A stretch of 64,000 bases of DNA, taken from positions 7,322,615 to 7,386,614 of the forward strand of contig NZ_CP098740.1 in assembly GCF_026167665.1 (NCBI RefSeq). Direction: 5' to 3'. A program made the position numbers and the translations under genes. Shown here one piece after another: positions 1 to 64,000 of the stretch (the first letter of the stretch is position 1; the number at the start of each line of letters is the position of its first letter). Origin of the DNA: Streptomyces drozdowiczii. GTDB taxonomy: Bacteria; Actinomycetota; Actinomycetes; Streptomycetales; Streptomycetaceae. The notes under the pieces are model-generated. The model had not been told where the DNA came from, did not search any database, and was given only the letters and a program-made list of their open reading frames with translations.

Positions 1-1610
1 TCGTACGCCCGCCCCCGCACAGCAGAGGTGGTGGTGCGCAGCTTCTCCCGCACCACCGCGCCGGCGAGGACGGCGCGCTCGTACCGGAGCGGGATGCGGG
101 GGATCGTCCACTCCCCCGCATCCTGCCCCGGAGGCCGGTGCGCGGGCGGCTCGCCGGGGCCAGCCGGGCGCTGCCAGCCCAGGTCGGGCGCGGGGGCGGG
201 TGGGCGGCGGCTAGGGAGGTCGGACAGGGCCCACCGGGCGGTGTAGTGGCGGTAGCCGGGCTCTAGCCCGCGGATCGTCTTCGGCTCGCTGATGTCCAGG
301 CAGTGGGTGGAGATGGCGGCGGCCACGATCTGGTCGTCCAGGCCGGGGTCGCGGCGGCGGCCGCGCAGGACGAGGGCGAGGTGGCGGCGGGCTTCGGCGA
401 GCAGGTGCCGGCGGTGGAAGCGGCCGCCGTCGTTCATCACGAACACGGTCGCGGTGACGTCGATGGCCGCCAGGGCGACATCGACCACGGCCGCGACGCG
501 GGCCCGGACCGCGGCGGCCGCGGCGCGGGCGTGCTCGAGGAGGGAGTTGATGACGTCGGCGGCGACCTTGGAGGTGAGGATCGCGCTCACCTTCCACCAG
601 GCGCGCAGCTGCGCGAGCGGCTGGGTCTTCTGCTTGGGCGGGCGGGTCTTGCGGGCGGCGATCTGGTTCATCTTGGCGCGGGCCCGCTCGGAGACCACGG
701 GCAGGAACCGCGGCTCGCCGTCGTCATCAACGGCGGTGACGTACTCGTGCTCCAGCTCGGCCAGGCAGGCGGCGATCTGGTCACTGCGCCGGGAGGTCCA
801 GCGGATCAGCTCGTGCGACACCCCGGCAATCTCCATCACAGGCCGGCGCCCCGGAGTGACGATGCGCGGCTCGGTCGCCAGCCCCAGCGCCTCGCAGACC
901 TCAGCGGCCACCAGCTCGCTGTAGAGCGCGGAGGTCGCCACCGTGTTCTCGTGCAGGGCCGTTGTGTGGATCGAGCCCCACTTCCCGTCCAGACGCTGCC
1001 CCTTCACAGACAGCAGCACATGGTCATGGAGCAAGGGCCGCCCAGAGCGAGCCTCGTAGTGGCGGAAGCGGGCGGCGACCAGACCGCCGGGCGGCCGGAC
1101 CCGGTAGATGCCGTCCTTGCCGTACCGGATCACCGCGACCTCGTCCTCGATCCACTCCAGCACCCGCTCGATCGCCCGCTCGTGCGCGGCCTCGATCACC
1201 CGCCGGGTCTCGTCATCCCCGAACGCCCACAGAAGGTAGATCGTCGGCTGCGGCCGGAACACGAAGTCGACACCGGTCACCGTCACCCGGCGTCCGAGGG
1301 CGCCGGCCTCGAAGGCCTTCTTCGCCGAGTCACCCGCGGCGAGCCGCTCGGCCTCGATCCGGTCCGCGTACGGGTGGCGGCCCCGCTCGCCGAACAGGTT
1401 CCGCAGCTGCGCCTCGGTGACCTCCTCACCCGGCGCGAGTCCGAGCACGGCAAGTCCCCGGCCCATCCAGCGCCCGACCGGGACCCCGGCCTGTTCCTGG
1501 GCGGCGCGCAGCGGCGTGCGGGCCAGGCGGCGGCCGTCGCCGACAACGGTCTCGCGGAGGTAGTAGCGGTACATCTGACCGGCTCGGACGATCTTGATAT
1601 CTACTGTCAT
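1..1610 (-). CDS. MobF (TrwC/TraA-type) conjugative relaxase, N-terminal part, cut by window edge
   Basis: Reading leftward from an ATG at 1610, a frame stays open for 536 codons to the window edge, so the C-terminal part (usually helicase domains in this family) is missing. The N-terminus has the clustered tyrosines expected of a MobF relaxase (Tyr14, Tyr16, Tyr17 in MYRYYLRE). Further on come WMGRGLAVLGL, VTGVDFVFRP and the metal-binding pattern LHDHVLL, equivalent to the HTHV motif of TrwC. Such enzymes nick the origin of transfer and stay covalently bound to the 5' end. The start is overlapped by the tail of the upstream helicase frame. The family call rests on motif recognition; an oriT was not located. 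Confidence 0.85.
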   Translation of the reverse strand, partial: MTVDIKIVRAGQMYRYYLRETVVGDGRRLARTPLRAAQEQAGVPVGRWMGRGLAVLGLAPGEEVTEAQLRNLFGERGRHPYADRIEAERLAAGDSAKKAFEAGALGRRVTVTGVDFVFRPQPTIYLLWAFGDDETRRVIEAAHERAIERVLEWIEDEVAVIRYGKDGIYRVRPPGGLVAARFRHYEARSGRPLLHDHVLLSVKGQRLDGKWGSIHTTALHENTVATSALYSELVAAEVCEALGLATEPRIVTPGRRPVMEIAGVSHELIRWTSRRSDQIAACLAELEHEYVTAVDDDGEPRFLPVVSERARAKMNQIAARKTRPPKQKTQPLAQLRAWWKVSAILTSKVAADVINSLLEHARAAAAAVRARVAAVVDVALAAIDVTATVFVMNDGGRFHRRHLLAEARRHLALVLRGRRRDPGLDDQIVAAAISTHCLDISEPKTIRGLEPGYRHYTARWALSDLPSRRPPAPAPDLGWQRPAGPGEPPAHRPPGQDAGEWTIPRIPLRYERAVLAGAVVREKLRTTTSAVRGRAY

Positions 1611-4600
1611 GCAGACCACGCCACACGGCTCTGAACTGCAAGAAGAGGCCGATCGTGGGACGTCCCGCCAGGCGGGAGCAGAGGCCGAACTTTCTTCTCA
1701 GGTGCCCGGCCGGGCGGGAAGCGGCCCCGAGCCGAAAGCGAATGTCATCGCTCTCCGGCACCGGCAGCTCCCCGGCACGAAGCGGCCCGTCGTCGGGACG
1801 TACAGAGGGCGCGAGCTGGGTGCGGCGAGGGGTGTTACCGGGGGCGAGCGTGATGGTCAGAGTGACCGCGTTGTGGCCGTGGAGCTGGTGGGCTCCGCTC
1901 TGCTGTGCGATCGAGCGGGCGTCCGTGGTGAGCTGTACGTAGATGTGGGGTGCGGGGTCCTCGTCGAGGGCGAGGGCGAGGGGGCGGGCGATCTCCCGGG
2001 AGATCCATCCGAGGAAGACGCCCTGGTGCTGGACTTGGATGGCGTTCGGGTCGGCCTCGTTGCCGGGGTCGCGGATGAGGTCGAGGAGGGTGCCGGCCGA
2101 CAGCTGCGCGAGGTGGAGGTCGTTGCCGCTGTGGCGGACGCCGCGCAGGGGGCAGGTGAAGGTCCCAGTGCCGCTGAGGATCGCGGCCTGGGTCGCGCGG
2201 GGGCTTCGGCGTTCGGTGCTGCGGATGAGGAGGCGGGCCGTGTCGGGGTCGGTGAACGTGGTGATCTCGTCGGTGGTGAGCTGGCTGAGCCAGTCGAGGA
2301 ACTGCCGGAAGGTCGGCTCGAGGTAGGGGCAGTTGGCGGCGAGGGACGTCGCGATGGCGCGGTCGTGGATACCGATGCTGGAGGCGTAGCAGGCGGCGGG
2401 GCTGCCGACCCCGTATTTGATCATTGCGGGGAGTGCGGCCAGGTGGCCCTCGGCGGGGACGCCGCGGCGAAGTTCGAGGAGCTGGAGAAGCGCGGAGACG
2501 ACCCAGGCAAGGTCTTGGACGATGATCTTGTCGATCGCGCTGGTCGTCGCGGTGATGTCGGGGGTGAGCAGGTTGCCCTGGTGGCGCTGGTGGAGGTCGG
2601 CTGCCGGGACGCCAGCGATCCAGTCGGTGGCCAGGGGTACGAGCGCGGGGGCGGCGACCTTCTTCTGGCGGATGCCGCGCTGGACTTCGTGCACCTCGGT
2701 GGCGAGAGTCAGGATGAGTTGCTGCAGGTGGGGCCAGTACTCGGCGGTGAGCAGTTCGGGGTGTACGTCGAGGGCGGTCTGGATCTGCTCGGCGGCGGCG
2801 AGTGCGTCGGTGCCGCCCTGGACGCTGAGGCCGGAGCGGACGATCGCGGCGCGTGCGGGCCGGTCGGGCAGGCGCTGGGCGATGGCGGCGACGCGGCGGG
2901 CGGAGAAGCGGGCCAGCGGGGCCAGGGACCATTCCTGGGCCCCGAGCTGGTGTCCGCCGAGGGTGTCGACGAGGAGCGATTGGGCGGCCTGCTCAAGGAG
3001 GTGCTGGTCGGGGGTGTCGACGACTTCCTCGGCGAGCAGGGCCAGGAGCTGGATGTCGAGTCCGTCGGCCCACTCGGCCAGTTTTCCGTCGGCGGGGTCG
3101 GCCAGGTCCAGCGCGGTGAGGTCCTCGCCGGCGTCGGGCCGGTGGCCGAGGCGGGCGATGACGAGCTCGTAGTAGAGCCAGCCGAGCGTGGAGACGACCG
3201 GTTCGATCCTATTCCGGTCCAGGTAGTGGCGGCGCAATTCCTGGGCGGCGCTGGAGTCCTTGGCGATCAGTACGACGTGGCCTTCGGTCTCTTGGCTGGC
3301 GCGGCCGGCCCGCCCGGCGGTGTTCCAGAAGTCGCGGACACTGACCCTGTCGTTCTGGCCGCGCCAGGTGTCGGGGACGAGGACGGTCTTGGTGGGCAGG
3401 TTCATGCCCTGGGACAGAGTGCTGGTCGCGCAGAGGACACGGAGCGCGCCATTGCGGTAGGCGCGCTCGAGGCAGGCGCGGACGGCTTGGGGGACCTCGG
3501 CGTGGTGGTAGGCGTAGCCCCCGAGGACCATGATCGTGAGTTCGTGGCTGTTGCCGATATGCCGACCGATCTCGGCGGAGGCTTCCACGCGCCGTCGGGC
3601 GACCTCGGCGTTGAAGGAGCCGTCCGTCATGCCCAGTTTCGGCGCGCCTTCCTTCTTCAGTGCTTCGCCCAGGGCCTTGGCGGCGGCGCGGGCCTTGATC
3701 TTGGTGGGCTGGGCGATGAGGACGGGGCCGAGCCGGTCGAAGTGCAGGGCCAGGGCCGCGGCGACGTCCTTGGGAGCACTGGGAAATAGGTTGACGCGCT
3801 TCTTGTGCCGGGTCAGGACGCGGGGAAGGAAGAACTCATCTGTGCCGCCGTTACCGTAGTCGATGGCGCCCTGTTGTCCGTCGGCTTCGCGGCCGCGCCA
3901 GGAGAAGACGCCCGTCCGGAGGCGGGAGGGCGACCAGTTGATGCTGGCGAGGTTGGTGGCGTCCGCGTTGGGGTCGAGCCAGCGGGCGAGGTCTTCGCCG
4001 TTGGGCAGGACTGCGGAGAGCAGCAGGAGGCGGGCGGCCGGGGCAGTACGGCGGATACGGGTCAGCAGCATCTCCAAGCGCAGGCCGCGCTCGGAGCGGT
4101 CGATGGCGTGGCCCTCGTCCACCAGGACCAGGGCGAGACGCGCTGTCAGCTCGGGCATGTTGCGCAGCAGCAGGTCGAGCTTTTCGCTGGTGACGACGAG
4201 GACGTCGGTGAAGTCCAGGAGCTGCATCTCGTAGCGGACGTGCTCGGCGCCGCCGAAGAGCGAGGAGACTCTCATGCCGAGCAGTTCGAGGCTCTCGGCC
4301 AGGTGGCGCTCCACTTGTGCGGCAAGGGCGCGAGTGGGGACGACGTAGACGGCGAGCCGGGAGACGAGCCACCAGCGGTTCTCGTCGCCTGGCCGGGGGG
4401 CGAGGGCGTGGAGGATGGCCCACTCGGCGATGTGGGTCTTGCCCGCCGAGGTCGGCATGGTCACCGCCATGTTGCGGGCGGCGGCGTCGACCAAGCCGGC
4501 GTCCAGGGCAGCGCGTTGGGAGGGCCACACCTGGATGACGGGCCGCTCGGCGACGATCAGGGCCTTGAGGTAGCGCTCCCACAGGCGGCCCCAGGTGGCT

Positions 4601-5433
4601 GCGCGGCGCAGCAGCAGCCAGGGCGAGGTGGCGACGATGTCCTCGGCGACGTGGGCCAGGGAGTCGATCAATGTCCAGGTGTCGGCCACGGAGGCGTCCA
4701 GCAGGATGGAGGAGGCCTTGCGCAGATCGGCGACGGCCGCGTGACCGGCGGCCCGGCTGCCGGTGCGCCACAGGGCGGCGAGGTTGCGGGCGGCGCGACC
4801 GGTGAGTCCGTAGGCGGCGAGTACGGCGGCGTCTGCTACGTCAGCCCGTCCTTCGGTGGTTTCCCCCAACAGCCGCTGCCCCAGGACGGGAAGGTCGTCG
4901 GCAGTCTGCTGGCCAAGGCGCGCGACCTCGTCGAGGTCGCGGCGCAGTACGGCGCCGGTCAGTTCGGCGATCCGGTACGGAGCGGCCGTGGTCGGCGTCT
5001 CGAAGACCTCGAGCTCGCCGCGCGCGAACAGGGAGCGTGCTTCGCGAGTGAAGACGGCGGCGAGAGTGGCGGCGTTGGCCTGGTAGCCAGCCAGGCTCCA
5101 CATCGTCGAGGCGATCGCCAGCAGCTCCACGCGCTGCGGGTCCGCGGCCTGATGGCGGTCGGCGAGGTCCGCGTACGCCTCGGCGATCTCGGTCAGCGGG
5201 CCGGGATCGGCTCGGCGTTCGCGCGGGGTGCGGGTGAGCTGGCCAAGACGGGCCAGGGTCAAGCCGTTGCGCATGCCGTCGAGGTCGTAGGTGTAGGCGA
5301 CGGGGGCGCCTTCCAGGCTGATCTGGTCGCCCAGGACGTGCGAGCGCAGCTGGGCGCGCAAAAGGGGGCCAGCTGCGCCGTCGGTGAAGACTTCCTCGCC
5401 GAGCCGGTGGATGGTGCCGTCGTAATCCTTCAC
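1426..5433 (-). CDS. SF2 DEAD/DEAH-type helicase with C-terminal HIRAN domain (HamB/AbpB-like)
   Basis: A protein of about 1,335 residues starting at a GTG at 5433. Superfamily 2 motifs appear in order: Walker A PTSAGKT (about 327-333), VVPTRAL, DEGH (about 439-442), SAVLP, STLSQGMNLP and NTAGRAGR (motif VI). Near the C-terminus (about 1090-1171) LIRDPGNEADPNAIQVQ and GVFLGWISREIA match a HIRAN domain. The gene directly upstream encodes a DUF1837-like nuclease, and the two together match the Hachiman (HamAB)/AbpAB anti-phage architecture. The last ~160 residues after HIRAN look unstructured and run 185 bases into the relaxase gene in another frame, so the true stop may have been lost. An upstream TTG at 5523 is less likely as start. 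Confidence 0.85.
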   Translation of the reverse strand: MKDYDGTIHRLGEEVFTDGAAGPLLRAQLRSHVLGDQISLEGAPVAYTYDLDGMRNGLTLARLGQLTRTPRERRADPGPLTEIAEAYADLADRHQAADPQRVELLAIASTMWSLAGYQANAATLAAVFTREARSLFARGELEVFETPTTAAPYRIAELTGAVLRRDLDEVARLGQQTADDLPVLGQRLLGETTEGRADVADAAVLAAYGLTGRAARNLAALWRTGSRAAGHAAVADLRKASSILLDASVADTWTLIDSLAHVAEDIVATSPWLLLRRAATWGRLWERYLKALIVAERPVIQVWPSQRAALDAGLVDAAARNMAVTMPTSAGKTHIAEWAILHALAPRPGDENRWWLVSRLAVYVVPTRALAAQVERHLAESLELLGMRVSSLFGGAEHVRYEMQLLDFTDVLVVTSEKLDLLLRNMPELTARLALVLVDEGHAIDRSERGLRLEMLLTRIRRTAPAARLLLLSAVLPNGEDLARWLDPNADATNLASINWSPSRLRTGVFSWRGREADGQQGAIDYGNGGTDEFFLPRVLTRHKKRVNLFPSAPKDVAAALALHFDRLGPVLIAQPTKIKARAAAKALGEALKKEGAPKLGMTDGSFNAEVARRRVEASAEIGRHIGNSHELTIMVLGGYAYHHAEVPQAVRACLERAYRNGALRVLCATSTLSQGMNLPTKTVLVPDTWRGQNDRVSVRDFWNTAGRAGRASQETEGHVVLIAKDSSAAQELRRHYLDRNRIEPVVSTLGWLYYELVIARLGHRPDAGEDLTALDLADPADGKLAEWADGLDIQLLALLAEEVVDTPDQHLLEQAAQSLLVDTLGGHQLGAQEWSLAPLARFSARRVAAIAQRLPDRPARAAIVRSGLSVQGGTDALAAAEQIQTALDVHPELLTAEYWPHLQQLILTLATEVHEVQRGIRQKKVAAPALVPLATDWIAGVPAADLHQRHQGNLLTPDITATTSAIDKIIVQDLAWVVSALLQLLELRRGVPAEGHLAALPAMIKYGVGSPAACYASSIGIHDRAIATSLAANCPYLEPTFRQFLDWLSQLTTDEITTFTDPDTARLLIRSTERRSPRATQAAILSGTGTFTCPLRGVRHSGNDLHLAQLSAGTLLDLIRDPGNEADPNAIQVQHQGVFLGWISREIARPLALALDEDPAPHIYVQLTTDARSIAQQSGAHQLHGHNAVTLTITLAPGNTPRRTQLAPSVRPDDGPLRAGELPVPESDDIRFRLGAASRPAGHLRRKFGLCSRLAGRPTIGLFLQFRAVWRGLHDSRYQDRPSRSDVPLLPPRDRCRRRPPPGPHAAARRPGTGRGPGRALDGPGTCRARTRAG

Positions 5434-6226
5434 GCTGCGGTGTCCTCGCTGGTCTCGGGCTGGCGGGGCTGGAGCCGGTCTCGGCGGCCTGGTAGACGCG
5501 AGCCACGAAGTCCTGAAGTCCACGGATCTTGACGACCGTCAGCTCGGTGCGCTGGGTCACCACGCCGGCCAGGACGTCGACGACATCGTCCTTCCAGGCC
5601 AAGGCATCGTGCACGAAGACCATGTGCCGCTCCACCACCCGCTCCCTGGGGCGGCGCAGCAGGCCAGCGAGATGGCGTACCAGGAACTGGTGGTCACGTT
5701 CGGCGCAGCGAACCATCGCGAAGTGAATGCTCTCGTCCAAGCGGACGAGGACCTTCTCCAGGCTGTCGTATGCCTCCTTCCCCAGGTCTCGCTTGCGGGT
5801 AGCGCGGGTCTTCACCTCGGGCACGGCGATCACCGGAGGCGTCTGGCGGAAGCGGAAGGCCAACACGTCGGTGCCCTGTACGGCCTGATTCGGGGTCTGC
5901 TTGTAGCGGAGCTTGAGGATCGGCACACACCAGCGACGCACCCTCCGGTACAAGGCAGCGGTGACGATCTCTCCGAAGTCACCGTGCCGCACCGCAACCC
6001 GGGTGGGGAACTTGTTGACGCGGAGATAGTCAGCGACCTCCGGGGTCCCCAGGTCGTCGAACACAAGCGCAAGCTCGCTGGGATTGAGGTAATTACGTGC
6101 TACATCGTGGCCGAGCTGGTCCATCAGCTCCTCGTCGCCGAGCTCGCCGGACTCGACGAGGGCTTCGTAGTGCAGCTCGCCCTCCGGCTGCTCCACCGGC
6201 TCCTGCTCCAGCCACTTGCCGAACAT
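5430..6226 (-). CDS. HamA/AbpA-like (DUF1837) nuclease, apparent frameshift near 3' end
   Basis: From an ATG at 6226 the protein shows a PD-(D/E)XK-type nuclease core: GDFGE (residues 82-86), the conserved Asp in QGTDVLAF (about 120) and PEVKTR (ExK, about 137-139). This is the signature of the DUF1837 nuclease subunit of Hachiman/AbpAB systems, and a helicase follows. As given, the frame does not stop and runs on to 4841 inside the helicase. Adding one C to the CCCC run near 5473 gives an ending (ETSEDTAA, stop) in which the TGA overlaps the helicase GTG by four bases (GTGA), the usual coupled arrangement. I therefore mark the gene as ending at 5430, about 265 residues. The -1 frame is inferred; the motifs are seen directly. 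Confidence 0.75.
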
Positions 6227-6447
6227 GCTTACCCCCCGAACTCGCGGTCCTCCCCCGTCCTCATTGTCACGTATGCCGCGCGGAGCTAAGCCCGCTTCCG
6301 CACGCACGTGGTACCTCCCGCTCCTCGTCCCTCTCCTGCAGCGCAGCGACCCCTTCGTGGGTGTCGGGCGTCCGTCAGCGCGGTCGTCCTCGTCCGAGTG
6401 TTTGATCGCAGCGTTTTGGACTGCTGCAAGACAGTCCGGACCTAGTA
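6227..6447. promoter_or_regulatory. Divergent intergenic region hamA/parA with inverted repeat
   Basis: This 220-bp stretch separates the leftward nuclease-helicase unit from rightward parA, so it must hold both promoters. At 6418-6437 there is an inverted repeat (GGACTG, 8-nt spacer, CAGTCC) immediately followed by the small palindrome GTCCGGAC (6434-6441), ending six bases before the parA ATG. The position suggests autoregulation of the par operon. No clear ribosome-binding site precedes parA, so it may be translated from a leaderless or near-leaderless mRNA. Promoter boxes are not called. Confidence 0.4.
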
Positions 6448-7607
6448 ATGTTCGGCCGCATGAGCATCCCCAGCCCGCGAGGGGAGCGAGAGAAGCTAAT
6501 TACTGCTCTCACTCCTCAATTGCGCAGACACCTGAAAATCCGCGCCTTCGAGCACGGTATGGACATCCAGGACGCCACTGAGCGCGCCATCAAGGCGTGG
6601 TACACGGCGGACAGCCTCCCCGACGTGGACACTGCCGGCGCGAAGACTTGGGGGACATTCCTCCCAGTTGGTGAACCGGACACGTTCAAGAACGCGTGCA
6701 ACGAGCGCGGTGTCACCTATGTCCAGGGGCTCGCCCAGGCGTTGACGCTCTGGCTGGAGGCACATCCCTCTCCCACTACGCCGCTCACCGAGCAGCCGGT
6801 CATCCGCGTCATAGTGGCCAACCAGAAGGGTGGCGTCGGCAAGACGTTCATTTCCAGCGGCATGGCTCAGGCACTCGCGGAAGCTGGCCACCGGGTGCTG
6901 ATCGTCGATTACGACCCCAAGGGCATCTCACTGCGGAGCTCGGCTTCGAGGACCTCATGTACGAGGACGACGTCGAGACGCTGCTGATGCACATGGACGG
7001 GACCGCCAAGGGCGACATCCACGACTTGCTGGTCGCCCTGGACCACGAACGCTTCGGCGAGCGTCTGCACCTGCTGCCCGCAAGTGACGACGCGTTCCTG
7101 CGGGATGTGGCGTTGTCGAAGGTGTCGTTCAGCGAGGCCGCGTTGGAACGGGCTCTGGAGTCGCTGGAGAACGACTACGACATCATCATCATCGATGGCC
7201 CCCCCAGCCTGGGTCTGAACATGGACACGGCGCTGTACTACGTCCGGCGCCGCGATGGCGAGCTGTCCGACCGGTCCGGCGTCATCACGCCGGTGTGGGC
7301 CAACAAGGCGTCCCACCGGGCATTCCGGCTGCTGCGTTCGCAGATGGAGGACCTCTGCCGCAAGGGCCGCATCACGGTCGACTACCTCGGGCTGGTCATC
7401 AACGCGTACGACAGCCGCCGCGGCCGGTTGGTCAAGGAGAACCGGGACCAGTGGGAGCGCAGCAGCTCGCCAGCGGTTCTGGCGGTCATCGGGGACCTGA
7501 AGGAGGGACGCGAGGCTGCGGATGGAGAGATCCCGCTGCTGGAGTATGCACCCGACAGTGAGCATGCGCAGGCAATGCGCGACCTGGCGAAGGAACTGGC
7601 GGTATGA
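6448..7607 (+). pseudogene. parA: ParA-family partition ATPase, frame broken by one base in a C run
   Basis: The first ~110 residues form a DNA-binding-type leader. Then comes the deviant Walker A of ParA, NQKGGVGKTF, followed by RVLIVDYDPKG. At that point the frame is lost. Reading one base over gives HLTAELGFEDLMYEDD and, downstream, IIIIDGPPSLGL (Walker B region), ending at 7607. Adding one C to the CCCC run at about 6911-6914 restores the canonical DYDPQGHLTAELG and a full-length protein of about 386 residues. ParA would move plasmid copies together with ParB, whose gene starts four bases before the parA stop. Because parB is also broken in a C run, an assembly error is more likely than true loss. 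An alternative start is the ATG at 6460. Confidence 0.85.
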
Positions 7608-8622
7608 GGAAGACCAAGGCCAAGGACCAGGAGCGCGTGACACGCGGATTCACCCTGGATGAAGACGGCCAGGGCGGTACGGCAGGAGCACCCCGGCGGG
7701 TGCGGACGCGTCAGCAGATCATGAACGGAGAAGGCAAGCGCCCCCCGGCGTCGGTGCCGTTGGCAGAGCTGGCGCACAATCCGTTCAACCCCCGCGATGA
7801 GTACACCGACATCGAGGAGACTGCGGAGTCGCTGCGCGCGCGAGGACAGATCCAACCGGTCACCGTGGCGCGGCGGGCCGCCTTCCTGCGGGCGCACCCG
7901 GACCAGGAAGAGCTGGTCGGCGCCGCCGAGTACGTGGTCATCGACGGTAACCGTCGGCTCAAGGCCGCCGCTGCGGCCGGTCTGGATGAGCTGCGGATCG
8001 ACGTCCATGATGGCCTGGCTGTCACCGCTGCCGACATTCTGGAGTCGGCGCTGATCGCTAACGTGCACCGTGTGGATGTGCCCCCCTGGACCAGGCCAAG
8101 GCCATCCAGCAGCTCGTCGACGTCCATGGATCGCAGGGCAAGGTCGCCAAGCGGCTGGGGAAGACACCGGCGTGGGTCTCACAACGACTGGCATTGCTGC
8201 AGCTCACCCCGGACCTCCAGAACGCCGTGGAGACCGGCGAGCTCAAGGTGGAGCCCGCCCGGCGCATCGGTCGTCTGCCCCAGGAACAGCAGGCCCCAGC
8301 TGCGCAGGAAGTCTTGGCCGTGTCGAAGACGCCACGTCAGCGCGCGCCGCGTCGGCAGCTTGGTGATGGCGGCGAAGCACCGACTGTTAACGGCGTTAAT
8401 GGTTCCGGCGTCTCTGGCTCTGGCGCTGCGACGCCGCAGCAGACCGTTAACGCCGTTAATACCTCGGCAGTGACAGCCCCGGCTGCCCAGGCATCCGTCG
8501 TCATCCCCGACGCTTCCCCGGAGAGCATCGTGGCTGCGTTGAAGGAGCAACTGTCGCCGCAGGATTTGACCAAGGTCGCGGAGCTGCTCATGGAGAGTCT
8601 CACCGAGTCAGCAACGGGCTGA
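7604..8622 (+). pseudogene. parB: ParB-family centromere-binding protein, frame broken by one base in a C run
   Basis: It starts at an ATG overlapping the parA stop (ATGA). The N-terminal ParB/Srx-type domain is clear: VPLAELAHNPFNPRDEY, GQIQPVTV and VVIDGNRRLKAA. After ALIANVHRVDVPP the frame fails at a run of six C (about 8081-8087). One extra C gives LDQAKAIQQLVDVHG, then KVAKRLGKTPAWVSQRL, the helix-turn-helix that reads parS, and continues to the stop at 8622. The C-terminal part is Ser/Thr/Ala-rich linker plus a short helical end, which in this family usually dimerises. Two palindromes inside the coding region are candidate parS sites. The repaired length is about 339 residues. Confidence 0.85.
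8387..8459. repeat. Pair of 13-bp palindromes inside parB, candidate parS
   Basis: TTAACGGCGTTAA lies at 8387-8399 and TTAACGCCGTTAA at 8447-8459, exactly 60 bp apart. Each is a perfect palindrome around one central base. They are AT-rich for this DNA and encode VNGVN and VNAVN in the ParB linker. Plasmid parS sites often lie in or next to the par operon. The binding role is inferred. Confidence 0.5.
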
Positions 8623-8700
8623 GGCTGGTAGCGCGAACGGGTCGCCCAGTTGGGCAAGAACGATCTTGCCGAAGCTCTTGTCCTGTTGGTCGGCCAGAAA

Positions 8701-8760
8701 CACAAAAGCGGCCCCCGCCGCTCGGACCGCGAGGTTCGAACGGCGGGGGCCGCTTTTGTG
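8701..8760. terminator. Strong bidirectional terminator after parB
   Basis: Two perfectly complementary 20-base arms (8701-8720 and 8741-8760) enclose a 20-nt loop. The arms begin CACAAAAGC and end GCTTTTGTG, so each strand gives a GC-rich stem followed by a short T stretch. It lies between the convergent parB and the leftward gene at 8764. Confidence 0.9.
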
Positions 8761-8763
8761 TGC

Positions 8764-9048
8764 TCAGGTGCTCAGGTCGACGGCGGCCGGGAGGTCGCGC
8801 TCGGCGAGGGCGTGGGTGAAGAGTCGGTAGGGGCCGGTCCAAGCGCCGTGGATGCGGTTCTGGGCACAGTGGAGCGTGCCAGTGAGGGCGGTCTCGGTGT
8901 CGGGATGGATGAGGACCAGGGCGAGGGGGTCGGTGTCGGGTTGCTGGCCGGGGAGCAGGCGTCCGCGTTCCAGGCGGCGCTCGCCGATCCGTACGGCGAC
9001 GTCGCCGCGGCCATTCCACGGAGCCGGCCTCCGGCGAGCGGCGAGCAT
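8764..9048 (-). CDS. Small hypothetical protein (94 aa)
   Basis: A leftward frame from an ATG at 9048 ends just beside the terminator at 8701-8760. The composition is that of a real Streptomyces protein (LALVLIHPDTETALTGTLHCAQNR), and it is the best coding frame in this stretch. In-frame sequence upstream of the ATG also reads as protein (GQKAVAEFTD) without a usable start, so the N-terminus may be longer and disturbed, possibly by an indel in the C-rich tract near 9115-9122. No domain is recognised. Confidence 0.5.
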   Translation of the reverse strand: MLAARRRPAPWNGRGDVAVRIGERRLERGRLLPGQQPDTDPLALVLIHPDTETALTGTLHCAQNRIHGAWTGPYRLFTHALAERDLPAAVDLST

Positions 9049-9236
9049 GTCGGTGAACTCCGCGACCGCCTTCTGTCCAACTGGTGAAGGGTGACGTACT
9101 ACCCCTGCACGATTCGCCCCCCTGACTGGTGATCGCCGCAGCGCAGTGTGCGTGCGTGAAGCGCCGACAGGCGCACTGTATGGGGGAGTAGGTTGCCCTC
9201 CATGTCCAACACCAACCGGTTCGCGGGGTGGCGCTG

Positions 9237-10118
9237 ATGGCTGACGACAGCAGTTCGATGAACTCGACCGAGTACGAGAAGCTGACGCAACTTCTAGTCG
9301 AGCGAATCGCTGCGCGAGCGCCCGTGGCCACGACCCGGCTTAAGCACAATGTTGTCCTGCCGGGCCGTGCGTCAGCTCACCAGATCGACGTCTTGTGGGA
9401 GTTCACAGTCGAGTCCGGCCATGCGCACCGCGTCATCTTCGAGTGTCGTCGCAAGAATCGCTCGCTGGAGCAGAACGACGCGCTCGCTTTCAAGGGCGTG
9501 GTTGAGGAGGTCGGCTTCGAGTCGACCCCCACCACCGGGGTGATGGTGCACCTAACCGGATTCCAGCTGGGTGCTCGGAGGATCGCCGATACCTATGGCT
9601 TGATCATTCTGGAGATGCGCACTCCGACCGATAAGGACGTCGATGGTCGGCTGATGAAGATCCACATCTCGATGACGGGTCGCGTTCCCGTGGTCAAGGA
9701 CGTCGGCATGGACGTCTCCGCGTTGCTCTCGGACGCTCTGAACGGGCCGGTACTGAACCATAGTCTTGAGATCCAGGAGCCGAGCGGTCGACGTGTAAGC
9801 ATGATGGATCTCCTCCAGGATGGTGAGCTCAACCCCATGACGGAGCCGCTGACGCCCCTCCACCGCGTGACCCGACAGTTCGAACCACTGGCTGTCCTGA
9901 CCGTAAGCGGCCAGCCTGCGGCAGAAGTGCGTTCCATCTCTGCGACCGTCGGTGAGGAACTCACCGATCCCTTCGACTGGACTATTGGCGGCCGGGAACG
10001 TCTCGCCTGGATGGTGAAGAACGCATTGGGCGGTGAGCGTGCGTGGTTCACCCACGATGGAAAGGTCCATGTCACCGACGTCGACCAACTACTTCAGGGT
10101 GAAGGTGGGGCGCTCTGA
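9237..10118 (+). CDS. Stand-alone PD-(D/E)XK nuclease-like protein
   Basis: A protein of about 293 residues from the ATG at 9237 (a GTG lies three codons upstream). The N-terminal half resembles restriction-endonuclease-like (Mrr/RecB-type) cores: HQIDVLWEF supplies the Asp, and VIFECRRKNRSLEQNDALAF matches the ExK strand and following helix, although the usual Lys is Arg (E-C-R) with another Arg and a Lys just after. The C-terminal half is unassigned. There is no methyltransferase, helicase or specificity gene next to it, so it is not an ordinary restriction system. It could be a single-gene defence nuclease or a DNA-repair factor; activity is uncertain because of the substitution. Confidence 0.6.
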   Translation: MADDSSSMNSTEYEKLTQLLVERIAARAPVATTRLKHNVVLPGRASAHQIDVLWEFTVESGHAHRVIFECRRKNRSLEQNDALAFKGVVEEVGFESTPTTGVMVHLTGFQLGARRIADTYGLIILEMRTPTDKDVDGRLMKIHISMTGRVPVVKDVGMDVSALLSDALNGPVLNHSLEIQEPSGRRVSMMDLLQDGELNPMTEPLTPLHRVTRQFEPLAVLTVSGQPAAEVRSISATVGEELTDPFDWTIGGRERLAWMVKNALGGERAWFTHDGKVHVTDVDQLLQGEGGAL

Positions 10119-10122
10119 AGCG

Positions 10123-10390
10123 CTAATCGGTCGCTCTCCGGGCTGCCAGGTAGTCCGCCCAGCTGTCCTGCGCCAGTGCGGCCCACTCCATGGCGGTGTT
10201 GACGTGGATGCCGAAGGGGTCGCTGGTGACGATCGGTGGGAGATCAGCCGCCATGGTGATCATCGCCGTGTTGTGGGCCGCAAGGGTCGGCAGACCGAGT
10301 TCAAAAAGCTGCGACGCGAGGCCATGCGGCGAGCTGGGCAGTGACTTCGGCGGTGCGGCGGGTGAACTGGTCGAAGACAGTGGTGGGCAT
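10123..10390 (-). pseudogene. Truncated, frameshifted remnant resembling an integrase-type C-terminus
   Basis: Leftward from an ATG at 10390, two frames joined by a one-base shift near 10325 give MPTTVFDQFTRRTAEVTAQL followed by ASQLFELGLPTLAAHNTAM, DLPPIVTSDPFGIHVNTAM and WADYLAARRATD, ending at 10123. From memory this resembles the last ~85 residues of large integrase- or recombinase-like proteins common in Streptomyces genomes. Only the C-terminal piece is present, between a nuclease gene and the transfer operon, so it is probably the scar of a past insertion or deletion. The family assignment is tentative. Confidence 0.4.
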
Positions 10391-10448
10391 CAGCCCTCAC
10401 ATGGACGGGGCCGCCGGGACCGTGGTGGTCCCGGCGCGGCCGGGGCGG

Positions 10449-11165
10449 TCAGCGGGTTGCCGGAACGGGCGCGGCCTTGTGGCTGTCGCGGTGCGCGGTC
10501 TGCTCCGGCTCGGCAAGAACGCGCAAGCCGTGCGGCTCGCCGACCCGGCCACAGGAGCTGCACACCACGGCGTAGTTGCGGCGGCCGACGCACCCGGCGT
10601 CCGGGTCGCGGGGCTTGCCGGAGGGGCAGACCGCGTGGGTGCATTCGGTGCCGTCGGGGTGGAGCAGGACGACCTTCACGCTGATGCGGGCCATGGGCTT
10701 CGTCTCCTTGTCGGGCTCAGGGAAGGGCAGTTGGTGGAGCGCGGCCGCCGGGGTGCGGCCCCGGGTGGGGCGCGGCGGGGTGGGCGGCTCGGTGCGGACG
10801 AGCGTGATCTCGGGGAGGAGTCCGAGCTGTCCGGCGGCGGCTGCGCGGGCGGCGAGGGTAGGCGAGCGGGGGACCCGGTGGTGGCCGTGGTCGATGCGCA
10901 GGTGGCAGAGCTGGCAGGCGGCGAGCAGGTTCTCGTCTCGCACGTCTTCGGGGGTGTGGTTGAGGTGGGCGGTGGTGAGGCCGACCACGGACCCGGTGTC
11001 CGGGTGGATCTCCTCATGGACGGCGGGGCAGCGGCCGCCGGGGTGCGCCAGGCCGCACTGGCCCGTGCACTCGCAGCGGCCGCCCGCCCGCTCGAACCGG
11101 ATCCGCGCGCTGATCTCGTTCCAGTCGCGCGGATAGCGGTGCAGGTTCTCGGGACGGATGGGCAC
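10449..11165 (-). CDS. HNH endonuclease-type protein fused to a Cys-containing C-terminal domain
   Basis: The N-terminal ~110 residues are the HNH type frequent in actinophages and plasmids: IRPENLHRYPRDWNEIS, CECTGQC, TTAHLNHTPED and NLLAACQLCHLRIDHGHHR. After a proline-rich linker, the frame enters a second unit beginning MARISVKVVLLHPDG with CTHAVC and VCSSCGRVG cysteine pairs. That unit has its own ATG at 10694 with an AAGGAG ribosome site nine bases upstream. It may therefore also be made alone (81 residues), or two genes may have fused. It sits near the end of the long leftward operon. Confidence 0.7.
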   Translation of the reverse strand: MPIRPENLHRYPRDWNEISARIRFERAGGRCECTGQCGLAHPGGRCPAVHEEIHPDTGSVVGLTTAHLNHTPEDVRDENLLAACQLCHLRIDHGHHRVPRSPTLAARAAAAGQLGLLPEITLVRTEPPTPPRPTRGRTPAAALHQLPFPEPDKETKPMARISVKVVLLHPDGTECTHAVCPSGKPRDPDAGCVGRRNYAVVCSSCGRVGEPHGLRVLAEPEQTAHRDSHKAAPVPATR

Positions 11166-11172
11166 GGCCGGG

Positions 11173-11667
11173 TCACTCGCCGCCGGCGGCCTGGCGGTGC
11201 TCGAACGCCTCGATCAGTTCGCCCAGGGCGCCCGGGTCGCCAGCGTGGCCGACCCAGACTCCGGCCTCGGTCCACACCGGGATCTCTCCGGAGTCTTCGG
11301 CGTCGAAGTAGCAGACGTACGGGCCGTACCGCTCCAGCACGGCCGTGGCGACGGCGGCCGGGTCGGACAGCTGTGGTGCGGTCTCCAGCACGGCGAGCGT
11401 GGTGACGACCAGCCACATCGGCTCGTCCGGCGTACGGGGCAGCCGGAGGTAGCCGGTAACGCGGAGCTTGTCGCCGGGGACCAGGTCGTGGATGACCGCG
11501 TGCGCCAGCACGGAGTCGGCGACGGTGCAGGGCAGGATCATCTCGTCCGTACGCTCGTCTGTCGGGGAGACGGTGAGGCGGAACCGGGCCGTCGACCCGT
11601 GCAGGTCGCCGGGCACGGTCTCCTCGTCCAGGAAGCCGTCCAGGGCTATCGCGTCGTCGGCGGCCAC
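11173..11667 (-). CDS. Conserved OB-fold-like hypothetical protein (164 aa)
   Basis: The start is placed at a GTG (11667) two bases after the stop of the Lsr2-like gene. A longer frame upstream only shadows that gene. The middle (FRLTVSP, MILPCTVADSVLAHAV, LVPGDKLRVTGYLRLP) has the alternating strands of an OB fold, as in small single-stranded-DNA-binding proteins. The C-terminal part (YVCYFDAEDSGEIPVWTEAG) is of unknown function. The place in the transfer operon next to a DNA-binding protein fits a DNA-processing role, but this is inference. Confidence 0.6.
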   Translation of the reverse strand: MAADDAIALDGFLDEETVPGDLHGSTARFRLTVSPTDERTDEMILPCTVADSVLAHAVIHDLVPGDKLRVTGYLRLPRTPDEPMWLVVTTLAVLETAPQLSDPAAVATAVLERYGPYVCYFDAEDSGEIPVWTEAGVWVGHAGDPGALGELIEAFEHRQAAGGE

Positions 11668-11669
11668 GG

Positions 11670-12308
11670 TCAGCCGGCCTTCCGGACCGGTGCCTGGTGC
11701 GCGACGTCGTACGCCTGAAGGACCCGCTTGGGCACCATCCCGGCGTCGGCGACCTGGTGGCCGTTCTCGCGCGCCCACGTCCGTACGGCGGCGAGCTCCT
11801 CCCTGGTGCGGCCGCTGCCGATGCCTGCCCTGATCGGGGTGGGCGCGGTGGCGGCCGCCGTGGTGGTGCGGGTGCTGGCCTTGACCGTGCGCAGCTCCTC
11901 CTGTGCCCGCTCCAGTTCGGCCTTGGCCCTGGCGACCTTGTCCTCCGCCTCGCGCTGCGCGGCCTCCGAGTCGCGGCGCTCGGACAGCTCGCAGAGGTCG
12001 GCGGTGATGCGGGCGGCGCGACTGCGGACCGAGGCGGTCGGGTGCGCGGCCGCCCAGTCGATCAGCTCCTGGAGCGCGCCTGTGACGGGCAGCGCGACGA
12101 CCGGGACGTCGATGGCCGGAATGGCGGCCGGGACGTTGGCGTTCTGGCCGGGCAGTCCGGCCTGGTTGGCGATGAGGTCGCTGAGCTCGGTTTCGCTCAG
12201 GCCGGTGGCCTCGCGGATCGCCTGCTCGGAGTCGCCGTTGTTGTGCATGGAGATCGCCATGGCCTCGAACGCGGAGGGGGCCGGGGCGGTGGCGGGGGTG
12301 TTCGTCAT
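11670..12308 (-). CDS. Lsr2-like DNA-binding protein
   Basis: A protein of 212 residues. Its ATG (12308) overlaps the stop of the preceding small gene (ATGA). The C-terminus, AVRTWARENGHQVADAG followed by VPKRVLQAYDVAH, matches the Lsr2 C-terminal domain, which inserts an RGR-type loop into the minor groove of AT-rich DNA; here the loop residues differ. The N-terminus has a possible helix-turn-helix (QAIREATGLSETELSDLI), and a long helical stretch lies between. It lacks the Lsr2 oligomerisation domain, so it may compete with or modulate chromosomal Lsr2 rather than silence on its own. Confidence 0.7.
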   Translation of the reverse strand: MTNTPATAPAPSAFEAMAISMHNNGDSEQAIREATGLSETELSDLIANQAGLPGQNANVPAAIPAIDVPVVALPVTGALQELIDWAAAHPTASVRSRAARITADLCELSERRDSEAAQREAEDKVARAKAELERAQEELRTVKASTRTTTAAATAPTPIRAGIGSGRTREELAAVRTWARENGHQVADAGMVPKRVLQAYDVAHQAPVRKAG

Positions 12309-12523
12309 GGTGGGTGCGTCTCCGGTTTCCGGGATGAGGGGAGCAGGGCGGTGAGGGTGTTGGCGTCGGTGGACAGTCCGAGGACGTCCAGGAGCAGCCC
12401 GAGGTCGTCCTTGTCGCGGGAGCTGCGGGCGGTGACCCGGGCTGCGGCGGCGAGCTGCTGCGCGGGGTTCGGGTTGAGGGGCAGCGATTCGGCTTCGAGG
12501 GCCTCGGTCCAGTCGGTGAACAT
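12305..12523 (-). CDS. Small conserved hypothetical protein (72 aa)
   Basis: An ORF starting MFTDWTEALEAES, tightly packed between the WhiB-like gene (whose stop it abuts) and the Lsr2-like gene (four-base overlap). It is acidic and Leu-rich at the C-terminus with no cysteines or membrane segment. Translational coupling on both sides supports it being real. No family recognised. Confidence 0.6.
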   Translation of the reverse strand: MFTDWTEALEAESLPLNPNPAQQLAAAARVTARSSRDKDDLGLLLDVLGLSTDANTLTALLPSSRKPETHPP

Positions 12524-13083
12524 CAGGCGGCCTTGCCGCTGGCGACCAGGGCCAGCACCCGCTGGTTCGACGCCGCCTGTGCCGGGGTGATCGGTTCCTT
12601 CCAGCGGTTGTACGGCGCGGGCCGGGTCGGGATGGACTCCAGCTCCAGGCGGGCGAGGGCGAGTTCGCGGGCGGTCGGCGGCACGGCGCGGACCGCGCGG
12701 GCCCGCTCCCTGCGGAGCCGGTCCTGTTCGGCGACCACGCCGACCCAGTCCTCACCGAGCCGGGCCACGAGCTGCTTGCGCAGCTGCGTGCGGTCGCGCT
12801 TGGTGGTCGCCGCCCACACCCCGGTCTGCGTCAGGGCGGGGTTGGCCAGCGCCCACTTCAGGCAGTCCTTGACGATCGGGCAGCCGGAGCAGGCGTGCTT
12901 GGCCTTGGCGAGCGCCTTCTCGCGGGCGCGGGGGTCCTGGTCGGTGTTGGGGATGTCCTCGATCTGGAACAGGGCCGGGCTCGTACGGCAGCACAGGACC
13001 TGGTCGGTGTCGGGGAAGGGGATCCGGTCGTCGGCGAGGACGATGGCTGGCGGGTTGGGGACGCCGGTGCGGTTGCCGCTCAT
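12523..13083 (-). CDS. WhiB-like iron-sulphur transcription factor (186 aa)
   Basis: It starts at the ATG at 13083. The four cluster-binding cysteines are in VLCC (first) and ACSGCPIVKDC (last three, C-x2-C-x5-C). The tryptophan turn is GVWAATTKRDR in place of the usual GVWGG. The protein is about twice the usual WhiB length, with a basic C-terminal extension (LRRERARAVRAVPP). WhiB proteins bind the sigma factor and direct it to promoters. Its place within the transfer operon suggests plasmid-specific control, as does the second WhiB gene at 26759. Confidence 0.85.
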   Translation of the reverse strand: MSGNRTGVPNPPAIVLADDRIPFPDTDQVLCCRTSPALFQIEDIPNTDQDPRAREKALAKAKHACSGCPIVKDCLKWALANPALTQTGVWAATTKRDRTQLRKQLVARLGEDWVGVVAEQDRLRRERARAVRAVPPTARELALARLELESIPTRPAPYNRWKEPITPAQAASNQRVLALVASGKAA

Positions 13084-13538
13084 GAGGTGGCCTCCGGAGC
13101 GAGGTGGGGGAGTTGGAGGAGGACCTGGTCCACGAGGTCCTGCGGGGGGCGCCACGGCCCGAGCTGTCCGTGCAGCCACGGGATGGGCAGCGCGAGCTCC
13201 TGGACGTCGGCGAGGACCAGGTGGAACGCGTCGGCCTGCGCCCACTTCGAGCACGGGGCGGTGCCGGCGGCGTCCTGGTGGCAGTCGGTGAGGCGGGCGA
13301 CGCCGATGACGGCCCGGGTGTGCAGGGCGCGGCCGCGGATCGCGGTGGCGACCAGCGCGTCGCGCATCGGGGCCCGCTCGGTGACCTGCCCGGCGTGCAG
13401 CAGCAGCCAGCCGCGCCAGGACCAGGGGACCGGGCGGTTCTCCACGTCCTTCCCGGCGAGGATGCAGCTCGTCCAGGGCTGGCGGATCGTGATGCCCCGG
13501 ATCCAGGTGCCCGGGTCGACGGTGGTGGTCTCGCTCAT
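13080..13538 (-). CDS. ASCH (PUA-like) domain protein
   Basis: A protein of 152 residues. ITIRQPWTSCILAGKDVENR and SWRGWLLLHAG are the signature of ASCH domains, a PUA-like fold thought to bind RNA or modified nucleic acid. The end overlaps the WhiB-like gene by four bases, and its start overlaps the stop of the GGDEF gene. Similar single-domain ASCH genes are common cargo of actinobacterial mobile elements; the substrate is unknown. Confidence 0.8.
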   Translation of the reverse strand: MSETTTVDPGTWIRGITIRQPWTSCILAGKDVENRPVPWSWRGWLLLHAGQVTERAPMRDALVATAIRGRALHTRAVIGVARLTDCHQDAAGTAPCSKWAQADAFHLVLADVQELALPIPWLHGQLGPWRPPQDLVDQVLLQLPHLAPEATS

Positions 13539-14215
13539 GCCGCCCGCCCCAGCGTGTGGGTGCCCGGCCGCCCGGCGCGGCGGCCGTTGATGGAGGGCAC
13601 CGTGACGTGCTGCGGTCCGGCAAGGACGGCACGGCCGGTGTGCTTGCCCTCGTACATCGCGGCGTCGGCGGCCCGCTGGAGCACGGACAGGTCCGTCGTG
13701 CCGAGGACGTCGGGGGAGGCCGCGCCGATGGACGCGGCGACGTCGACCAGGACGCCGTCCTCGGCCTCGACCGGCTGCGCGAGCAGCTGCGTGAGCTGGG
13801 CGAGACGGAGCTCGCGGCGGGCCGGGCCGATCCGGACCGCGACGGCGAACTCGTCCCCTCCGATCCTGCCGACCGCGCTGCGGCTGCCTGCCCAGGCGGT
13901 GAGCCGGGCCGCGGTGGCGGCCAGGACGCGGTCGCCGGCGGCGTGCCCGCCGGGCCCGTCGTTGATCGCCTTGAAGTGGTCCAGGTCAACGATCCCGACC
14001 AGGGCGGCGTCGCCATACCGGTCGGTGATCTGCCGGGCCCGGGTGGTGAAGCCGTCGCGTCCCAGTAGACCCGTCAGCGGATCCTTGCGGGCGGCGGCGA
14101 GCTTGCGGTGCAGGCTGACCGCGTGCATGGTCCAGCCGGTCAGCGGCACGGCGAGCGTGGTGATGATCAGGGCGCGATTTCCCGAACGGGTCTGTACGCG
14201 CATGGTGGAGGCCAT
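13535..14215 (-). CDS. Membrane-anchored GGDEF-domain protein (putative diguanylate cyclase)
   Basis: A protein of 226 residues. One hydrophobic segment (about 14-32, ALIITTLAVPLTGWTM) precedes a complete GGDEF domain: KDPLTGLLGRDGF, DLDHFKAIND (metal-binding Asp), then GRIGGDEFAV with the intact active-site GGDEF at 119-123. No RxxD inhibitory site is seen five residues before it, so product inhibition is unlikely. It would make cyclic di-GMP from two GTP at the membrane. In Streptomyces this nucleotide controls BldD and development, so the plasmid may tune host differentiation or transfer. It is tightly linked to the ASCH gene. Confidence 0.85.
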   Translation of the reverse strand: MASTMRVQTRSGNRALIITTLAVPLTGWTMHAVSLHRKLAAARKDPLTGLLGRDGFTTRARQITDRYGDAALVGIVDLDHFKAINDGPGGHAAGDRVLAATAARLTAWAGSRSAVGRIGGDEFAVAVRIGPARRELRLAQLTQLLAQPVEAEDGVLVDVAASIGAASPDVLGTTDLSVLQRAADAAMYEGKHTGRAVLAGPQHVTVPSINGRRAGRPGTHTLGRAA

Positions 14216-14303
14216 ACTGGTCTCTCCCTCTCGTCTTGTACGGGATGGGTGGCCCGAGGCAGGCGTCGGTTACCAGGCCGTGTGCGTCTGCCTCGGGGCG
14301 TAT

Positions 14304-14603
14304 CTACAGCTCGTAGGGCGTTTTGCGGGTCCAGTCGTTCGGGTTGGACCAGCGGCCGGCCTTCGCCGACGCCCAGTCCAGCTCCCAGCCGTCGCGGACC
14401 CCGCGCGCTCCCCAGCCGCCGTCCTGCTGTCCGGGGAGCTCGAGCCCGGCCTGCCGCGCGGCGAACGCCGCGTCGTAGACCTGGTGGGCGCGGGCCAGGG
14501 CCTCGGTGACCGAGGACGCCTTGCCGGTGAAGACGTGCACTCCGTGCAGCGCCCGGCTGGTGTCGTGTATCGGGACGTCAACCTCGTAGAACTCCAGGTG
14601 CAT
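14304..14603 (-). CDS. Hypothetical protein (99 aa)
   Basis: The start is set at the ATG at 14603 (MHLEFYEVDVPIHDTSRALH), which gives a compact soluble protein. The longer upstream frame has non-coding composition. The C-terminal half is Trp/Gly-rich (GWELDWASAKAGRWSNPNDW). It lies between the NUDIX and GGDEF genes in the same operon. No family recognised. Confidence 0.6.
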   Translation of the reverse strand: MHLEFYEVDVPIHDTSRALHGVHVFTGKASSVTEALARAHQVYDAAFAARQAGLELPGQQDGGWGARGVRDGWELDWASAKAGRWSNPNDWTRKTPYEL

Positions 14604-14706
14604 GACGTCCGCTCCTTCCTGTCGCTGGTCGTGGCGGAACACCGCGACCGCCCCGGCCTGGAAGGCCGGGGCGGCACGGAGGAACGCCGCGTCCACGCGG
14701 GCGAGG

Positions 14707-15123
14707 TCAGCGCTTCACGGCCTCCGCGACGATCTCGGCGTGGTCGAACGCGAGGTCGGGGAGGTCGGCCAGCGGCCACCAGCGGGCGGCGGTGGCATCG
14801 TCCCCGGCGGTAGGTTCGACCAGCGCGGGCAGGATGGCGGTGTAGGCGACGGTGACGTACCGGCCGCGCGGGTCACGACCGACGGCGTCGAAGGCGCCGA
14901 CCTGCCGGAGGTCGGCGGTCGGGACGGTGATCCCGGTCTCCTCGAACAGCTCGCGCGCGGAGGCGTCCAGGCTGCTCTCACCCTTGTCTACGTGTCCGCC
15001 GGGCAGCGCCCACCGGTTCTTGAACGGGTCCCAGCCGCGCTCGATCAGCAGAACGTGCCGGTCGGCGAACAGGACCACGTCGGCGGTGTAGCGGATCGTC
15101 TCGGGGATGGTGTCGGTGCTCAA
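14707..15123 (-). CDS. NUDIX hydrolase (138 aa)
   Basis: It begins at a TTG (15123) behind an AGGAGG ribosome-binding site. The NUDIX box is complete: G-HVDKG-E-SSLDASA-RELFEETGI (GX5EX7REUXEEXGU). NUDIX enzymes cleave nucleoside diphosphates linked to another moiety, often damaged or signalling nucleotides. The substrate cannot be read from the sequence. Within the transfer operon it is accessory cargo, possibly nucleotide-pool cleaning during conjugation. Confidence 0.85.
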   Translation of the reverse strand: MSTDTIPETIRYTADVVLFADRHVLLIERGWDPFKNRWALPGGHVDKGESSLDASARELFEETGITVPTADLRQVGAFDAVGRDPRGRYVTVAYTAILPALVEPTAGDDATAARWWPLADLPDLAFDHAEIVAEAVKR

Positions 15124-15185
15124 GAGGTGCCTCCTGATCTCGGAGCGGAGCCCCGGCCGGGCGGCCGGGGCGGAACGGATCGCCG

Positions 15186-15983
15186 TCAGGCCGGGACGGG
15201 GGTAGGGGTCTCCAGTCCGGCACCGAGCAGCAGGCTGCGGATCGACTGCTCGTACTCGCCGTTGCGGATCCGGTCGAACATGAGCTGACCGGCGACCAGG
15301 CAGCAGGCCCGCAGCTGGATCAGGGCGACGGTGTGCGGGTCGGCGCCTGCGGTAGTCGCGGCCTGCCCGGCGGCGTCGGCGGCGAGCTGGTTGGCCACCT
15401 GGAGGGCGGCCTCGCGGCGGGAGTACTGCGCTCGGCAGGACGCCCAGCCGGTCAGGGCCCGGGTGCGGCCGACCCGCTTCTCCCATGCCTTGTACGTGGT
15501 GCGGGTGTCCTCGGGGTCGGCGGCCCACTCGGTGGCCCACTGCCTGGCGAGGTCGGGGAGCTGTGCGAGGACGGCCAGGACCTGCGCGCCGCGGTGCCCG
15601 AACGCCTTCCAGGCGTCGGTCTCCTCCACGACGCGGATCTGGTGGGACATAAGCCAGTACGGGGAGTAGGGATTGCCCCAGTTTCCGGTCTCACCGAGCG
15701 GTTCGACGACGAACAGCCGCACCGGCCAGCCGTCCTCGACGCGGTCCAGGATCTCGCCGGGCCGGGTGTACATGTGGAAGTAGCCGAAGGGCCGGTCGGT
15801 GTACCACTTGCGGCCGGGGGTGGGGTGGTCGATGACCTGGCCGATGTTGTCGGCGAGGTTGACGGTCGAGATGGTCTCGCCCTGGGCGCGGTGGTACTGG
15901 GCGCTGTAGATGTCGGTGGGCGGGACGGTGCCGTCGGGCCGGGTCGCCATGTAGTGGACGACGGGCCGGGCGCTGCGTGCCAT
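15186..15983 (-). CDS. Conserved hypothetical protein of the transfer operon (265 aa)
   Basis: The ATG at 15983 is the first in a well-coding frame (MARSARPVVHYMATRPDG). The protein is soluble, rich in aromatic residues in its first half (RKWYTDRPFGYFHMYTRPGE) and helical in its second. It has no recognised motif. The neighbours are a P-loop kinase upstream and a NUDIX gene downstream, with short gaps, so it is part of the same transcript. Confidence 0.65.
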   Translation of the reverse strand: MARSARPVVHYMATRPDGTVPPTDIYSAQYHRAQGETISTVNLADNIGQVIDHPTPGRKWYTDRPFGYFHMYTRPGEILDRVEDGWPVRLFVVEPLGETGNWGNPYSPYWLMSHQIRVVEETDAWKAFGHRGAQVLAVLAQLPDLARQWATEWAADPEDTRTTYKAWEKRVGRTRALTGWASCRAQYSRREAALQVANQLAADAAGQAATTAGADPHTVALIQLRACCLVAGQLMFDRIRNGEYEQSIRSLLLGAGLETPTPVPA

Positions 15984-16030
15984 GGGTTCCTCCGGGTCGG
16001 GTCAGGAACGTGCAGGTGGTGGTGCGTTGG

Positions 16031-16528
16031 TCAGCGGCGCGGGGCGCCGGGCGTGGCGAGGAGTTCGGAGATCGGGTGCACGGCGGTGAAGCCCTCGCGC
16101 TGGAGCTGGTCGGCGTCGGGGAGCAGCTGGTGGTGCTCTCGCACGATGTGCAGCGGGACCACGCGGTCGCGTCCGGCGTTCTGGGCTTCCACCGTCGGCA
16201 GCGGAACGTCGAACAGGACGGCGACGGCGGGCCGCTGCCAGTAACGGGCACGGGCGATCAGACTGGTTCTGACATGGGCGAAGACGTTGGTGGAGTCCAC
16301 CAGCGTGGTCAGGCCTCGGGAGAGGCGGGCGTCCAGAAGTAGAGCCTGGATCTCGGCGGCGACCGGGGTGGCGGACTGGTCGGCCTCGGAGTCGGTGGCC
16401 AGGCGGCGGTAGACATCCAGACAGACGCGCCAGCTGTCGGGGTAGTGGGCGGCGAAGGTGGACTTGCCGCTGCCCGGCGGACCGACCAGGGTGCAGAGGA
16501 CGCTGGCGGGAAGGTTCAGCAGGTCCAT
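16031..16528 (-). CDS. P-loop kinase (AAA_33 / polynucleotide-kinase-like, 165 aa)
   Basis: The start ATG at 16528 overlaps the preceding stop (TGATG). Near the N-terminus is a Walker A motif, VGPPGSGKST. VCLDVYRRL and TTLVDSTN fit the lid and Walker B regions of small kinases resembling T4 polynucleotide kinase or zeta-toxin-like enzymes. QREGFTAVHPISEL near the end is typical of this group. It could phosphorylate nucleic acid 5' ends or a small molecule; neither is distinguishable here. No antitoxin-like gene is adjacent. Confidence 0.75.
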   Translation of the reverse strand: MDLLNLPASVLCTLVGPPGSGKSTFAAHYPDSWRVCLDVYRRLATDSEADQSATPVAAEIQALLLDARLSRGLTTLVDSTNVFAHVRTSLIARARYWQRPAVAVLFDVPLPTVEAQNAGRDRVVPLHIVREHHQLLPDADQLQREGFTAVHPISELLATPGAPRR

Positions 16529-16695
16529 CACCGGCGCTCGCTCTTGCCCAGGGCCTGGGTGCGGGCCTGGTGCACGTTGTGGCGGCGCTGGCGGGACCCG
16601 CCGTGGGACGTGCAGAGGTCGCCGGGCCGGGCGCCGCACGCGGGGCACGCAACCTGGATCGCGGGCAGCCGCAGGGCGGGATCGGTGGCAGTCAT
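16528..16695 (-). CDS. Small zinc-finger protein (55 aa)
   Basis: The ATG at 16695 has an AAGGAG four bases upstream, so it is preferred to the GTG at 16758. ACPACGARPGDLCTSHGG followed by RRHNVHQAR matches the small phage-type zinc-binding domain (C-x2-C ... C ... H ... H) that in actinobacterial elements often sits beside replication or primase genes. Its stop overlaps the next start. The role is probably DNA or RNA binding. Confidence 0.75.
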   Translation of the reverse strand: MTATDPALRLPAIQVACPACGARPGDLCTSHGGSRQRRHNVHQARTQALGKSERR

Positions 16696-16798
16696 TGGAC
16701 TCCTTCGGATTCGGAATGCGGGGGCAGTAAGCGCCGCTCGCCCAGTCGCCTGTGGCACGGGCCAGCGGGCGAGGGCGGCTGGGCGGTTCGACGGCTGG

Positions 16799-17368
16799 TC
16801 ACAGACGGCGGGCGAGGTCCGTGGTGACGCTCTCGGCTTCGGCTCCGTCAGCGAGGATCTGCGCCTGGAGCTTGTTGGCCTGCCGCTTGCTGAGCGGTGC
16901 CACCTTCATCTCGTGGCGGACCCAGGCGACGCGGTTGTCGCGGGCGCCGGAGCGGATGAGCTGGTCGACCTCCACGAAGCCACGCAGCAGGCTCAGCTTG
17001 AGCTGCTTGGGGTCGCGCATCTTCGGGGCGTTGATCAGCATCCACATCGCGCCCTTGGGGGCAATCAGCGTGGCGACGCTGAAGTCCTTGGGCTTGCCGA
17101 TGATGCTCTGCTTCACGCCGGCGGACTTCCAGATGTTCTCCGGGACACCGGCGGCCTCGCCCTGCGCCTCGTTGGCGAGGGAGAGCAGCAGGCGCGGCTT
17201 GGTCAGGATGATCGTGACCGCGCCCAGCGGGCGGCGTCCGAAGTGGTCGTGGATCAGGTTGCGGACGGTCGGCGCGTAGGAGACGACGCGCTGTTCGGCG
17301 ATGAGGGAGACGAACACGCCATAGCGCAGCACGCTGAGCTGGGAAGGCTTGTTCCTGGTCGCGGGCAT
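16799..17368 (-). CDS. Conserved hypothetical protein (189 aa)
   Basis: The start is chosen at the ATG of MPATRNKPSQLSVLRYGVF (17368), which gives a typical N-terminus; an upstream start at 17398 is possible. The protein is basic and mixed alpha/beta (VTIILTKPRLLLSLANEA, MWMLINAPKMRDPKQLKL). No catalytic motif is recognised. It is a member of the leftward transfer operon. Confidence 0.6.
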   Translation of the reverse strand: MPATRNKPSQLSVLRYGVFVSLIAEQRVVSYAPTVRNLIHDHFGRRPLGAVTIILTKPRLLLSLANEAQGEAAGVPENIWKSAGVKQSIIGKPKDFSVATLIAPKGAMWMLINAPKMRDPKQLKLSLLRGFVEVDQLIRSGARDNRVAWVRHEMKVAPLSKRQANKLQAQILADGAEAESVTTDLARRL

Positions 17369-17462
17369 GGTCGATGCGGTCCTCTCGGTGGGGATCACGG
17401 GGTGGGCTGATTGGCCACCGCACCGCCCCGGCCGCGCGGGCCGGGGCGGAACGGGTAGCCCG

Positions 17463-18158
17463 TCAGACTTCGAAAACGACCTTCATGTCGTTGTCGAGCT
17501 CGGTGATCGAGTCCGTGTGCTCGTTCCCGGCCTCGGTGGCGACGGTCGCCGGGACGGCGGGGAGGCCGGCGGCGCGGGCGGCGAGGTGGTGGCGGATCTG
17601 CTCCATGCCGGTGATGACCACCGGCTCCTCGCCGTCGCCGGTCAGCAGCGTGAAGTGGTGCTTGTACTCACTGCGCTCGGCACGGTGGTGAAGGACGACG
17701 CCGGGGGCGAGGTAGAACGTGGCCTCGCCGTCCTCGTAGCCGCGCCACCGGCTCGCGTCGTTCAGGAAGTTGTCGCCGTCGTCGACGCGGTGGGAGGCGT
17801 TGGCGGCTCGGCGCGCGGCGTCTTCCTCGGTCGCGGTGATGACCTGGGCGAGCGCCGCGTCCAGCGTGGCGGCCGGGGCCGGGGCGGACCGGCGGGTGGA
17901 GGGCAGCGGGCTGCGGTCCCGCATGAGGCGGCGCAGCGGGGCGAGGGCGAGTTCGGCGAGTCCGTCGATGGCGACGGCACCGACGACGGCGACCGCTCCG
18001 GCGAGCAGGATGCGGATTCCGTCTGCCCAGGTGGCGGGGGTGAGCTGGTAGCCGAGGTAGGCACCGGCCGCGCCGCCGATCAGCGCGGACGCCATGCTGG
18101 CGCCTTCGATCATCGCGTTGGCGACGGTGGTGGCCGTCTGGCGCAGGGTTGCGGTCAT
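17463..18158 (-). CDS. Membrane protein of the transfer operon (231 aa)
   Basis: The ATG at 18158 is followed by two hydrophobic segments (about 20-37 MASALIGGAAGAYLGYQL and 47-66 ILLAGAVAVVGAVAIDGL). A cytoplasmic tail with acidic patches follows (TATEEDAARRAA, RVDDGDNFLND). Small membrane proteins next to traB in Streptomyces plasmids (Spd proteins) help plasmid spread between mycelial compartments. The context supports such a role, but sequence similarity is not evident. Confidence 0.65.
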   Translation of the reverse strand: MTATLRQTATTVANAMIEGASMASALIGGAAGAYLGYQLTPATWADGIRILLAGAVAVVGAVAIDGLAELALAPLRRLMRDRSPLPSTRRSAPAPAATLDAALAQVITATEEDAARRAANASHRVDDGDNFLNDASRWRGYEDGEATFYLAPGVVLHHRAERSEYKHHFTLLTGDGEEPVVITGMEQIRHHLAARAAGLPAVPATVATEAGNEHTDSITELDNDMKVVFEV

Positions 18159-18252
18159 GATGATGGAGCTCCTCTTCTTCTCGATGCGCTCTGGGAGGGG
18201 GAGGGACTGCTCCGGGGTGGCCGGGCCCGACGCCTGCGGCCGCCCCGGGCGC

Positions 18253-18633
18253 TCAACTGGCCGCGTGGAGCGCGGCGGTGGTACGGACGGTGTCCGCGAG
18301 CAGCACGGTCAGCTCGTGGCCGTGGTCGACGGCGTCCTCCAGGCGCTCGATGAGCTCGCCGGGCAAACCGCGGTTGCGGGCGCCGGCCAGGACGCCCTCG
18401 AGGTAGAGGACGTCGGCGAGGACGCGGCCGCGGACGTCCAGGACGCCGGGCTGCACGGCGAGGACGTCATCGTTCTTCGCGGTCGCCAGGGCCGCGTGGT
18501 TGGTGGCCTCGGTGTACGCGGTCTCGGTCTGCTCGGTGAGCAGTTCGTCGACGGCGGTGTTGTCGGCGTAGGCGCGGCGCCAGCCGAAGCGGGCGGCGCC
18601 GGCCTCCATGAGGGAGCGGCGGGCGAGGGACAC
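18253..18633 (-). CDS. Conserved helical hypothetical protein (126 aa)
   Basis: It starts at a GTG (18633) with GGAGG upstream. It is almost entirely helical and acidic, with leucine spacing suited to a coiled coil or helical bundle (LYLEGVLAGARNRGLPGELI). It has no cysteines and no membrane segment. It lies between two membrane or hypothetical genes of the operon. Confidence 0.6.
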   Translation of the reverse strand: MSLARRSLMEAGAARFGWRRAYADNTAVDELLTEQTETAYTEATNHAALATAKNDDVLAVQPGVLDVRGRVLADVLYLEGVLAGARNRGLPGELIERLEDAVDHGHELTVLLADTVRTTAALHAAS

Positions 18634-18742
18634 GGTGACCTCCGGGGGAGGGCCGGTCGTCCGGTCTCGGCTGACCGGGCGGACACCGCGTCGTCCCCGG
18701 CCGCCGTCGTACGGGCGGGCGGGGACGCGCGGAGAGCGCCGG

Positions 18743-19318
18743 TCAGTTCTCCGGGAGGCGGCGGGCGTAGTAGGAGACGTAGTCGCTGTACTGGCTGCGC
18801 TCGACGCGCATGATCTCCGGCTCGTCGACGACCAGCTGGTTGAGCACGGCCACGATCCAGTCGTTGGTGCGCTGGAGGGTGAGGCGGATCAGGTCCAGGT
18901 CGGACACCCACACCTGCGTGTCCTCGTCCCGGCGGCGGGACCTGCGGACCCAGGTGTGCAGCTGCTCGCGGACGGTGTCGTCGTCCGGGCGGGCAGGGAT
19001 GTCGCGGGGAAGCGCCCGGCAGGTCGTGGCGTGCTCGTTGGCCACCGTCGCGGCGTCGGCGAGGCCGTAGCGCGTGCTGTAGGTGCGCTTTCCGTCCTTC
19101 GCGGTGGCGTAGTGGCAGCCGAGGCAGGCGACGGAGTAGTAGGTGCCGTGCGGGCCGTCGTCGGTGGTGTAGACGAGGACGACCGCGTGCGCCTGGTTGT
19201 AGTAGCGCTGGGCGATGGTGACGCCCTCGGGCTTCCAGGTCTCGCCGATCTCGGGCCACGGCTCAGGGGCCGGCGCTTCGACGGGCTCGGGGCGGCGGGC
19301 GAACGGGGTGAGGGACAT
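18743..19318 (-). CDS. Conserved hypothetical protein with CxxC-type motif (191 aa)
   Basis: The ATG at 19318 follows the upstream stop after two bases. CLGCHYATAKDGKRTYSTRY followed by ANEHATTCRALP gives a C-x2-C ... H-x3-C pattern typical of a small zinc site. The C-terminal half is helical (LIRLTLQRTNDWIVAVLNQL). This fits the zinc-binding DNA- or RNA-interacting small proteins common in these operons; no specific function can be named. Confidence 0.6.
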   Translation of the reverse strand: MSLTPFARRPEPVEAPAPEPWPEIGETWKPEGVTIAQRYYNQAHAVVLVYTTDDGPHGTYYSVACLGCHYATAKDGKRTYSTRYGLADAATVANEHATTCRALPRDIPARPDDDTVREQLHTWVRRSRRRDEDTQVWVSDLDLIRLTLQRTNDWIVAVLNQLVVDEPEIMRVERSQYSDYVSYYARRLPEN

Positions 19319-19320
19319 GG

Positions 19321-19452
19321 TTACTTCTCCTTCTGGTCGGCCTGGGCGTGGATGCGGGCGGCGGTGCGGCGGGCGGCGGCGATCACGAAGGGGATGGCGA
19401 GCGCGCCAGCGAGGCTGGCGTAGCTGATGACGAAGCTGGCGGCGGTGCTCAC
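19321..19452 (-). CDS. Very small single-TM membrane peptide (43 aa)
   Basis: A GTG at 19452 overlaps the stop of the PycTM-like gene (GTGA). The peptide is one hydrophobic helix (FVISYASLAGALAIPFVIAA) followed by a basic tail (RRTAARIHAQADQKEK), and its stop is two bases before the next ATG. Coupling on both sides indicates a real gene. It may be a Spd-type spread protein or a membrane partner of the preceding protein. Confidence 0.6.
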   Translation of the reverse strand: MSTAASFVISYASLAGALAIPFVIAAARRTAARIHAQADQKEK

Positions 19453-19931
19453 ACCAGCGCCCCGATCGCGGCGGCGGTCAGCAGGGCGAGCGCGGCGAGG
19501 ATGACGTCGACCGCGAGGGCCAGGCGCCGGAACTTGCGGACCGCGAGGGTCGACAGCGCCTTGATGCGGGCGGGGCGGTGGTCCTGGTCCATTGCCTCCT
19601 GGAGCTCGTTCTCCTCCAGGTGCGCCCACTGCGGGAAGGTGCCCGGGGCGGGGCGGCCGGGCACGGTCAGGCAGGGCCGGACGACCAGGAGGAGTAAGAC
19701 CGCCGCGGCGGCGAGGGTGAGGACGGCCAGGGCGCCGACGGCCTTCGTGAAGACGGGCAGGTCCTTGTCGGCGACGCTGGCCAGACCCGCGAGGACCGCG
19801 CCGTCGAAGGCGAGCAGCAGGCTGGCCTTGCTGTCAGTGCGGGCGATCTCACCGGTGACGGTGGCGCAGGCGGCGTCCAGGTTCCGGTCGCCGGTGATGG
19901 TGAGGGGGTGGTGGTCATGTGCGACTCCCAT
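19449..19931 (-). CDS. PycTM-like (Pycsar effector-type) two-TM membrane protein
   Basis: A protein of 160 residues. EIARTDSKASLLLAFDGAVL, a hydrophobic hairpin (about 43-83), a linker with PQWAHLEENELQEAMDQDH, RIKALSTLAVRKFR and a C-terminal hydrophobic segment match the PycTM family. In Pycsar anti-phage systems that family is the membrane-disrupting effector activated by cyclic pyrimidine nucleotides. No pyrimidine cyclase is adjacent; the only nucleotide cyclase-like gene in the window is the GGDEF gene 5 kb away. Members inside Streptomyces transfer operons may instead have become plasmid-spread proteins. The family call is from recall of its sequence pattern. Confidence 0.7.
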   Translation of the reverse strand: MGVAHDHHPLTITGDRNLDAACATVTGEIARTDSKASLLLAFDGAVLAGLASVADKDLPVFTKAVGALAVLTLAAAAVLLLLVVRPCLTVPGRPAPGTFPQWAHLEENELQEAMDQDHRPARIKALSTLAVRKFRRLALAVDVILAALALLTAAAIGALV

Positions 19932-20006
19932 CCGGGCCGGGCTGTCCGGCTCCCCGTCACCACCCGGCCCGCGGGTGCGGGGTGGGTGGATCAGGCAGCC
20001 GTCAGG

Positions 20007-20603
20007 TCAGCGAGCCGGGTGGTTGTGGTTGTGCAGGTGGATCAGCGGGCGCAGGGACAGGCCGCGCAGGGCGAAGAGGCTGCCGATCGTCCAGGCCAGG
20101 ACCGTGAGGGCGGCGGCGACGGGGCGGCCGGCTGCGGGGGCGGCGTCCCAGACCATGAACACCGAGCAGGCGCCGTGTGCCGTCCAGGTCAGCCGGGCGC
20201 CGACGGCGCCGGTGAACCAGGACAGGGCCAGGGAGACGATGCCGACGCCCTGCCAGATGACGAACGCGCTGGTCGCCGTCAGGGGCAGACCGACCGTGTG
20301 CGCGCTCAGGTAGGCGTGGACGGGGTCGGCGACGGTGGCGGTCCACTGCGAGGCCCACGCCCAGTCCTGGTGGTGGTACCAGTCGATGCCCTTGGGGATG
20401 CCCCACTTGAGGGTGAGGAGCAGGACGACCAGGCCGACGACGCCGAAGGCGGCGATGACGCCAAGCGGGATGTCGTCGGTGGTCTTGATCGGGCGCGGCC
20501 GGGGCGGGGCCGGCCTGCGGGGCGGCGGGACGCGCTGGCTGTCGTCGATGGTGTCCAGCGGCGGGATGGCGGGGTCGGGCTCGTGCTTGTCGGGCTCGCT
20601 CAC
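20007..20603 (-). CDS. Multi-pass membrane protein (198 aa)
   Basis: The start is put at a GTG (20603) with AAGGAG six bases upstream rather than the GTG at 20618. After a proline-rich cytoplasmic N-terminus come four hydrophobic segments (LGVIAAFGVVGLVVLLLTL, then around AFVIWQGVGIVSLALSWF, WTAHGACSVFMVW and AALTVLAWTIGSLFAL). The C-terminus is His-rich (LIHLHNHNH). It fits the set of integral membrane proteins expected to form the mating or spread apparatus. No family name is assigned. Confidence 0.65.
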   Translation of the reverse strand: MSEPDKHEPDPAIPPLDTIDDSQRVPPPRRPAPPRPRPIKTTDDIPLGVIAAFGVVGLVVLLLTLKWGIPKGIDWYHHQDWAWASQWTATVADPVHAYLSAHTVGLPLTATSAFVIWQGVGIVSLALSWFTGAVGARLTWTAHGACSVFMVWDAAPAAGRPVAAALTVLAWTIGSLFALRGLSLRPLIHLHNHNHPAR

Positions 20604-20740
20604 CGGGGTCTCCTTCACGGTGGTCGACGGCTGCGGGACGAGGTGGTGCGGTACGTGGGCGGGCCGGGCTCACCGACTCCCCTTCACCACCCGCCGACGG
20701 GCGGGTGGATCAGGCAACCGGCAGACGCGGGAAAGGTGGT

Positions 20741-21178
20741 TCAGGCCGCGGCGGCGAGGTGCTCGCCGGGCGGGCGCATGTAGCTGCCGGGCGCGGCCGG
20801 GGTGCCGTCGTAGCACTCCAGGCACGATCCGAGGGTGCGCAGAGGGAGGCAGTGGTAGTACCGCCTCGAACAGGTCGGGCAGGTCTGCCGCTTCGCCATC
20901 GCCTTGTCGAGCGCGAGCTCCTTGGCGAAGGTCATCGGCCGTATCGGCTTGGCCTTCTTGATCTCGTACAGCCATGCCTTGCGCTTGCCGCCCCGGCATT
21001 CGATGACGGCGACCGGGTCCTGGCCGCCGGGCCGTAAGCGCCGCTCCCGCAGCTGGCGCCGGGTGGCGAGGCCCTTGGGGGCCTGCCTCCAGCGGTAGAC
21101 GGGCAGGGCGCCGGTGGGATCGGCGTAGATGTCGACGTCCCGGACGGCCGGCGGGGACGCGGGGTCAGCGGCGGCCAC
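20741..21178 (-). CDS. RRQRL-motif zinc-binding protein (145 aa)
   Basis: The N-terminal third has LATRRQLRERRLRPGGQDP, the basic motif that names this actinobacterial family, followed by VAVIECRGGKRKAWLYEI. The C-terminal part holds a C-x2-C ... C-x2-C zinc ribbon (QTCPTCSRRYYHCL, GSCLECYD). Such proteins are nearly always encoded by conjugative plasmids and integrated elements of Streptomyces. The function is unknown, but nucleic-acid binding is likely. The GTG start overlaps the end of the preceding gene by 14 bases. Confidence 0.75.
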   Translation of the reverse strand: MAAADPASPPAVRDVDIYADPTGALPVYRWRQAPKGLATRRQLRERRLRPGGQDPVAVIECRGGKRKAWLYEIKKAKPIRPMTFAKELALDKAMAKRQTCPTCSRRYYHCLPLRTLGSCLECYDGTPAAPGSYMRPPGEHLAAAA

Positions 21179-21662
21179 GGCCTCGGTTGTGTCCGCGGCC
21201 GGTGTGGACCTGGACCTTGGCGCGGCCGCGGGCCTGGACGTTGATCGAGCGGCCGCTGCCGGGGCCGGTGGCGAACATCTTCAGCAGGACGAAGCCGATC
21301 AGGACGACGCCCGCGATGAGGGCGAGCGCCTTGGCGAGCTCGAGGAGGGCGGCTGCCAGGAAGTACACGCCGACCCCGGCGACTCCGACGACGAACGCGA
21401 CCAAGGCGGCCCTCACCAGGAGCGGGGAGATGTAGGGCTGCGGGGCCGGGGCGGGCGGCGGCATGTAGTACGCGACCGGCTGGCCGCCCGGTCCGGACAT
21501 CATCACGACGCCGTCGAGGCCGGCGGTCGGCGGGTAGACGACCGCGCCCTGGGGGAGCGGGACGACGTACTGCCCGTACTGCGGGGCGGGCGGCTGCCCG
21601 TACTGGGGCGGCAGCGGCGTCGGGTAGTAGGTGGGCTGGGGCTGCTCGCCGTGAGACGGCAT
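21165..21662 (-). CDS. Proline-rich membrane protein (165 aa)
   Basis: Residues 1-75 are Pro/Tyr/Gln-rich (PTYYPTPLPPQYGQPPAPQ), followed by two hydrophobic helices (LLVRAALVAFVVGVAGVGVY and AGVVLIGFVLLKMF) and a short very basic tail (GRGRAKVQVHTGRGHNRGR). The architecture resembles an adaptor with a disordered cytoplasmic arm. The ATG at 21662 follows a GGAGAGG ribosome site. It probably belongs to the spread/transfer membrane complex. Confidence 0.65.
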   Translation of the reverse strand: MPSHGEQPQPTYYPTPLPPQYGQPPAPQYGQYVVPLPQGAVVYPPTAGLDGVVMMSGPGGQPVAYYMPPPAPAPQPYISPLLVRAALVAFVVGVAGVGVYFLAAALLELAKALALIAGVVLIGFVLLKMFATGPGSGRSINVQARGRAKVQVHTGRGHNRGRGRR

Positions 21663-21745
21663 GATGGGTCCTCTCCTCGAAGGGGAGCTCGGGCGGTGTC
21701 ATTTGGCGTGAGATTCGCCCGTGGAGGCTTCGGCCTCTTCACCGG

Positions 21746-21778
21746 CCCCCGAGGTGGCTTCAACATCTCGGGGGCCAG
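21746..21778. terminator. Hairpin between two genes of the transfer operon
   Basis: GGCCCCCGAG and CTCGGGGGCC (10 bp, perfect) enclose a 13-nt loop, without a T tract. It lies in the 140-bp gap between the 60-aa gene and the proline-rich membrane protein gene, so it may act as a partial terminator or an mRNA-stabilising element dividing the operon. Confidence 0.6.
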
Positions 21779-21805
21779 TGGAGCCGTCGAAGCTCGGGTG
21801 TGCGT

Positions 21806-21988
21806 TCAGTCGGTGAGCTGGCGCCACCGCGTGGGCAGCAGCTCGTCCCGGCGCAGCAGGATCGTGGGCGGGTGCTCGGGGCCGGCCTTGGGGAGCAGAG
21901 CGACCGGCTCGTTGCCCAGGTGGGTGAAGTCGAACTCGAAGTCCGTGTCCACGGTGTCCTCTTCCTCTTCGCTGGGCCGGTGGGTCAT
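21806..21988 (-). CDS. Small acidic hypothetical protein (60 aa)
   Basis: The ATG at 21988 overlaps the stop of the DUF2637 gene (ATGA). The peptide is acidic at the N-terminus (EEEEDTVDTDFEFDF) and ends in TILLRRDELLPTRWRQL. It has no membrane segment. Translational coupling to the upstream gene is the main evidence. The short size and charge fit a protein-protein adaptor. Confidence 0.6.
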   Translation of the reverse strand: MTHRPSEEEEDTVDTDFEFDFTHLGNEPVALLPKAGPEHPPTILLRRDELLPTRWRQLTD

Positions 21989-23499
21989 GCCGCACCGGCA
22001 CTCTCGCTGTCGCTGCCGTCGTCCTCGAAGACGTCCAGGGCGTCGGCGATGACCGACTCCTCGAATCCGTCCTCTTCCGCGAGGCGCTTCTTCGCCGCAC
22101 GGACGCGGTCTCCGACCCACGTCTCGCCCTTGCCGTACTGGGTTCCGAGGCGCTCCAGGTCCGGCGCGATGCCGGACAGCGAGCACTTCGCGATGTACCG
22201 CTCGGCTTCGTCACGCTGCTTCTCGCGCACTTCGCGAGGGATCCGGCCGCCGTTTTCCGAGGCGGTCAGGGCGGGCACCGCGCTGAGCGCGACCCCACTT
22301 TCCGAGGGACGACCCGCAGAAATCGAGGCGCGGGCGCCTGCACTTTCCGAGGTTCCGCGAGCCTTGGCGGCGGCCCGCTCCAGGGCGCGCTGCCGCTTCA
22401 GCTTCTCGGCTTCCTCCAGGGCGCGGGCCTCTGCCTCAGCCCTGATCCGCTCAGCCTCAGCGGCGGCTTCGGCTTCCTTGCGCAGCGCCTCCGCCTGGGC
22501 TTCGGCTTCCTTGCGCAGCGCCTCCGCCTGGGCTTCGGCTTCCTTGCGCAGCGCCTCTGCCTGCGCTTCTGCCTTGACGATCTCGGCCTGGCGGGTGGCC
22601 TCACGGTCCCGTTCGGCCTGCTCCCGCTCCCACTCCTCACGGCGGCGGCGGTCCTCGATCTCGGCTTCGGTCTTGCGCCGCGACGCCTCGATTTCTGCGG
22701 ACCGCTCGGTCAGCGCGAGCCGCTCGCGTTCCGCCTCGATTTCTGCGCGGCGGGTACGGTCGGCCGCCTCGATTTCTGCGGCGCGCCGCTCGTTTTCGAG
22801 CCTCGCGATTTCCTCGCGTTCGCGCCGGGCGGCCTCGCGTTCTGCTGCCTCGCGCTTCGCGGCGGCCTCGCGTTCGGCTTCCTCGCGGGCTCGCTTTTCG
22901 GCGGCCTCGCGTTCCGTGGCCTTCGCGGTCTCGAACCTGGCGATGACCGCGTTCAGTTCGCCGCGCCGCCGAGTCGCGTACTTGCGGTAGCCGGTGGCGG
23001 CTTCCGCGAGCAGGATCAGCAGCGCGGGGGCGACGGAGTGGAGCAGGATGCCGCCCGCGTCGGGCTTCTGCGGGATGAAGTGGAAGTGGCCGTCCGGGTA
23101 GAGCGACGTCCAGCAGTTCATCACCCAGGTGGAGAGGCCGGCGGTCCAGCGCAGCAGGAACGGCCAGCCGCCGGGCTTGTAGTCGCCGCCGTGTTCGGCG
23201 AGGACGCCGTCGACGTACAGGACGGTGATCAGGGCGAGGCTGGCCAGCGGGTCCAGCATCCAGGCGATGTACCAGGGGATCTCGTGGGAGATCCCGAACA
23301 GGGTCACATTCACACAAGTGAAGATCAAAGCGCCACCCCCGAGGGTGAGCAGCGCCTTGGTGACCATGGCCAGGACGTCGTCCAGCTTGGCGATGGACTT
23401 GCGGGCCTTGGTGGCGTCGGCCGCGCTGACCGGAGGGGGTGGAGCGGGGGTGTTGGGCGGCCCGGCCTGCTGCGGCCGGGGCACGGTCGGGGCGCTCAT
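21985..23499 (-). CDS. DUF2637 membrane protein with long coiled coil and C-terminal DNA-binding-like domain
   Basis: A protein of about 504 residues from the ATG at 23499. Residues ~45-200 contain four or so hydrophobic segments typical of DUF2637 (LTLGGGALIFTCVNVTLFGI, WMLDPLASLALITVLYV). Then comes a ~200-residue Glu/Arg/Ala-rich coiled coil. Inside it an 11-residue unit, EAEAQAEALRK, is repeated three times through an exact 33-bp tandem DNA repeat. The C-terminus (RYIAKCSLSGIAPDLERLG, GETWVGDRVRAAKKRL) resembles a helix-turn-helix of the type found in Streptomyces Spd/Tra proteins. It is encoded next to the TraB translocase and is a likely partner linking membrane and DNA during transfer. 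Confidence 0.75.
   Translation of the reverse strand: MSAPTVPRPQQAGPPNTPAPPPPVSAADATKARKSIAKLDDVLAMVTKALLTLGGGALIFTCVNVTLFGISHEIPWYIAWMLDPLASLALITVLYVDGVLAEHGGDYKPGGWPFLLRWTAGLSTWVMNCWTSLYPDGHFHFIPQKPDAGGILLHSVAPALLILLAEAATGYRKYATRRRGELNAVIARFETAKATEREAAEKRAREEAEREAAAKREAAEREAARREREEIARLENERRAAEIEAADRTRRAEIEAERERLALTERSAEIEASRRKTEAEIEDRRRREEWEREQAERDREATRQAEIVKAEAQAEALRKEAEAQAEALRKEAEAQAEALRKEAEAAAEAERIRAEAEARALEEAEKLKRQRALERAAAKARGTSESAGARASISAGRPSESGVALSAVPALTASENGGRIPREVREKQRDEAERYIAKCSLSGIAPDLERLGTQYGKGETWVGDRVRAAKKRLAEEDGFEESVIADALDVFEDDGSDSESAGAA
22471..22569. repeat. Three tandem 33-bp repeats in the DUF2637 gene
   Basis: Units begin at 22471, 22504 and 22537; the first two are identical and the third differs at two positions. 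Each encodes 11 residues, i.e. three heptad-like turns of the coiled coil. Copy number could vary by slippage without breaking the frame. Confidence 0.85.
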
Positions 23500-23507
23500 T
23501 CTGACTA

Positions 23508-23646
23508 CCTTCCGTAGTGTGCGGGGGAGTGTGCGGCGCACACTGCACAGGGTGCAAACCGGGATCAATAACCTGTGTGCGAGGCTGCACACTGGAACTT
23601 CCCTAAGGGGAGGGAGGGGCCGCACAGTGCGGTGTGCGCTGTGCGA
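23508..23646. promoter_or_regulatory. Cluster of GTGTGCG inverted/direct repeats between traB-like and DUF2637 genes
   Basis: Repeated GTGTGCG motifs occur in both orientations. A perfect 17-bp palindrome AGTGTGCGGCGCACACT lies at 23528-23544. GTGTGC...GCACAC lies at 23575-23592, and CGCACAG...CTGTGCG at 23621-23645. A further AGTGTGCGG stands at about 23514. The region precedes the DUF2637 start and follows the translocase stop. Candidate roles are a regulator-binding promoter region or a cis-acting transfer locus recognised by the translocase. Confidence 0.55.
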
Positions 23647-23668
23647 CCCCTCCCGAGCGTGGTCACTC

Positions 23669-25812
23669 TCAGTTGCCGTTGTCGAGCGGGGAGCGGATCA
23701 GGTCGTACGATCCGTAGCCCTCCTCGGACTCATCCTTGGCGATGACGCCGTCGTCCAGGAGCTGCTTCTTCAGGCGGTTCCACCAGTCGCGGGCGCCCTT
23801 CTTGTTGACCCGCATCCACAGGTCGTTGAGCTCCTTGGGCTCGAAGCTGTCTTTGCCTTCGCGCACCCATGAATCCAGGCGAGCAAAGATGGCGGCCTTG
23901 GTGTCCTCGGGGGAGAGCTTGTCCTCGTCGGCCACCGCGCCGGGGAGCTGGAAGACCGGGGCGTCGTCGGCCGGCGCCTCGATCTCGGTCTCGACGCTGA
24001 GGTGGTCGTACGCGCCGGGCTCCGGGTCGGCCTCCAGGATCTTGCGCAGCTCCTCGTCCAAGTCCTCGGTCTCCTTCGCGAGCAGATCCGGGTCGATCTC
24101 CACGTCCTCGTCCTCCTCGTACTCGTCGTCGGCGTCGTACTCGGAGGCCGGGTCCGCCGCCGGGGCGGCGGGGCGGCCGGCTGCTGGGGGAAGGCGCCGG
24201 ATCCGTCGGCGTCGCCCTCCAGGAGCGGGGTGGTGTAGAAGGTGCGGTTCGTCCACAGCGCGCCGAACGCCTTCGCGGTCGTGGCGTCCATGGGCGTGCG
24301 TACGTTCATGCCCGCGGTAACGGCGGCCGCCAGGGTGGGGCGGTCGACGTTGTAGGTGCGGGCGACGACGGCCCAGCGGTCTTCGGCGATGCCCATCCCG
24401 GCCGCGTACAGGTAGCCGGGCTTCCTGTTGCCCCAGCCAGGGTGGGCACCGGCCTCGATCGCCTCGGGCGGCAGGACGTACTGGGCCTCCGCTCCGTCGG
24501 TCAGGCCGTACGCCATACCGGCGGGGTGATTGGAGCGCGCCGTGGTGTCCATCTGGTCGTGCGTGGCGCGCTGGATGGAGGAGAGGAACCAGCCGCCGGT
24601 GGAGCGCAGGGTGCGCAGTACCTTGCCGTACGCCTCACCGTCGGCGAAGTCGGCGGCCTCCTCACCGATGATCAGCAGGAAGTTCAGGCCGCACCCTGGC
24701 TTCCACTTGGCCAGACCCTTGGCCGCGAGGTACTCGCCGCGTTCCTTGATCACCGTGTGCATCTGCTTGAAGAACCGGCGTGCGTCCTTCTCGTTGGTGA
24801 TCACCATGTCGGCGGCGTGCCGGACGTGCCCGTAGTCCTGCATGAACTTCGCGCAGTTGATGACGATGACGGACACCTCGGTGCGGGTGGCGGCCTCGGT
24901 CACGATGATGCTGTTGCCGACGGTCTTGCCCGCTCCGTTGGTGCCCTGCGCGACGCAGTGCTCCACGTTGCCGCCCCCTTCGACCTCCTGCGGGTCGGTC
25001 AGGACGCCGGGCAGGTTGAGCTTGAGCGTCTCGCCGTCCTCGTAGACCCCGATGTTGATCGGCACATCGCCGAACCCGGCGCCGAACGCGGACGGACCGG
25101 GCCAGGCGGTCGCCTCCTTGAGGAGGTCGGCGACCTGGACCCGCATGGTGATCAGGGAGGAGTCGTCGTCGTCCACGGTGTGGGTGACCCGTCCCTTGCC
25201 GAGCTTGAGCGCGGAGGTCATGGCGGGGATACGGCGGGCGAACTCGTCCGCCGTCGCCCCGTCCTTCGCCTCGACCTGGGCGACGACCGTGCCCTTGCCG
25301 TTGGACTTGGCCTCCTTCAGCTCGTGCTTGGCCAGGCCGATCTCGGCTTCGAGCTTGGCCCACTTGCCGTCGGCCTTCTCGCCCGAGCCCTTCTTGTACA
25401 ACGCCGACCACAGGTGGTTGGCGATGCACAGACCGGACCCGGCGAGCATCCAGGTGCCCATCGTGGCGCCGGACTCCAGGCCCACCACGGTGCCCAGGGT
25501 GACCCCGGCCGTGGTGGCGACGACGTTGACCTGGTGGAGGTAGCGCACGTCCTTCTCGCGCTTGGCCTTGTGGTCCATGTGGTTGATCAGCTTGGCCAGG
25601 GCCGCCCCGGTGCCGGCCAGACCGAGCGCGGCGAGCGCCAGGGAGGCCGGGGTGGCGGAGAGCAGCACGTGGGCGGTCTCGGCGACGATGCAGCCGCCGA
25701 TGTTGATGCCCCACGGCCCGCCGTAGGCGACCCATGCCTTCCTCGCGGACTCCTGCTCCTCTTCGGTACGGGTGTCGATCTTCTTGGCTCGTGCGGAGAT
25801 ACGGCGTGCCAT
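23669..25812 (-). CDS. traB: FtsK/SpoIIIE-type conjugal DNA translocase (TraB-like), frameshift in C-terminal linker
   Basis: From the ATG at 25812 (TGATG overlap with the upstream stop) there are two or three N-terminal hydrophobic segments. The motor follows, with Walker A GTNGAGKT (291-298) and Walker B LNFLLIIGEEAAD (about 378-389). It closes with STGGWFLSSIQRATHDQMD and ARSNHPAGMAYGL. After AFPQQPAA the frame shifts. One extra C in the CCCC runs near 24165-24175 joins it to an acidic linker (DADDEYEEDEDVEID) and a winged-helix-like end (DSFEPKELNDLWMRVNKKG) stopping at 23669. The repaired length is about 714 residues. TraB proteins of Streptomyces pump double-stranded plasmid DNA into recipients through a hexameric ring and bind clt via a C-terminal winged helix. 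Confidence 0.85.
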
Positions 25813-26267
25813 CACGCAGCTCCTGCCTCGCCCGGACGCCCAGGGGCGCCCTTGGGCTTGTCACCGATGGAGAATCCGGGCTTCTTGCCCTTGCCCTCGC
25901 GCGCCTTCCGCTCAGCCTCAATCTCGGGCTGGATGAAGTGCTTGACGAACGAGGCGTACATCTTGATGCCGCTCAGCCCGAGAACCTTCGCGGCGGACGC
26001 GCCGCCCTTGAGGTGGGCGGCCACCAGCTTCGCGCGGATCTTGGACTGGGCTCCGAAGGTCCACCACTTGCCCTTGTACTGGGCGAGGATGGCGCCGATC
26101 ATGTCGGCGTCCATGCCGATCCGCATGTGGAGCTCCATGCCGATCGCCCGCAGGATCCGGGCGTACTGGTAGAGGTCACGGTCGCTCGTGAACTCGATCT
26201 TCTCCAGCTGCTGGATGAGCTGGGAGAGGTTCGAGCCGAGCTTCTCGCCGCTGTCGCTGTCGCTCAT
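25812..26267 (-). CDS. Conserved plasmid protein upstream of the translocase (151 aa)
   Basis: The ATG at 26267 starts MSDSDSGEKLGSNLSQLI; earlier in-frame sequence is non-coding in character. The protein is helical, with a basic middle (FGAQSKIRAKLVAAHLKGG) and a Lys/Pro/Gly-rich tail (REGKGKKPGFSIGDKPKGAP). Its stop overlaps the translocase ATG, so both are translated together and it is likely a partner of TraB. No domain is recognised. Confidence 0.65.
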   Translation of the reverse strand: MSDSDSGEKLGSNLSQLIQQLEKIEFTSDRDLYQYARILRAIGMELHMRIGMDADMIGAILAQYKGKWWTFGAQSKIRAKLVAAHLKGGASAAKVLGLSGIKMYASFVKHFIQPEIEAERKAREGKGKKPGFSIGDKPKGAPGRPGEAGAA

Positions 26268-26377
26268 GGTCGGGGTGGGTTCCTTCCAGATCAGGGGTTG
26301 TGCGGACGGGTCGGGGGCTGTCACCTCCCCGCGGTCCCGCACCCTGCGGTGCGGAGCCACGGGCAAGCGACACAAGG

Positions 26378-26584
26378 TCACTTGCTGGCGGCAGTGCTGT
26401 CGTTGGCGCTGGAAACCGCGGCACCGATGCCGGTACCGATGCCGTCGATCGCGTTCGAGAGCGGCGACGTCGCCAGGGCGTAGCCGCAGACCAGCGCGGC
26501 GATCAGGACGCACGCTCGCATGTCGGAGCGCCAGAACAGGTACGTGGCGCCACCGGCGAGCAGGAAGAGAGGCAGTGCAATCAC
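26378..26584 (-). CDS. Small two-TM membrane protein (68 aa), SpdA-like by context
   Basis: Two hydrophobic helices (IALPLFLLAGGATYLFW and ACVLIAALVCGYALATSP) and a short polar end. The GTG start is at 26584. It sits two genes upstream of the translocase, where small membrane spread proteins are usual in Streptomyces plasmids. The name is by analogy of size and place only. Confidence 0.6.
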   Translation of the reverse strand: MIALPLFLLAGGATYLFWRSDMRACVLIAALVCGYALATSPLSNAIDGIGTGIGAAVSSANDSTAASK

Positions 26585-26758
26585 GAGGTCCTCCAGGGAC
26601 GGGGAGTTGGGGATGTGCTCTCCAGCCGCGAGGGCCGAACCGAGCGGGGGAAGCGGGTGCTCCTTCGCTCTCCACCGCCACCGGGCCGCGCTAGGCGGGC
26701 CGGTAGCGACTGGGCAACGCAGGAAGCGGAGCGGGTCAGCAGCGGGGAATTCGGATGG

Positions 26759-27016
26759 TCAGGAGGCGGAGCGGGCCCGCCTGCGGGCGGCGCGGCGCTT
26801 GATGGAGCGCCGCTCGTCCTCGCTGGTGCCGCCCCAGACGCCGTCAACTGGGCCGGATTCCAGCGCCCACTGGAGGCACTGCTCCATGACCGGGCAGCGG
26901 CGGCGGCAGACCGCCTTGGCCTCCTCGATCTGCAGGAGCGCCGGTCCGGTGTTGCCGATCGGGAAGAACAGCTCGGGGTCTTCCTCGCGGCAGACCGCGT
27001 TGTGTCGCCAGTCCAT
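26759..27016 (-). CDS. WhiB-family transcription factor (85 aa)
   Basis: A compact, canonical WhiB: MDWRHNAVCREEDPELFFP with Cys9, then EEAKAVCRRRCPVMEQC (C-x3-C-x5-C) and the exact turn GVWGGTSEDERR, followed by a basic C-terminal DNA-contact segment (RRAARRRARSAS). It would carry a [4Fe-4S] cluster and act with the principal sigma factor. As the first regulator in the transfer operon it is a good candidate for plasmid-encoded control of transfer or of host development. Confidence 0.9.
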   Translation of the reverse strand: MDWRHNAVCREEDPELFFPIGNTGPALLQIEEAKAVCRRRCPVMEQCLQWALESGPVDGVWGGTSEDERRSIKRRAARRRARSAS

Positions 27017-27021
27017 CGCAA

Positions 27022-27120
27022 TCACTTCCCCTGCCGGACGCGGCGAAGGGCCTCTTCGATGATCGGGTCGGTGTTGTCGTCGTTCTGTGCAACGCTGAGG
27101 GAGTTCAACAGGGCCTCCAT
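27022..27120 (-). CDS. Small peptide gene preceding whiB (32 aa)
   Basis: ATG (27120) to TGA (27022) encodes MEALLNSLSVAQNDDNTDPI followed by IEEALRRVRQGK. An AGGA lies upstream, and the stop is only five bases before the WhiB ATG. It may be a leader peptide coupling translation into whiB. Evidence is position and composition only. Confidence 0.45.
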   Translation of the reverse strand: MEALLNSLSVAQNDDNTDPIIEEALRRVRQGK

Positions 27121-27772
27121 GCAGGTCCTGGACAGCCCCGGGGGTCCGATCCCTGGGGCTGCCGCCGTTGGTAGAGCCGGTGTCCACCGCGCTCTCCACC
27201 GCCCGCCCGAACGACCCGAAAGCCGGCGGTGGACGACTGGGCAGCGCGGGGCTGCAGAACAGGGGGCGCGGCCTCTGCCGCCGCGCCTGCTCGCCTTGTG
27301 TTCTGAGAGGGAGAACGAGGTTCCCTCAGTCCCGACGCGGCTCCTCGCCTCGGCTGGGACCGGGTGCCGAGGGTCTGGGAGCGTGTCGCGTCGTTCTTAA
27401 CGTCGTGGGGTGTCGGCCCTCCACGCTTTCCGTCAGTAATGAGCGCCTGGTTGGTACTGCACCGGGCCGCCCCAGGAACTGAGCGCCTGACAGGTCATTG
27501 CGTGTGCCGACTGCCACCACCAGGGGTGATGGCGCCGCACGACGGGTTTCCACTCACCTCCGGCTGGTGTGGTCACGGCCGGTGCTGCGGTGGTGGATCG
27601 CGCTGTGGAGTTCTCAAGGAACAGCCGCTGCCTTCCAGAGCCAGCCCAAGGGCTGGGTGTCCGGGCGGATGCTGTCGGGAGTGGCGCTTCCGGCTCCCAC
27701 ATCCGGCGCCGCCCGCGGGGGCGGTTCCGGGTGAGGGAGCCGGGTCCGAAGACCCGGCGGTGGTGCGGGAGG
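27121..27772. promoter_or_regulatory. 650-bp leader with rRNA-operon-like antitermination element
   Basis: No convincing gene lies here on either strand. On the minus strand at about 27601-27625 is CCTTGAGAACTCCACAGCG. It closely matches the conserved leader segment of actinobacterial rRNA operons (TTTGAGAACTCAACAGCG type), which works in antitermination and processing. It lies at the head of the ~17-kb leftward operon. A nine-base direct repeat GAGCGCCTG occurs at about 27440 and 27481, and a CCAGCCC...GGGCTGG hairpin near 27640. The similarity is seen from memory of rrn leaders; the function is inferred. Confidence 0.5.
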
Positions 27773-28153
27773 TCAGGCCGCGATCGGCAGGGGAGCCGCG
27801 GCGGCCGGCCGCGTGATGCGCAGCTGCGTGGCGTAGGGGAGGAGCACGTCGACCAGGCGCTGGCGCACCAGCTCGGTGGCGGTCGGGTCGGTGGCGACGA
27901 TGTCGCGGGCGGCGAGCATGCGGTTCTCGCGGGCCTCGATCGCGGCGACGGCGGCGGCGATGTCCAGGCCGTCCAGCCGCTCGTGGGGCAGGGGGCCGGC
28001 CTCGAACATCTCCAGCGGCATCCCAAAGGCGACGTCCAGGTCCAGGCCGCCGAAGTCGGGGAGCGGCACCTCCACCGCCTCCAGGAGCGCGAGCGTCTCG
28101 GCGTCGAAGTTCTCGGTGGCGAGGCCGGCGGAGGGGCGGCTGGTGGTGTTCAT
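27773..28153 (-). CDS. Hypothetical protein at the head of the transfer operon (126 aa)
   Basis: The ATG at 28153 follows GGGAG. The protein is acidic and Leu/Ala-rich (FDAETLALLEAVEVPLPDFG, LDIAAAVAAIEARENRMLAA), probably all helical, without membrane segment or cysteines. It is divergent from the GntR regulator, whose operators are likely in the gap between them. No family recognised. Confidence 0.6.
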   Translation of the reverse strand: MNTTSRPSAGLATENFDAETLALLEAVEVPLPDFGGLDLDVAFGMPLEMFEAGPLPHERLDGLDIAAAVAAIEARENRMLAARDIVATDPTATELVRQRLVDVLLPYATQLRITRPAAAAPLPIAA

Positions 28154-28331
28154 GGGGTGGTGCTCCCTTCAAGTTCGGGCTCTACGTGATCCCAGGAAGT
28201 GGCAGGTGGGGGCCTTTGCCGCCCCGCTCACCTCGTCGGCATACCTAACTTAGCTGATACAGTCGGGGTTGTGTCAAGCGGTTGTTTGAGGAAGCTATGG
28301 AAGCTAGCTAAGGCGAGGGGGTCGACCTACG
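28154..28331. promoter_or_regulatory. Divergent promoter region with candidate GntR operators
   Basis: AT-rich for this DNA. CTAACTTAGCTGATAC (about 28245) and AGCTAGCTAAGG (about 28303) are complementary half-sites (ACTTAGCT versus AGCTAAGG). A third related sequence, AACTTCGTTAGCAAAGTT, lies just beyond the GntR gene at about 28723-28741. Plasmid GntR regulators (KorA/KorSA type) repress transfer genes from such sites; the assignment is inferred. Confidence 0.5.
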
Positions 28332-28673
28332 ATGACGCTCATGAGCAACGAGGCCGTGCAGCCATACCAGCGAATCGTTCAGGATGTCCGCGACAAGATC
28401 CGCTCCGGCCGCTGGACCGCCGGGACGAAACTGCCGAGCACACGGGAGCTGGCAGAGGAGTACGGCGTCGCGGCCGGCACCGTCCAGCGGGCCCTGACGG
28501 AGCTGCGCACGGCAGGGCTCATCTACTCCCACCAAGGACGCGGCAGCTTCATCACAGAGACCGCTGCCGAGTCCAGCGAGGACTCGACTGGCCGCGCCCT
28601 CAAGGCCCTTGAGGAGCAGATCGCCGACCTCGCCGCGCGCCTCGAACGGATCGAGAAGGGCCGAAGCGACTGA
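28332..28673 (+). CDS. Short GntR-family repressor (113 aa)
   Basis: A complete GntR winged helix: QRIVQDVRDKIRSGRWTAG, KLPSTRELAEEYGVAAGTV and QRALTELRTAGLIYSHQGRG. After it there is only a short coiled coil (ALKALEEQIADLAARLERIE), not a ligand-binding domain. The length fits the small GntR repressors that control transfer genes and pock formation in Streptomyces plasmids. The start may be the ATG at 28332 or 28341. It diverges from the transfer operon. Confidence 0.85.
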   Translation: MTLMSNEAVQPYQRIVQDVRDKIRSGRWTAGTKLPSTRELAEEYGVAAGTVQRALTELRTAGLIYSHQGRGSFITETAAESSEDSTGRALKALEEQIADLAARLERIEKGRSD

Positions 28674-28777
28674 CGCCCTTTCCCACGTCCCGTTGCGCAT
28701 GTTCGTCCCTCCTTGGCCGGTCTAACTTCGTTAGCAAAGTTGTAGGCCCAGCCCGGGAGCGAGTGCTAGATCGGACA

Positions 28778-28798
28778 TGTATCCAGCCGCTGGATACA
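28778..28798. promoter_or_regulatory. Palindromic operator TGTATCCAG-CCG-CTGGATACA
   Basis: Perfect 9-bp arms with a 3-bp centre, 29 bases upstream of the HTH-TPR gene start. Half-sites TGTATCCG recur three times within that gene at 29084, 29102 and 29123. Probably the autoregulatory site of the downstream regulator. Confidence 0.6.
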
Positions 28799-28826
28799 CC
28801 GAGTGGAGACATGGAGGGATCACCAA

Positions 28827-30260
28827 GTGGGGCAGCAGCCGAACGTGCTGACGCCGGAACAGTCGCCTCTGCACCGCTTCGGATACACGCTTCGAGAGCT
28901 CCGAAAGGTCCGCGGCATGTCGCTCCGGGAACTGGCCGCGAAGTCCTTCATGTCGCACTCCAAGCTGCAGAAATGGGAGAACGCCAGCCGCCCGCCGAAG
29001 GACCGAGCGGAAGTCGAGCTGATCGATTCCCTGCTCCGGGCCGGCGGTGTTCTGGTCGACCTCTGGGAGCGGATCAGCCCCGGTGTATCCGCTCGGGCCG
29101 CTGTATCCGTTTCTGCTCCCCATGTATCCGAAACGTCGATCGGGCTGGCCGCAGCGGCCAGCGAGCGGGCAGCGTCTGATCATGAGGGGATCTTTGTCCC
29201 CGCTCGTCTACGGGATGGATCGGTGGTATTCGTGGCGCTCGATCGACGCGACTTGCTGCGTGGTGGGGTGGGCATCGGCGCTGCGGCCGCTTTCGGCGCG
29301 AGCACGCCGGCGGTCGCGGAATCCGGGGTTGTTCAGGGCCTGATGCAGCCCCCGCAGATGGCGGCCGCGTACAGCGGCACGCCCATCGAGCACTTCCGGC
29401 AGGCCCGCCGCCTGCTGATCGACAACGACAACCTGCTGGGGCCGCGGCACACCATCGCAGCCGTACGTGAGCACATCGAGAAAATCAAGTCGCTGCGCCA
29501 GGGCACCAAGGGCGCCGATCGCCATGACCTGATGGAGCTCCAGACGCAGTACGCCGAGTTCGCCTCCTGGCTCTACCAGGACATGGGCGACTTCGGGAGC
29601 GCGGGGTTCTGGCTCGACAGGGCGTTCCAGTGGAGTCACACCGTCGGCGACGGCGACCTGACCTCCTATGTCATGGCACGCAAGGCGCAGCTCGCCGGGG
29701 AGATGCGGGACCGGGTCGACGTCGTCGACCTGGCTGAGGCGGCGCAGCGGATGGCGCGGCCTCGAAGCCGCCTCGCGGCGGTCGCCCGAACCTACGAGTC
29801 GTACGGCCACGCGCTTCGAGGTGAGTCCAGCGACAGCGAGCGCGCGATCGACGATGTCCGTAACTCCCTTGATCGCGTTTCCAGCGACGCGACCCCCTGG
29901 GGTGTGTGGCTGAACGAGCAGTACCTCGATGTCCACCGAGCGCAGGGCTTGGAGGTGCTGGGGAAGCACGCTCAGGCTGCGGAGGTCTTCGCCCGCGCCA
30001 TCGAGGCCCTGCCCGCGGGCTACCACCGGGACCGGGGTGTATACCTGGCCCGCGCCGCCGTCGCCCACGCTGGCGCCGGCTCGCCGGAAGAGGCCGCAGC
30101 CGTCGGCCTCCAGGCGCTAGCCGTCGCTCGGGACACCGGCTCCGGCCGGATCATGCGCGAGCTGGTCAACCTCGACAAGACGCTGGTCCCGTGGCAGCGC
30201 CAGCCGGAGGTGGCCGCCTTCCGTGAGAGCTTCGACGCCGTCCTTGCCCACGAGTCCTGA
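28827..30260 (+). CDS. HTH (XRE)-TPR-type regulator (477 aa)
   Basis: The start is chosen at a GTG (28827) with GGAGGG eight bases upstream. The N-terminus is an XRE helix-turn-helix (RFGYTLRELRKVRGMSLREL, SHSKLQKWENASRPP). A linker containing VFVALDRRDLLRGGVGIGAA follows. Then comes a long helical region resembling TPR repeats (YAEFASWLYQDMGDFGSAGF, VFARAIEALPAGY, AVGLQALAVARDTGSG). Streptomyces has many such HTH-TPR proteins, thought to sense peptides or small molecules. It immediately precedes the reductase/deaminase pair and has a palindromic operator upstream, so it probably controls that operon. Confidence 0.75.
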   Translation: MGQQPNVLTPEQSPLHRFGYTLRELRKVRGMSLRELAAKSFMSHSKLQKWENASRPPKDRAEVELIDSLLRAGGVLVDLWERISPGVSARAAVSVSAPHVSETSIGLAAAASERAASDHEGIFVPARLRDGSVVFVALDRRDLLRGGVGIGAAAAFGASTPAVAESGVVQGLMQPPQMAAAYSGTPIEHFRQARRLLIDNDNLLGPRHTIAAVREHIEKIKSLRQGTKGADRHDLMELQTQYAEFASWLYQDMGDFGSAGFWLDRAFQWSHTVGDGDLTSYVMARKAQLAGEMRDRVDVVDLAEAAQRMARPRSRLAAVARTYESYGHALRGESSDSERAIDDVRNSLDRVSSDATPWGVWLNEQYLDVHRAQGLEVLGKHAQAAEVFARAIEALPAGYHRDRGVYLARAAVAHAGAGSPEEAAAVGLQALAVARDTGSGRIMRELVNLDKTLVPWQRQPEVAAFRESFDAVLAHES

Positions 30261-30282
30261 GAGAAACGGATCACCGACGCCC

Positions 30283-30966
30283 ATGACCGCACGTCCGTAC
30301 GTCATACTCTCCGCTGCCATGTCGGTCGACGGCTACCTGGACGACGCCAGCCCTCAGCGGCTGCGCCTGTCCAACGCGGCCGACTTCGACCGCGTTGACC
30401 AGGTCCGCGCGGAGTCCGACGCCATCCTGATCGGTGCGACGACCATGCGGAAGGACAACCCGCGCCTGCTGGTCAACAGCGAGGAACGCAGGGCTCAGCG
30501 CGTTGCCGAGGGCAAGCCTGCCTACCCGCTCAAGGTCACGGTCACCCGGACCGGGGACCTCTCCGCTGACCTCAACTTCTGGCACCACGGCGGCCCGAAA
30601 CTGGTCTTCACTGTCGATGACGCAGTGGAGAAAGTGCGCGCCACGCTCGACGGCCTGGCCGACGTCGTCAGCGTCGGCCCGGAACTCGATTGGGGCCTGG
30701 TCCTCGATGAGCTCGGGCGCCGTGGAATCGGCCGACTCATGGTGGAGGGCGGCGGCACGATCCACACCCAGCTCATGGCCGCAGACCTCGCCGACGAAGT
30801 GCACCTCGCCATCGCACCCCTGCTGGTCGGTCAGCCGGAGGCGGCACGCTTCCTGGCCGCCGCCGACTATCCCGGCGGAACGACGGCCCGGATGAAGGTG
30901 CTGGAGGTCCGGGCGATCGACGACGTCGTCTTCGTCCGCTACTCCCCGAAGGAGCGCACCGCCTGA
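30283..30966 (+). CDS. RibD C-terminal-type (DHFR-like) reductase (227 aa)
   Basis: The ATG at 30283 (MTARPYVILSAAMSVDGYL) is preferred. The fold is that of the RibD C-terminal reductase: PYVILSAAMSVDGYLDD, ILIGATTMRKDNPRLLV, LRRRGIGRLMVEGGGT-type motif (RRGIGRLMVEGGGTIHTQ) and LADEVHLAIAPLLVG. Such enzymes reduce the ribosyl group of a pyrimidine with NADPH in riboflavin or deazapurine pathways. The matching deaminase is encoded separately next door (TGATG overlap), i.e. a split RibD. No other riboflavin gene is present, so the product is unknown. Confidence 0.8.
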   Translation: MTARPYVILSAAMSVDGYLDDASPQRLRLSNAADFDRVDQVRAESDAILIGATTMRKDNPRLLVNSEERRAQRVAEGKPAYPLKVTVTRTGDLSADLNFWHHGGPKLVFTVDDAVEKVRATLDGLADVVSVGPELDWGLVLDELGRRGIGRLMVEGGGTIHTQLMAADLADEVHLAIAPLLVGQPEAARFLAAADYPGGTTARMKVLEVRAIDDVVFVRYSPKERTA

Positions 30967-31447
30967 TGTACGCCCCCGACCGAGCCCAGGACCTGCGCTG
31001 GATGCAGCGTGCGATCGACCTCGCCATGCTGTGCCCTCCGGCTCCCGGCGCCTACTCGGTCGGAGCGGTCATCGTTGGCGAGGACGGCACCGAGTTGGCG
31101 TCCGGCTACTCCCGCGCGACCGGCCCCGCGAGCACGCGGAGGAAGTCGCCCTCGCCCAACTCCCCCAGGGCGACCCGCGCCTCGCGGGTGCGACGATCTA
31201 CAGCACGCTGGAGCCCTGCTCCCAGCGCAGCGCCTCCCGTACGCCCTGCGCGTACCGAATCCTCGAGGCTGGCATCCCGCGCGTCGTCATCGCTTGGCGT
31301 GAGCCGAGCCTGTTCGTCGACGACTGCGTCGGCTACGAGCAGCTGGTGGAGGCCGGAGTGACTGTCGTGGAGCTGCCCGAGTTGGCGGCGGCCGCGAAGG
31401 CGACCAACTCCCACCTGCCGGGTCTGGGCGAGGAGGGGTCCCGGTGA
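30966..31447 (+). pseudogene. RibD-like/CMP deaminase-type protein, frame broken in a C run
   Basis: From the ATG overlapping the reductase stop, the N-terminal half reads MQRAIDLAMLCPPAPGAYSV and GAVIVGEDGTELASGYSRATG. At the CCCC run near 31126 the frame is lost. One more C gives PREHAEEVALAQL (zinc ligand His plus catalytic Glu), then YSTLEPCSQRSASRTPCAYR (the PC-x-C zinc motif, here with an 8-residue spacer) and PRVVIAWREPSLFVDDC, ending at 31447. The repaired protein has about 160 residues. The function would be deamination of a pyrimidine or pteridine-like substrate together with the reductase. Confidence 0.8.
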
Positions 31448-31536
31448 ACGTCGCGCCTCTCGCAGTAGCGCCGCGCCCCCGCCGGCGATCAGATCGTGTA
31501 TCTTTCGCAGTTACAACGATCATGGAAGGCGTGGCT

Positions 31537-31842
31537 ATGTCCGACTCGGACCGCTCGCAGCGGGTGGACGCTCTGCTGAACGGCCTGCCCGAGGCTCTGC
31601 CGTCTCCGCATGTGCGCGCGAAGCTGCGCCTCGCGGCCGGCCTCACTCAGCAGGACATCGCGGACGCCGTGGGCGTGAAGAGGGTCGCGGTCACGCGGTG
31701 GGAGTTGGGCCAGACCAGCCCTCGACGCCCGCACCGCGAGGACTACTTGCGTCTCCTCAAGGGCCTCGCAGAACGCTTCCCCGAGGCTGCGAAAGCGGAT
31801 GAGGGCATGCCGACGCCGGCCTCCGAAGGGGGGTCGGGATGA
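31537..31842 (+). CDS. Free-standing HTH protein related to the N-terminal domain of Tap (101 aa)
   Basis: The ATG at 31537 is followed by DALLNGLPEALPSPHVRAKL, RLAAGLTQQDIADAVGVKRV, AVTRWELGQTSPRRPHREDY and LRLLKGLAERFPE. The Tap protein of this plasmid (48273) begins with a clearly homologous segment (REAAGLSQAQIATALDARRE, AVGNWETGKTEPRPPKRAAY, ARLLEGLTARFP). Here the domain stands alone with only a short polar tail. A hairpin array begins at its stop codon. It may be an XRE repressor, or a telomere- or hairpin-binding relative of Tap. Confidence 0.75.
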   Translation: MSDSDRSQRVDALLNGLPEALPSPHVRAKLRLAAGLTQQDIADAVGVKRVAVTRWELGQTSPRRPHREDYLRLLKGLAERFPEAAKADEGMPTPASEGGSG

Positions 31843-32242
31843 CCTAGTGGTCATCGGCCGCGCGCGCCAAGAGGCGGACTACCAATCCGCTGGCCTCGCG
31901 CGGCCCGTCTACCGACCGGCTTACCGCCGTGTCGGTCGCTCAGGTCCCAGTTACCGCTGGTCCTGAGCCACGACTCACTGAGCCGCTCATATCTCTACCG
32001 GCCCTTACCAGGGCCACCACCACCGGCCGCTTACCACGGCCACCACAGCCGCAGATCCGCACCACTGGTGTCACCGCGGGCCCCCACCACAGGGGCTTCG
32101 CGATTCACCGGGATCAAGAGAAGAGGAGAAATCTCCCCCACCTGACCCAGGTCCGCCCTCTTCTCACGAAGGAGGCGGTCCCTGACACATCCGCACATCT
32201 GAAGTCGGTCCAGCCCCAAGGGGCTCTGGTCGGTCCAGCTAT
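31838..32242. repeat. Array of hairpins with TACC-containing loops; no gene
   Basis: On the + strand at least six stem-loops show TACC in the loop. They are 31874-31890 (GCGGA-CTACCAA-TCCGC, inside a longer GGCCGCGCG/CGCGCGGCC stem), 31907-31916 (GTC-TACC-GAC), 31917-31929 (CGGC-TTACC-GCCG), 31938-31968 (loop TTACCG), 32000-32015 (GGCCCT-TACC-AGGGCC) and 32025-32041 (GGCCG-CTTACCA-CGGCC). Before them is GATGACC-TAGT-GGTCATC (31838-31855). After them come GCCCC-CACCACA-GGGGC (32080-32096), a three-way junction (32118-32165) and CCAGCCCC-AA-GGGGCTCTGG (32211-32230). The stems differ while the loop motif is kept. Possible roles: structured RNA, protein-bound single-stranded DNA hairpins as in telomeres, or an origin. 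Confidence 0.65.
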
Positions 32243-32863
32243 ATGGAGAGCAGGTCGTTTCTCATAGTGCCCGAAGTGGCGTCCCCCTGTCAGCTTGACC
32301 CCGTCCGTTTCGCCCCGGTACGGGCCACGCGATCTTCCTCCGCGTCAAGCAAGACCCATGCGATTTGGGCTATCTATTCACTTCGGCCACATAAATCCTT
32401 GGCCATTGATGTAACCAACGCGACAATCGCTGTCCGCGGCTCGAACAGCGCGGTCTGGGACGGTGACAGCGGGGCTTGCGTGGCTAGCCCCCGCATCAGC
32501 CACGTTGCCGCCATGACACCCATCTCTCATCCGTACCCGCGCGCCCGCGCCCTTCCCGGCGGCCCGTCGAGCATCTTGGCGGCACCGGCTGCCGCACGGA
32601 GCTTCCGCCCGTGGGGCGGGGCGCGATTGCAAGTTGTTGTCCGCGGGGCGGGAGGGAGAACGGGTTCCGCCGCTGCTCGGACTCTGTCCACAGGCGGCCT
32701 GCATGAGGCTGCCGGGATGATCTCTTTCTCGTGGGTGGCGAAGGTCCTCGAGCCGGTGTCCGGATCGCGTCCGGCGTGTGAGCGAGCGGCTGACCAGTTC
32801 AGGATGTGTCCTCTCCGTCAGCCGTTCGGCCCGCGTTCCTCCGGTCTGGTGCCCGCGTCGGTG
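32243..32863. other. 620-bp region without a recognisable gene
   Basis: Open frames here have no coding character. There is an AT-rich patch at about 32365-32415 (CTATCTATTCACTTCGGCC, ACATAAATCCTTGGCC) that stands out in this GC-rich DNA and could be a promoter or unwinding region next to the hairpin array. Nothing else can be supported. Confidence 0.4.
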
Positions 32864-33397
32864 TCAGCCGACCGGAGCGGGTTTCGGCACGTCTGCCTTC
32901 TTCTCGACGAAGGCCCACTGCCCGTTCGGTGCGGAGTAAGGGGTGCCGGGCGGAACGGTCATCCACAGGGATCCGTCGTCGGCGATGAGGAGCATGCCCT
33001 GCGCGTGCAGGGAGTGGATGGATTCACGGACGTCCTCCGGCTCGGATCCAAGCGATTCATGGAGATCTGCCACGAGGTCCGTGTCGCGCAGAATGAGGTC
33101 GAGGTGGCATGCTGCGGCGATCGGAATCTGAGGTCCGTAGATCGCGCGGTACTCAAGCAGGAGGCGCATGGTGGCCGCCTCTCCGGAGTCGGCGCCGAAC
33201 TCCTCGACCACCTTGTCCATCACATTCTCGTCCGTGCCGGTCGGCCTGTCCCATTCCTGGTAGTAGCAGCCAGGTGGGTTGAGGTTGTACAGGCTCCTGA
33301 TGCGAGGGGCTCCGGGAGTCCGGCGGTTCCTGGTGGCGCGGCGGGCGTTCTTCTGTGCTCTGCGGGCGCCGGGGTTCTGCTTCTTCTTCGATGCCAT
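32864..33397 (-). CDS. Hypothetical protein (177 aa)
   Basis: The start is set at the ATG at 33397 (a GTG lies three codons upstream). The first ~35 residues are very basic (MASKKKQNPGARRAQKNARR), followed by an acidic, mostly helical domain (LNPPGCYYQEWDRPTG, SGEAATMRLLLEYRAIYGPQ, LILRDTDLVADLHESLGSEP). It diverges from the replication-type gene. A basic N-terminus of the same style is seen in the gene at 35796. No family recognised. Confidence 0.6.
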   Translation of the reverse strand: MASKKKQNPGARRAQKNARRATRNRRTPGAPRIRSLYNLNPPGCYYQEWDRPTGTDENVMDKVVEEFGADSGEAATMRLLLEYRAIYGPQIPIAAACHLDLILRDTDLVADLHESLGSEPEDVRESIHSLHAQGMLLIADDGSLWMTVPPGTPYSAPNGQWAFVEKKADVPKPAPVG

Positions 33398-33474
33398 ACC
33401 CGACACAACGACTTGGATGGGTACCGGTTTCCGTCTTCCCGTCCCACAGGCCGTCCGGCCGGGGACGTGGTCCT

Positions 33475-34910
33475 GTGACGACGCGAGCCGCGGCTACCCC
33501 GGCGTCCGAGGCGACCAGGGAGTCGGTGGACGAGGTAGTCATGCTGCCAGAGCTGTGGGTGCCGGAGGCGTCGCAGTGGCTGTCGTCGTCGGCGGGGCGC
33601 ATCGCTCTGGACGGCTATTCGTGGATGCAGGCCGTGCACTGGGTGGCCGGCTCCGGGTTGTACCGGCCGCGGCGGTACCGGTCGCACGGGCCGCGCTCGT
33701 TCGGGCCGACGACGGTGCGCGTCGCCCAGGAGCTCGCGGCGCTGTTCCCGTGCCGTCCGGGGATCGACTACCTGGTGCGGCGCACCGGGCTGTCGGAGCG
33801 GTCGGTGGAATACCACCTGCAGATCCTGCGGGAGACGGGCCTGCTCGCGTGGATCGTGAAGGGCACCCGGGTCTCCGGCGGACCGGCGCAGGCCAGCGAG
33901 TTCGCGCTGATGGTGCCGGTGGAGTTCGACGTGGCGCTGGGCGTGCGTACGGCCGGTGAGGGCACCGCGCGCCGGATGACGGGGATCGCGGAAGCCGGCC
34001 GGGAGCTGATGGCGGCGCTGTCGAAGAAGGCAGCCCGCAAGGTCCGCAAGCGGCGGTCGAAGTCGTCCTCGAAGTCCCCGGCGAAGGGTGCCCGGAAGGC
34101 TGCTGACCAGGGTGTTGTGACGGCTGTTTCGGATGAGGTCCGTTGCACCCCAATGGGGGTAGTTCCCGCAGTGCTTTTTCTGCGGGAACTACCTCTCTTC
34201 CCCCTGAGAACGAGCTCGCAAGCGGGCAGAGCGATTCCCCCACCCCGAAGAAGGTCAAGTGCGGCCGCCGGCAGCTGAACGCGGTGGGGCGCCGTTTCCA
34301 GCTGGCCTCGGAGCTGATCCGCCAGGTGCCGTGGATGGGCCGCGCCGCGGTGCCCCGGATCGCCTGGATCCTCAAGGAGGTCTCCGACGCGGGCTGGACG
34401 GCCGACCAGGTAATCGCGTTTCTGGACTGCGGCGACGCCCCGGGCAGCGTCCACCGCCCGTCGGGGTTCCTCGCCGGGCGGCTGAAGGGTGCGGTGGCGC
34501 TGTGGCCGACCAAGGAGGGCCGGGAGCGGGCCGTCCAGGCGTACCGGGACTCCCGGCGCGCGGAGAAGGCCCGCCACCAGGAGTGGGAGGGCGCCTGGAC
34601 GTCTCCGCGCAGTGAGTCCGTCCGCCGCCTGGTCGCCAACGCGCTCGCCCCGCAGCAGCCGCAGTACGACATCCCGGACGGCCACCAGGGCGCGGGCGAG
34701 ACCGGCCCTGATGTGCCCGGCGAGGACGAGCTCAAGGAGTTCCGGGCCACGGCCTGGCAGGAGTTCATGCTCGGCAGGCCCGACCAGGTCCTCATGACCC
34801 TCGACACCCTCGGTCCGGCCGCCGCCGAACAGATCTACGGCCCTGAGCTGGTGCAGCGCGTACGCAAGCTGGTCAGCGGCACCTCGCTGATGACCGTCGG
34901 ACGCCAGTAG
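33475..34910 (+). pseudogene. Winged-helix replication-type plasmid protein, split by a one-base shift in a G run
   Basis: The first frame (GTG 33475 or ATG 33541) gives LWVPEASQWLSSSAGRIALD, SWMQAVHWVAGSGLYRPRRY and a winged helix (LVRRTGLSERSVEYHLQILR). It goes off frame at GGGGG (34155-34159), just at a strong hairpin. One extra G joins it to GSSRSAFSAGTTSLPPENEL and a second domain (LNAVGRRFQLASELIRQVPW, PRIAWILKEVSDAGWTADQV, HRPSGFLAGRLKGA) ending at 34910. The whole (~478 aa) resembles a widespread Streptomyces plasmid/telomere-proximal protein. A DciA gene follows at once, which points to a replication-initiator role. That role is inferred, not proven by motif. Confidence 0.65.
34158..34193. 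repeat. Perfect 14-bp stem-loop inside the replication-type gene
   Basis: GGTAGTTCCCGCAG (34158-34171) pairs perfectly with CTGCGGGAACTACC (34180-34193) across an 8-nt loop TGCTTTTT. It begins within the G run where the reading frame is lost and encodes part of the linker between the two domains. It could be an origin hairpin, a site bound by the protein, or a frameshift-stimulating structure. Confidence 0.7.
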
Positions 34911-34918
34911 GAGGCGTG

Positions 34919-35668
34919 ATGACCGAGACCCTGAACACCACCGCCAGCAGCAGCGAGCAGCCGGCCTCGGAGCTGTCGGGCGTCGACTTGGCACGGGTCG
35001 CGCTGCACCAGGCACGCGAGCTCCAGGGCCTGGTGGCCGACCGGGCCTGGGACGTCCCGGCCGCCGGCGGAAGCATCCTGGACCAGTGGCCGGCCACTGC
35101 GGCCGCGCTCTCGCCGAAGCTGGCCGCGCACGCCCAAGCGGTCGCCTTCCACGCGGAGACCGGGCAGCTGGACCTGCGCCCGGACTCGCCCGCGTACGCC
35201 ACGCAGCTGCGCCTGATTAGCTCTCAGATCGTCGCTGCGGCGAACGACGCGGTCGGCACCCAGGCAGTGCGCACCGTTCGGGTCCTGGCCGTGGGCGCGA
35301 CGGCCCCGGCACCCCGTGAGGCGGGTGCGGCCCCGACGGCGGCCGCGCCCGAGGCACTGGTGAAGACTCGCGACATGGCCCCACCCGGCTTCCACCGCGC
35401 GCTCACCGCCCACCAGGCCGTCCCGCGTGTCCAACTCGTCAGCTCGGGCGTCACCGAGGCGATCGAACGGCAGAACCAGGCGATGCGCGAACGCAGCCGC
35501 CGGGCGTTTCCCGAACCCGACGTCATCGCGGACGACGCGCCAGCCCCGATCGAGCAGACCCGCGCGCAGCGACGCCGCCAGGCTGCGGCGACCGAGGCCG
35601 CCGCCCTGCGCCGGACTCGTGCGGAACGGGCCCGGCAGGACCACAACAGCCCAGAGTGCTTGCGGTAG
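34919..35668 (+). CDS. Plasmid-encoded DciA-like (DUF721) helicase-loader homologue (249 aa)
   Basis: The ATG at 34919 has AGGAGG four bases upstream, and the stop of the previous gene overlaps this site. SGVDLARVALHQARE and the following domain (VADRAWDVPAAGGSILDQWP, LDLRPDSPAYATQLRLISSQ, IVAAANDAVGTQAVRTVRVL) match the DciA fold encoded beside dnaA/recF in actinobacteria. DciA helps load or activate the replicative helicase DnaB. The long Ala/Arg-rich C-terminal extension is additional. Placed directly behind the winged-helix protein, it suggests a two-gene replication module recruiting host DnaB. Confidence 0.75.
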   Translation: MTETLNTTASSSEQPASELSGVDLARVALHQARELQGLVADRAWDVPAAGGSILDQWPATAAALSPKLAAHAQAVAFHAETGQLDLRPDSPAYATQLRLISSQIVAAANDAVGTQAVRTVRVLAVGATAPAPREAGAAPTAAAPEALVKTRDMAPPGFHRALTAHQAVPRVQLVSSGVTEAIERQNQAMRERSRRAFPEPDVIADDAPAPIEQTRAQRRRQAAATEAAALRRTRAERARQDHNSPECLR

Positions 35669-35795
35669 GGCTGGAACAAACGGTGTCCGCATGACCAGAG
35701 CCGGGTGGTGTTCACCGTGGCGGCTGATCAAGGTATTGAGGCCGTCGTCGGCTGCAAGGATCAGAGCCCGCGAGAAGGTGAAGGAGACGACAAAG

Positions 35796-36674
35796 ATGCC
35801 GAAGAAACGCAAGAAGGATCGCAAGGCGCCCTCGAGGCGGTCCTCGGTTCAGACCACTCCGGCCCAGCGTGCAGTTCTGGAGCTGGTGGACTGGAACGAT
35901 GCCTCGGAAGAGGGCGTCGACGTGATCGATGCCTTCACCGAACGGTTTCCCACTCCTGTTGACGCGGTGAAGGCGGTACAAGCTGGCGAGTGCGTGCAGT
36001 GGACAGGCGGGATCGACGGATCGACGATGCGCCACCGTGTCCTCCTGTTCGACGATGGCACCGCCACCGTCGAACAGGCCGTCTTCGTCGGCGGCCCACT
36101 TGAGGAGCTCCTGTTGTGTGCCTGGCACCAGGCTGGGGAGCAGAGGCGGGATTCGCTGGAGGCCGGAGTCCTCGCTGCCCTTGGCGAACTTCACACTGCG
36201 ATCCGGCCGGTCCTGGAGGCTGAGATCCGCAAGGTTCGTCCCGACTACACCGCAGCTGTTCCGCAGCCCTTCCGCGAGGACCCGGAACTGTACGGACCGG
36301 GCATGCCGGTGTTCGGATGGCGCATTCTCCACCCGGTGGGCCCGGATACCACCTGGGAGGACACCCGCGATACCGCTGCCTGGAACACCTCCGAGACAAT
36401 GTCTGGCTTGCTCGGCTACTACGACCACGTACCCGAACTTCAGCAGGCCGGCCTTGCCGCCGTACTGCGCAAGCACGATGTCCCCGTCGTGCTCTGTGTG
36501 GACTGCGGCCAACCCATCACCGACCGCCATCCTCGGTGGATGAGTGTCTGGGTCACCCCCGACAGTGAGCACGGCCCTGTATGCGGATATCCCCGCGCCG
36601 CTCGTGTCACTGCGAAACCCGCGCTCGGGACGTTCACCGACCACGACTTCGGCGGCCCGCACCATCCCGCCTGA
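35796..36674 (+). CDS. Hypothetical protein (292 aa)
   Basis: The ATG at 35796 has AAGGAG upstream and opens a Lys/Arg-rich N-terminus (MPKKRKKDRKAPSRRSSVQ). Then follow an acidic domain (DWNDASEEGVDVIDAFTERF), TMRHRVLLFDDGTATVEQAV, and near the end a possible zinc knuckle with only two cysteines (VVLCVDCGQPITDRH). The function is unknown. It is followed by a strong terminator, so it ends the rightward unit that begins with the replication genes. Confidence 0.65.
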   Translation: MPKKRKKDRKAPSRRSSVQTTPAQRAVLELVDWNDASEEGVDVIDAFTERFPTPVDAVKAVQAGECVQWTGGIDGSTMRHRVLLFDDGTATVEQAVFVGGPLEELLLCAWHQAGEQRRDSLEAGVLAALGELHTAIRPVLEAEIRKVRPDYTAAVPQPFREDPELYGPGMPVFGWRILHPVGPDTTWEDTRDTAAWNTSETMSGLLGYYDHVPELQQAGLAAVLRKHDVPVVLCVDCGQPITDRHPRWMSVWVTPDSEHGPVCGYPRAARVTAKPALGTFTDHDFGGPHHPA

Positions 36675-36717
36675 GAACACGGACCAGGCGCCACGATCGT
36701 GCGGGTCTAAGCATGCG

Positions 36718-36746
36718 GCAGGGCCGGCGGATTCCGCCGGCCCTGC
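36718..36746 (+). terminator. Terminator hairpin after the 292-aa gene
   Basis: Perfect 13-bp arms (GCAGGGCCGGCGG and its complement) with a 3-nt loop ATT, about 45 bases after the stop at 36674. The following 160 bp to the next (convergent) gene show no other feature. Confidence 0.85.
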
Positions 36747-36904
36747 TCTCTTGCCGTACGTCCTCACCCTGCGGGAATTGTCATCCTCGGGTTGGGGGAG
36801 TAGTGGCTGACCTGTTGGCCGTGCCACCTTGCGGAGGCGCCCCGCCGCAGCGGAGGCCGCCCGCGGACCTGCGCCTTGGGTGGTGCTGGGGCAGGTTTTG
36901 GGGC

Positions 36905-37750
36905 TCAGTAGCCGTCTCCTATACGTTCCGCAGCTCGTGCAGCCTTGTCGGCGGCCATCTGAAGGAGCCGCGTGTTGTCGGGGAGATTCCCGAGGCTGTC
37001 CATCAGCCGTCCGGCTGCTCGTTCTGCTTTGACTGCGGCCTCATGAAGCGTCGATGCGTCGTCGGACAGCCCTAGGAGGTCGCCGGCGGCATCGGCCAGC
37101 GTGCTTGCCGTGTCCTGTAGATGGGCCAGCTTCTGCGAGGCTTCAACCAGCAGGAAGGCAGTGTCTTGAAGGTGAGCGAGTTGGTCGGAGGAGCGGCTCA
37201 GCGAGTTGACCTCGTCCTCGGAGAGCCCGAATCCATGGATACGCGGGTTGGCGATTTCCTTAACTGTGACCTTCAGTAGCTCTGCTAGCTCAGGAGCCGT
37301 CTTCGCGAATGCATCCAAGGCCGGCTCGAGGCGGGAGACCAATGCCGTTTGTGCTCCACTGATCATTTCGCTAAGCCGATCTTCGGTCAGGTCGCCCAGT
37401 CCTGCCAGAGCGCTGAGTCCATCGGCCTCTCGATCGTGCTTCCAGCGTTCCAACAGCTCCACCGGGTACTGATCGCTGTTCGTTCCATCGATCTCGGAGT
37501 GATGCGGGTGGCAGAGCAGGATGAGGTTGGCGAAGCTGTTGCGCTCGCCGACTGACCAGCCCGAGTCGTAGCGCTTACCTCCTTCCTCGAACGCCCGGAC
37601 ATGCGCGATCTCCAAGTTCAGACGGGGTGCACCGTTGATCATTCGAATGGTCGGCACGCCGCAGTCGGGCCAGTAGCACCCGCCTCGGGCGAGGGTCATC
37701 AGTCCTGCGATCGTTGCGTTGCTGTAGCTGCGCCGCGGTGTGCTAGCCAC
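36905..37750 (-). CDS. HNH endonuclease with C-terminal helical domain (281 aa)
   Basis: The GTG at 37750 gives MASTPRRSYSNATI. Residues ~23-95 hold the HNH core: GGCYWPDCGVPT (zinc Cys pair), NLEIAHVRAFEEGG and FANLILLCHPHHSEID (the NxxxLC-xxHH motif). The remaining ~180 residues are a long helical or coiled-coil domain (LSRSSDQLAHLQDTAFLLVE, ASQKLAHLQDTASTLADAAG), with a QLAHLQDTA-type motif repeated. HNH plus a sensory helical domain is common among defence effectors. It lies 114 bases downstream of the SLATT gene on the same strand and may belong to the same system. Confidence 0.8.
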   Translation of the reverse strand: MASTPRRSYSNATIAGLMTLARGGCYWPDCGVPTIRMINGAPRLNLEIAHVRAFEEGGKRYDSGWSVGERNSFANLILLCHPHHSEIDGTNSDQYPVELLERWKHDREADGLSALAGLGDLTEDRLSEMISGAQTALVSRLEPALDAFAKTAPELAELLKVTVKEIANPRIHGFGLSEDEVNSLSRSSDQLAHLQDTAFLLVEASQKLAHLQDTASTLADAAGDLLGLSDDASTLHEAAVKAERAAGRLMDSLGNLPDNTRLLQMAADKAARAAERIGDGY

Positions 37751-37864
37751 GAACCCCCCTCAAGTTGGTCACGATGAGTGACCATCCCATCACCGGTCTT
37801 TATGCGCAGTAGAGGTTCCGGCCTACTCAGCACCTCTTCCAAGCCGACTCAGCGGGTGCCTCTC

Positions 37865-38836
37865 TCATGCCGGCGGCTGGCTGGAGGGGAGGGCCTGGTC
37901 GGCGGGCTGGTCGAGTTGCTGCTGGCGGCGCCGCTGCTCGTTACGGTGATCCTCGACGCGTTGGGTGAACAGTTTCAGGGCCTGGGACCGCTGGTCCTGG
38001 TCGTAGTCGCTGTAGGGCCCAATACCGAGGGTGAAGGCATTGACCTCCTCCTCGATGGAGTCGGCGGTCTGCAGCAGGAAGTAGCTGCGCTCGCGGTATT
38101 TGTAGTAGCCGATGAACGCAGCCGACAGCGTCACGGCAAAGCCGATGGCGACGATCGTCACGTTCTGCCAGGTCAGCTTCCCTCCGGTGTCTAACGCGGC
38201 CACAGTCGTCGTCGCTGCGGAGCCGATCATGATGAAGTTCTGCAGCGTGTTGTGGACGCGCCGATACTTCCGGCTGTCTGCCCGGTGCTGCTCAATGACG
38301 TCAGCGGCATCTTCGCGGTAAAGACCCCGCTGAAGGTCAAGCGAAGTTCCGCGCAGGGCACTCACGATGCGCGCTGATCCCCGCGTGATGTCGAGCCGAT
38401 CCTCCAGCTCGGCCGTGCTCTCTAGGGAGCCTCGCCGTCGCCTGTCGGCTTTGACCCCTCCCAGGCACAGTGCGATGAGGATGGCGCACACGATGTCGGG
38501 CCCGATGAAACGGGAGGGCGTCGCCCAGGTCCAGGCCGTCCAACCCATGCTGGCCAGGAGCGAAAAAGCGGCCACCGACAGAACAACCGTACGAACCCGG
38601 GCGACCGATCGCGCGCGGGCAAGTCGTCGCTCCGCCTTCGCGAGATCCCGGTAAACGTCGAGACCCTCGGCTTCCCGCATGGCCAATTCCCAACGCGATT
38701 GCTCTTCAGGCTCTCCGTCTGGCGCTGGCTCACTGCCCGACTCTTGTTCACGAATGCTCTCGGTCATGGCTTGTGAGATCCGTTCTTCTGCGGCCCGCAT
38801 CCGACGGGGGGCGTCGTCATCGAGGTTCCGTGCCAC
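37865..38836 (-). CDS. SLATT/DUF4231 two-TM membrane protein (323 aa)
   Basis: The GTG at 38836 stands four bases after the stop of the partner gene. After an acidic N-terminus come a hydrophobic pair (about 80-125, VVLSVAAFSLLASMGWTAW, ILIALCLGG) and then the DUF4231 unit: YREDAADVIEQHRADSRKYR, RVHNTLQNFIMIGSAATT, a second hydrophobic segment and FIGYYKYRERSYFLLQTADS. SLATT-type proteins are predicted pore-forming effectors linked to nucleotide-sensing or other anti-phage modules. A second member is at 43817-44611. The domain call is firm; the effector role is inferred from the family. Confidence 0.75.
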   Translation of the reverse strand: MARNLDDDAPRRMRAAEERISQAMTESIREQESGSEPAPDGEPEEQSRWELAMREAEGLDVYRDLAKAERRLARARSVARVRTVVLSVAAFSLLASMGWTAWTWATPSRFIGPDIVCAILIALCLGGVKADRRRRGSLESTAELEDRLDITRGSARIVSALRGTSLDLQRGLYREDAADVIEQHRADSRKYRRVHNTLQNFIMIGSAATTTVAALDTGGKLTWQNVTIVAIGFAVTLSAAFIGYYKYRERSYFLLQTADSIEEEVNAFTLGIGPYSDYDQDQRSQALKLFTQRVEDHRNEQRRRQQQLDQPADQALPSSQPPA

Positions 38837-38840
38837 GGGA

Positions 38841-39446
38841 TCAGCGGGCGAACGCTTCGGTCAGGCTGATGCGGTAGCCGTCCTCTTCCATCAGCACGAC
38901 GGTGACGCCGAACGGGTCGGGATGGTCCAGCTCGATGGGGGTGAAGGAGAAGTTCACCGCGGCCTGGATGGGTGGCACCAGTTCGCCGTCGGGCTGCGGT
39001 GTGGGGGCCGGCCTCCAATCGGGGGCGACCGATGCCCAGCCCTCGGGGCTGCGGGACACGAGCTGCTCGGTGTAGGGGAAGTGGTGCAGCATGTGCCCGG
39101 CCGGGGTGGCGAGCACCATGTTCAGGCACGGCGCCGGGCTGGCGATCGGCAGCTCGCACGCGGTGGCGACATCGTGTGTCTCCCAGGTGAGGACGACCTC
39201 GTCCGCGCCCGCCGCCGCGGCGATGTTCCCGAGCTCCGCGATCCCGGCGAGCGCGTCCTGGCCGACCTTGAGCGGGCGGGCCCAGATCAGTCCGACCAGC
39301 TCATTGCGTACCAGCGGCATCATCAGCGGGCGCGGCACGACCCCCTCGCCCAGCGACGCGGTGTACGTCTCCGTCGCGACGCCGATTAGACCGTTCCACA
39401 TCCGTGCGTCCACGGAGGCCCCCGTATCTCGACTCGTGGTGCTCAC
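38841..39446 (-). CDS. Partner protein of SLATT gene, unknown family (201 aa)
   Basis: The GTG at 39446 is chosen because sequence upstream is non-coding. Soluble alpha/beta protein (LIGVATETYTASLGEGVVPR, PLMMPLVRNELVGLIWARPL, GHMLHHFPYTEQLVSRSPEG). It is translationally linked to the SLATT gene (4-bp gap). A fragment with about 80% identity over ~50 residues lies beside the second SLATT gene at 43119-43300, which argues that the two proteins travel and work together. No catalytic motif is recognised; a sensor or regulator of the membrane protein is plausible. Confidence 0.65.
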   Translation of the reverse strand: MSTTSRDTGASVDARMWNGLIGVATETYTASLGEGVVPRPLMMPLVRNELVGLIWARPLKVGQDALAGIAELGNIAAAAGADEVVLTWETHDVATACELPIASPAPCLNMVLATPAGHMLHHFPYTEQLVSRSPEGWASVAPDWRPAPTPQPDGELVPPIQAAVNFSFTPIELDHPDPFGVTVVLMEEDGYRISLTEAFAR

Positions 39447-39658
39447 AGGCGACCCTGCCACGCGGAGTGATGCGGTGTCAGGGCGATGATCGGCCAGCCC
39501 TTCAGGCGGCAGATGCTGGGCTGCTGACAGGCGGAGTGCCGCCGAACAGTGTCGTGTGACGTGAATCACAGAAGGTGTTGGGAGAATGAGTGTCGGATCA
39601 GCTCTCTCCCGCCGCAGGTAGGTGAACAGACTTACCCAAGCAACAAGGGAGGCCCAAG

Positions 39659-41167
39659 ATGCCTGCGGCTTCAACGCCGGACTCGGCACCCGAGGATGCC
39701 GCTCAGCGGATTGCTGCAGCGCCGTCCGAGGTAACAGAACCGCTGCCCGTTTCCCCAGCGGAAGAGTGCGGCGCGCTCGGGAGCGTGCCGCTCGACGAGC
39801 TGAGCGACGCCAGGCCTGCGGCGCCGATGGACGGGCCCGGCCAGAATCATGATGCCTTCCCGCTGCTTGACGATGTCGTCCTGCACTCGGGCGGCCTGGC
39901 TGACGTCGTGGACACGGCCGCCTTCTGGTCTAGCGTCAGCGACTCCTTCAAACCGTGGGTCGGTCTGAGCGCCATGCTCAGTGAGTTCACCGCGCAGGCG
40001 GCCTTCGGCCTTGCTCCGGCCCTCGCTGGCATTGAGGTGGCAGTCCCCCGACTCCCCAACATCGCAGAGATGGTCGGCCAGTCGCTGCTGGAGGGACTGG
40101 GGACGCGCAATGCCGCGTTGTCGGTGCTGGCCGACGTGCGGCCCCAGTTCCCTTCGCTGTCCGAGACCGTGAACTCCGTGCTGCCCTCTGTCGTGAGCAC
40201 GCTGGGACTACTGGACGGACTCAACCCGACCAGGGCGATCCTGTCCGTGGTCGAGCCGCAGGTCAGTAGCCTGGCGAGCGCGGTGGGACCGGTCGCTCGC
40301 CTGTCGTCGATGGCTGACGCCTTTCAGCCGCTGGTCGGTTTCGGTGAACTTGTTCGTCAATCGAACCTCGGCCTGGCTCCGGTGTTCGAAGGTCTCCCGG
40401 CTCTGCTTTCCCCGCTGCCCAGTCTGGCGAAGGTGACGGAGACGCTCGCACCGTGCTTTGCCATCCAGGTGGGAGTGCCGCGGATCGTGCAGGAGGCCCT
40501 GCGCACCCTGCCGTCGATGGCGGATTTCATCGGTGGCCATATGGCCGACCTCTTCGCTGGAGTTCGGTCTGTCGCCGACTGGGCGAAGTGGCTGAGGCCG
40601 TCCGTCCTTGCTGAGGCTCGCTACGCGTTCGACGCGTATATGAAGGGCGACCCGGAGCCGATGAAGGACTTCCTGCGCCGCTGCCTGCGTCTGTGGCCAG
40701 TGCTGGAGGACCACTGTCAGGCCCTGGCTGTGGCAATGTTCGAACGTTCGTGGGAGCAGGAGGCCGACCTCACCGACGATCAGTCGGTGCGCAGGGTCTT
40801 GATCCGGTACGCCCGCCAGGGCTGCGACTTTGAACGCGATCACGAGATCCGCGGTGTCCCGATCGGATACATCCCGGAGGGCTGGGAGCAGCCGGACACC
40901 GTGCCCGGGCCCGAGGATCTGGTAATCCCCCGCCTCATTCCCTGGGCTCAGCAGTTCGAGACCGCTCCGGTGCGCTACGTGGCGGGCCGGCTCGACGAGC
41001 AGGAACAGGCTCTGGTCCGGGCCTGGTCGGAGAACCACCCCATGACGTGGCCCAAGGCATCGGACCTGGTGCAGCAGGACGAGGCTCAAGGAGAGCGGGC
41101 CCGACGCAAACTGCACCGGCTCGGCAAGGAGTGGCGCAGGCGCGAGACCCTCCAGGAGCTGTCGTGA
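39659..41167 (+). CDS. Large hypothetical protein with internal helical repeats (502 aa)
   Basis: The ATG at 39659 follows GGGAGGC. After a Pro/Ala-rich N-terminus there are loosely repeated units of ~60 residues: SVSDSFKPWVGLSAMLSEFT, LSSMADAFQPLVGFGELVRQ and SLAKVTETLAPCFAIQVGVP. The alternating unit is LAPALAGIEVAVPRLPNIAE or LAPVFEGLPALLSPLPSLAK. The C-terminal third is a different, charged domain (YAFDAYMKGDPEPMKDFLRR, VRRVLIRYARQGCDFERDHE, VAGRLDEQEQALVRAWSENH). It is divergent from the SLATT pair. The repeated amphipathic part could be membrane-active or a protein scaffold. No family recognised. Confidence 0.7.
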   Translation: MPAASTPDSAPEDAAQRIAAAPSEVTEPLPVSPAEECGALGSVPLDELSDARPAAPMDGPGQNHDAFPLLDDVVLHSGGLADVVDTAAFWSSVSDSFKPWVGLSAMLSEFTAQAAFGLAPALAGIEVAVPRLPNIAEMVGQSLLEGLGTRNAALSVLADVRPQFPSLSETVNSVLPSVVSTLGLLDGLNPTRAILSVVEPQVSSLASAVGPVARLSSMADAFQPLVGFGELVRQSNLGLAPVFEGLPALLSPLPSLAKVTETLAPCFAIQVGVPRIVQEALRTLPSMADFIGGHMADLFAGVRSVADWAKWLRPSVLAEARYAFDAYMKGDPEPMKDFLRRCLRLWPVLEDHCQALAVAMFERSWEQEADLTDDQSVRRVLIRYARQGCDFERDHEIRGVPIGYIPEGWEQPDTVPGPEDLVIPRLIPWAQQFETAPVRYVAGRLDEQEQALVRAWSENHPMTWPKASDLVQQDEAQGERARRKLHRLGKEWRRRETLQELS

Positions 41168-41517
41168 GTGCGCCGTACGGCTAGGTGATACGTCGGAGAC
41201 GAACTCGGTTGCATGCAGCCGGAGTTGGCGAGATTCACTCGAAGGTGGCAGGAAATCGCTTGTGCGCCGGAGTGTCCGCCGTGTGACCTCGATCACGCTG
41301 CGCATGCGCGGCGCGCCCTTGAGTGACCATCCATGCAGGTCAGGGGAGCCTCAACCGCCTCATTTGATCACTTTGAGCACCTGGGCGAGCGCTCCGCGTG
41401 AAATTCGCGCGGCTGCGCATGCGTGTTCGGCCAATTGGTCCGATTGGGTAAACCCGAGCGGTGCTTCGGGAGCCGCTCGCTCCATCAGACCTCAACGAAG
41501 AGGACCGAAGACACCCC
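41168..41517. promoter_or_regulatory. Upstream region of the sigma factor operon with 12-bp direct repeat
   Basis: A non-coding gap of 350 bp. GCTGCGCATGCG occurs twice (41295-41306 and 41412-41423), each containing the palindrome TGCGCA. AATTGGTCCGATTGGG lies at about 41440. It probably contains the promoter of the sigma factor gene and binding sites for a regulator. Confidence 0.4.
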
Positions 41518-42042
41518 ATGACCGACGACGTGCGTGAGGACGGCCGCGTGCCTGTGGCCGCGGAGGCCCCGCTCCAGTTCCCCGTGGAGTTCGAGGCCCA
41601 CTACCTCACCAACCAGAAGGCGTTCCACGACTTCGCGCTGTACATCCTGAAGACCAACGACCGGGCGGAGAAGGCCGTCCACAACGCCTACGTGGCAATC
41701 CGCACCCGCTGGGACACCCTGCTCGCCGAACCGGATCTGCAGGCCCAGACCTGGCTGATCCTGCGCCGCGCCATCATCGACGAACTGATCGGCGGCTTCC
41801 GCGAGGAAGTGGCCGAACGCGACAGCGGCATCGGCCTGTACCCGGCCCTCACCAAACTTCCCCCGCGCCAGTTCGACGTCGTCGTCCTGCGCTTCATCGG
41901 CCGGCTCGAAACCAAGAAGATCGCCTGGTACATGGGCCTCACCCCCAGCACCGTCACCCACCACATCCGCAAGGCCCAGGAACGCCTCGCCCCCACCCAT
42001 CGCCGCGCCACGCGGCCGATCAAGAAGAAGGACATCCAGTGA
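41518..42042 (+). CDS. ECF-like RNA polymerase sigma factor (174 aa)
   Basis: The ATG at 41518 is chosen. Region 2-like sequence: FEAHYLTNQKAFHDFALYIL followed by AYVAIRTRWDTLLAEPDLQ. Region 4 is clear: LPPRQFDVVVLRFIGRLETK, KIAWYMGLTPSTVTHHIRKA, a helix-turn-helix that would read the -35 element. It ends in a basic tail. The following two genes are coupled to it (GTGA overlap), so they may include its regulator. This sigma/helical protein/small membrane peptide arrangement recurs in Streptomyces, from memory. Confidence 0.8.
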   Translation: MTDDVREDGRVPVAAEAPLQFPVEFEAHYLTNQKAFHDFALYILKTNDRAEKAVHNAYVAIRTRWDTLLAEPDLQAQTWLILRRAIIDELIGGFREEVAERDSGIGLYPALTKLPPRQFDVVVLRFIGRLETKKIAWYMGLTPSTVTHHIRKAQERLAPTHRRATRPIKKKDIQ

Positions 42043-42851
42043 GCGACACCTGGGAACAGCTCTTCGCCGACGCCGACACCTCCGTCCGCGAGCCCCGCCG
42101 CGCCTTCGACGTCGGCGCCGGCCTGCGCCGCATCGCCCACGACACCGCCCACCTCCCGTCCCCCGGCCCGGTCCCCGTCGGCGGCCACCCCAGCGCCCTG
42201 CGCCGGCTCGGGGTCATGGCCCGCGTCGTGGTCACCCAGGCCGGAGCGGCCGCCCACATGGAGGAATTGACCGCGCTGCTCGGCGGCGACGACACCATCG
42301 CGCAGTTCGACGGCTGGACCACCGGCGTCGACATCGACGGCGTCCAGGTCTTCGCCTGCATGCTCTACCTCGCCCACCACCCCGAAAGCGCCCGCTTCTG
42401 GTGGCGCTTCGCCGCCGGTGCCGGATCCAGCGGCGCGGCGTACTGCCTCTACCTCGACCACCTCGCCCTCGGCGACGAGGGCGAAGCGAAGTTCTGGAAG
42501 CGGCAGGTGACCACGCTGTTCTGCCCGGACGCGGCCAAGGACCGCGAAGTCGACCCGCAGGCATTCCTCAAGGCACTGGAGCACTTCACCAACGACTCCG
42601 CCCGCCGCAACGCCAGCAGAGCGGTCCTGACGGGCGGACTCGAAGCGGACGTCGACCACCTGGCCGACCGTCACACCGACGACGGCCTGGTCTGCCGCCC
42701 CGACGCCCGCCTGGCCGACCGCATCCACGAACTCGCCGGCCGCCCTGAAACGCAGAAGTCCGGCGCGGGGCCGAAGGTTCCTAGGCCGCCCAGCCCCCGC
42801 CGGACCACACATCAGCACCCCGAAGAACGGAGCACCTGCCATGCAGACTAG
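42039..42851 (+). CDS. Helical protein coupled to the sigma factor (270 aa)
   Basis: The GTG at 42039 overlaps the sigma stop by four bases. The middle is a helical region with Ala/His/Trp (FACMLYLAHHPESARFWWRF, AAGAGSSGAAYCLYLDHLAL) resembling TPR/Sel1-like packing. The ends are polar. Without a membrane segment it is not a classical anti-sigma factor, but co-translation suggests it modulates or is controlled by the sigma factor. The last residues overlap the start of the small peptide gene. Confidence 0.6.
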   Translation: MSDTWEQLFADADTSVREPRRAFDVGAGLRRIAHDTAHLPSPGPVPVGGHPSALRRLGVMARVVVTQAGAAAHMEELTALLGGDDTIAQFDGWTTGVDIDGVQVFACMLYLAHHPESARFWWRFAAGAGSSGAAYCLYLDHLALGDEGEAKFWKRQVTTLFCPDAAKDREVDPQAFLKALEHFTNDSARRNASRAVLTGGLEADVDHLADRHTDDGLVCRPDARLADRIHELAGRPETQKSGAGPKVPRPPSPRRTTHQHPEERSTCHAD

Positions 42852-43047
42852 CCGCCGCACCCGCACCGCGGACCAGACCCCGACAATCCACCGCACCACC
42901 CAGCAGCCCTCCATGATCCGCCGCAGTGTCCGCTGGATCGCCCGCCGCCGTACCGCCCTGCTCTCCAGCGCCCTGCGCGGCGCCGCCTATGCCACCGGCG
43001 CCGGCATCATCGGTCTCGGCTTCTACGTACTCCGGCAGCAGATCTGA
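42841..43047 (+). CDS. Small cationic membrane peptide (68 aa), family member A
   Basis: The ATG at 42841 overlaps the preceding gene by 11 bases. A basic N-terminus (RRSVRWIARRRTALLSSAL) leads into a single C-terminal hydrophobic helix RGAAYATGAGIIGLGFYVLR. It shares the pattern xG-x-A-x3-G with the peptides at 51842 (QGVAYKLGSGAVTLLILWWE) and 57466 (RGLASAAGAASLAWITWWIQ). The function is unknown; a type I toxin-like or tail-anchored regulatory peptide is possible. Confidence 0.6.
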   Translation: MQTSRRTRTADQTPTIHRTTQQPSMIRRSVRWIARRRTALLSSALRGAAYATGAGIIGLGFYVLRQQI

Positions 43048-43074
43048 CTCCAGAGCGAAGAGTCGGGCTGAACG

Positions 43075-43116
43075 ATCCTGGTGCGGGTCACCTGGCCAGG
43101 TGACCCGCACCAGGAT
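43075..43116. terminator. Uninterrupted 42-bp palindrome
   Basis: A perfect palindrome with 21-bp arms and no spacer, centred at 43095/43096 (centre CACCTGGCCAGGTG). It lies after the peptide gene, between rightward genes and the leftward SLATT locus, so it probably terminates both. Cruciform formation is possible. Confidence 0.8.
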
Positions 43117-43118
43117 GA

Positions 43119-43300
43119 TCAAGCAGAGCTCGCGAGCTTCACGATCCCGGCGAGTGCGTCCTGGCCGACCTTGAGCGGGCGGACCCAGACCAGCCCGACC
43201 AAGTCGCCGCGCACCAGCGGCATCATCAGGGGGCGCGGCACGACCCCCTCGCCCAGCGAGGCCGTGTATGTCTCCTTCACGACGCCGATCAGCTGCGGAC
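43119..43300 (-). pseudogene. Fragment of the SLATT partner gene
   Basis: Leftward reading gives LIGVVKETYTASLGEGVVPR, PLMMPLVRGDLVGLVWVRPL and KVGQDALAGI, then a stop at 43119. It is a close copy of residues ~20-70 of the 201-aa protein at 38841-39446. Both ends are missing. The DNA similarity covers about 43139-43290 against 39238-39400. It is a remnant left beside the second SLATT locus. Confidence 0.85.
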
Positions 43301-43367
43301 CTCCACATCATTCAACAGCCCAAGGCGCGGACAACGACGCATCGCGCCGTATCCATCACCTCGCTGG

Positions 43368-43820
43368 TCAGTCGCTTCGCCTAGGCCGGGATCGGTGCTG
43401 GACAACCAGCGAGATCGATGGCACGTCCGGCGGGAGCGCCCACTCGATCACATGCAAGCCCGCCAGCTCGATCAGTTCCTCCGGGACTCCCAGCAGGTGT
43501 AACGGGGTCCGACTGTGCCGGGTCAGCCAAGCCCGGCGCCTCCGCTGTTCCGCCGGGTGGAGCTGCGCCCACACATCGACCATCACCCCCGGCGCTGCGC
43601 CGGGCACAGGACGGGTGCGCCGCCGCACGTAGGGCAGGTTGGCCACGTCGGCGGCAAGGGCGATCAGGCACCAAGCAGATTCGTCGGACAGAGAGAGCCC
43701 GTGAACGGCCCGCAACCGGCGGGCACGCCACTGCCAGCGCGGTGCCAGCAGCCAGCGGATTGTCGTCAGCGATACAGCCCGCTCCCGGGAGCGATTGACA
43801 TCTTCTTCGCCGCTCCTCAT
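43368..43820 (-). CDS. Hypothetical protein coupled to second SLATT gene (150 aa)
   Basis: The ATG at 43820 overlaps the stop of the SLATT gene (ATGA). It is a basic, helical protein (TIRWLLAPRWQWRARRLRAV, LSDESAWCLIALAADVANLP, AQLHPAEQRRRRAWLTRHSR). No domain is recognised. Because the original partner gene next to this locus is broken, this gene may have replaced it or be an additional component. Confidence 0.6.
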   Translation of the reverse strand: MRSGEEDVNRSRERAVSLTTIRWLLAPRWQWRARRLRAVHGLSLSDESAWCLIALAADVANLPYVRRRTRPVPGAAPGVMVDVWAQLHPAEQRRRRAWLTRHSRTPLHLLGVPEELIELAGLHVIEWALPPDVPSISLVVQHRSRPRRSD

Positions 43821-44611
43821 TGCGCCGAGCGCTCTTCGCGTGAGGCACTCTGCTCCAGCTGGATTTCACGCTTACGCTGTTCTTCTTTGATCCTTTCGAC
43901 CGTTGCCGCGTACTGGATAAGCCGAGGGGTCTCCTCCAGTCTTTCATAGTCACCGAGTTGGAACGCGCTGGCATTGTAATTCTTCTCAATGTCATCTGCT
44001 GTCGACTGTGAGGTAGTGCCGCGCTCCCGGAACTTGAAGTAGCCGGTTACTCCGGCAGAGATTCCGACCAGGGCGCTCAAGGATGAAGTAAAGATCGATA
44101 AAACCGTGTTGGATCCCTCGTTCATCGCCGTGAGAGTGGACACCACAATTGACCCGGTGATGATGAGCAGCTGGAACATGTTGTGTACGCGTCTGTTGCG
44201 GCTCGCCTGCGCCCGGTAGGAGGTGATGACATCAAGCGAGGCCTCGCGATAGACACGCAGACCCGAGGTCGTGTCAAGGGGGAGCTGAGCGGCCGCCGTC
44301 TGGCGCTTCTGCAGCGCATCACGAAAGGCACTCGCTTTTGCGGCAAGGTTTTTATGATTGCTGAACAGCCAGTATGAGCACGCAATCCATAAGATATTGA
44401 CAATAGCCAACGAAATCCATCTGGCGATTCCGTCATTGGATTTCCATAGGCCAACAAAGACGGTGTATCCGAGCACCCCCGTCAGAGTTAACGAACCCAG
44501 CAGGATTAGCCAGCCAATCCTCTGAAGCGCCTTAGCCGCCCTCAGGTCCGCTTCTTTGAGGCTGAATTCAGCGAACTTGTTTCTGTACTCCTCGTGTGGA
44601 TCGGATGTCAC
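43817..44611 (-). CDS. Second SLATT/DUF4231 two-TM membrane protein (264 aa)
   Basis: The start is set at a GTG (44611) after GGGGAG. Two hydrophobic pairs are present: RIGWLILLGSLTLTGVLGYT/SLAIVNILWIACSYWLF, and LLIITGSIVVSTLTA/SSLSALVGISAGVTG. The DUF4231 signature is clear: YREASLDVITSYRAQASRNR, RVHNMFQL, GYFKFRERGTTSQSTADDIE. It is related in layout to the protein at 37865 but not a recent copy. It is less GC-rich in its first third (gene start near 44350-44600), a possible sign of transfer. Confidence 0.75.
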   Translation of the reverse strand: MTSDPHEEYRNKFAEFSLKEADLRAAKALQRIGWLILLGSLTLTGVLGYTVFVGLWKSNDGIARWISLAIVNILWIACSYWLFSNHKNLAAKASAFRDALQKRQTAAAQLPLDTTSGLRVYREASLDVITSYRAQASRNRRVHNMFQLLIITGSIVVSTLTAMNEGSNTVLSIFTSSLSALVGISAGVTGYFKFRERGTTSQSTADDIEKNYNASAFQLGDYERLEETPRLIQYAATVERIKEEQRKREIQLEQSASREERSAQ

Positions 44612-45014
44612 GATACTCCCCCGGATGGACGAATCACCGAAGGTACGGGGAGTGATGAAGGATTTGCAACGGCGTCTTGTGGCTGGCAAAGCCTTATGTG
44701 GCGTGAGTTGACTGAAGAAACGCATGAGGTCGGCAGATTTCCGAGCACGAGAGCATCGTCGGCGGGAAGGTGCGCGGGGCTGCCAGTCGGAGGCGTGCGG
44801 GGTGGGGCGGTGCCACCACCGCCCCCGCCGCTTGCTGCGCTCGGCACACCCAGAGGCGGGTGACCTCGGACACGAAGCGCGCCGCGTATGCCCGGCTGCT
44901 GGAGGGCCTCGCGGCCGCGGCACCAAATTGTCAGCCGCCAGGACCTTGTCGACTAGCCTTCGCCGTCGTCCCGGTGTCAGGCCGGCAACGGACCGGGTTG
45001 CGCTGAGGTCCGCC
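44612..45014. other. Gap with remnant of a Tap-type HTH coding sequence
   Basis: No intact gene. At 44875-44915 the + strand encodes KRAAYARLLEGLA. It matches the end of Tap's HTH domain (KRAAYARLLEGLT) with most bases identical to 48475-48515. Surrounding sequence does not continue the match. It is probably debris of an HTH gene of the Tap/31537 type. Confidence 0.5.
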
Positions 45015-45221
45015 CTACTTGAAGACCCCGAGTACCAACGCGAGCACAGCACTGATCACCATCAACGCCGTCGCGAACGCCTTCCCCGAGGTGGAAACAG
45101 ATTCCGGTACCGGGCTCCCGCCCCAGCGGGCGACAGCGAACGCTACGCCTGCCACGAAGAACGAGCAGACCACCGCCAGGCCGATACCCATCAGCGCCAT
45201 CAGGGTGTGGGTGACGTTCAA
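45015..45221 (-). CDS. Small two-TM membrane protein (68 aa)
   Basis: The TTG at 45221 has GGAGAG just upstream. Two hydrophobic helices (ALMGIGLAVVCSFFVAGVAF and FATALMVISAVLALVLGVF) are joined by a polar loop (ARWGGSPVPESVSTSGKA). It is transcribed divergently from the phosphatase gene. The function is unknown; the size is that of a small membrane regulator. Confidence 0.55.
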   Translation of the reverse strand: MNVTHTLMALMGIGLAVVCSFFVAGVAFAVARWGGSPVPESVSTSGKAFATALMVISAVLALVLGVFK

Positions 45222-45376
45222 GGCTCTCCTCCAAGATTCACTTCGTGTAGCGGTACGCCGTCGAACCGCACTGAAATGACGATCCACCCCCCACCTGCGC
45301 GGATGAACCGGTTGGATGTTGTTCGCGGCACAACGTGGGGTTGTTTGGCCAACAACCCGATCAGGAGGGGGACGAC

Positions 45377-47833
45377 GTGGGAGCAGCAAGGCGGCCCGGG
45401 CGGCCGTGGGCGGAGGCTCGCGGGGCATCCCAGGAGATCAACGAGGTCGTTCACATCCTGCGTGGTTGGCTTGATGCGTCCAACGTGTCGGTGGCAAAGC
45501 TGCACCGCCTTCTTACACCGGAGCACTTCGACGGAGCTCCGCGGTCCGTCCCTCCGGTCTGGCGGTTACGCGAGCAGCTCAACGGCGTGGGTCTGACGTG
45601 GGAACTCGCCGAGGCCGTCGCAGACATTTGCTTTCCGGCAGAGACGGTGCAGGAGACAGCTCACCGGCTCGACCAGGTTCGGCGGTTGTGGGACGCGGCG
45701 AACATCTCACCCACCGAGGCTCATGCCGATCCGACGTACAACCTCGTCGAGGCGCAGAAGCACACGATCCGCGCATTGGAGGAGCTCAACCGTGTGCGGC
45801 AGGCGTACGAGGTCAGTGAGCAGGCCCGGCTGCAGGCCTTGCAAGTGGCCACAGTCCTCTTCGCGCTGCTCGGCCAGACGCAGGCTCAGGTAGTTCAGCT
45901 CACGAGGCAGCTCGATGCTCTCCGCGCAGCCGACAGCCCTCGTCCTGTCGACGAGGCACGGACCGAGGGCCGCCTCGACCGTGCCCAGAAGCAGACCGAG
46001 GACCTTCGCCTCCAACTGGCACGAGCTGAGGAGGAACGCGACAAAGCACAGCAAGTCGCGGATCTCGCTGCCCGTCAGATCAGCCAACTCGAGAGGGAGC
46101 TTCGCGACCTCAGGCCCGGTGCGGAGCGCGGTGTCCCGGCTCAGAGCGGGGCGGAGGTCACACTCCCTGGGCCAGCCGGAACTGCTGCGGATGATGATGC
46201 TCTTGACCAAGTTGACATGGCCCTCCAGAAGGCCCGCGACGTCCTCGACCGAGAACACGAGGCGGTGCAAGAAGCTGCCGAGGACGTGGGGTGGCGGAAT
46301 GCCGGCCAAAAGAGCCAGGTGCCTTCAGAAGCCGCCGAGGACGACGAGTGGTGGCTGGTCGAAGAAGCAGAAAAGCGAGGGGGAGTCGTCCCGGGGCAAG
46401 TCGTAAGGGACGTACCCACGGTACGAAACGACGACGAGATGTTGTTCGGGACAACCTCAGATAACTCTCCCACCAGCCCAAATACCCCCGGCTCCGGTAC
46501 AGAACTTGCGGTCCGGAGGGAAGGTGACCGCGTCCGGTTCATTGGGGCCGCAACGCGTCGAATCTCGCGCGGGATCGACCTCGACGAGATCGTGCTCGGG
46601 CTGTGCCGCGCGAGCGTACCGACGTTCGCGGACACCATCCTGGTCTATCTCCGTGAGCCGCTTCCGGTGGGCGACGAGCGGCCGACCGTGCCGTTCGTAC
46701 TGCGCCTGCGCCGCACCGACCAGCTGCGATTGAATGACATGGAGGGTGAGGGACTGGCGCTCGCCCTCGACTTGAGTCCGACGCCGGCGGCCGAACTCTG
46801 CGAGGTGCGTGCTGGCGGGGACCTCGCCGATGTGCTGCGCCAGGTGCGGCCGGTCTTTGGCGAGGCCCCCGGAGCCTCTGCTGCAATGCGGGAGCTATGC
46901 GGACCCGAGCACAATGTGCCAGGATCGCGCCGAACGATCCTGGCCCCACTGCGGGGGCGGCGCCGCGTCATCGGCGTTGCTGTCTTCCTACGCGCCCCTG
47001 ACCGGCCGGCCTTCGATCCGCAGGACCTGCTCGTCTCAGCTCAACTCGCCACACATACAGCGCTCAGCATCGACAAAGCTGTCCTGTACGGCCGGGAGGC
47101 TTACCTCGCCGGTGAGCTGCAGCGTGCGATGCTGCCAGATTCGCTGCCTCAACCCGTCGGTGCCAAGATCGCTTTCCGCTATCTTCCGGCCGCCGAAACG
47201 GCACGGGTCGGCGGCGACTGGTACGACGTGGTCCCACTGCCTGGCAGCCAGGTGGCGCTGGTGGTCGGCGATGTGATGGGCCATTCCGTGACCTCCGCCG
47301 CGATCATGGGCCAACTAGGGACTTTGGTGCATGCCCTGTCCGGGCTGAACCTGCCGCCGGACGAGGTTCTCAGGCGGCTCGACATTGAGGCACAACGCCT
47401 GGGGCCCGACCGGATGGCGACCTGCATGTACGCGGTGTACGACCCAGTTGCCCATCGGATCAAGATTGCCAACGCAGGCCACCCACCTCCGATTCTGCTG
47501 CACCTCGGCGGTCGGGCAGAGGTTCTTAGGGTTCCGCCAGGAGCGCCGATCGGTGTCGGCGGGGTCGACTTCAGCACCGTCGAGTTTGACGCGCCTCCCG
47601 GAGCCACGCTGATTCTCTACACAGACGGTCTGGTCGAGTCCCGCATGCGGGACGTATGGACCGGAATTGGGAATCTGCGGCAGCGCATAGCCGAGGTCAG
47701 CCGCCCGAGTGGACCCGACCACGCGCCGCCTCTGGAGAGGCTCTGCGACGACGTGCTCGACATGCTCGGCCTGGGCGACCGGGACGACGACATCGCGTTG
47801 CTTGCGGCCCGTTTCGACGGGATCGAACCGTAG
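45377..47833 (+). CDS. Coiled-coil / GAF / PP2C (SpoIIE-type) phosphatase (818 aa)
   Basis: The GTG at 45377 has AGGAGGGG eight bases upstream. Residues ~15-120 form a helical module (WLDASNVSVAKLHRLLTPEH, LTWELAEAVADICFPAETVQ) of the kind often fused to Streptomyces HTH regulators. A long coiled coil follows (EDLRLQLARAEEERDKAQQV). Then comes a GAF-like domain (about 385-560, RRTILAPLRGRRRVIGVAVF). The C-terminus is a PP2C/SpoIIE phosphatase with ARVGGDWYDVVPL (metal-binding GGDWYD), LVVGDVMGHSVTSA, ANAGHPPP and LILYTDGLVESR. It would dephosphorylate an anti-anti-sigma-type protein in response to a GAF signal. Confidence 0.85.
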   Translation: MGAARRPGRPWAEARGASQEINEVVHILRGWLDASNVSVAKLHRLLTPEHFDGAPRSVPPVWRLREQLNGVGLTWELAEAVADICFPAETVQETAHRLDQVRRLWDAANISPTEAHADPTYNLVEAQKHTIRALEELNRVRQAYEVSEQARLQALQVATVLFALLGQTQAQVVQLTRQLDALRAADSPRPVDEARTEGRLDRAQKQTEDLRLQLARAEEERDKAQQVADLAARQISQLERELRDLRPGAERGVPAQSGAEVTLPGPAGTAADDDALDQVDMALQKARDVLDREHEAVQEAAEDVGWRNAGQKSQVPSEAAEDDEWWLVEEAEKRGGVVPGQVVRDVPTVRNDDEMLFGTTSDNSPTSPNTPGSGTELAVRREGDRVRFIGAATRRISRGIDLDEIVLGLCRASVPTFADTILVYLREPLPVGDERPTVPFVLRLRRTDQLRLNDMEGEGLALALDLSPTPAAELCEVRAGGDLADVLRQVRPVFGEAPGASAAMRELCGPEHNVPGSRRTILAPLRGRRRVIGVAVFLRAPDRPAFDPQDLLVSAQLATHTALSIDKAVLYGREAYLAGELQRAMLPDSLPQPVGAKIAFRYLPAAETARVGGDWYDVVPLPGSQVALVVGDVMGHSVTSAAIMGQLGTLVHALSGLNLPPDEVLRRLDIEAQRLGPDRMATCMYAVYDPVAHRIKIANAGHPPPILLHLGGRAEVLRVPPGAPIGVGGVDFSTVEFDAPPGATLILYTDGLVESRMRDVWTGIGNLRQRIAEVSRPSGPDHAPPLERLCDDVLDMLGLGDRDDDIALLAARFDGIEP

Positions 47834-48272
47834 AACGCAGCGTGCTGGTTGCTGGAACCGGAGGAAGCGGCAGCCGGGTGGATCCGGCGGGTGCTGGCAG
47901 CGGCCGGGGACTCTCGCCCGCCGTCAAGCTGCTGGTCAACAAGCTCGTGCGGTAGGGCGTTCTATGCACACACCGCAGTGACGGAGCCGCCGGATCCACT
48001 GGCGGAACTTCAGGCTGCATGTGTCCTCGACCATGCGGGGGCAGTAGATCGTCGACTACCGCCCAGTGCCACCAGTAGTCGTGCGGGTTCAGCTCTGCGC
48101 CGCCGACCACCTCCCAGGTCAGACGCTGAGCCAGCTCCGAGTCGGCCGTCCCGCCTTGCTCCGCGAAGAACACCCGCTCCACGTCCCGCTACCGCTACAT
48201 GCGCGATTCATGCGCGATTAAATGCGCGAACGAAAGCGCGATCGAGTAGGCTGTCTATTGGAGGTGACCTCT
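47834..48272. promoter_or_regulatory. Upstream region of tap-tpg with 11-bp-spaced direct repeats
   Basis: ATGCGCGATT at 48199-48208 and 48210-48219, ATGCGCGAA at 48222-48230 and AAGCGCGATC at about 48234-48243 form a head-to-tail array. The spacing is about one helical turn, just before the tap ribosome site GGAGGTGA. Tap carries an N-terminal HTH, so autoregulation through these repeats is likely. The rest of the gap (47834-48190) has only weak leftward coding character and no supported gene. Confidence 0.6.
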
Positions 48273-50477
48273 GTGTCCACTGAGAACGAGCTGTTCAGCG
48301 CTGTCGATGCGCTGCTGGAGCAAGTCGCGCAGGACGACCTGCCGGTCCCTGCGGAGCGCAAGCGTCTGCGGGAGGCGGCGGGGCTGAGTCAGGCGCAGAT
48401 CGCCACGGCGCTGGATGCCCGCCGGGAGGCGGTGGGGAACTGGGAGACCGGCAAGACCGAGCCGCGGCCGCCGAAGCGTGCCGCGTACGCTCGGCTGCTG
48501 GAGGGTCTCACCGCCCGCTTCCCCGCCCCGGTCGCCGACGCGCCCGCCGCACCCCCGGTGCCGGTGGTTCCGGAGGCGTTCACCGGCCCCGCTCCCGTTC
48601 CCGCCCCGGCGGCCGAAGCACCGGCGGCACCGGCCCCGGCTGCCGCCGTACGCCCGGCGCCCGCCGCGTCGTCGCGGCGCCCGGGTGCGAAGAAGACGGT
48701 GGCGAAGAAGACCATGGCGGCCGCGACCGCTGACGTCGACCCGCGCTTCGAGAACGGCCCGCTCGCGGTCATCGACGTCGACGCCGACGGGCAGGTGTCG
48801 GCGTACTGCATCGGCGGCCTCGTCCTGGACGTGCCCGCCAAGACGATCCCCGCGCTGGTCGACTGGACGCTGACCGAAGCCCGGCTCGGTCAGGCCCGCC
48901 TGCACCGCAACGGCCGCGACGCCGACCCGATCCTCGTCCTCACCGCAGCCGCCCTGGAACGCTTCGGCCTGCCCACCGCACTGTCGGAGGAGGAGCGGCA
49001 CGCTGGCCGGCTCCCGGCCGGCCACAAGGTGGTCAAGCAGATCGAGCGCGCGGGCCTCCAGATGACCCAGCGCGGCTTCGGCCCATGGGCCCGGCTCTAC
49101 CGCGACCCCGAAGGCTCCCGGCGGCGCTGCGTCCAGCTGTGCATCCTGCCCTGGCACGCCTTGGACGTCCGCGAGTGGGGGCGCAAGGACGACCCGGAAC
49201 TGCTGCTGACGATGCACCCGGCCGACCTGGTCCAGTACCTCGGTCTGTACGCAGCCCGGGTGATGACCCCGCGCGGCAGCACGGCGACGACCGGCCTGGA
49301 GCTCATGACCGCGCTGCGCCCGCCGACCCGCGCAGAGAAGAACCCGGCGACCGGCGACTTCGAGCGGGCCTTTAACGACGACGCGATCACCGCCCTCTAC
49401 AAGGTGGTGGACTGCGAGGTCCCCGACGAGCACCCGATCCTGAAGGGCAAGTTCGCCCGGCACCACATGCGCACCCCGGCAGAGATGCTGATGGAGGAGC
49501 CCTACGACTGGTGCCGGCCGCTCACCGATGAGGAGTGCGCCAACCCCTACCTGGTCGTCGTCGACCTCAACATGTCCTTCGCCGCCGCCGCGAACGGCCT
49601 GGTCGTCGGGTTGAACGGGCCAACCCACCTGACCGGCAACCCCAAGTTCGACCCGGCGCTGCCCGGCTCGTGGCTGGTCGACCTCTCCCACGTCGACCTG
49701 TCCCGCGCCCGGGTCAACGGCCGCACCGTTGACGGCTCCCGGCTCCCGAGCCCGTTCACGCCGAAGGGCGACACCCCCGAGGGCCCGGCCTGGTACGCCA
49801 CGCCCACCGTGCAGTACGCGGTGGAGCTCGGCTTCGACGTCGCACCGATCGAGGCATACGTCCGCACCCAGACCGGCCGCTACCTCGACTCCTGGTACAA
49901 GCGGCTGCGCGACGCCTACGTCGCCACGATGGCCGACATGGGTGTCACCACCGACCTCACCGGGACCGAGTTCCTCGAGGCGATGGCGCGGCGCAAGCAG
50001 GTCGACCCAGCGATGGCACTGTTGGAGACCGCGATCAAGGCGACGGCGAAGGGCGCGATCGGCAAGCTGCGCCAGCGCTCGCGGGGGCAGGTGCCGTACT
50101 ACGAGCCGTACCCGGCGTTGGAGCGGGTGAACTGGCGCCCGGACATCCGGGCCGCCGTGCTCGCCAACCAGCGGGTTGGCCTGCACCGCAAGCTGATGAA
50201 GACGGCGGCCGCCGCCGACCTGTACCCGGTCGCGATCGGCACCGACGCGATCGTCTACCCCTCGCCCGGGCCGTCCCCGCTGGACGTCCTGCCGACCACG
50301 CCCGAGGGCAAGCCGGTGCCCGGCGGCTTCCGGCTCGGTGTTTCGCCCGGGATGGTCAAGCACCAGGGCACCCAGACCGTCCTGTGGGCGGAGCAGCAGT
50401 TCGAGGAGCGCGGCGGCGTCTTCAACATCTCCAACCTCATCAAGACCGCCGACCCGACAGCCGGAGAAGGGGAGTAG
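48273..50477 (+). CDS. tap: Telomere-associated protein Tap (734 aa)
   Basis: The GTG at 48273 follows GGAGGTGA. The length (734) is close to that of known Streptomyces Tap proteins (~740). The N-terminus is an XRE-type HTH (REAAGLSQAQIATALDARRE, AVGNWETGKTEPRPPKRAAY), followed by an Ala/Pro linker. The long conserved body begins with DPRFENGPLAVIDVDADGQV and SAYCIGGLVLDVPAKTIPAL, and its adjacency to tpg (3-bp gap) is the family hallmark. Tap binds the folded 3' overhang hairpins of Streptomyces telomeres and recruits the terminal protein for end patching. The pair implies that this replicon has protein-capped linear ends outside the window. Confidence 0.85.
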   Translation: MSTENELFSAVDALLEQVAQDDLPVPAERKRLREAAGLSQAQIATALDARREAVGNWETGKTEPRPPKRAAYARLLEGLTARFPAPVADAPAAPPVPVVPEAFTGPAPVPAPAAEAPAAPAPAAAVRPAPAASSRRPGAKKTVAKKTMAAATADVDPRFENGPLAVIDVDADGQVSAYCIGGLVLDVPAKTIPALVDWTLTEARLGQARLHRNGRDADPILVLTAAALERFGLPTALSEEERHAGRLPAGHKVVKQIERAGLQMTQRGFGPWARLYRDPEGSRRRCVQLCILPWHALDVREWGRKDDPELLLTMHPADLVQYLGLYAARVMTPRGSTATTGLELMTALRPPTRAEKNPATGDFERAFNDDAITALYKVVDCEVPDEHPILKGKFARHHMRTPAEMLMEEPYDWCRPLTDEECANPYLVVVDLNMSFAAAANGLVVGLNGPTHLTGNPKFDPALPGSWLVDLSHVDLSRARVNGRTVDGSRLPSPFTPKGDTPEGPAWYATPTVQYAVELGFDVAPIEAYVRTQTGRYLDSWYKRLRDAYVATMADMGVTTDLTGTEFLEAMARRKQVDPAMALLETAIKATAKGAIGKLRQRSRGQVPYYEPYPALERVNWRPDIRAAVLANQRVGLHRKLMKTAAAADLYPVAIGTDAIVYPSPGPSPLDVLPTTPEGKPVPGGFRLGVSPGMVKHQGTQTVLWAEQQFEERGGVFNISNLIKTADPTAGEGE

Positions 50478-50480
50478 GCC

Positions 50481-51038
50481 GTGGTGGACTCGCTCGGGGA
50501 CAGCCTGGACCGCGCACTGGAGAAGGCGTTCACCCGCCCCGCCCCCAAGAGCGCCCAGGCGCAGATGAAGTACCTCGTCAAGCAGCTCAAGGGCACCAAG
50601 GCCGCCGCCCAGGCCCTCGGGATCACCCAGCGCACCGTGGAGCGGTACGTGACTGGCAAGCTCAAGCGGCCCCGCCAGGAACTGCGCGGCCGCCTGGAGC
50701 GCGAGGTCAAGAAGCGGTGGCAGCCGCAGGTCCGCGCGAAGGCGAGGAAGAAGGCGGCGACCACAGACGGCCTGGTCGTTTCCACCCGTGCCCGCTTCGG
50801 GTTCGAAGCTGCCGCAGGTTCGACCGACGACGCCCGAATCCGGGATATCACCCAGGCCCTGCCGCCGCAGTTCGCCGACCAGTTGTTCAGCGCACGCGAG
50901 CAGGGCGCCAACGAGCAGCAGCTCCGGCAGATCGCCGCCGACGGCCTGGCCCAGATGTACTTCCGCGCCAACAACAGCAGGGCCCACGGCCTGGGCGTGG
51001 AGTTCACCGACGTGGAACGGCTCGACATCGAGCTGTAG
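50481..51038 (+). CDS. tpg: Terminal protein Tpg (185 aa), telomere-capping
   Basis: The GTG start is three bases after the tap stop. The size (185) and sequence match Tpg: LEKAFTRPAPKSAQAQMKYL, an HTH (AAAQALGITQRTVERYVTGK), KRWQPQVRAKARKKA, STRARFGFEAAAGSTDDARI and a C-terminal VEFTDVERLDIEL. Tpg becomes covalently linked to the 5' DNA ends and primes synthesis of the terminal gap. In known Tpg proteins the priming residue is a conserved threonine around position 114, which here corresponds to Thr115 in GSTDD. It acts with Tap. Confidence 0.9.
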   Translation: MVDSLGDSLDRALEKAFTRPAPKSAQAQMKYLVKQLKGTKAAAQALGITQRTVERYVTGKLKRPRQELRGRLEREVKKRWQPQVRAKARKKAATTDGLVVSTRARFGFEAAAGSTDDARIRDITQALPPQFADQLFSAREQGANEQQLRQIAADGLAQMYFRANNSRAHGLGVEFTDVERLDIEL

Positions 51039-51121
51039 ACCGGCTCCCGCAGGAGCGCCGGGCTGCCGGCTGTGACTGAGTGCTTGAGGTAGCGAGTTCG
51101 CACCTGATCTGGCGAGTCGAG

Positions 51122-51155
51122 CAGAACGGCCCCCACTCGCGTGGGGGCCGTTCTG
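51122..51155 (+). terminator. Terminator after tpg
   Basis: A perfect 15-bp stem (CAGAACGGCCCCCAC and its complement) with the tetraloop TCGC, about 85 bases after the tpg stop. It ends the tap-tpg transcript. Confidence 0.9.
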
Positions 51156-51443
51156 TACCGCGGATATTGATTACCCTCCGCGTGGCATCGGGGTGGCACG
51201 GACAACGATCCCGGGATGGCTGTCTCGGCTCCTGCACTGCACCGTACCGGCACCTCGGCCTCGCCAAGGCTCCCGCGGCGATCCGCCACTCGCACGGGTG
51301 CCAAAGATTCGCTCACCTCGCCAGGTGAAGCGCTCAGGCACAGCCGGGGACGAGGCGTTTCGCATTCCTCCGAGCAGCAGACCGTGAGGCCCTCGGCTCC
51401 CGAGGCGCCCTCAAGTTCCGCACTTCAGCCGTAACCCTCTGTC

Positions 51444-51494
51444 ATCCATTTCATTTCATTTCATCGCGACGCAAGGAAATGAAATGAAATGGAT
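51444..51494. repeat. AT-rich 19-bp perfect inverted repeat made of TTTCA units
   Basis: The arms at 51444-51462 and 51476-51494 are perfectly complementary and consist of CATTT/ATTTC pentamers repeated three times, with a 13-nt loop ATCGCGACGCAAG. The arms are only about 30% G+C in DNA of over 70%. The element lies in a ~680-bp gene-free stretch (51156-51841) behind tpg. It could be a terminator, an unwinding element or a protein site. Confidence 0.75.
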
Positions 51495-51499
51495 TGCCT

Positions 51500-51841
51500 T
51501 GGAGTGCATTGCGGCCCGCGTTTTCCTGCTTTTCTCACAGGGGGGGAAGACCGGTGAATACCGCTTCACTGCTCGATGGTGACCGGGATCACACCCACTC
51601 CCGTGAGCTGCGGTTTTTCCGGCATGGATGTATCGCTGGTGCGCGAAAAGGTAGGCAGAGTGTAGGCAGTGTGTTGTCTGGTGCGCGCATTCCCGCATGA
51701 GCAACTACACCGATCAGCTTCTCGCCGATAGACTCCGCAGAACGCGAAAGGAGCCCTGCACCCCAACGGGTTTCCCAGGCCCCTGAGTTGGGAGGGCTCC
51801 TCTCGCGGTGTCCCTAAACGCACGCTCACGCAAGGAACCGC
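51500..51841. promoter_or_regulatory. Structured leader of the small peptide gene at 51842
   Basis: No gene. A long imperfect stem pairs GCGAAAGGAGCCCT (about 51731-51745) with AGGGCTCCTCTCGC (about 51794-51807). CCCCAAC and GTTGGG pair inside it, ending 35 bases before the ATG. It may be a terminator/attenuator or a 5' UTR controlling translation of the membrane peptide. Confidence 0.45.
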
Positions 51842-52042
51842 ATGACCGAGCCTAGCGCGAATTCAGATCCGAAACACCCACGCCGTGTGGACAGATGGCG
51901 CTCGTCCATCAGCGCTCACCTGCGGAAATGGAGTGGAGGCCGTGGACACGGTGTTCAGCGTCACTTCCTGCAGGGCGTCGCCTACAAGCTGGGTAGTGGC
52001 GCCGTGACGCTGCTGATCCTGTGGTGGGAAACGCGACGCTGA
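51842..52042 (+). CDS. Small cationic membrane peptide (66 aa), family member B
   Basis: The ATG at 51842 follows AAGGAAC. The N-terminal 40 residues are polar and basic (RRVDRWRSSISAHLRKWSGG). The C-terminal helix QGVAYKLGSGAVTLLILWWE ends in TRR. It shares its G-x-A-x3-G-x-G core and aromatic C-terminus with peptides at 42841 and 57466. The leader contains strong RNA structure, as in type I toxin mRNAs. The function is unknown. Confidence 0.6.
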   Translation: MTEPSANSDPKHPRRVDRWRSSISAHLRKWSGGRGHGVQRHFLQGVAYKLGSGAVTLLILWWETRR

Positions 52043-52091
52043 CAGCGTCACGGGCCTGTAGCTGAGCGCGGGCCCTCACCGCCGGCAAAGG

Positions 52092-52691
52092 TCACCCAGC
52101 CCGGCCACCGCGTCGCCGTATCCACCAGGACTGCTGCGGCGCGGTGGCGGCATTGACGGCCCGGCCGAACGCCTCCAGCGCGGCCTCCAGGCGCGCGGTG
52201 TTCTCCACGTCCGACAGGGCGTTCAGCAGCTGCTCCGTGGCGGTGACGACGGCCGGGTCGGAGGAGCGCATGAGCGGGGCAGCGGCGGTGGCGGCCCGGG
52301 TGAGCGGCTCGCGCACGGCGGCCACGGTCTGCTTGCTCGCCACCCGCTCCCGGCTCAGCAGTTCGGCCGCGCGCCCGAAGCCCACAAGCCCGCTCAGGAC
52401 GTCGGTGCCGCCGGCGCCCCGGGCGCGGGCGGCACCGCCGGTGAAGGCGAGCACGGCCAGCAGGAAGGTCCGGCCGCGCTCGGCCGGTCCCTCCCACAGC
52501 AGCCGGTTGGTGGTGGCCGCACTCTGCAGTTCCATCACGGCCACCGTCATCGCATCCGCCTGCACCCGCAGGGCACCGATCTCAGCCTGCTGCTCCTGGC
52601 GGTTGCGGGAGCGGTTGGTCAGCCACGCCGCGAGGACGGCAATGAAGGCCCCCGAGACGAGCGTGCTGGCCAACTCGATCAACTTGTCCAT
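52092..52691 (-). CDS. Membrane-anchored hypothetical protein (199 aa)
   Basis: The start is set at the ATG at 52691 (MDKLIELASTLVSGAFIAVL), which gives an N-terminal membrane helix (about 8-28). Sequence before it is non-coding in style. The cytoplasmic part is helical and Ala-rich (QEQQAEIGALRVQADAMTVA, LEAALEAFGRAVNAATAPQQ). It ends in WWIRRRGGRAG. The function is unknown. It converges with the small peptide gene at 51842. Confidence 0.6.
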   Translation of the reverse strand: MDKLIELASTLVSGAFIAVLAAWLTNRSRNRQEQQAEIGALRVQADAMTVAVMELQSAATTNRLLWEGPAERGRTFLLAVLAFTGGAARARGAGGTDVLSGLVGFGRAAELLSRERVASKQTVAAVREPLTRAATAAAPLMRSSDPAVVTATEQLLNALSDVENTARLEAALEAFGRAVNAATAPQQSWWIRRRGGRAG

Positions 52692-52927
52692 TCCCACAGG
52701 CTGACCGCGCGCCGGGCCCGTCGTCCGGGCCGTTGCGCACCTGACGCACAACCCGCACCCTCCCGTTGCCCAAGAGGCCCGACCCTGCGCTGCTACGCCG
52801 GTGCCGGGCCTCATCCGCATATCCGTGGGGGACGGGCTTCACGCGTTGACATGTCCAAGGCCGACGGCCCACGAGTCGTCACGGGCCCCCGGACGAGACA
52901 GTTGACCGGGTACATAGGCTCTCGGGC

Positions 52928-53836
52928 ATGAACGAGGAGAGCCTGCACGAGATTCTGAGCGGCATCGAGAGGTCCGTCCGCGACTTCACCCAAGCCGAAG
53001 CCGCCCTCGCGGAAGCCGAGCAGCGGCAGGACCGCACCCGCCAGGCCGTGCTGGAGCAGGTGGAGCGACTGCATGCCGAGGTGGATGCCGTCCACGCCCC
53101 CGAGCTGATCGGCGTGCTCAGGCACCTGTACTGGCAGCAGCCAGGCATCCACGGACGCCCCCTCGCAGAAGCCGCCGGCCTCAACCTCCACGAGATGCTC
53201 GCCGCGATCGGCCCGGCGCCGTCAGGGATCCTGTGCGCCGACTGCGGCACGGAGCTGCTGCGCACCAGCCGCTCGTGGAAGCCGCCAGCCCGGTACGGGC
53301 CGCCACTGTGCCCGGACTGCGTCAGCCAGGAGCGCGACGCGCAATGGCGGCAGTGGGGGGCAGAGCGCCTGCGGGCCCGCATCGTCGCCGAGGCCCTGGT
53401 GCAGGCGCGAGCTATGGACTGGCGCGCCGCCGCCGAGTTGGTGCTCGCCTTCCCACCGCTGTCCCAGAAGGTTGGCCGCGGCACCGTCGCAGACCAGCAG
53501 GACGGCGTCTGGCGCGGTTGGGAGAACGCCCGGGTGATCCGCAACCGCCTGATCGCGGCGGCCGCCGACGGTGACGACACCACGGGCTTCGCCGTCGAAG
53601 AAGCGCATCTCCTGGTGGAGACCGCACTGCGAGTTGTTGACTGGGACACGGCCCGAACCCGCGACATCGTCGACCCGATCACCCATGAACCGGCGCTCGC
53701 CCTGCTCACCCGGCTCAAGCGCGAGGTCCGTGCCATCGCTCAGACCGCCCGGGAGCGCGCGGACGCCGCGTACCCGGAGGGCTGCGAGCTGAGCGAGGAC
53801 GAGGAGTCCGAGGCATGGCGCGGCATCGGTGGATGA
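52928..53836 (+). CDS. Hypothetical protein with zinc ribbon (302 aa)
   Basis: The ATG at 52928 starts MNEESLHEILSGIERSVRDF, followed by a coiled coil (ALAEAEQRQDRTRQAVLEQV). A zinc ribbon is formed by ILCADCGTELL and PPLCPDCVSQE (C-x2-C ... C-x2-C). The C-terminal half is helical (RVIRNRLIAAAADGDDTT, LLTRLKREVRAIAQTARERA). It probably binds nucleic acid or protein; no family recognised. Confidence 0.65.
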   Translation: MNEESLHEILSGIERSVRDFTQAEAALAEAEQRQDRTRQAVLEQVERLHAEVDAVHAPELIGVLRHLYWQQPGIHGRPLAEAAGLNLHEMLAAIGPAPSGILCADCGTELLRTSRSWKPPARYGPPLCPDCVSQERDAQWRQWGAERLRARIVAEALVQARAMDWRAAAELVLAFPPLSQKVGRGTVADQQDGVWRGWENARVIRNRLIAAAADGDDTTGFAVEEAHLLVETALRVVDWDTARTRDIVDPITHEPALALLTRLKREVRAIAQTARERADAAYPEGCELSEDEESEAWRGIGG

Positions 53837-53872
53837 GGGGCTGACGCTCCAGTTCGTGTGGGGCGGGCAGCG

Positions 53873-54337
53873 TCAGGACGGTTCGCCGGATGTGCGACGG
53901 GAGCGCCGGCGGATGACGTCGGGCAGCTCGCGGGAGGCGGCGGCAGGGATGAAGAACAGGCCCGTCATGCCGAGCCCGGTCACGGCGGCGCTCAGCAGGC
54001 CCACCGAAAGCGACGGGTCGTCGACCGAGGCCACCCCGCAGAACACCGAGAAGGCGACGACGAACACCAGCGAGAGGACGATCCATCGCTCCCGCAGCGC
54101 CGACCGGGTGCCGGCCACCACGCTCAGCCACCAGGTCCAGCCCGCCATCACGCAGAACAGCACGGCCGCCGGCGGCAGCAGCACCGGCGGCGCCCACCGC
54201 CCGATGTCGCCGCGGGGCAGCTCCTGCCCGGTCAGGTAGCCGACCTGGACCAGCCACACCAGGTACACCGGTACCTCGATCGCGATGACCACCCACATCA
54301 AGACCCGCAGCTCCCGAAACGCGCGGCGCTCGTTCAT
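53873..54337 (-). CDS. Four-TM membrane protein (154 aa)
   Basis: The start is at the ATG of MNERRAFRELRVLMWVV (54337); an earlier ATG at 54364 is possible. Hydrophobic segments: VLMWVVIAIEVPVYLVWLVQ, PPVLLPPAAVLFCVMAGWTW, WIVLSLVFVVAFSVFCGVAS and AAVTGLGMTGLFFIPAA. A basic C-terminus follows. No signature motif is seen. It converges with the zinc-ribbon gene. Confidence 0.6.
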   Translation of the reverse strand: MNERRAFRELRVLMWVVIAIEVPVYLVWLVQVGYLTGQELPRGDIGRWAPPVLLPPAAVLFCVMAGWTWWLSVVAGTRSALRERWIVLSLVFVVAFSVFCGVASVDDPSLSVGLLSAAVTGLGMTGLFFIPAAASRELPDVIRRRSRRTSGEPS

Positions 54338-54590
54338 CCCTTTGGTCCTCCCCTCGATCATCAAGTCCAGGGGAACGTAGCGGCCCGGTGCCGGCGCCCA
54401 CCAGGGCGCGTCACCCGCACGGGTGGAGATCAGCCGCCATCGATGTGGTCGAAGCCGCGCAGCACGGGGTCCAGCTCCTGCGTTATGTCCCTTCCTTCGC
54501 CTGTTGTTGACTCATGCCACCATGAACAGGCTGACGCAGGTCATCACTGCTCTTCGGTCGGCGCTGGCCTGCAACAACTCAGAGTGCCGA

Positions 54591-57242
54591 TCAATCGATC
54601 TTGGACCTGGCTTCCCAGGGCTTTGCAATGGAACCGTCGGGCTCCCAGCCGTACAGCTTCAGTTGCCTGCTTTCGTCGACGTGGCCTACGTCTGCCAGCA
54701 ATTGAACCGACATGGCGAGCGCGTAGCGTTGGCCGGCCGCAGCGCATCCTTCCAGCCAGTAGAGGGCACGCGTGGCGTGGCCAGCTTGTACCAGCATTCG
54801 GGTTGCCTCCTTCGCTGCGTTGGCGTCCCCGGTCTCGGCACGGTTCTGCAGCCAGCGGATGGCCTCCTCGGTGCGACCCGCCTCATCCATGAGTTTGGCT
54901 GCGTACCTCGCGGCGTAGTGGGCGGAAGATGTGTAGGAGGTACCAGGGGTATCGCGCTGCTCAGCCGCGTGCTGCCACCAGCGGATGGCTTCGTCCGTCT
55001 TGCCTGACACCCAGAGCACGGCGCTACCCAACTCCAAGGCACGGCTGTTGCCAGCGATGCCAGCACGGTGGAGTTTGCCGATGGCTTCCTCGGTAACACT
55101 GCCTTCCTCTAGCAGTCGCTCGGCTGCCTGCCTCGCGGCGGAGAGTTCGTCGGCCATGTCGGTGGCCTGCCCTGGGCGGATCGTGTCCTTGGTTTGGTCT
55201 TCCTCCACCGACTCATGCAGCACGTTTCTGGAGGCGCGATCACTGGCGTCCTGCAGTTGGCGCAGGGCCTCCAGGGCGTTGGCGTCTCCGGCCTCCGAGC
55301 GGGGGCGCAACCAGTTCAGCGCTTCCTCATCACGGCCTGTTGCAACCAATTCATCGGGCACACCCGTCAGCATGCCCATGAAGTGGTTGGTCTGAAAGGC
55401 ACGGATCCACTGGTCCATGGCTTCCTCTACTCGGCCCGTTTTCGCCAGGAGTCGAGCCCCTTGCCCGACGTACGCGCTGCTCATTGCATCGTCGCCGATG
55501 GTGATGTCGGCTGCGTGCTGCCACCAGCGGATGGCCCCCTCGATGTGCCCTAGCTCCTCCAGCAGTTGACCGGACCGGTCCAGGGCGAAGGAACTGCCAG
55601 CGTCGGCTGCGCGTTGCCACCAGTTAAGTGCCTCCGCGGTGAGCTTTTCCTTCTCCAGCATCGAAGCCACGTGCTCCGCGATTGCGCCGGTGTGATCGCC
55701 GTCGGTTGCCCGCTGCCACCAGTAGATGGCTTCCTTGGATCGGCCCGCCTGTTCCAAAAGGCCAGCTAGGTTTCTCATTCCAGTAGCGTCGCCCTTATCG
55801 GCAGCGGCGATATAGAAGCGGGAAGCAACGTAGAGGAGTCCCCGGTCCTCGGCGGCTGACCCGAGAACCCCAAGGCTCGTAGGGGCGACGTGACCGAGGA
55901 GGGCTTCCCATAGGGGTGCGGGGGAACGGGTAAAGCGTCTTTGGCTGCGGCCGTGTTGCTCAAGGTAGTCGGCGAGCCGGTAGGAGGGCATGGCGGGTGC
56001 GGGTTGGGCGCGCCGAGGGCGGATGAGCGTGAGTGGGCCGCGGGCGCCGCGCAGGGGACGGGTCGTATAGGCGAGTGCTTGCTTGAGCCAGTCATTTTCG
56101 CGTAGGTCGCACTGGATGTCAGTGAGATAGCCCTCAGCTGCGGCTTCCAGAAGGGCCAGGGGGAGGGCGCGGCCGTGGCCGATGCGGAGGGCATCCATGG
56201 CGGCCTCTATGAGTGCCTTTGCCCCCGGAGGTGCGGTGCTGTACCGCTCGATCAGGGCCGGTGCGCTGGCCAGGTACTGGGTGATCTGTCCCTGCTCCGC
56301 ACGCTGCAGAGCCTCGGACAGACGGGGGTCTCCGAGGGCCGGCGCCTGCGCGGCCTTCAGTTCATCAGCAGTGAAGACGTCGGGCACGGCGATGCTCTTG
56401 TTCTTGACCAGTTGGCGGGCCTGCGCGTACGGGTCCGGCCCGATCCCGGAGGCGGGAATGGCGGTGAGTGCGTCCCATTGCTCGCGCCACATAGTTCCCA
56501 AGACCAGTACCGGGGCCCGCCCCGCATCGTTCAGCAGCTCACGGAGGCCGGAGGCGACCTGCGCGCTGTGGTCCTGGTTGAGTAGGTAGTGCTGGGCTTC
56601 GTTCAGCCACACCACGGTCTTCGGCGCCACCTGCTCCAGGTGCCCGGTTAGGGCAGTAGGGGGTTCCGGCTCAATCGGATGCCACAACCGCCATCCGTCC
56701 GGCAAGGTCTTTACTGCTTCCCAACAGGACCGCGACTTACCCGTGGAGGATCCGCCGACGAGCAGCACAATGCCGCTCTCCCCGGTCCTGGCAGCATCGA
56801 CTACCGCGCACAGCCGTGCGTCGTGCTCACGTTTTACGTAGGCCGAGAGCGGACTGGGCTGGGTCCCTTCGCCGACTTCGATGCAGGGATGGACCTCCAA
56901 GTCGTCAAGGACTAGCTGGTCGACGTACTCGGCTATCGGCCGCCCCACAGGTCTCTGCCCGGACGGCAGAGCCCGAACTGGCTGAGCCCGCTCGACGAGG
57001 TTGCGCCAGTGACGCTCGTCCGGCTGCGCTTCTCCGGCCCAGTCGCACCACAACCGCACCAGCGCCCACACCACATCAGCGTCGTGAGGAACCTGGGCCT
57101 TTTCCGCGTCGTCGTGAAGCCACCTACTGAGTTTTTGACCGTGAAACGGGACTGAGTAGGGCGGCCGTCCGAGCGCCTTTTCGATCTCGCGCTGCGAGAA
57201 CGGCCGCCTACGACTCTTGGCTCGCTCCCTCAGTGCACGCAA
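54591..57242 (-). CDS. STAND NTPase with TPR/Sel1-like repeats (883 aa), candidate anti-phage sensor
   Basis: A TTG at 57242 gives the longest frame. In-frame coding-like sequence upstream (ATGDARRLYDE) suggests the true start is further up and disturbed. The N-terminus is an HTH-like helical domain common in Streptomyces STAND proteins (FSQREIEKALGRPPYSVPFH). A P-loop follows (LLVGGSSTGKSRS, 160-172), then Walker B TVVWLNEAQHYLL (about 209-221). The C-terminal ~430 residues are tandem helical repeats with the motif EEAIRWWQHAA or KEAIYWWQRAT. The architecture (NTPase plus repeat sensor) is that of bacterial NLR-like defence proteins and of HTH-STAND regulators. No separate effector domain is visible. 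Confidence 0.75.
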   Translation of the reverse strand: MRALRERAKSRRRPFSQREIEKALGRPPYSVPFHGQKLSRWLHDDAEKAQVPHDADVVWALVRLWCDWAGEAQPDERHWRNLVERAQPVRALPSGQRPVGRPIAEYVDQLVLDDLEVHPCIEVGEGTQPSPLSAYVKREHDARLCAVVDAARTGESGIVLLVGGSSTGKSRSCWEAVKTLPDGWRLWHPIEPEPPTALTGHLEQVAPKTVVWLNEAQHYLLNQDHSAQVASGLRELLNDAGRAPVLVLGTMWREQWDALTAIPASGIGPDPYAQARQLVKNKSIAVPDVFTADELKAAQAPALGDPRLSEALQRAEQGQITQYLASAPALIERYSTAPPGAKALIEAAMDALRIGHGRALPLALLEAAAEGYLTDIQCDLRENDWLKQALAYTTRPLRGARGPLTLIRPRRAQPAPAMPSYRLADYLEQHGRSQRRFTRSPAPLWEALLGHVAPTSLGVLGSAAEDRGLLYVASRFYIAAADKGDATGMRNLAGLLEQAGRSKEAIYWWQRATDGDHTGAIAEHVASMLEKEKLTAEALNWWQRAADAGSSFALDRSGQLLEELGHIEGAIRWWQHAADITIGDDAMSSAYVGQGARLLAKTGRVEEAMDQWIRAFQTNHFMGMLTGVPDELVATGRDEEALNWLRPRSEAGDANALEALRQLQDASDRASRNVLHESVEEDQTKDTIRPGQATDMADELSAARQAAERLLEEGSVTEEAIGKLHRAGIAGNSRALELGSAVLWVSGKTDEAIRWWQHAAEQRDTPGTSYTSSAHYAARYAAKLMDEAGRTEEAIRWLQNRAETGDANAAKEATRMLVQAGHATRALYWLEGCAAAGQRYALAMSVQLLADVGHVDESRQLKLYGWEPDGSIAKPWEARSKID

Positions 57243-57465
57243 CTCGTCGTACAGCCTGCGGGCGTCCCCTGTGGCGACGATGACGGCCTCCTCGCTGCTG
57301 CCCGGGCCTCCCCGTGCCCGCTGCGGGCACTGCGGGCATGGCGTCTGACCAGCACACTAGAGCGTTTCTGCCCCTCTGCCCGCCTTTCCGGACGGGCAGT
57401 TGGCTTCTCCGGAGTCTCTCTCCTGTGCCTCGGCAACGGGCCGGGCAAGACTTCAGGAGGTACCC

Positions 57466-57597
57466 ATGAAGCAGGACAAGAACAGCACCGTTCGGCGACT
57501 CGGCCGAGCAGCGATGTTCAGTGCCGTACGCGGTCTGGCCTCGGCGGCAGGGGCCGCGTCCCTGGCCTGGATCACCTGGTGGATCCAGAGCCGCTGA
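57466..57597 (+). CDS. Small cationic membrane peptide (43 aa), family member C
   Basis: The ATG at 57466 has a perfect AGGAGG six bases upstream. The peptide is MKQDKNSTVRRLGRAAMFSA then VRGLASAAGAASLAWITWWI with a QSR end: a basic start and one aromatic-rich hydrophobic helix. It resembles the C-terminal halves of the peptides at 42841 and 51842. It is transcribed divergently from the STAND NTPase gene, 220 bases away. Confidence 0.65.
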   Translation: MKQDKNSTVRRLGRAAMFSAVRGLASAAGAASLAWITWWIQSR

Positions 57598-58224
57598 GTA
57601 GGGGTGGCCCGGGCCGCGCCCTCCGGCCTGGGCCACCTCGCACGGCACTGTCCTGCCGAGCGAAAACGTCAGCGGAGTTGTGTGGGACCGCGCCGGGAGG
57701 CCGAGTCTCTGAGGTGCCTTGAGCCCTCTGTAACGAGAGCACACGCGCTTCGGCCTCGCGGTCACTCAGGGAGCACAGGCGGGTGCCGGGCTGCTCCGCA
57801 ACGTCCAGCGCCCGCTCCCGGGGCAGCAGCGCGCCCTGCGGGGCCTCTTCGCAGTCGACGGCGGGCAGCACGGCGGGGCCGGGCCCGCGGCCGCCGCCCG
57901 TCTTCTGCAATACCCAGCCCGAGGGCCGGCGGGGCCAGCGCCTCGCGGACCGCCGACGGCGGCGGCAGGCGCACGGTGGGCAAGGCGTCGTCGGAGACAC
58001 CGTCAACCGGCCGGACGTGCTCGGGGGCGCGCACCCACACCCGGTACTCCGCGGCCTGGACGTCGCCGTCCTCGGTTTTGGTACGCAGGCAGCCCCACCT
58101 GGTACAGCCAGCCGCGCGGCGTCTCGCGCCGGGCCCACAGCCGGGCGGTGACCTCCTGGCCGTCCGGCAGGACCACCACCACCGGCACGGGGGCGGCCGG
58201 GCTGTCCGAGGGCGTCGTCGTCAT
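57572..58224 (-). pseudogene. Broken gene with two frame changes (hypothetical protein)
   Basis: Leftward from the ATG at 58224 (MTTTPSDSPAAPVPVVVVLP) the protein reads to TPRGWLYQVG. Removing one G of GGGG near 58090 then continues CLRTKTEDGDVQAAEYRVWV and VDGVSDDALPTVRLPPPSAV. Removing one C near 57925 continues SGWVLQKTGGGRGPGPAVLP and LLPRERALDVAEQPGTRLCS. Each of the three pieces has good coding composition only in its own frame. The protein is either a decayed gene or shows two one-base insertions from assembly. The exact 3' end is uncertain. No family recognised. Confidence 0.5.
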
Positions 58225-58313
58225 GCCGTCCACGGTAGGCAGACCCGGCCGCGACCCAGCGGTCCGCCGGGCGCTGGTCTCTGTCCACAGGGCTGCGGCG
58301 GTGAGCTACCCCC

Positions 58314-58916
58314 GTGACCGAAGAAGAGAAGGCAGAGAAGGCAGCGCAGGCGGCCAACACGCGCGCCAGGTTCATGGAGGGCCTCGCCCGCGTGGAGCGC
58401 ACCCTGTTCACCCGGCCCGCGCCGAAATCCGCGCGAGCGCAGATGAAATTCCTTCGCACGCGGGAGAGGGGCTCCACCAAGAGCCTGGCGGCCCGTCTGG
58501 GCGTCTCCCGCAAGACGGTGCAGCGCTACCTCTCGGGCGCCTCCAGCAAGCCGAACAGGCGCCTCCGGGAGGCGTTGGTCCAAGAGACCGAGTCGGAGTG
58601 GCAACCGCAGGTCAAAGCACAGGCGAGGCAGCACGCGAGTACCTCGGGAGGGCTCGTCATCAGCTTCCGGGCCACCCTCGGCTTCACCGCGAACGGGTCC
58701 TCGGACGACGGCCGGGTGCGGGACCTCAGCATCGCCGTTTCGCCCTCCCACGCTGCCCTCATCCTCGCCGCGCAGGAGGATGGTGCGACGGACGCAGCAC
58801 TGCACGATGCCGTCGCTGAGGCCATAGCGGACGCCTATTTCCGTCAAGGTGGTGGAGGACGAGCGAACCTGAAGGTGAACTTCACGGACGTACAGCGGCT
58901 GGACATAGCGTTTTAG
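58314..58916 (+). CDS. Second, solitary terminal-protein (Tpg) homologue with Ser at the presumed priming site (200 aa)
   Basis: From a GTG at 58314 it shows the whole Tpg layout: RTLFTRPAPKSARAQMKFLR, HTH SLAARLGVSRKTVQRYLSGA, SEWQPQVKAQARQHAS, SFRATLGFTANGSSDDGRV and KVNFTDVQRLDIAF. It is clearly paralogous to the Tpg at 50481. It differs in having a longer, charged N-terminus (an ATG at 58374 is an alternative start), no tap beside it, and GSSDD where the other protein has GSTDD. It may be a functional Ser-primed variant, a regulator, or a protein adapted to different telomeres. Confidence 0.85.
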   Translation: MTEEEKAEKAAQAANTRARFMEGLARVERTLFTRPAPKSARAQMKFLRTRERGSTKSLAARLGVSRKTVQRYLSGASSKPNRRLREALVQETESEWQPQVKAQARQHASTSGGLVISFRATLGFTANGSSDDGRVRDLSIAVSPSHAALILAAQEDGATDAALHDAVAEAIADAYFRQGGGGRANLKVNFTDVQRLDIAF

Positions 58917-59019
58917 CAGCGCGGAATACGAGCGTGCTGTAGACCTGTGGGACCGGCCCGCCCAAGCGTATTTCCGAGCGGTCCATCATTTCCGGTATCC
59001 GAGGTGAAAGCGAGTCCTG

Positions 59020-59793
59020 ATGAACACGTCCGACGGGTGGCGGCCGCGCCGTGTCCCCGAGGCCCGCGGCCGCGCCGGCGCCGCAAGCACGCCGATCGAC
59101 TACGCGAAGATCGGCCGGTCCTCGGTACGCCGCCGCGCGCGGGGCATGACGCACAGCGAGGCGGCGGCCGGGCTCGAAGCCGCGGAGCAGCATGCGCACC
59201 TGGACCGCCGCGACGAATCCGCCTTCGACGACGGCGGCCGACGCGCTGCGGAGCTCGCGGAGTGGCAGCGCGTCGTGCAGCTGCTCACCGCGACCGGCGG
59301 CCCGTACGACCCGGACACCGACGTCGTCGTCCAGGAGGAGCTCGCCGAAGACCGCCGCCGCGAGGAAGCCGAGCAGCAACGCCGCCAGGAGCAGCAGCAG
59401 CTCGCCGACCGGGCCGAAGAACTCGCCCAGCTGGGCGGGGCCGGCCGACTCGATCGCAGCGTGCCGAGCCGGGCCGGGGACGAAGCCGCCCGCGACCTCC
59501 TGGACGAGAACCGCGACTACCGCATCGCGGAGGTCGACGCCTGGCTCGCCCGCGCCCTCGCCGACCAGTCCGGCCACTACGCCGACCCCGCCGCCCGCGC
59601 GGCCGCCGTCGGCTCCCTGCCCGTTCCGGTGCGCGCCCACGCCGCGCTGCTCGCCGCCCTCGCCCGCACCGGCGCCCCGGTCGACGGCGACCTCGAGTTC
59701 GCCGGGCGCCTCGCCCAGGCCGACCCGGCCGCCACGACCGCGCTCGCCGCGTGGCTGGAGACCGAGGCCGCGGTGAAGGGCGGCACGGCGTGA
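59020..59793 (+). CDS. Hypothetical protein with central coiled coil (257 aa)
   Basis: The ATG at 59020 (MNTSDGWRPRRVPEARGRAG). PIDYAKIGRSSVRRRARGMT resembles a short basic DNA-binding segment. Then follow a Glu/Gln/Arg coiled coil (DRRREEAEQQRRQEQQQLAD) and an Ala/Asp-rich helical domain. Its stop overlaps the next start. It begins a three-gene rightward cluster after tpg2. No family recognised. Confidence 0.6.
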   Translation: MNTSDGWRPRRVPEARGRAGAASTPIDYAKIGRSSVRRRARGMTHSEAAAGLEAAEQHAHLDRRDESAFDDGGRRAAELAEWQRVVQLLTATGGPYDPDTDVVVQEELAEDRRREEAEQQRRQEQQQLADRAEELAQLGGAGRLDRSVPSRAGDEAARDLLDENRDYRIAEVDAWLARALADQSGHYADPAARAAAVGSLPVPVRAHAALLAALARTGAPVDGDLEFAGRLAQADPAATTALAAWLETEAAVKGGTA

Positions 59794-60059
59794 GCGCGGC
59801 GGACGAGGTGGTGGTGGCCACCTGGAGCGAGCACAGCGAGATCGGCCACCACTACGAGGATCTGCTCGCCGACGGCTCGGTCATCGCCTGGACCGAGCCG
59901 CCCTTCGGCGAGAGCCTCTACCCCGGCGACGACGACCCCGACTACAACCCGATCTGCGAATGCCCACGCCTGCCGAAGCAGTGGTGCGAGGGCTGCGGCG
60001 GGTGCGTCGTCTGCGGGCAGTGCCGCGAACCCCACGTCTGGCCGCCGCTCTCGAACTGA
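59790..60059 (+). CDS. Small cysteine-rich protein (89 aa)
   Basis: The GTG at 59790 overlaps the previous stop (GTGA). The N-terminal half is acidic. The end carries eight cysteines in ICECPRL, QWCEGCGGCVVCGQCREP, a dense zinc-binding or iron-binding cluster. It is co-translated with the coiled-coil protein. The function is unknown; a metal-dependent DNA- or protein-binding module is likely. Confidence 0.6.
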   Translation: MSAADEVVVATWSEHSEIGHHYEDLLADGSVIAWTEPPFGESLYPGDDDPDYNPICECPRLPKQWCEGCGGCVVCGQCREPHVWPPLSN

Positions 60060-60114
60060 TCACCGGCACCCGTGCCCGGGACCATGGCCGTCCCGGGCAC
60101 GGCATAGTGCCGGG

Positions 60115-60753
60115 GTGACCACGACACCGGACCTGGACCTCCCCGCCCGCCGGCGCCGCAACGCGCGGCTGATCGCCGCCCTGACCCAGCTGATCGGCGC
60201 CTGCGCCGAAGCGGCGGGCACGGTCTACCGGCCGATCGCCGCCGCCCCGCCCGGCCAGGAGGGCGTGGAAGTGGACCTCCTGCCGTGCCTCCAGGTCAGC
60301 CTCAGCGCCGCCCCGCTGCTGGACATGGCCCGAGCCGAGGACGACGCCCGGTGGCCGGCCGCCGTGGCGCGAGAGCGGGCGGCGGCCGGGCGGACCTTCG
60401 CCGCGCGGTGCGCCCTGGCGGCGGCCGGTGAGGTCTTCGAGCCGGACGGCCCGCTCGGCCCGCACGGGCAGGCCGCGGCCATGGAGCTGGCGAGCGCCGG
60501 TGAGGACGTCGCCGCTCGCTGGCGACACGATCCGCAGGAGGCCGTCGCCCTGGTCCAGGAGCTGGTGGCCAGCGGCGAGTTCACCGAGGACGAGGTCCTG
60601 GACGACGCGGTCGACTCTGCAGTGCTGATCGGTCTCCTGATGTTGCAGGAGGTGCGCACCGCGTCCGACCCGAGCGCGGCTGCGGAACTCTGCCTGCACG
60701 CGGTGCCCCACATCGCGCTCGCGGTCACCCTGGCCAGCGCCGACCTGGACTGA
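60115..60753 (+). CDS. Hypothetical helical protein (212 aa)
   Basis: The GTG at 60115 starts MTTTPDLDLPARRRRNARLI. The protein is Ala-rich and helical throughout (LTQLIGACAEAAGTVYRPIA, EAVALVQELVASGEFTEDEV, LCLHAVPHIALAVTLASADL). It lacks recognisable motifs. It ends at the iteron cluster and converges with the gene at 61017. Confidence 0.6.
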   Translation: MTTTPDLDLPARRRRNARLIAALTQLIGACAEAAGTVYRPIAAAPPGQEGVEVDLLPCLQVSLSAAPLLDMARAEDDARWPAAVARERAAAGRTFAARCALAAAGEVFEPDGPLGPHGQAAAMELASAGEDVAARWRHDPQEAVALVQELVASGEFTEDEVLDDAVDSAVLIGLLMLQEVRTASDPSAAAELCLHAVPHIALAVTLASADLD

Positions 60754-60797
60754 CCCGGGCCGCCGGCGAGGGCGGACACCCGGGTGCCGTACCCGAC

Positions 60798-60979
60798 TGT
60801 CACGCTCACGGAAGGTGACAATCGGTTGTCACGCCCCCTGTCACGTCGGTTGTCACGTTGCCGGAAGACCGCGTGACAGCCCCCGCCCGGAAGCGCATCA
60901 ATTCGGGCATTCCGGCGCGGAAACGGCCTGGAAACCCCGCTCTGGGCCGTTTCCGCGTGACAGGCGCGACAGCGTGACA
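60798..60979. repeat. Iteron-like cluster of TGTCACG around a 12-bp inverted repeat
   Basis: TGTCACG occurs on the + strand at 60798, 60827, 60839 and 60851 and on the - strand at 60872, 60956 and 60973, with a variant (GGTGACA) at 60814. Between the sixth and seventh copies lies an inverted repeat GCGGAAACGGCC/GGCCGTTTCCGC (60917-60928 and 60945-60956). The cluster lies between two convergent genes, where promoter operators are not expected. Candidate replication origin, centromere or other protein-binding nucleation site. Confidence 0.75.
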
Positions 60980-61016
60980 ACTCCTCTGGAGGTGATCACG
61001 CTCCGTGCGGGGTGGG

Positions 61017-61436
61017 TCAGGGGATCTGCCGGACCGAGGCGTCGTGGTGGCTGGTGGAGACGGGCGTATCCACCGGGTGCAGCCAGCGCAGCGGCACGGT
61101 CAGGGTGCCGATCCGGGGCAGTTCTACGGGCTCGCCCTCGCCGTCCAGGAGCATCCCGGAGACCCGATAGCCGCCCCCGGGCGGGAGGCCGGCCTCCTGC
61201 GCCTGGTCCTCGGTGAGCTCCACCGTGACCCGGGTGCTCGCCCTCATCACCAGGCCGTGCGCGGTCCGGGCGGCGGTGTCCACATCTACCACGGACAGCG
61301 GGAAGTACGTCCCGCGCAGCCAGCTCAGCGGCCACCAGGAGTCGCCCATCGTCTCCGGCCGGTACCGGCGATACGGCAGAGCGAACGGCACCTCGCAGCG
61401 GTAGGTCTCGCCCACCCGGACGTCCTTGGTGCGCAT
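61017..61436 (-). CDS. Hypothetical protein (139 aa)
   Basis: The ATG at 61436 gives MRTKDVRVGETYRCEVPFAL. A beta-rich protein (GTYFPLSVVDVDTAARTAHG, GGGYRVSGMLLDGEGEPVEL) with a possible SH3- or OB-like fold. No conserved motif is recognised. It is divergent from the toxin-antitoxin pair and convergent with the gene at 60115. Confidence 0.6.
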   Translation of the reverse strand: MRTKDVRVGETYRCEVPFALPYRRYRPETMGDSWWPLSWLRGTYFPLSVVDVDTAARTAHGLVMRASTRVTVELTEDQAQEAGLPPGGGYRVSGMLLDGEGEPVELPRIGTLTVPLRWLHPVDTPVSTSHHDASVRQIP

Positions 61437-61560
61437 ACCTCCAGGGTCCTCCCCACCGGCCGCCGCCGCCCGGCACCGGGTTTCGTCCGTACCGTCCCGG
61501 AGCGCCCCGCCCCGGCGCTACCGTGAACAGACACGCCAGCAACCCGCCCAGGAGCCCCGG

Positions 61561-61791
61561 ATGAGCCAGCAGCCGGCCCCCGCGCCCGCCCGCCAGCCCC
61601 TCGATGAGCACGCCGCCGAATCGGTCCTCGCGTACGCGGCCGCGGAGCGCGCCAAGACCGACGTCCTCGCCTCAGTCCTGGAAGACATCGCCGCCAACGG
61701 CTACCCGGCCGCGGAGTCCGGCGTGCCGTGGGAGACCGCCCGCGACGCCCACCTCGCCAACCTCGCGGACGAACAGCCCCGTGTCGCCTGA
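61561..61791 (+). CDS. Putative antitoxin of a RelE-type pair (76 aa)
   Basis: The ATG at 61561 starts a short acidic protein (EHAAESVLAYAAAERAKTDV, WETARDAHLANLADEQPRVA) with a polar, Pro-rich N-terminus. The toxin gene starts inside it with an 11-bp overlap, the normal order for type II systems. No clear DNA-binding fold is visible, so the antitoxin call depends on its neighbour. Confidence 0.6.
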   Translation: MSQQPAPAPARQPLDEHAAESVLAYAAAERAKTDVLASVLEDIAANGYPAAESGVPWETARDAHLANLADEQPRVA

Positions 61792-62038
61792 GCACGGCGC
61801 GCGCCGCTCCCAGGTCGTCATGGTGGAGCCCGCGCTCACCCAGCTCGCCAAGCTCACCGCGTCCGAGACCCACCGCCTGGACCGCGCGATCGTCGCCATC
61901 AGCGTCAACCCGGAGCTCGGCACCGAGGTGCCCGGCACCCTGCTGCGCGACTACGCGGACGAGATCGACGGCGTGCGGGTGATTTTCTACGTGACAGCTC
62001 TGGGGTCGATCACGATCGTGGCGTACGTCGAAGCCTGA
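61781..62038 (+). CDS. Putative RelE/ParE-like toxin (85 aa)
   Basis: The GTG at 61781 overlaps the antitoxin gene. VVMVEPALTQLAKLTASETH, AIVAISVNPELGTEVPGTLL, DYADEIDGVRVIFYVTALGS and ITIVAYVEA follow the RelE/ParE pattern of an N-terminal helical hairpin and a four-strand sheet ending in a hydrophobic strand. RelE cleaves mRNA on ribosomes and ParE poisons gyrase; the sequence does not decide. Linked to plasmid maintenance. Confidence 0.7.
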   Translation: MSPEHGARRSQVVMVEPALTQLAKLTASETHRLDRAIVAISVNPELGTEVPGTLLRDYADEIDGVRVIFYVTALGSITIVAYVEA

Positions 62039-62048
62039 GCAGCATGTG

Positions 62049-62084
62049 CAGCAGCGCCCCGGACCGTCGACGGGGGCGCTGCTG
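62049..62084 (+). terminator. Terminator after the toxin-antitoxin pair
   Basis: A perfect 12-bp stem (CAGCAGCGCCCC and its complement) with a 12-nt loop, starting 10 bases after the toxin stop. The following 230 bp to the next gene show no other feature. Confidence 0.85.
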
Positions 62085-62313
62085 TGTCCGCTGCATGAGG
62101 TGCTCCTGCCGGTGGTCCGGGGTGCCGGAGAGCGATGACATTCCGAAAGCCGTCCCCAGGCGCCGCAAGGGCGCTGCTCAGGTAGCAGGCCCGTGCTGCC
62201 AGAAGGCAGCGAGACCGTGCAGCAAACGGCCGTCCGTCTGCTGCATGGCGGTCTTCGGCCCGGCCCGCTAGGCCCTCTACCGCCCACCGACAGGCCGGGC
62301 GCACGATTTCTGG

Positions 62314-62919
62314 GTGATCATTCCTTCGCCCATGGCGACCTTCACGGACGCCGAGCTACAGCTGCACGCCGCCGGCACCGCTTCGAACATGACGCCCGCA
62401 TTGATCGAGCGGGTCCTCATGGCCAAGAGGCTCGTTGATCGCTATCGCACAAACTGGTGCCGCGGGATTCGTGGCTACTCCTGTCGCAACGGGACTCTGG
62501 AAGGAGTGCCGGCTTGCCTGCGCCACCTGTCTACTGACGAACTTCAGGCCGTGGAACTGCTCCTTCGGTGGGCTCAGCCGTTGGTCGATCGGTGGCTGTT
62601 TCAGCTCCCACCTGTCTGCTGGTTCTGGCCTGTGCCGGAGGCAGGACGGTTCGTGGATGCCGTGACCTTCCTGTTCGACTGGCAGCAGTCCCGGTGCGCC
62701 ATATGCGGGCGCCCCGGGCAACGTGGTGGGACTCGCTCCGACTCCTTGGTCCTGGACCACGACCACAAGTCCGGCATCGCTCGCGGGTTCCTGTGCCATC
62801 CCTGCAACAAGCGCGAAGGGCTGGACCGGCCGGGCGACGGCCGCTATGCGAATTACCGCCGACGGCCGCCCACCGCTCTGCTGGACGTCTCCCTCCGGTA
62901 CGGACAGCGGCGCCCGTAA
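62314..62919 (+). CDS. Endonuclease VII-like HNH nuclease (201 aa)
   Basis: The GTG at 62314 or ATG at 62332 may be the start. The C-terminal half is the recombination endonuclease VII fold: RCAICGRPGQRGG, LVLDHDHKSGIARGFLCHPC and NKREGLDRP, with the zinc cysteines (C-x2-C ... C-x2-C) and the DHDH active-site pattern. The N-terminal ~110 residues are extra and helical (SNMTPALIERVLMAKRLVDR, FLFDWQQ). In phages the enzyme resolves Holliday junctions. On a linear plasmid it could act on hairpins or recombination intermediates, or as HNH defence. Confidence 0.8.
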   Translation: MIIPSPMATFTDAELQLHAAGTASNMTPALIERVLMAKRLVDRYRTNWCRGIRGYSCRNGTLEGVPACLRHLSTDELQAVELLLRWAQPLVDRWLFQLPPVCWFWPVPEAGRFVDAVTFLFDWQQSRCAICGRPGQRGGTRSDSLVLDHDHKSGIARGFLCHPCNKREGLDRPGDGRYANYRRRPPTALLDVSLRYGQRRP

Positions 62920-62933
62920 CCCCTCGTACACGA

Positions 62934-62973
62934 GAGCGGCGCTGCGCCCCGGCGAAGGGGTGCGGCGCCGCTG
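62934..62973. terminator. Terminator between convergent genes
   Basis: A 16-bp stem with two G-T wobbles (AGCGGCGC...GCGCCGCT outer part) around an ~8-nt loop, between the endonuclease VII-like gene and the leftward winged-helix genes. Just after it, at 62988-63022, GGGCGGCC-type octamers are repeated. Confidence 0.75.
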
Positions 62974-63021
62974 ATGTCGTGTCACCCGGCCGGGCGGGCG
63001 GCCGGGCGGCCGGGCGGCCGG

Positions 63022-63417
63022 TTAAGCGCTGCGACGTGCGGGCACGGCGGACAGATGGCGCTGCGGGGCGGGGGGAGCCGGGGCGGCCAGGGCGCCGGCC
63101 TTGATGGCCTCGGTCGCCTCGCGCAGCGCATCCTCCATCTCCTCCTGGGAGGCGTACCCGGCGAAGTACGGGTGGATGAAGTAGCTGCGGTAGCGGCCCT
63201 CGGGCCGCAGCACGACGTTCCGCTCGACCAGGTGGCTCATCGCGATCGACGTGCGGTTCTTGCTGAGCCCCACGCGCGCCCGCAGTTCGGCCTGTGAGGC
63301 GTTCACTTCGCCGCCGGGGCGCTGGACCTCGGTCATCGCGCTCAGCAGGTCGTAGTCGGCCTTGGAGAGCTCCAGGCGGTGCAGCTGGGCGTACCCGAGG
63401 TGAGCTTGGATCAGCAT
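63022..63417 (-). CDS. Winged-helix (MarR-like) DNA-binding protein (131 aa)
   Basis: The ATG at 63417 overlaps the upstream gene by seven bases. ELSKADYDLLSAMTEVQRPG, NASQAELRARVGLSKNRTSI, AMSHLVERNVVLRPEGRYRS is a typical winged helix with a recognition helix and wing. The tail is Ala/Pro-rich. Paired with a second winged-helix gene, it may regulate the rightmost operon or act in plasmid replication control. Confidence 0.75.
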   Translation of the reverse strand: MLIQAHLGYAQLHRLELSKADYDLLSAMTEVQRPGGEVNASQAELRARVGLSKNRTSIAMSHLVERNVVLRPEGRYRSYFIHPYFAGYASQEEMEDALREATEAIKAGALAAPAPPAPQRHLSAVPARRSA

Positions 63418-64000
63418 GCCTGCTCCTCCACGTCGTTGTCGCCGAACGCCAGCTGCCGCGTGCGCGGGGCCGGCGCGGCCGGGGCCGTGAACTCCGGGAA
63501 GCTCTCGCTCGCCGCCTTCTCCAGCGCGACTACATCTTCCCGCATCTCCGGGAAGTGCTTCCGGAGCGCGGCCCTGGCGTCCTGGCGCAGCTGCTCCAGG
63601 GCCTCCTGCTGGAGGTCGCCGTTGCCCTTGAAGCAGATCAGCGGGTTGACCACGATCAGCGAATTGGCGCGGCGCTGGAGCATGTGCCAGTTCTCCAGGC
63701 TGCCCAGCGCCCGGGTGACGTTCGCGCGCTCGACTCCGAGGTGCCGGGCGACCTTGATGTGCGTGATCTTCAAGCGCCCCTCGACCTGGCGGCCCATGCA
63801 GAACAGCAGGACCGCCGACTGGACGGGCGACATCCCGTACCGGGCGATCAGCACGGCCAGGACGTCGGAGAGGAACGCGTTGCTGACCATGCTGTAGCCG
63901 CTGCGCCCCCACGCGTCATGCGGCGCCCGGTACGTGTACTCGACGTTCGCGGACCGCACGGGCCGACCGGGCTTCGGCGGCTTGCGGTCCAGCGCCTGGG
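63411..64000 (-). CDS. Winged-helix replication/regulatory protein, N-terminus beyond window
   Basis: A frame open to the right edge; coding-like residues (ALDRKPPKPGRP) precede the first GTG (63959), so the gene probably starts outside. SNAFLSDVLAVLIARYGMSP, IKVARHLGVERANVTRALGS and LENWHMLQRRANSLIVVNPL form a winged helix like those of plasmid Rep or MarR-type proteins. LICFKGNGDLQQEALEQ and an Ala/Pro linker follow. It is coupled to the 131-aa winged-helix gene. Confidence 0.7.
   Translation of the reverse strand, partial: QALDRKPPKPGRPVRSANVEYTYRAPHDAWGRSGYSMVSNAFLSDVLAVLIARYGMSPVQSAVLLFCMGRQVEGRLKITHIKVARHLGVERANVTRALGSLENWHMLQRRANSLIVVNPLICFKGNGDLQQEALEQLRQDARAALRKHFPEMREDVVALEKAASESFPEFTAPAAPAPRTRQLAFGDNDVEEQAC

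Follow-up and report, generated by a model that had tools for sequence, protein, structure and literature searches.

A row of small hairpins that follows a free-standing helix-turn-helix (HTH) gene in Streptomyces drozdowiczii recurs, as a conserved element, on Streptomyces plasmids. Its structure is under selection, its loops share a short word within an array, that word switches nearly simultaneously in several loops between related plasmids, and it varies independently of the HTH protein, the adjacent Rep-like protein and the telomere-associated protein Tap. We interpret the array as a structured element of the replication locus of Streptomyces linear plasmids, whose iterated loop words are read by a partner acting in trans, and give this reading a probability of about 0.5. 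Taken separately, a role in replication is very probable, reading of the word in trans is likely, and action as RNA rather than as DNA is somewhat favored.

The array in the window and its gene neighborhood

The window, i.e., the whole 64,000-nucleotide stretch that was analyzed, covers the final 64,000 bases of a genome assembled as one contig (7,386,614 bases), and it carries genes typical of linear plasmids: a two-piece Rep-like gene, a DciA-family gene, Tap and Tpg. The genes considered here are all on the + strand:

31537..31842, +: small HTH gene, 101 aa, relative of the Tap N-terminal domain (ORF list, profile and sequence comparison)
33355..34278, +: Rep-like gene, piece 1, matching residues 14-232 of the 482-aa homolog at locus L011
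34143..34910, +: Rep-like gene, piece 2, in another frame, matching residues 230-482 of the L011 homolog
34916..35668, +: DciA-family gene
48222..50477, +: Tap (profile match)
58314..58916, +: Tpg (profile match)

The Rep-like gene of the window occupies overlapping frames across 33355-34910, with the frame shifting near 34,145, whereas the L011 homolog is a single 482-aa frame. Unless a sequencing error underlies it, this change of frame makes the window copy of the array a probable linear-plasmid relic at the end of the chromosome. A deaminase-like gene at 30966-31447 is likewise spread over overlapping frames (30966-31361 and 31031-31447), which may point to decay of the relic plasmid region or to errors in the assembly. 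A telomere-like hairpin row is absent at the contig end (63740-64000), though Tap and Tpg are encoded nearby, and the true replicon end may be missing from the assembly.

The array starts within the last codons of the HTH gene and extends to about 32,140, and a conserved stretch continues onward to about 32,370. Its elements and the sites to its right are as follows, with a strand given where one is assigned:

31810..31837: H0, CCGAC/GTCGG hairpin over the last codons of the HTH gene (sequence, 64-locus alignment); kept in homologs that lack the HTH gene
31838..31855: H1, GATGACC-TAGT-GGTCATC, spanning the HTH stop codon (sequence, covariation)
31856..31905: H2, outer stem GGCCGCGCG/CGCGCGGCC, inner hairpin 31874-31890, loop CTACCAA (hairpin scan, covariation)
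31912..31935: H3, outer stem CCGAC/GTCGG, inner hairpin 31917-31929, loop TTACC (hairpin scan, covariation)
31938..31968: H4, outer stem GCTCAGG/CCTGAGC, inner hairpin 31947-31960, loop TTACCG (hairpin scan, covariation)
31970..31986: H5, loop CACTG, usually without the word (covariation)
32000..32015: H6, GGCCCT-TACC-AGGGCC (hairpin scan)
32025..32041: H7, GGCCG-CTTACCA-CGGCC (hairpin scan)
32080..32096: H8, GCCCC-CACCACA-GGGGC (sequence)
32125..32136: GGAGAAATCTCC hairpin, terminator-like if read on the minus strand
32263..32293, -: CATAGTGC box with TGTCAG 18 bp beyond; a leftward reading would give a candidate -10 (CACTAT) and -35 (CTGACA)
32684..32692, +: DnaA-box-like CTGTCCACA (sequence and consensus; box as defined in PMC3583192)

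The sequence-only reading of the window had counted at least six stem-loops with TACC in the loop within about 170 bp. Five non-overlapping TACC-loop hairpins with a stem of at least 4 bp were found in 31838-32240, within 168 bp (31874-31890, 31917-31929, 31947-31960, 32000-32015 and 32025-32041), but the sixth (31907-31916) counts only if a stem of just 3 bp is accepted. The same reading had continued the array through further hairpins, and these do exist beyond the TACC set; the boundaries it drew were too narrow, with H0 lying inside the HTH gene and roughly 100 bp to the right of 32242 being conserved as well. At least five TACC hairpins occurred in 0 of 400 dinucleotide shuffles, and when all 256 four-letter words were scored in 60 shuffles, none was found in more than two hairpins. 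The + strand of the entire window holds 12 TACC hairpins with a stem of at least 4 bp, of which 5 are in the array, and TTACC as such is not enriched window-wide (26 matches vs 21.0 expected). RNA folding of 31830-32270 gave z scores of -5.5 (+ strand) and -4.5 (- strand). A search of Rfam 15 found nothing in 31300-32700 of the window, even with E values up to 5 admitted, and nothing that reached the gathering score in five homologous loci.

The tail of the HTH protein (TPAS..GSG; 31804-31842) overlaps H0 and H1, and the DNA there is similar even where the HTH gene is shorter or missing; this odd protein tail may reflect nucleic-acid structure. By eye, the linkers ahead of the stems often resemble GCANNACC in several loop classes (e.g., L012 10470-10620), and such linkers are a possible second, constant signal.

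Distribution of the array and the associated presumed replication genes

A distant nucleotide search of PLSDB with the HTH gene plus array matched 110 records and with the array alone 92 records, all Streptomyces, and two further array types used as queries matched 104 and 100 records. The plasmids pFRL2, SAP1 and pSCL2 were among the matches, pFRL1 was matched with another query, and the replicon was linear in all 17 records inspected. A covariance model built on hairpins one and two, applied to genomes under strict filters that lose weak matches, hit 31 of 392 Streptomyces genomes and, in a class-wide draw, 4 of 393 genomes, all from one genus among 122 genera. In pFRL2, which is 93.9 kb long, the array lies at 61.6 kb, and in the other records retrieved it is internal too.

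The typical gene order is HTH, array, Rep-like gene and DciA, with Tap and Tpg farther right in several loci. DciA was found downstream in 41 of 53 loci, a set in which some loci are truncated where their contig stops. The HTH gene is upstream of the array in 25 of the 32 model-found loci, a set that includes the window and loci already known from other searches, and is missing in the remaining 7; the proposed linkage of the array to the small HTH gene is therefore frequent. Sixteen of 54 loci (L055-L070), with weak HTH matches, were left out, and L003-L010 stand outside the 45-sequence set described below. One linear plasmid (NZ_CP109052.1) contains two arrays with identical loop words (L114 at 24.8 kb and L115 at 55.4 kb), each between its own HTH gene and its own helix-turn-helix gene. 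NZ_CP108357.1 (L116) has two equal-scoring array matches, 62.7 kb from either end, as expected if the pair lies in terminal inverted repeats.

The proteins that we label Rep-like are annotated as helix-turn-helix or hypothetical proteins, never as replication proteins, and their helix-turn-helix matches are below Pfam cut-offs or lacking. Similarity divides them into one group of 41, with short (480-620 aa) and long (700-900 aa) forms, and another of 10; since both groups are found beside the array, the array accompanies a replication-like neighborhood and not one Rep type. In eight annotated loci, 62 of the 63 genes in the outer left blocks, which were picked after inspection, run leftward, and the Rep-like and DciA genes run rightward. 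GC skew showed no sign change at the array in 44 loci. Altogether, the Rep-like gene, DciA, the DnaA-box-like site and the diverging genes suggest an internal replication locus.

According to PMC3212956, the pFRL2 origin was cloned as a 2.2-kb HindIII fragment. The HindIII spacings in sequenced pFRL2 are 114, 7631, 46205, 19133 and 6005 bp, and the terminal pieces measure about 11.5 and 3.3 kb; with no 2.2-kb fragment among them the published origin clone cannot be placed. Zhang et al. (2009, FEMS Microbiol Lett), on the replication loci of Streptomyces linear plasmids, and a 2010 paper that reportedly deals with two origins of pFRL1 may each have noted this non-coding sequence. A literature search, with most subscription journals outside its reach, returned no description of the element or of jointly switching loop words.

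Stem covariation and folding

Covariation was measured in an alignment (A2) of the first five hairpins from 45 loci with a manually curated structure. Bases paired in 92.3% of 1884 cells, compared with 28-41% for control structures slid along the alignment. Double changes were seen at 12 pairs, and 108 cells were double-changed vs 40.3 ± 4.5 in shuffles; an uncurated consensus fold contained 28 pairs, 6 of them with double changes. As examples, A-T to G-C and C-G to G-C replacements in H1 each occur in 15 of the 45 loci, and T-A to C-G in H4 occurs in 14 of 45. The proposal from the window alone that stems and loop are both under selection is borne out by this covariation, and relatives that might have kept the stems without compensation instead show compensatory changes across the 45 homologs. 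Furthermore, all 45 arrays fold better than their shuffles on both strands, with mean z scores of -4.3 and -4.8; the minus-strand z was lower in 28 of 45 arrays (p 0.01, uncorrected for relatedness).

Loop words are common within plasmids and differ between them

Different hairpins of one plasmid have a loop word in common, and this word is not the same in every plasmid: the window has TACC, and others have TAACC, TGACA, TTGGCA, TCGCA, GGCAA, GCCA or YATCA. Arrays with mixed words occur in SAP1, L013, L019 and L030, and the array of L052 is chimeric. The longest common stretch exceeded permuted values between the loops of H2 and H4 (3.06 vs 2.35 ± 0.13; 33 distinct combinations, p 5e-5), between those of H2 and H3 (4.45 vs 3.53 ± 0.21; 29 combinations, p 1e-4) and between H2 and the loops of the second half (4.13 vs 2.90 ± 0.14; 40 combinations, p 2e-4). 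The word is also directional, with 162 matches to the word in the arrays of its own class and 2 to its reverse complement (overlapping words counted separately).

Among close relatives, four to six loops are altered at the same position. From L036 to L035, the base preceding GAC is altered in 6 of 7 word loops (to G in four and C in two) with stems nearly unchanged, and from L017 to L011, TACC becomes AACC (T to A) in four loops. Because homologous hairpins keep their stems while their loops change, simple duplication of a hairpin does not explain the common word, and concerted changes of the word while the covarying stems stay intact point to a reader. Within 5.5 kb of the array, the word and its complement showed no enrichment in their own class, and no class-specific k-mers other than the word were obvious as candidates for an internal receptor.

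Six pairs of co-resident arrays were available for comparison. Three pairs differ in word (pFRL1/pFRL2, NBC_01562 p3/p4 and S. goshikiensis B-1662 p2/p3), two have the same word (S. griseofuscus pSGRIFU2/3 with TGAC, and G208 C5/C7, both TGGC-like), and the words of the NBC_00909 pair are not comparable, one array being truncated. The loop word as a strict incompatibility tag is not supported.

The proteins encoded nearby do not track the word

The HTH protein matches NCBIfam telomere_Tap (NF047542) at the N-terminus only (E 2.3e-22, 79.5 bits); the family cut-off is 600 bits, so the 101-aa protein is not a full-length Tap. It is 47% identical to the Tap of the window over 81 residues, in agreement with the relationship to the Tap N-terminal domain that had been recognized from the window. 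A reading of the loop sequence by this Tap-like HTH is not supported: the recognition helix is almost identical across loop classes, L017 and L011 have near-identical HTHs with different words, and the HTH is absent at 7 of 32 loci. The HTH protein may bind the structure of the array irrespective of the word.

The Rep-like protein was rejected as the reader since proteins that are 98% identical (L035, L032) or 86% identical (L023, L025) accompany different words. Tap was likewise rejected, because the Tap of L020 (TGAC loops) and that of the window (TACC loops) are 92% identical over 619 aligned residues. The reader of the word may be an unlinked partner or the opposite strand, or may not exist. 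We put forward tentatively, at less than even odds, that the array is a new kind of nucleic-acid address, in which a conserved row of hairpins mostly showing one word would travel as a recombining cassette and be retuned, several loops together, by an unlinked, coevolving reader.

The folded strand and alternative explanations

In the curated stems, read on the plus strand, A.C mismatches occupied 98 cells at 22 positions and G.T mismatches 20 cells at 10 positions; minus two near-constant positions, the A.C count was 45 cells. On the minus strand the A.C mismatches turn into G.U, which by calculation raises the share of standard pairs to about 96% of cells. Mismatch origins placed on the tree numbered 29 for A.C and 9 for G.T, where the unpaired columns supply a background share of 46% (p 1.7e-4). 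A hold-out of 19 further non-redundant loci gave 31 to 8, and 13 to 8 without the two near-constant positions (p 0.11). A cruder hairpin scan showed no strand asymmetry (G.T 24 and A.C 31; shuffles 16.9 and 21.9), its stems of 7 or 8 pairs had the opposite lean (16 to 8 and 11 to 2), and H0 has plus-strand G.T pairs in one lineage. The mismatch asymmetry moderately favors a folded minus strand.

At the right edge of the array, the CATAGTGC box is invariant or nearly so in 42 loci, which were chosen from the 45 by a near match to the box, and its conservation is therefore partly built in; TGTCAG follows 18 bp beyond in 31 of the 42. The two motifs possibly form a candidate leftward -10/-35 promoter, judged from their letters, and a simple promoter scan called nothing at the box. 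Entropies by codon position in the conserved stretch right of the array are 0.77, 0.82 and 1.00, and an in-frame start is missing nearby in several homologs; a coding reading was set aside on these grounds, and the stretch is provisionally treated as non-coding.

A leftward array RNA could act as antisense control, pairing through its loops with a rightward transcript that passes from the HTH gene through the array toward the rep-like gene. Its partner would then come from the other strand of the very same DNA, and the failure of the neighboring proteins to track the word would be accounted for; the folding of both strands, the directionality of the word, the lack of an enriched partner site within 5.5 kb and a conserved box readable as a leftward promoter all fit. 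However, pairing position by position gives no reason for one word across the hairpins, and two co-resident pairs have the same word; we consider this explanation possible and unlikely. No more probable is an element that acts as single-stranded DNA, in which the minus strand, exposed as the lagging-strand template beside an origin, would form hairpins that load primase, helicase or the Rep-like protein. Streptomyces telomeres already use rows of DNA hairpins with common loops (PMC7205883), the mismatch asymmetry favors the minus strand, and the Rep-like gene and DciA adjoin, but the fork direction is inferred and the 98% identical Rep-like proteins of L035 and L032 accompany different words.

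Somewhat less likely again is a plus-strand 3' UTR or leader RNA of the HTH gene that would regulate the HTH or rep-like mRNA, with the word binding a protein or small RNA. The overlap of H0 and H1 with the end of the HTH gene and the upstream position of that gene in most model-found loci are consistent with this explanation, but H0 and H1 are retained at the 7 loci where the gene is missing and the mismatch asymmetry points to the minus strand.

Comparison with known systems

Antisense-RNA plasmids of the ColE1/R1 kind and sponge RNAs of the CsrB/RsmZ type each resemble the array in part. In ColE1/R1 each loop has its own sequence; loop sequence is a changeable specificity element there as in the array, but the array's loops carry a common word. 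CsrB/RsmZ-type RNAs present many hairpins with the fixed loop motif GGA to a multivalent partner, and the array similarly displays one motif on many hairpins, but its motif switches between plasmids and it has no Rfam match. Iteron plasmids, like the array, repeat a short word in one direction beside a rep gene; dissimilar from iterons, the word of the array is about 4-6 nt long, is set in the loops of differing covarying stems, and does not track the Rep-like protein, i.e., the repeat is not matched to its own Rep protein.

Extrachromosomal mycobacterial prophages use RNA-based origins beside parABS and without repA, according to PMC7157519. These origins are likewise actinobacterial non-coding regions of a few hundred bases, structured or transcribed, essential for replication and antisense to neighboring genes, but they lack a rep gene, whereas the array is adjoined by a rep-like gene and DciA and in this respect departs from them.

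The nearest architecture is that of Streptomyces telomeres, in which, per PMC7205883, stems of variable sequence with compensatory changes all end, within a given telomere, in the same type of loop (GGA, CTTG or GCA), and the loop types switch between replicons and go with terminal-protein types. The array shares the row of stems, the single loop type and the compensatory changes, but telomeres are terminal and their archetype has 3-4 nt loops and a terminal palindrome I, whereas the array is internal, shows no such palindrome, and has linker-spaced hairpins with loops mostly of 4-7 nt. A telomere, internal or fossil, to which a Tap relative binds, as the sequence-only reading had suggested and as the GC-rich hairpin row and the Tap-related HTH might be taken to indicate, is highly improbable, since pFRL2 carries classic telomere ends that start CCCGCGGAGCGGG and have loops mostly of 3 nt in addition to its internal array with other loops, CCCGCGGAGCGGG of the pFRL2 ends was not seen in the array, the place of the array before the rep-like gene is fixed across different Rep types, and neither the HTH nor Tap tracks the word.

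A proposed mechanism and its meaning for Streptomyces linear plasmids

In the reading that we prefer, the array would be a conserved non-coding part of an internal replication locus in one family of linear plasmids of Streptomyces. Roughly 8-10 hairpins would form on one strand, of which the minus strand is the likelier, and that strand would be a leftward RNA or else an exposed lagging-strand template. With a short plasmid-specific word in most loops, the array would present one site repeatedly, much as if iterons had been set into the loops of hairpins; a partner acting in trans would read the word, and this reading would control initiation by the adjacent Rep-like protein and DciA. When the specificity of the partner shifts, the loops would be expected to shift together. 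The earlier suggestions of an origin element or a multi-hairpin regulatory RNA may hold.

To our knowledge, internal initiation and its control on Streptomyces linear plasmids are poorly known. The array characterizes a large family of plasmids (as sole query it matches 92 PLSDB records, and its model hits 31 of 392 Streptomyces genomes) and is common to different Rep types, and the L036/L035 and L017/L011 pairs are natural pairs that differ mainly in their words over the compared stretch. If the array is an address of the kind tentatively put forward above, a replication locus would be recognized via folded loops and not via double-stranded iterons; and if the word is read in trans, the finding bears on the coexistence of such plasmids.
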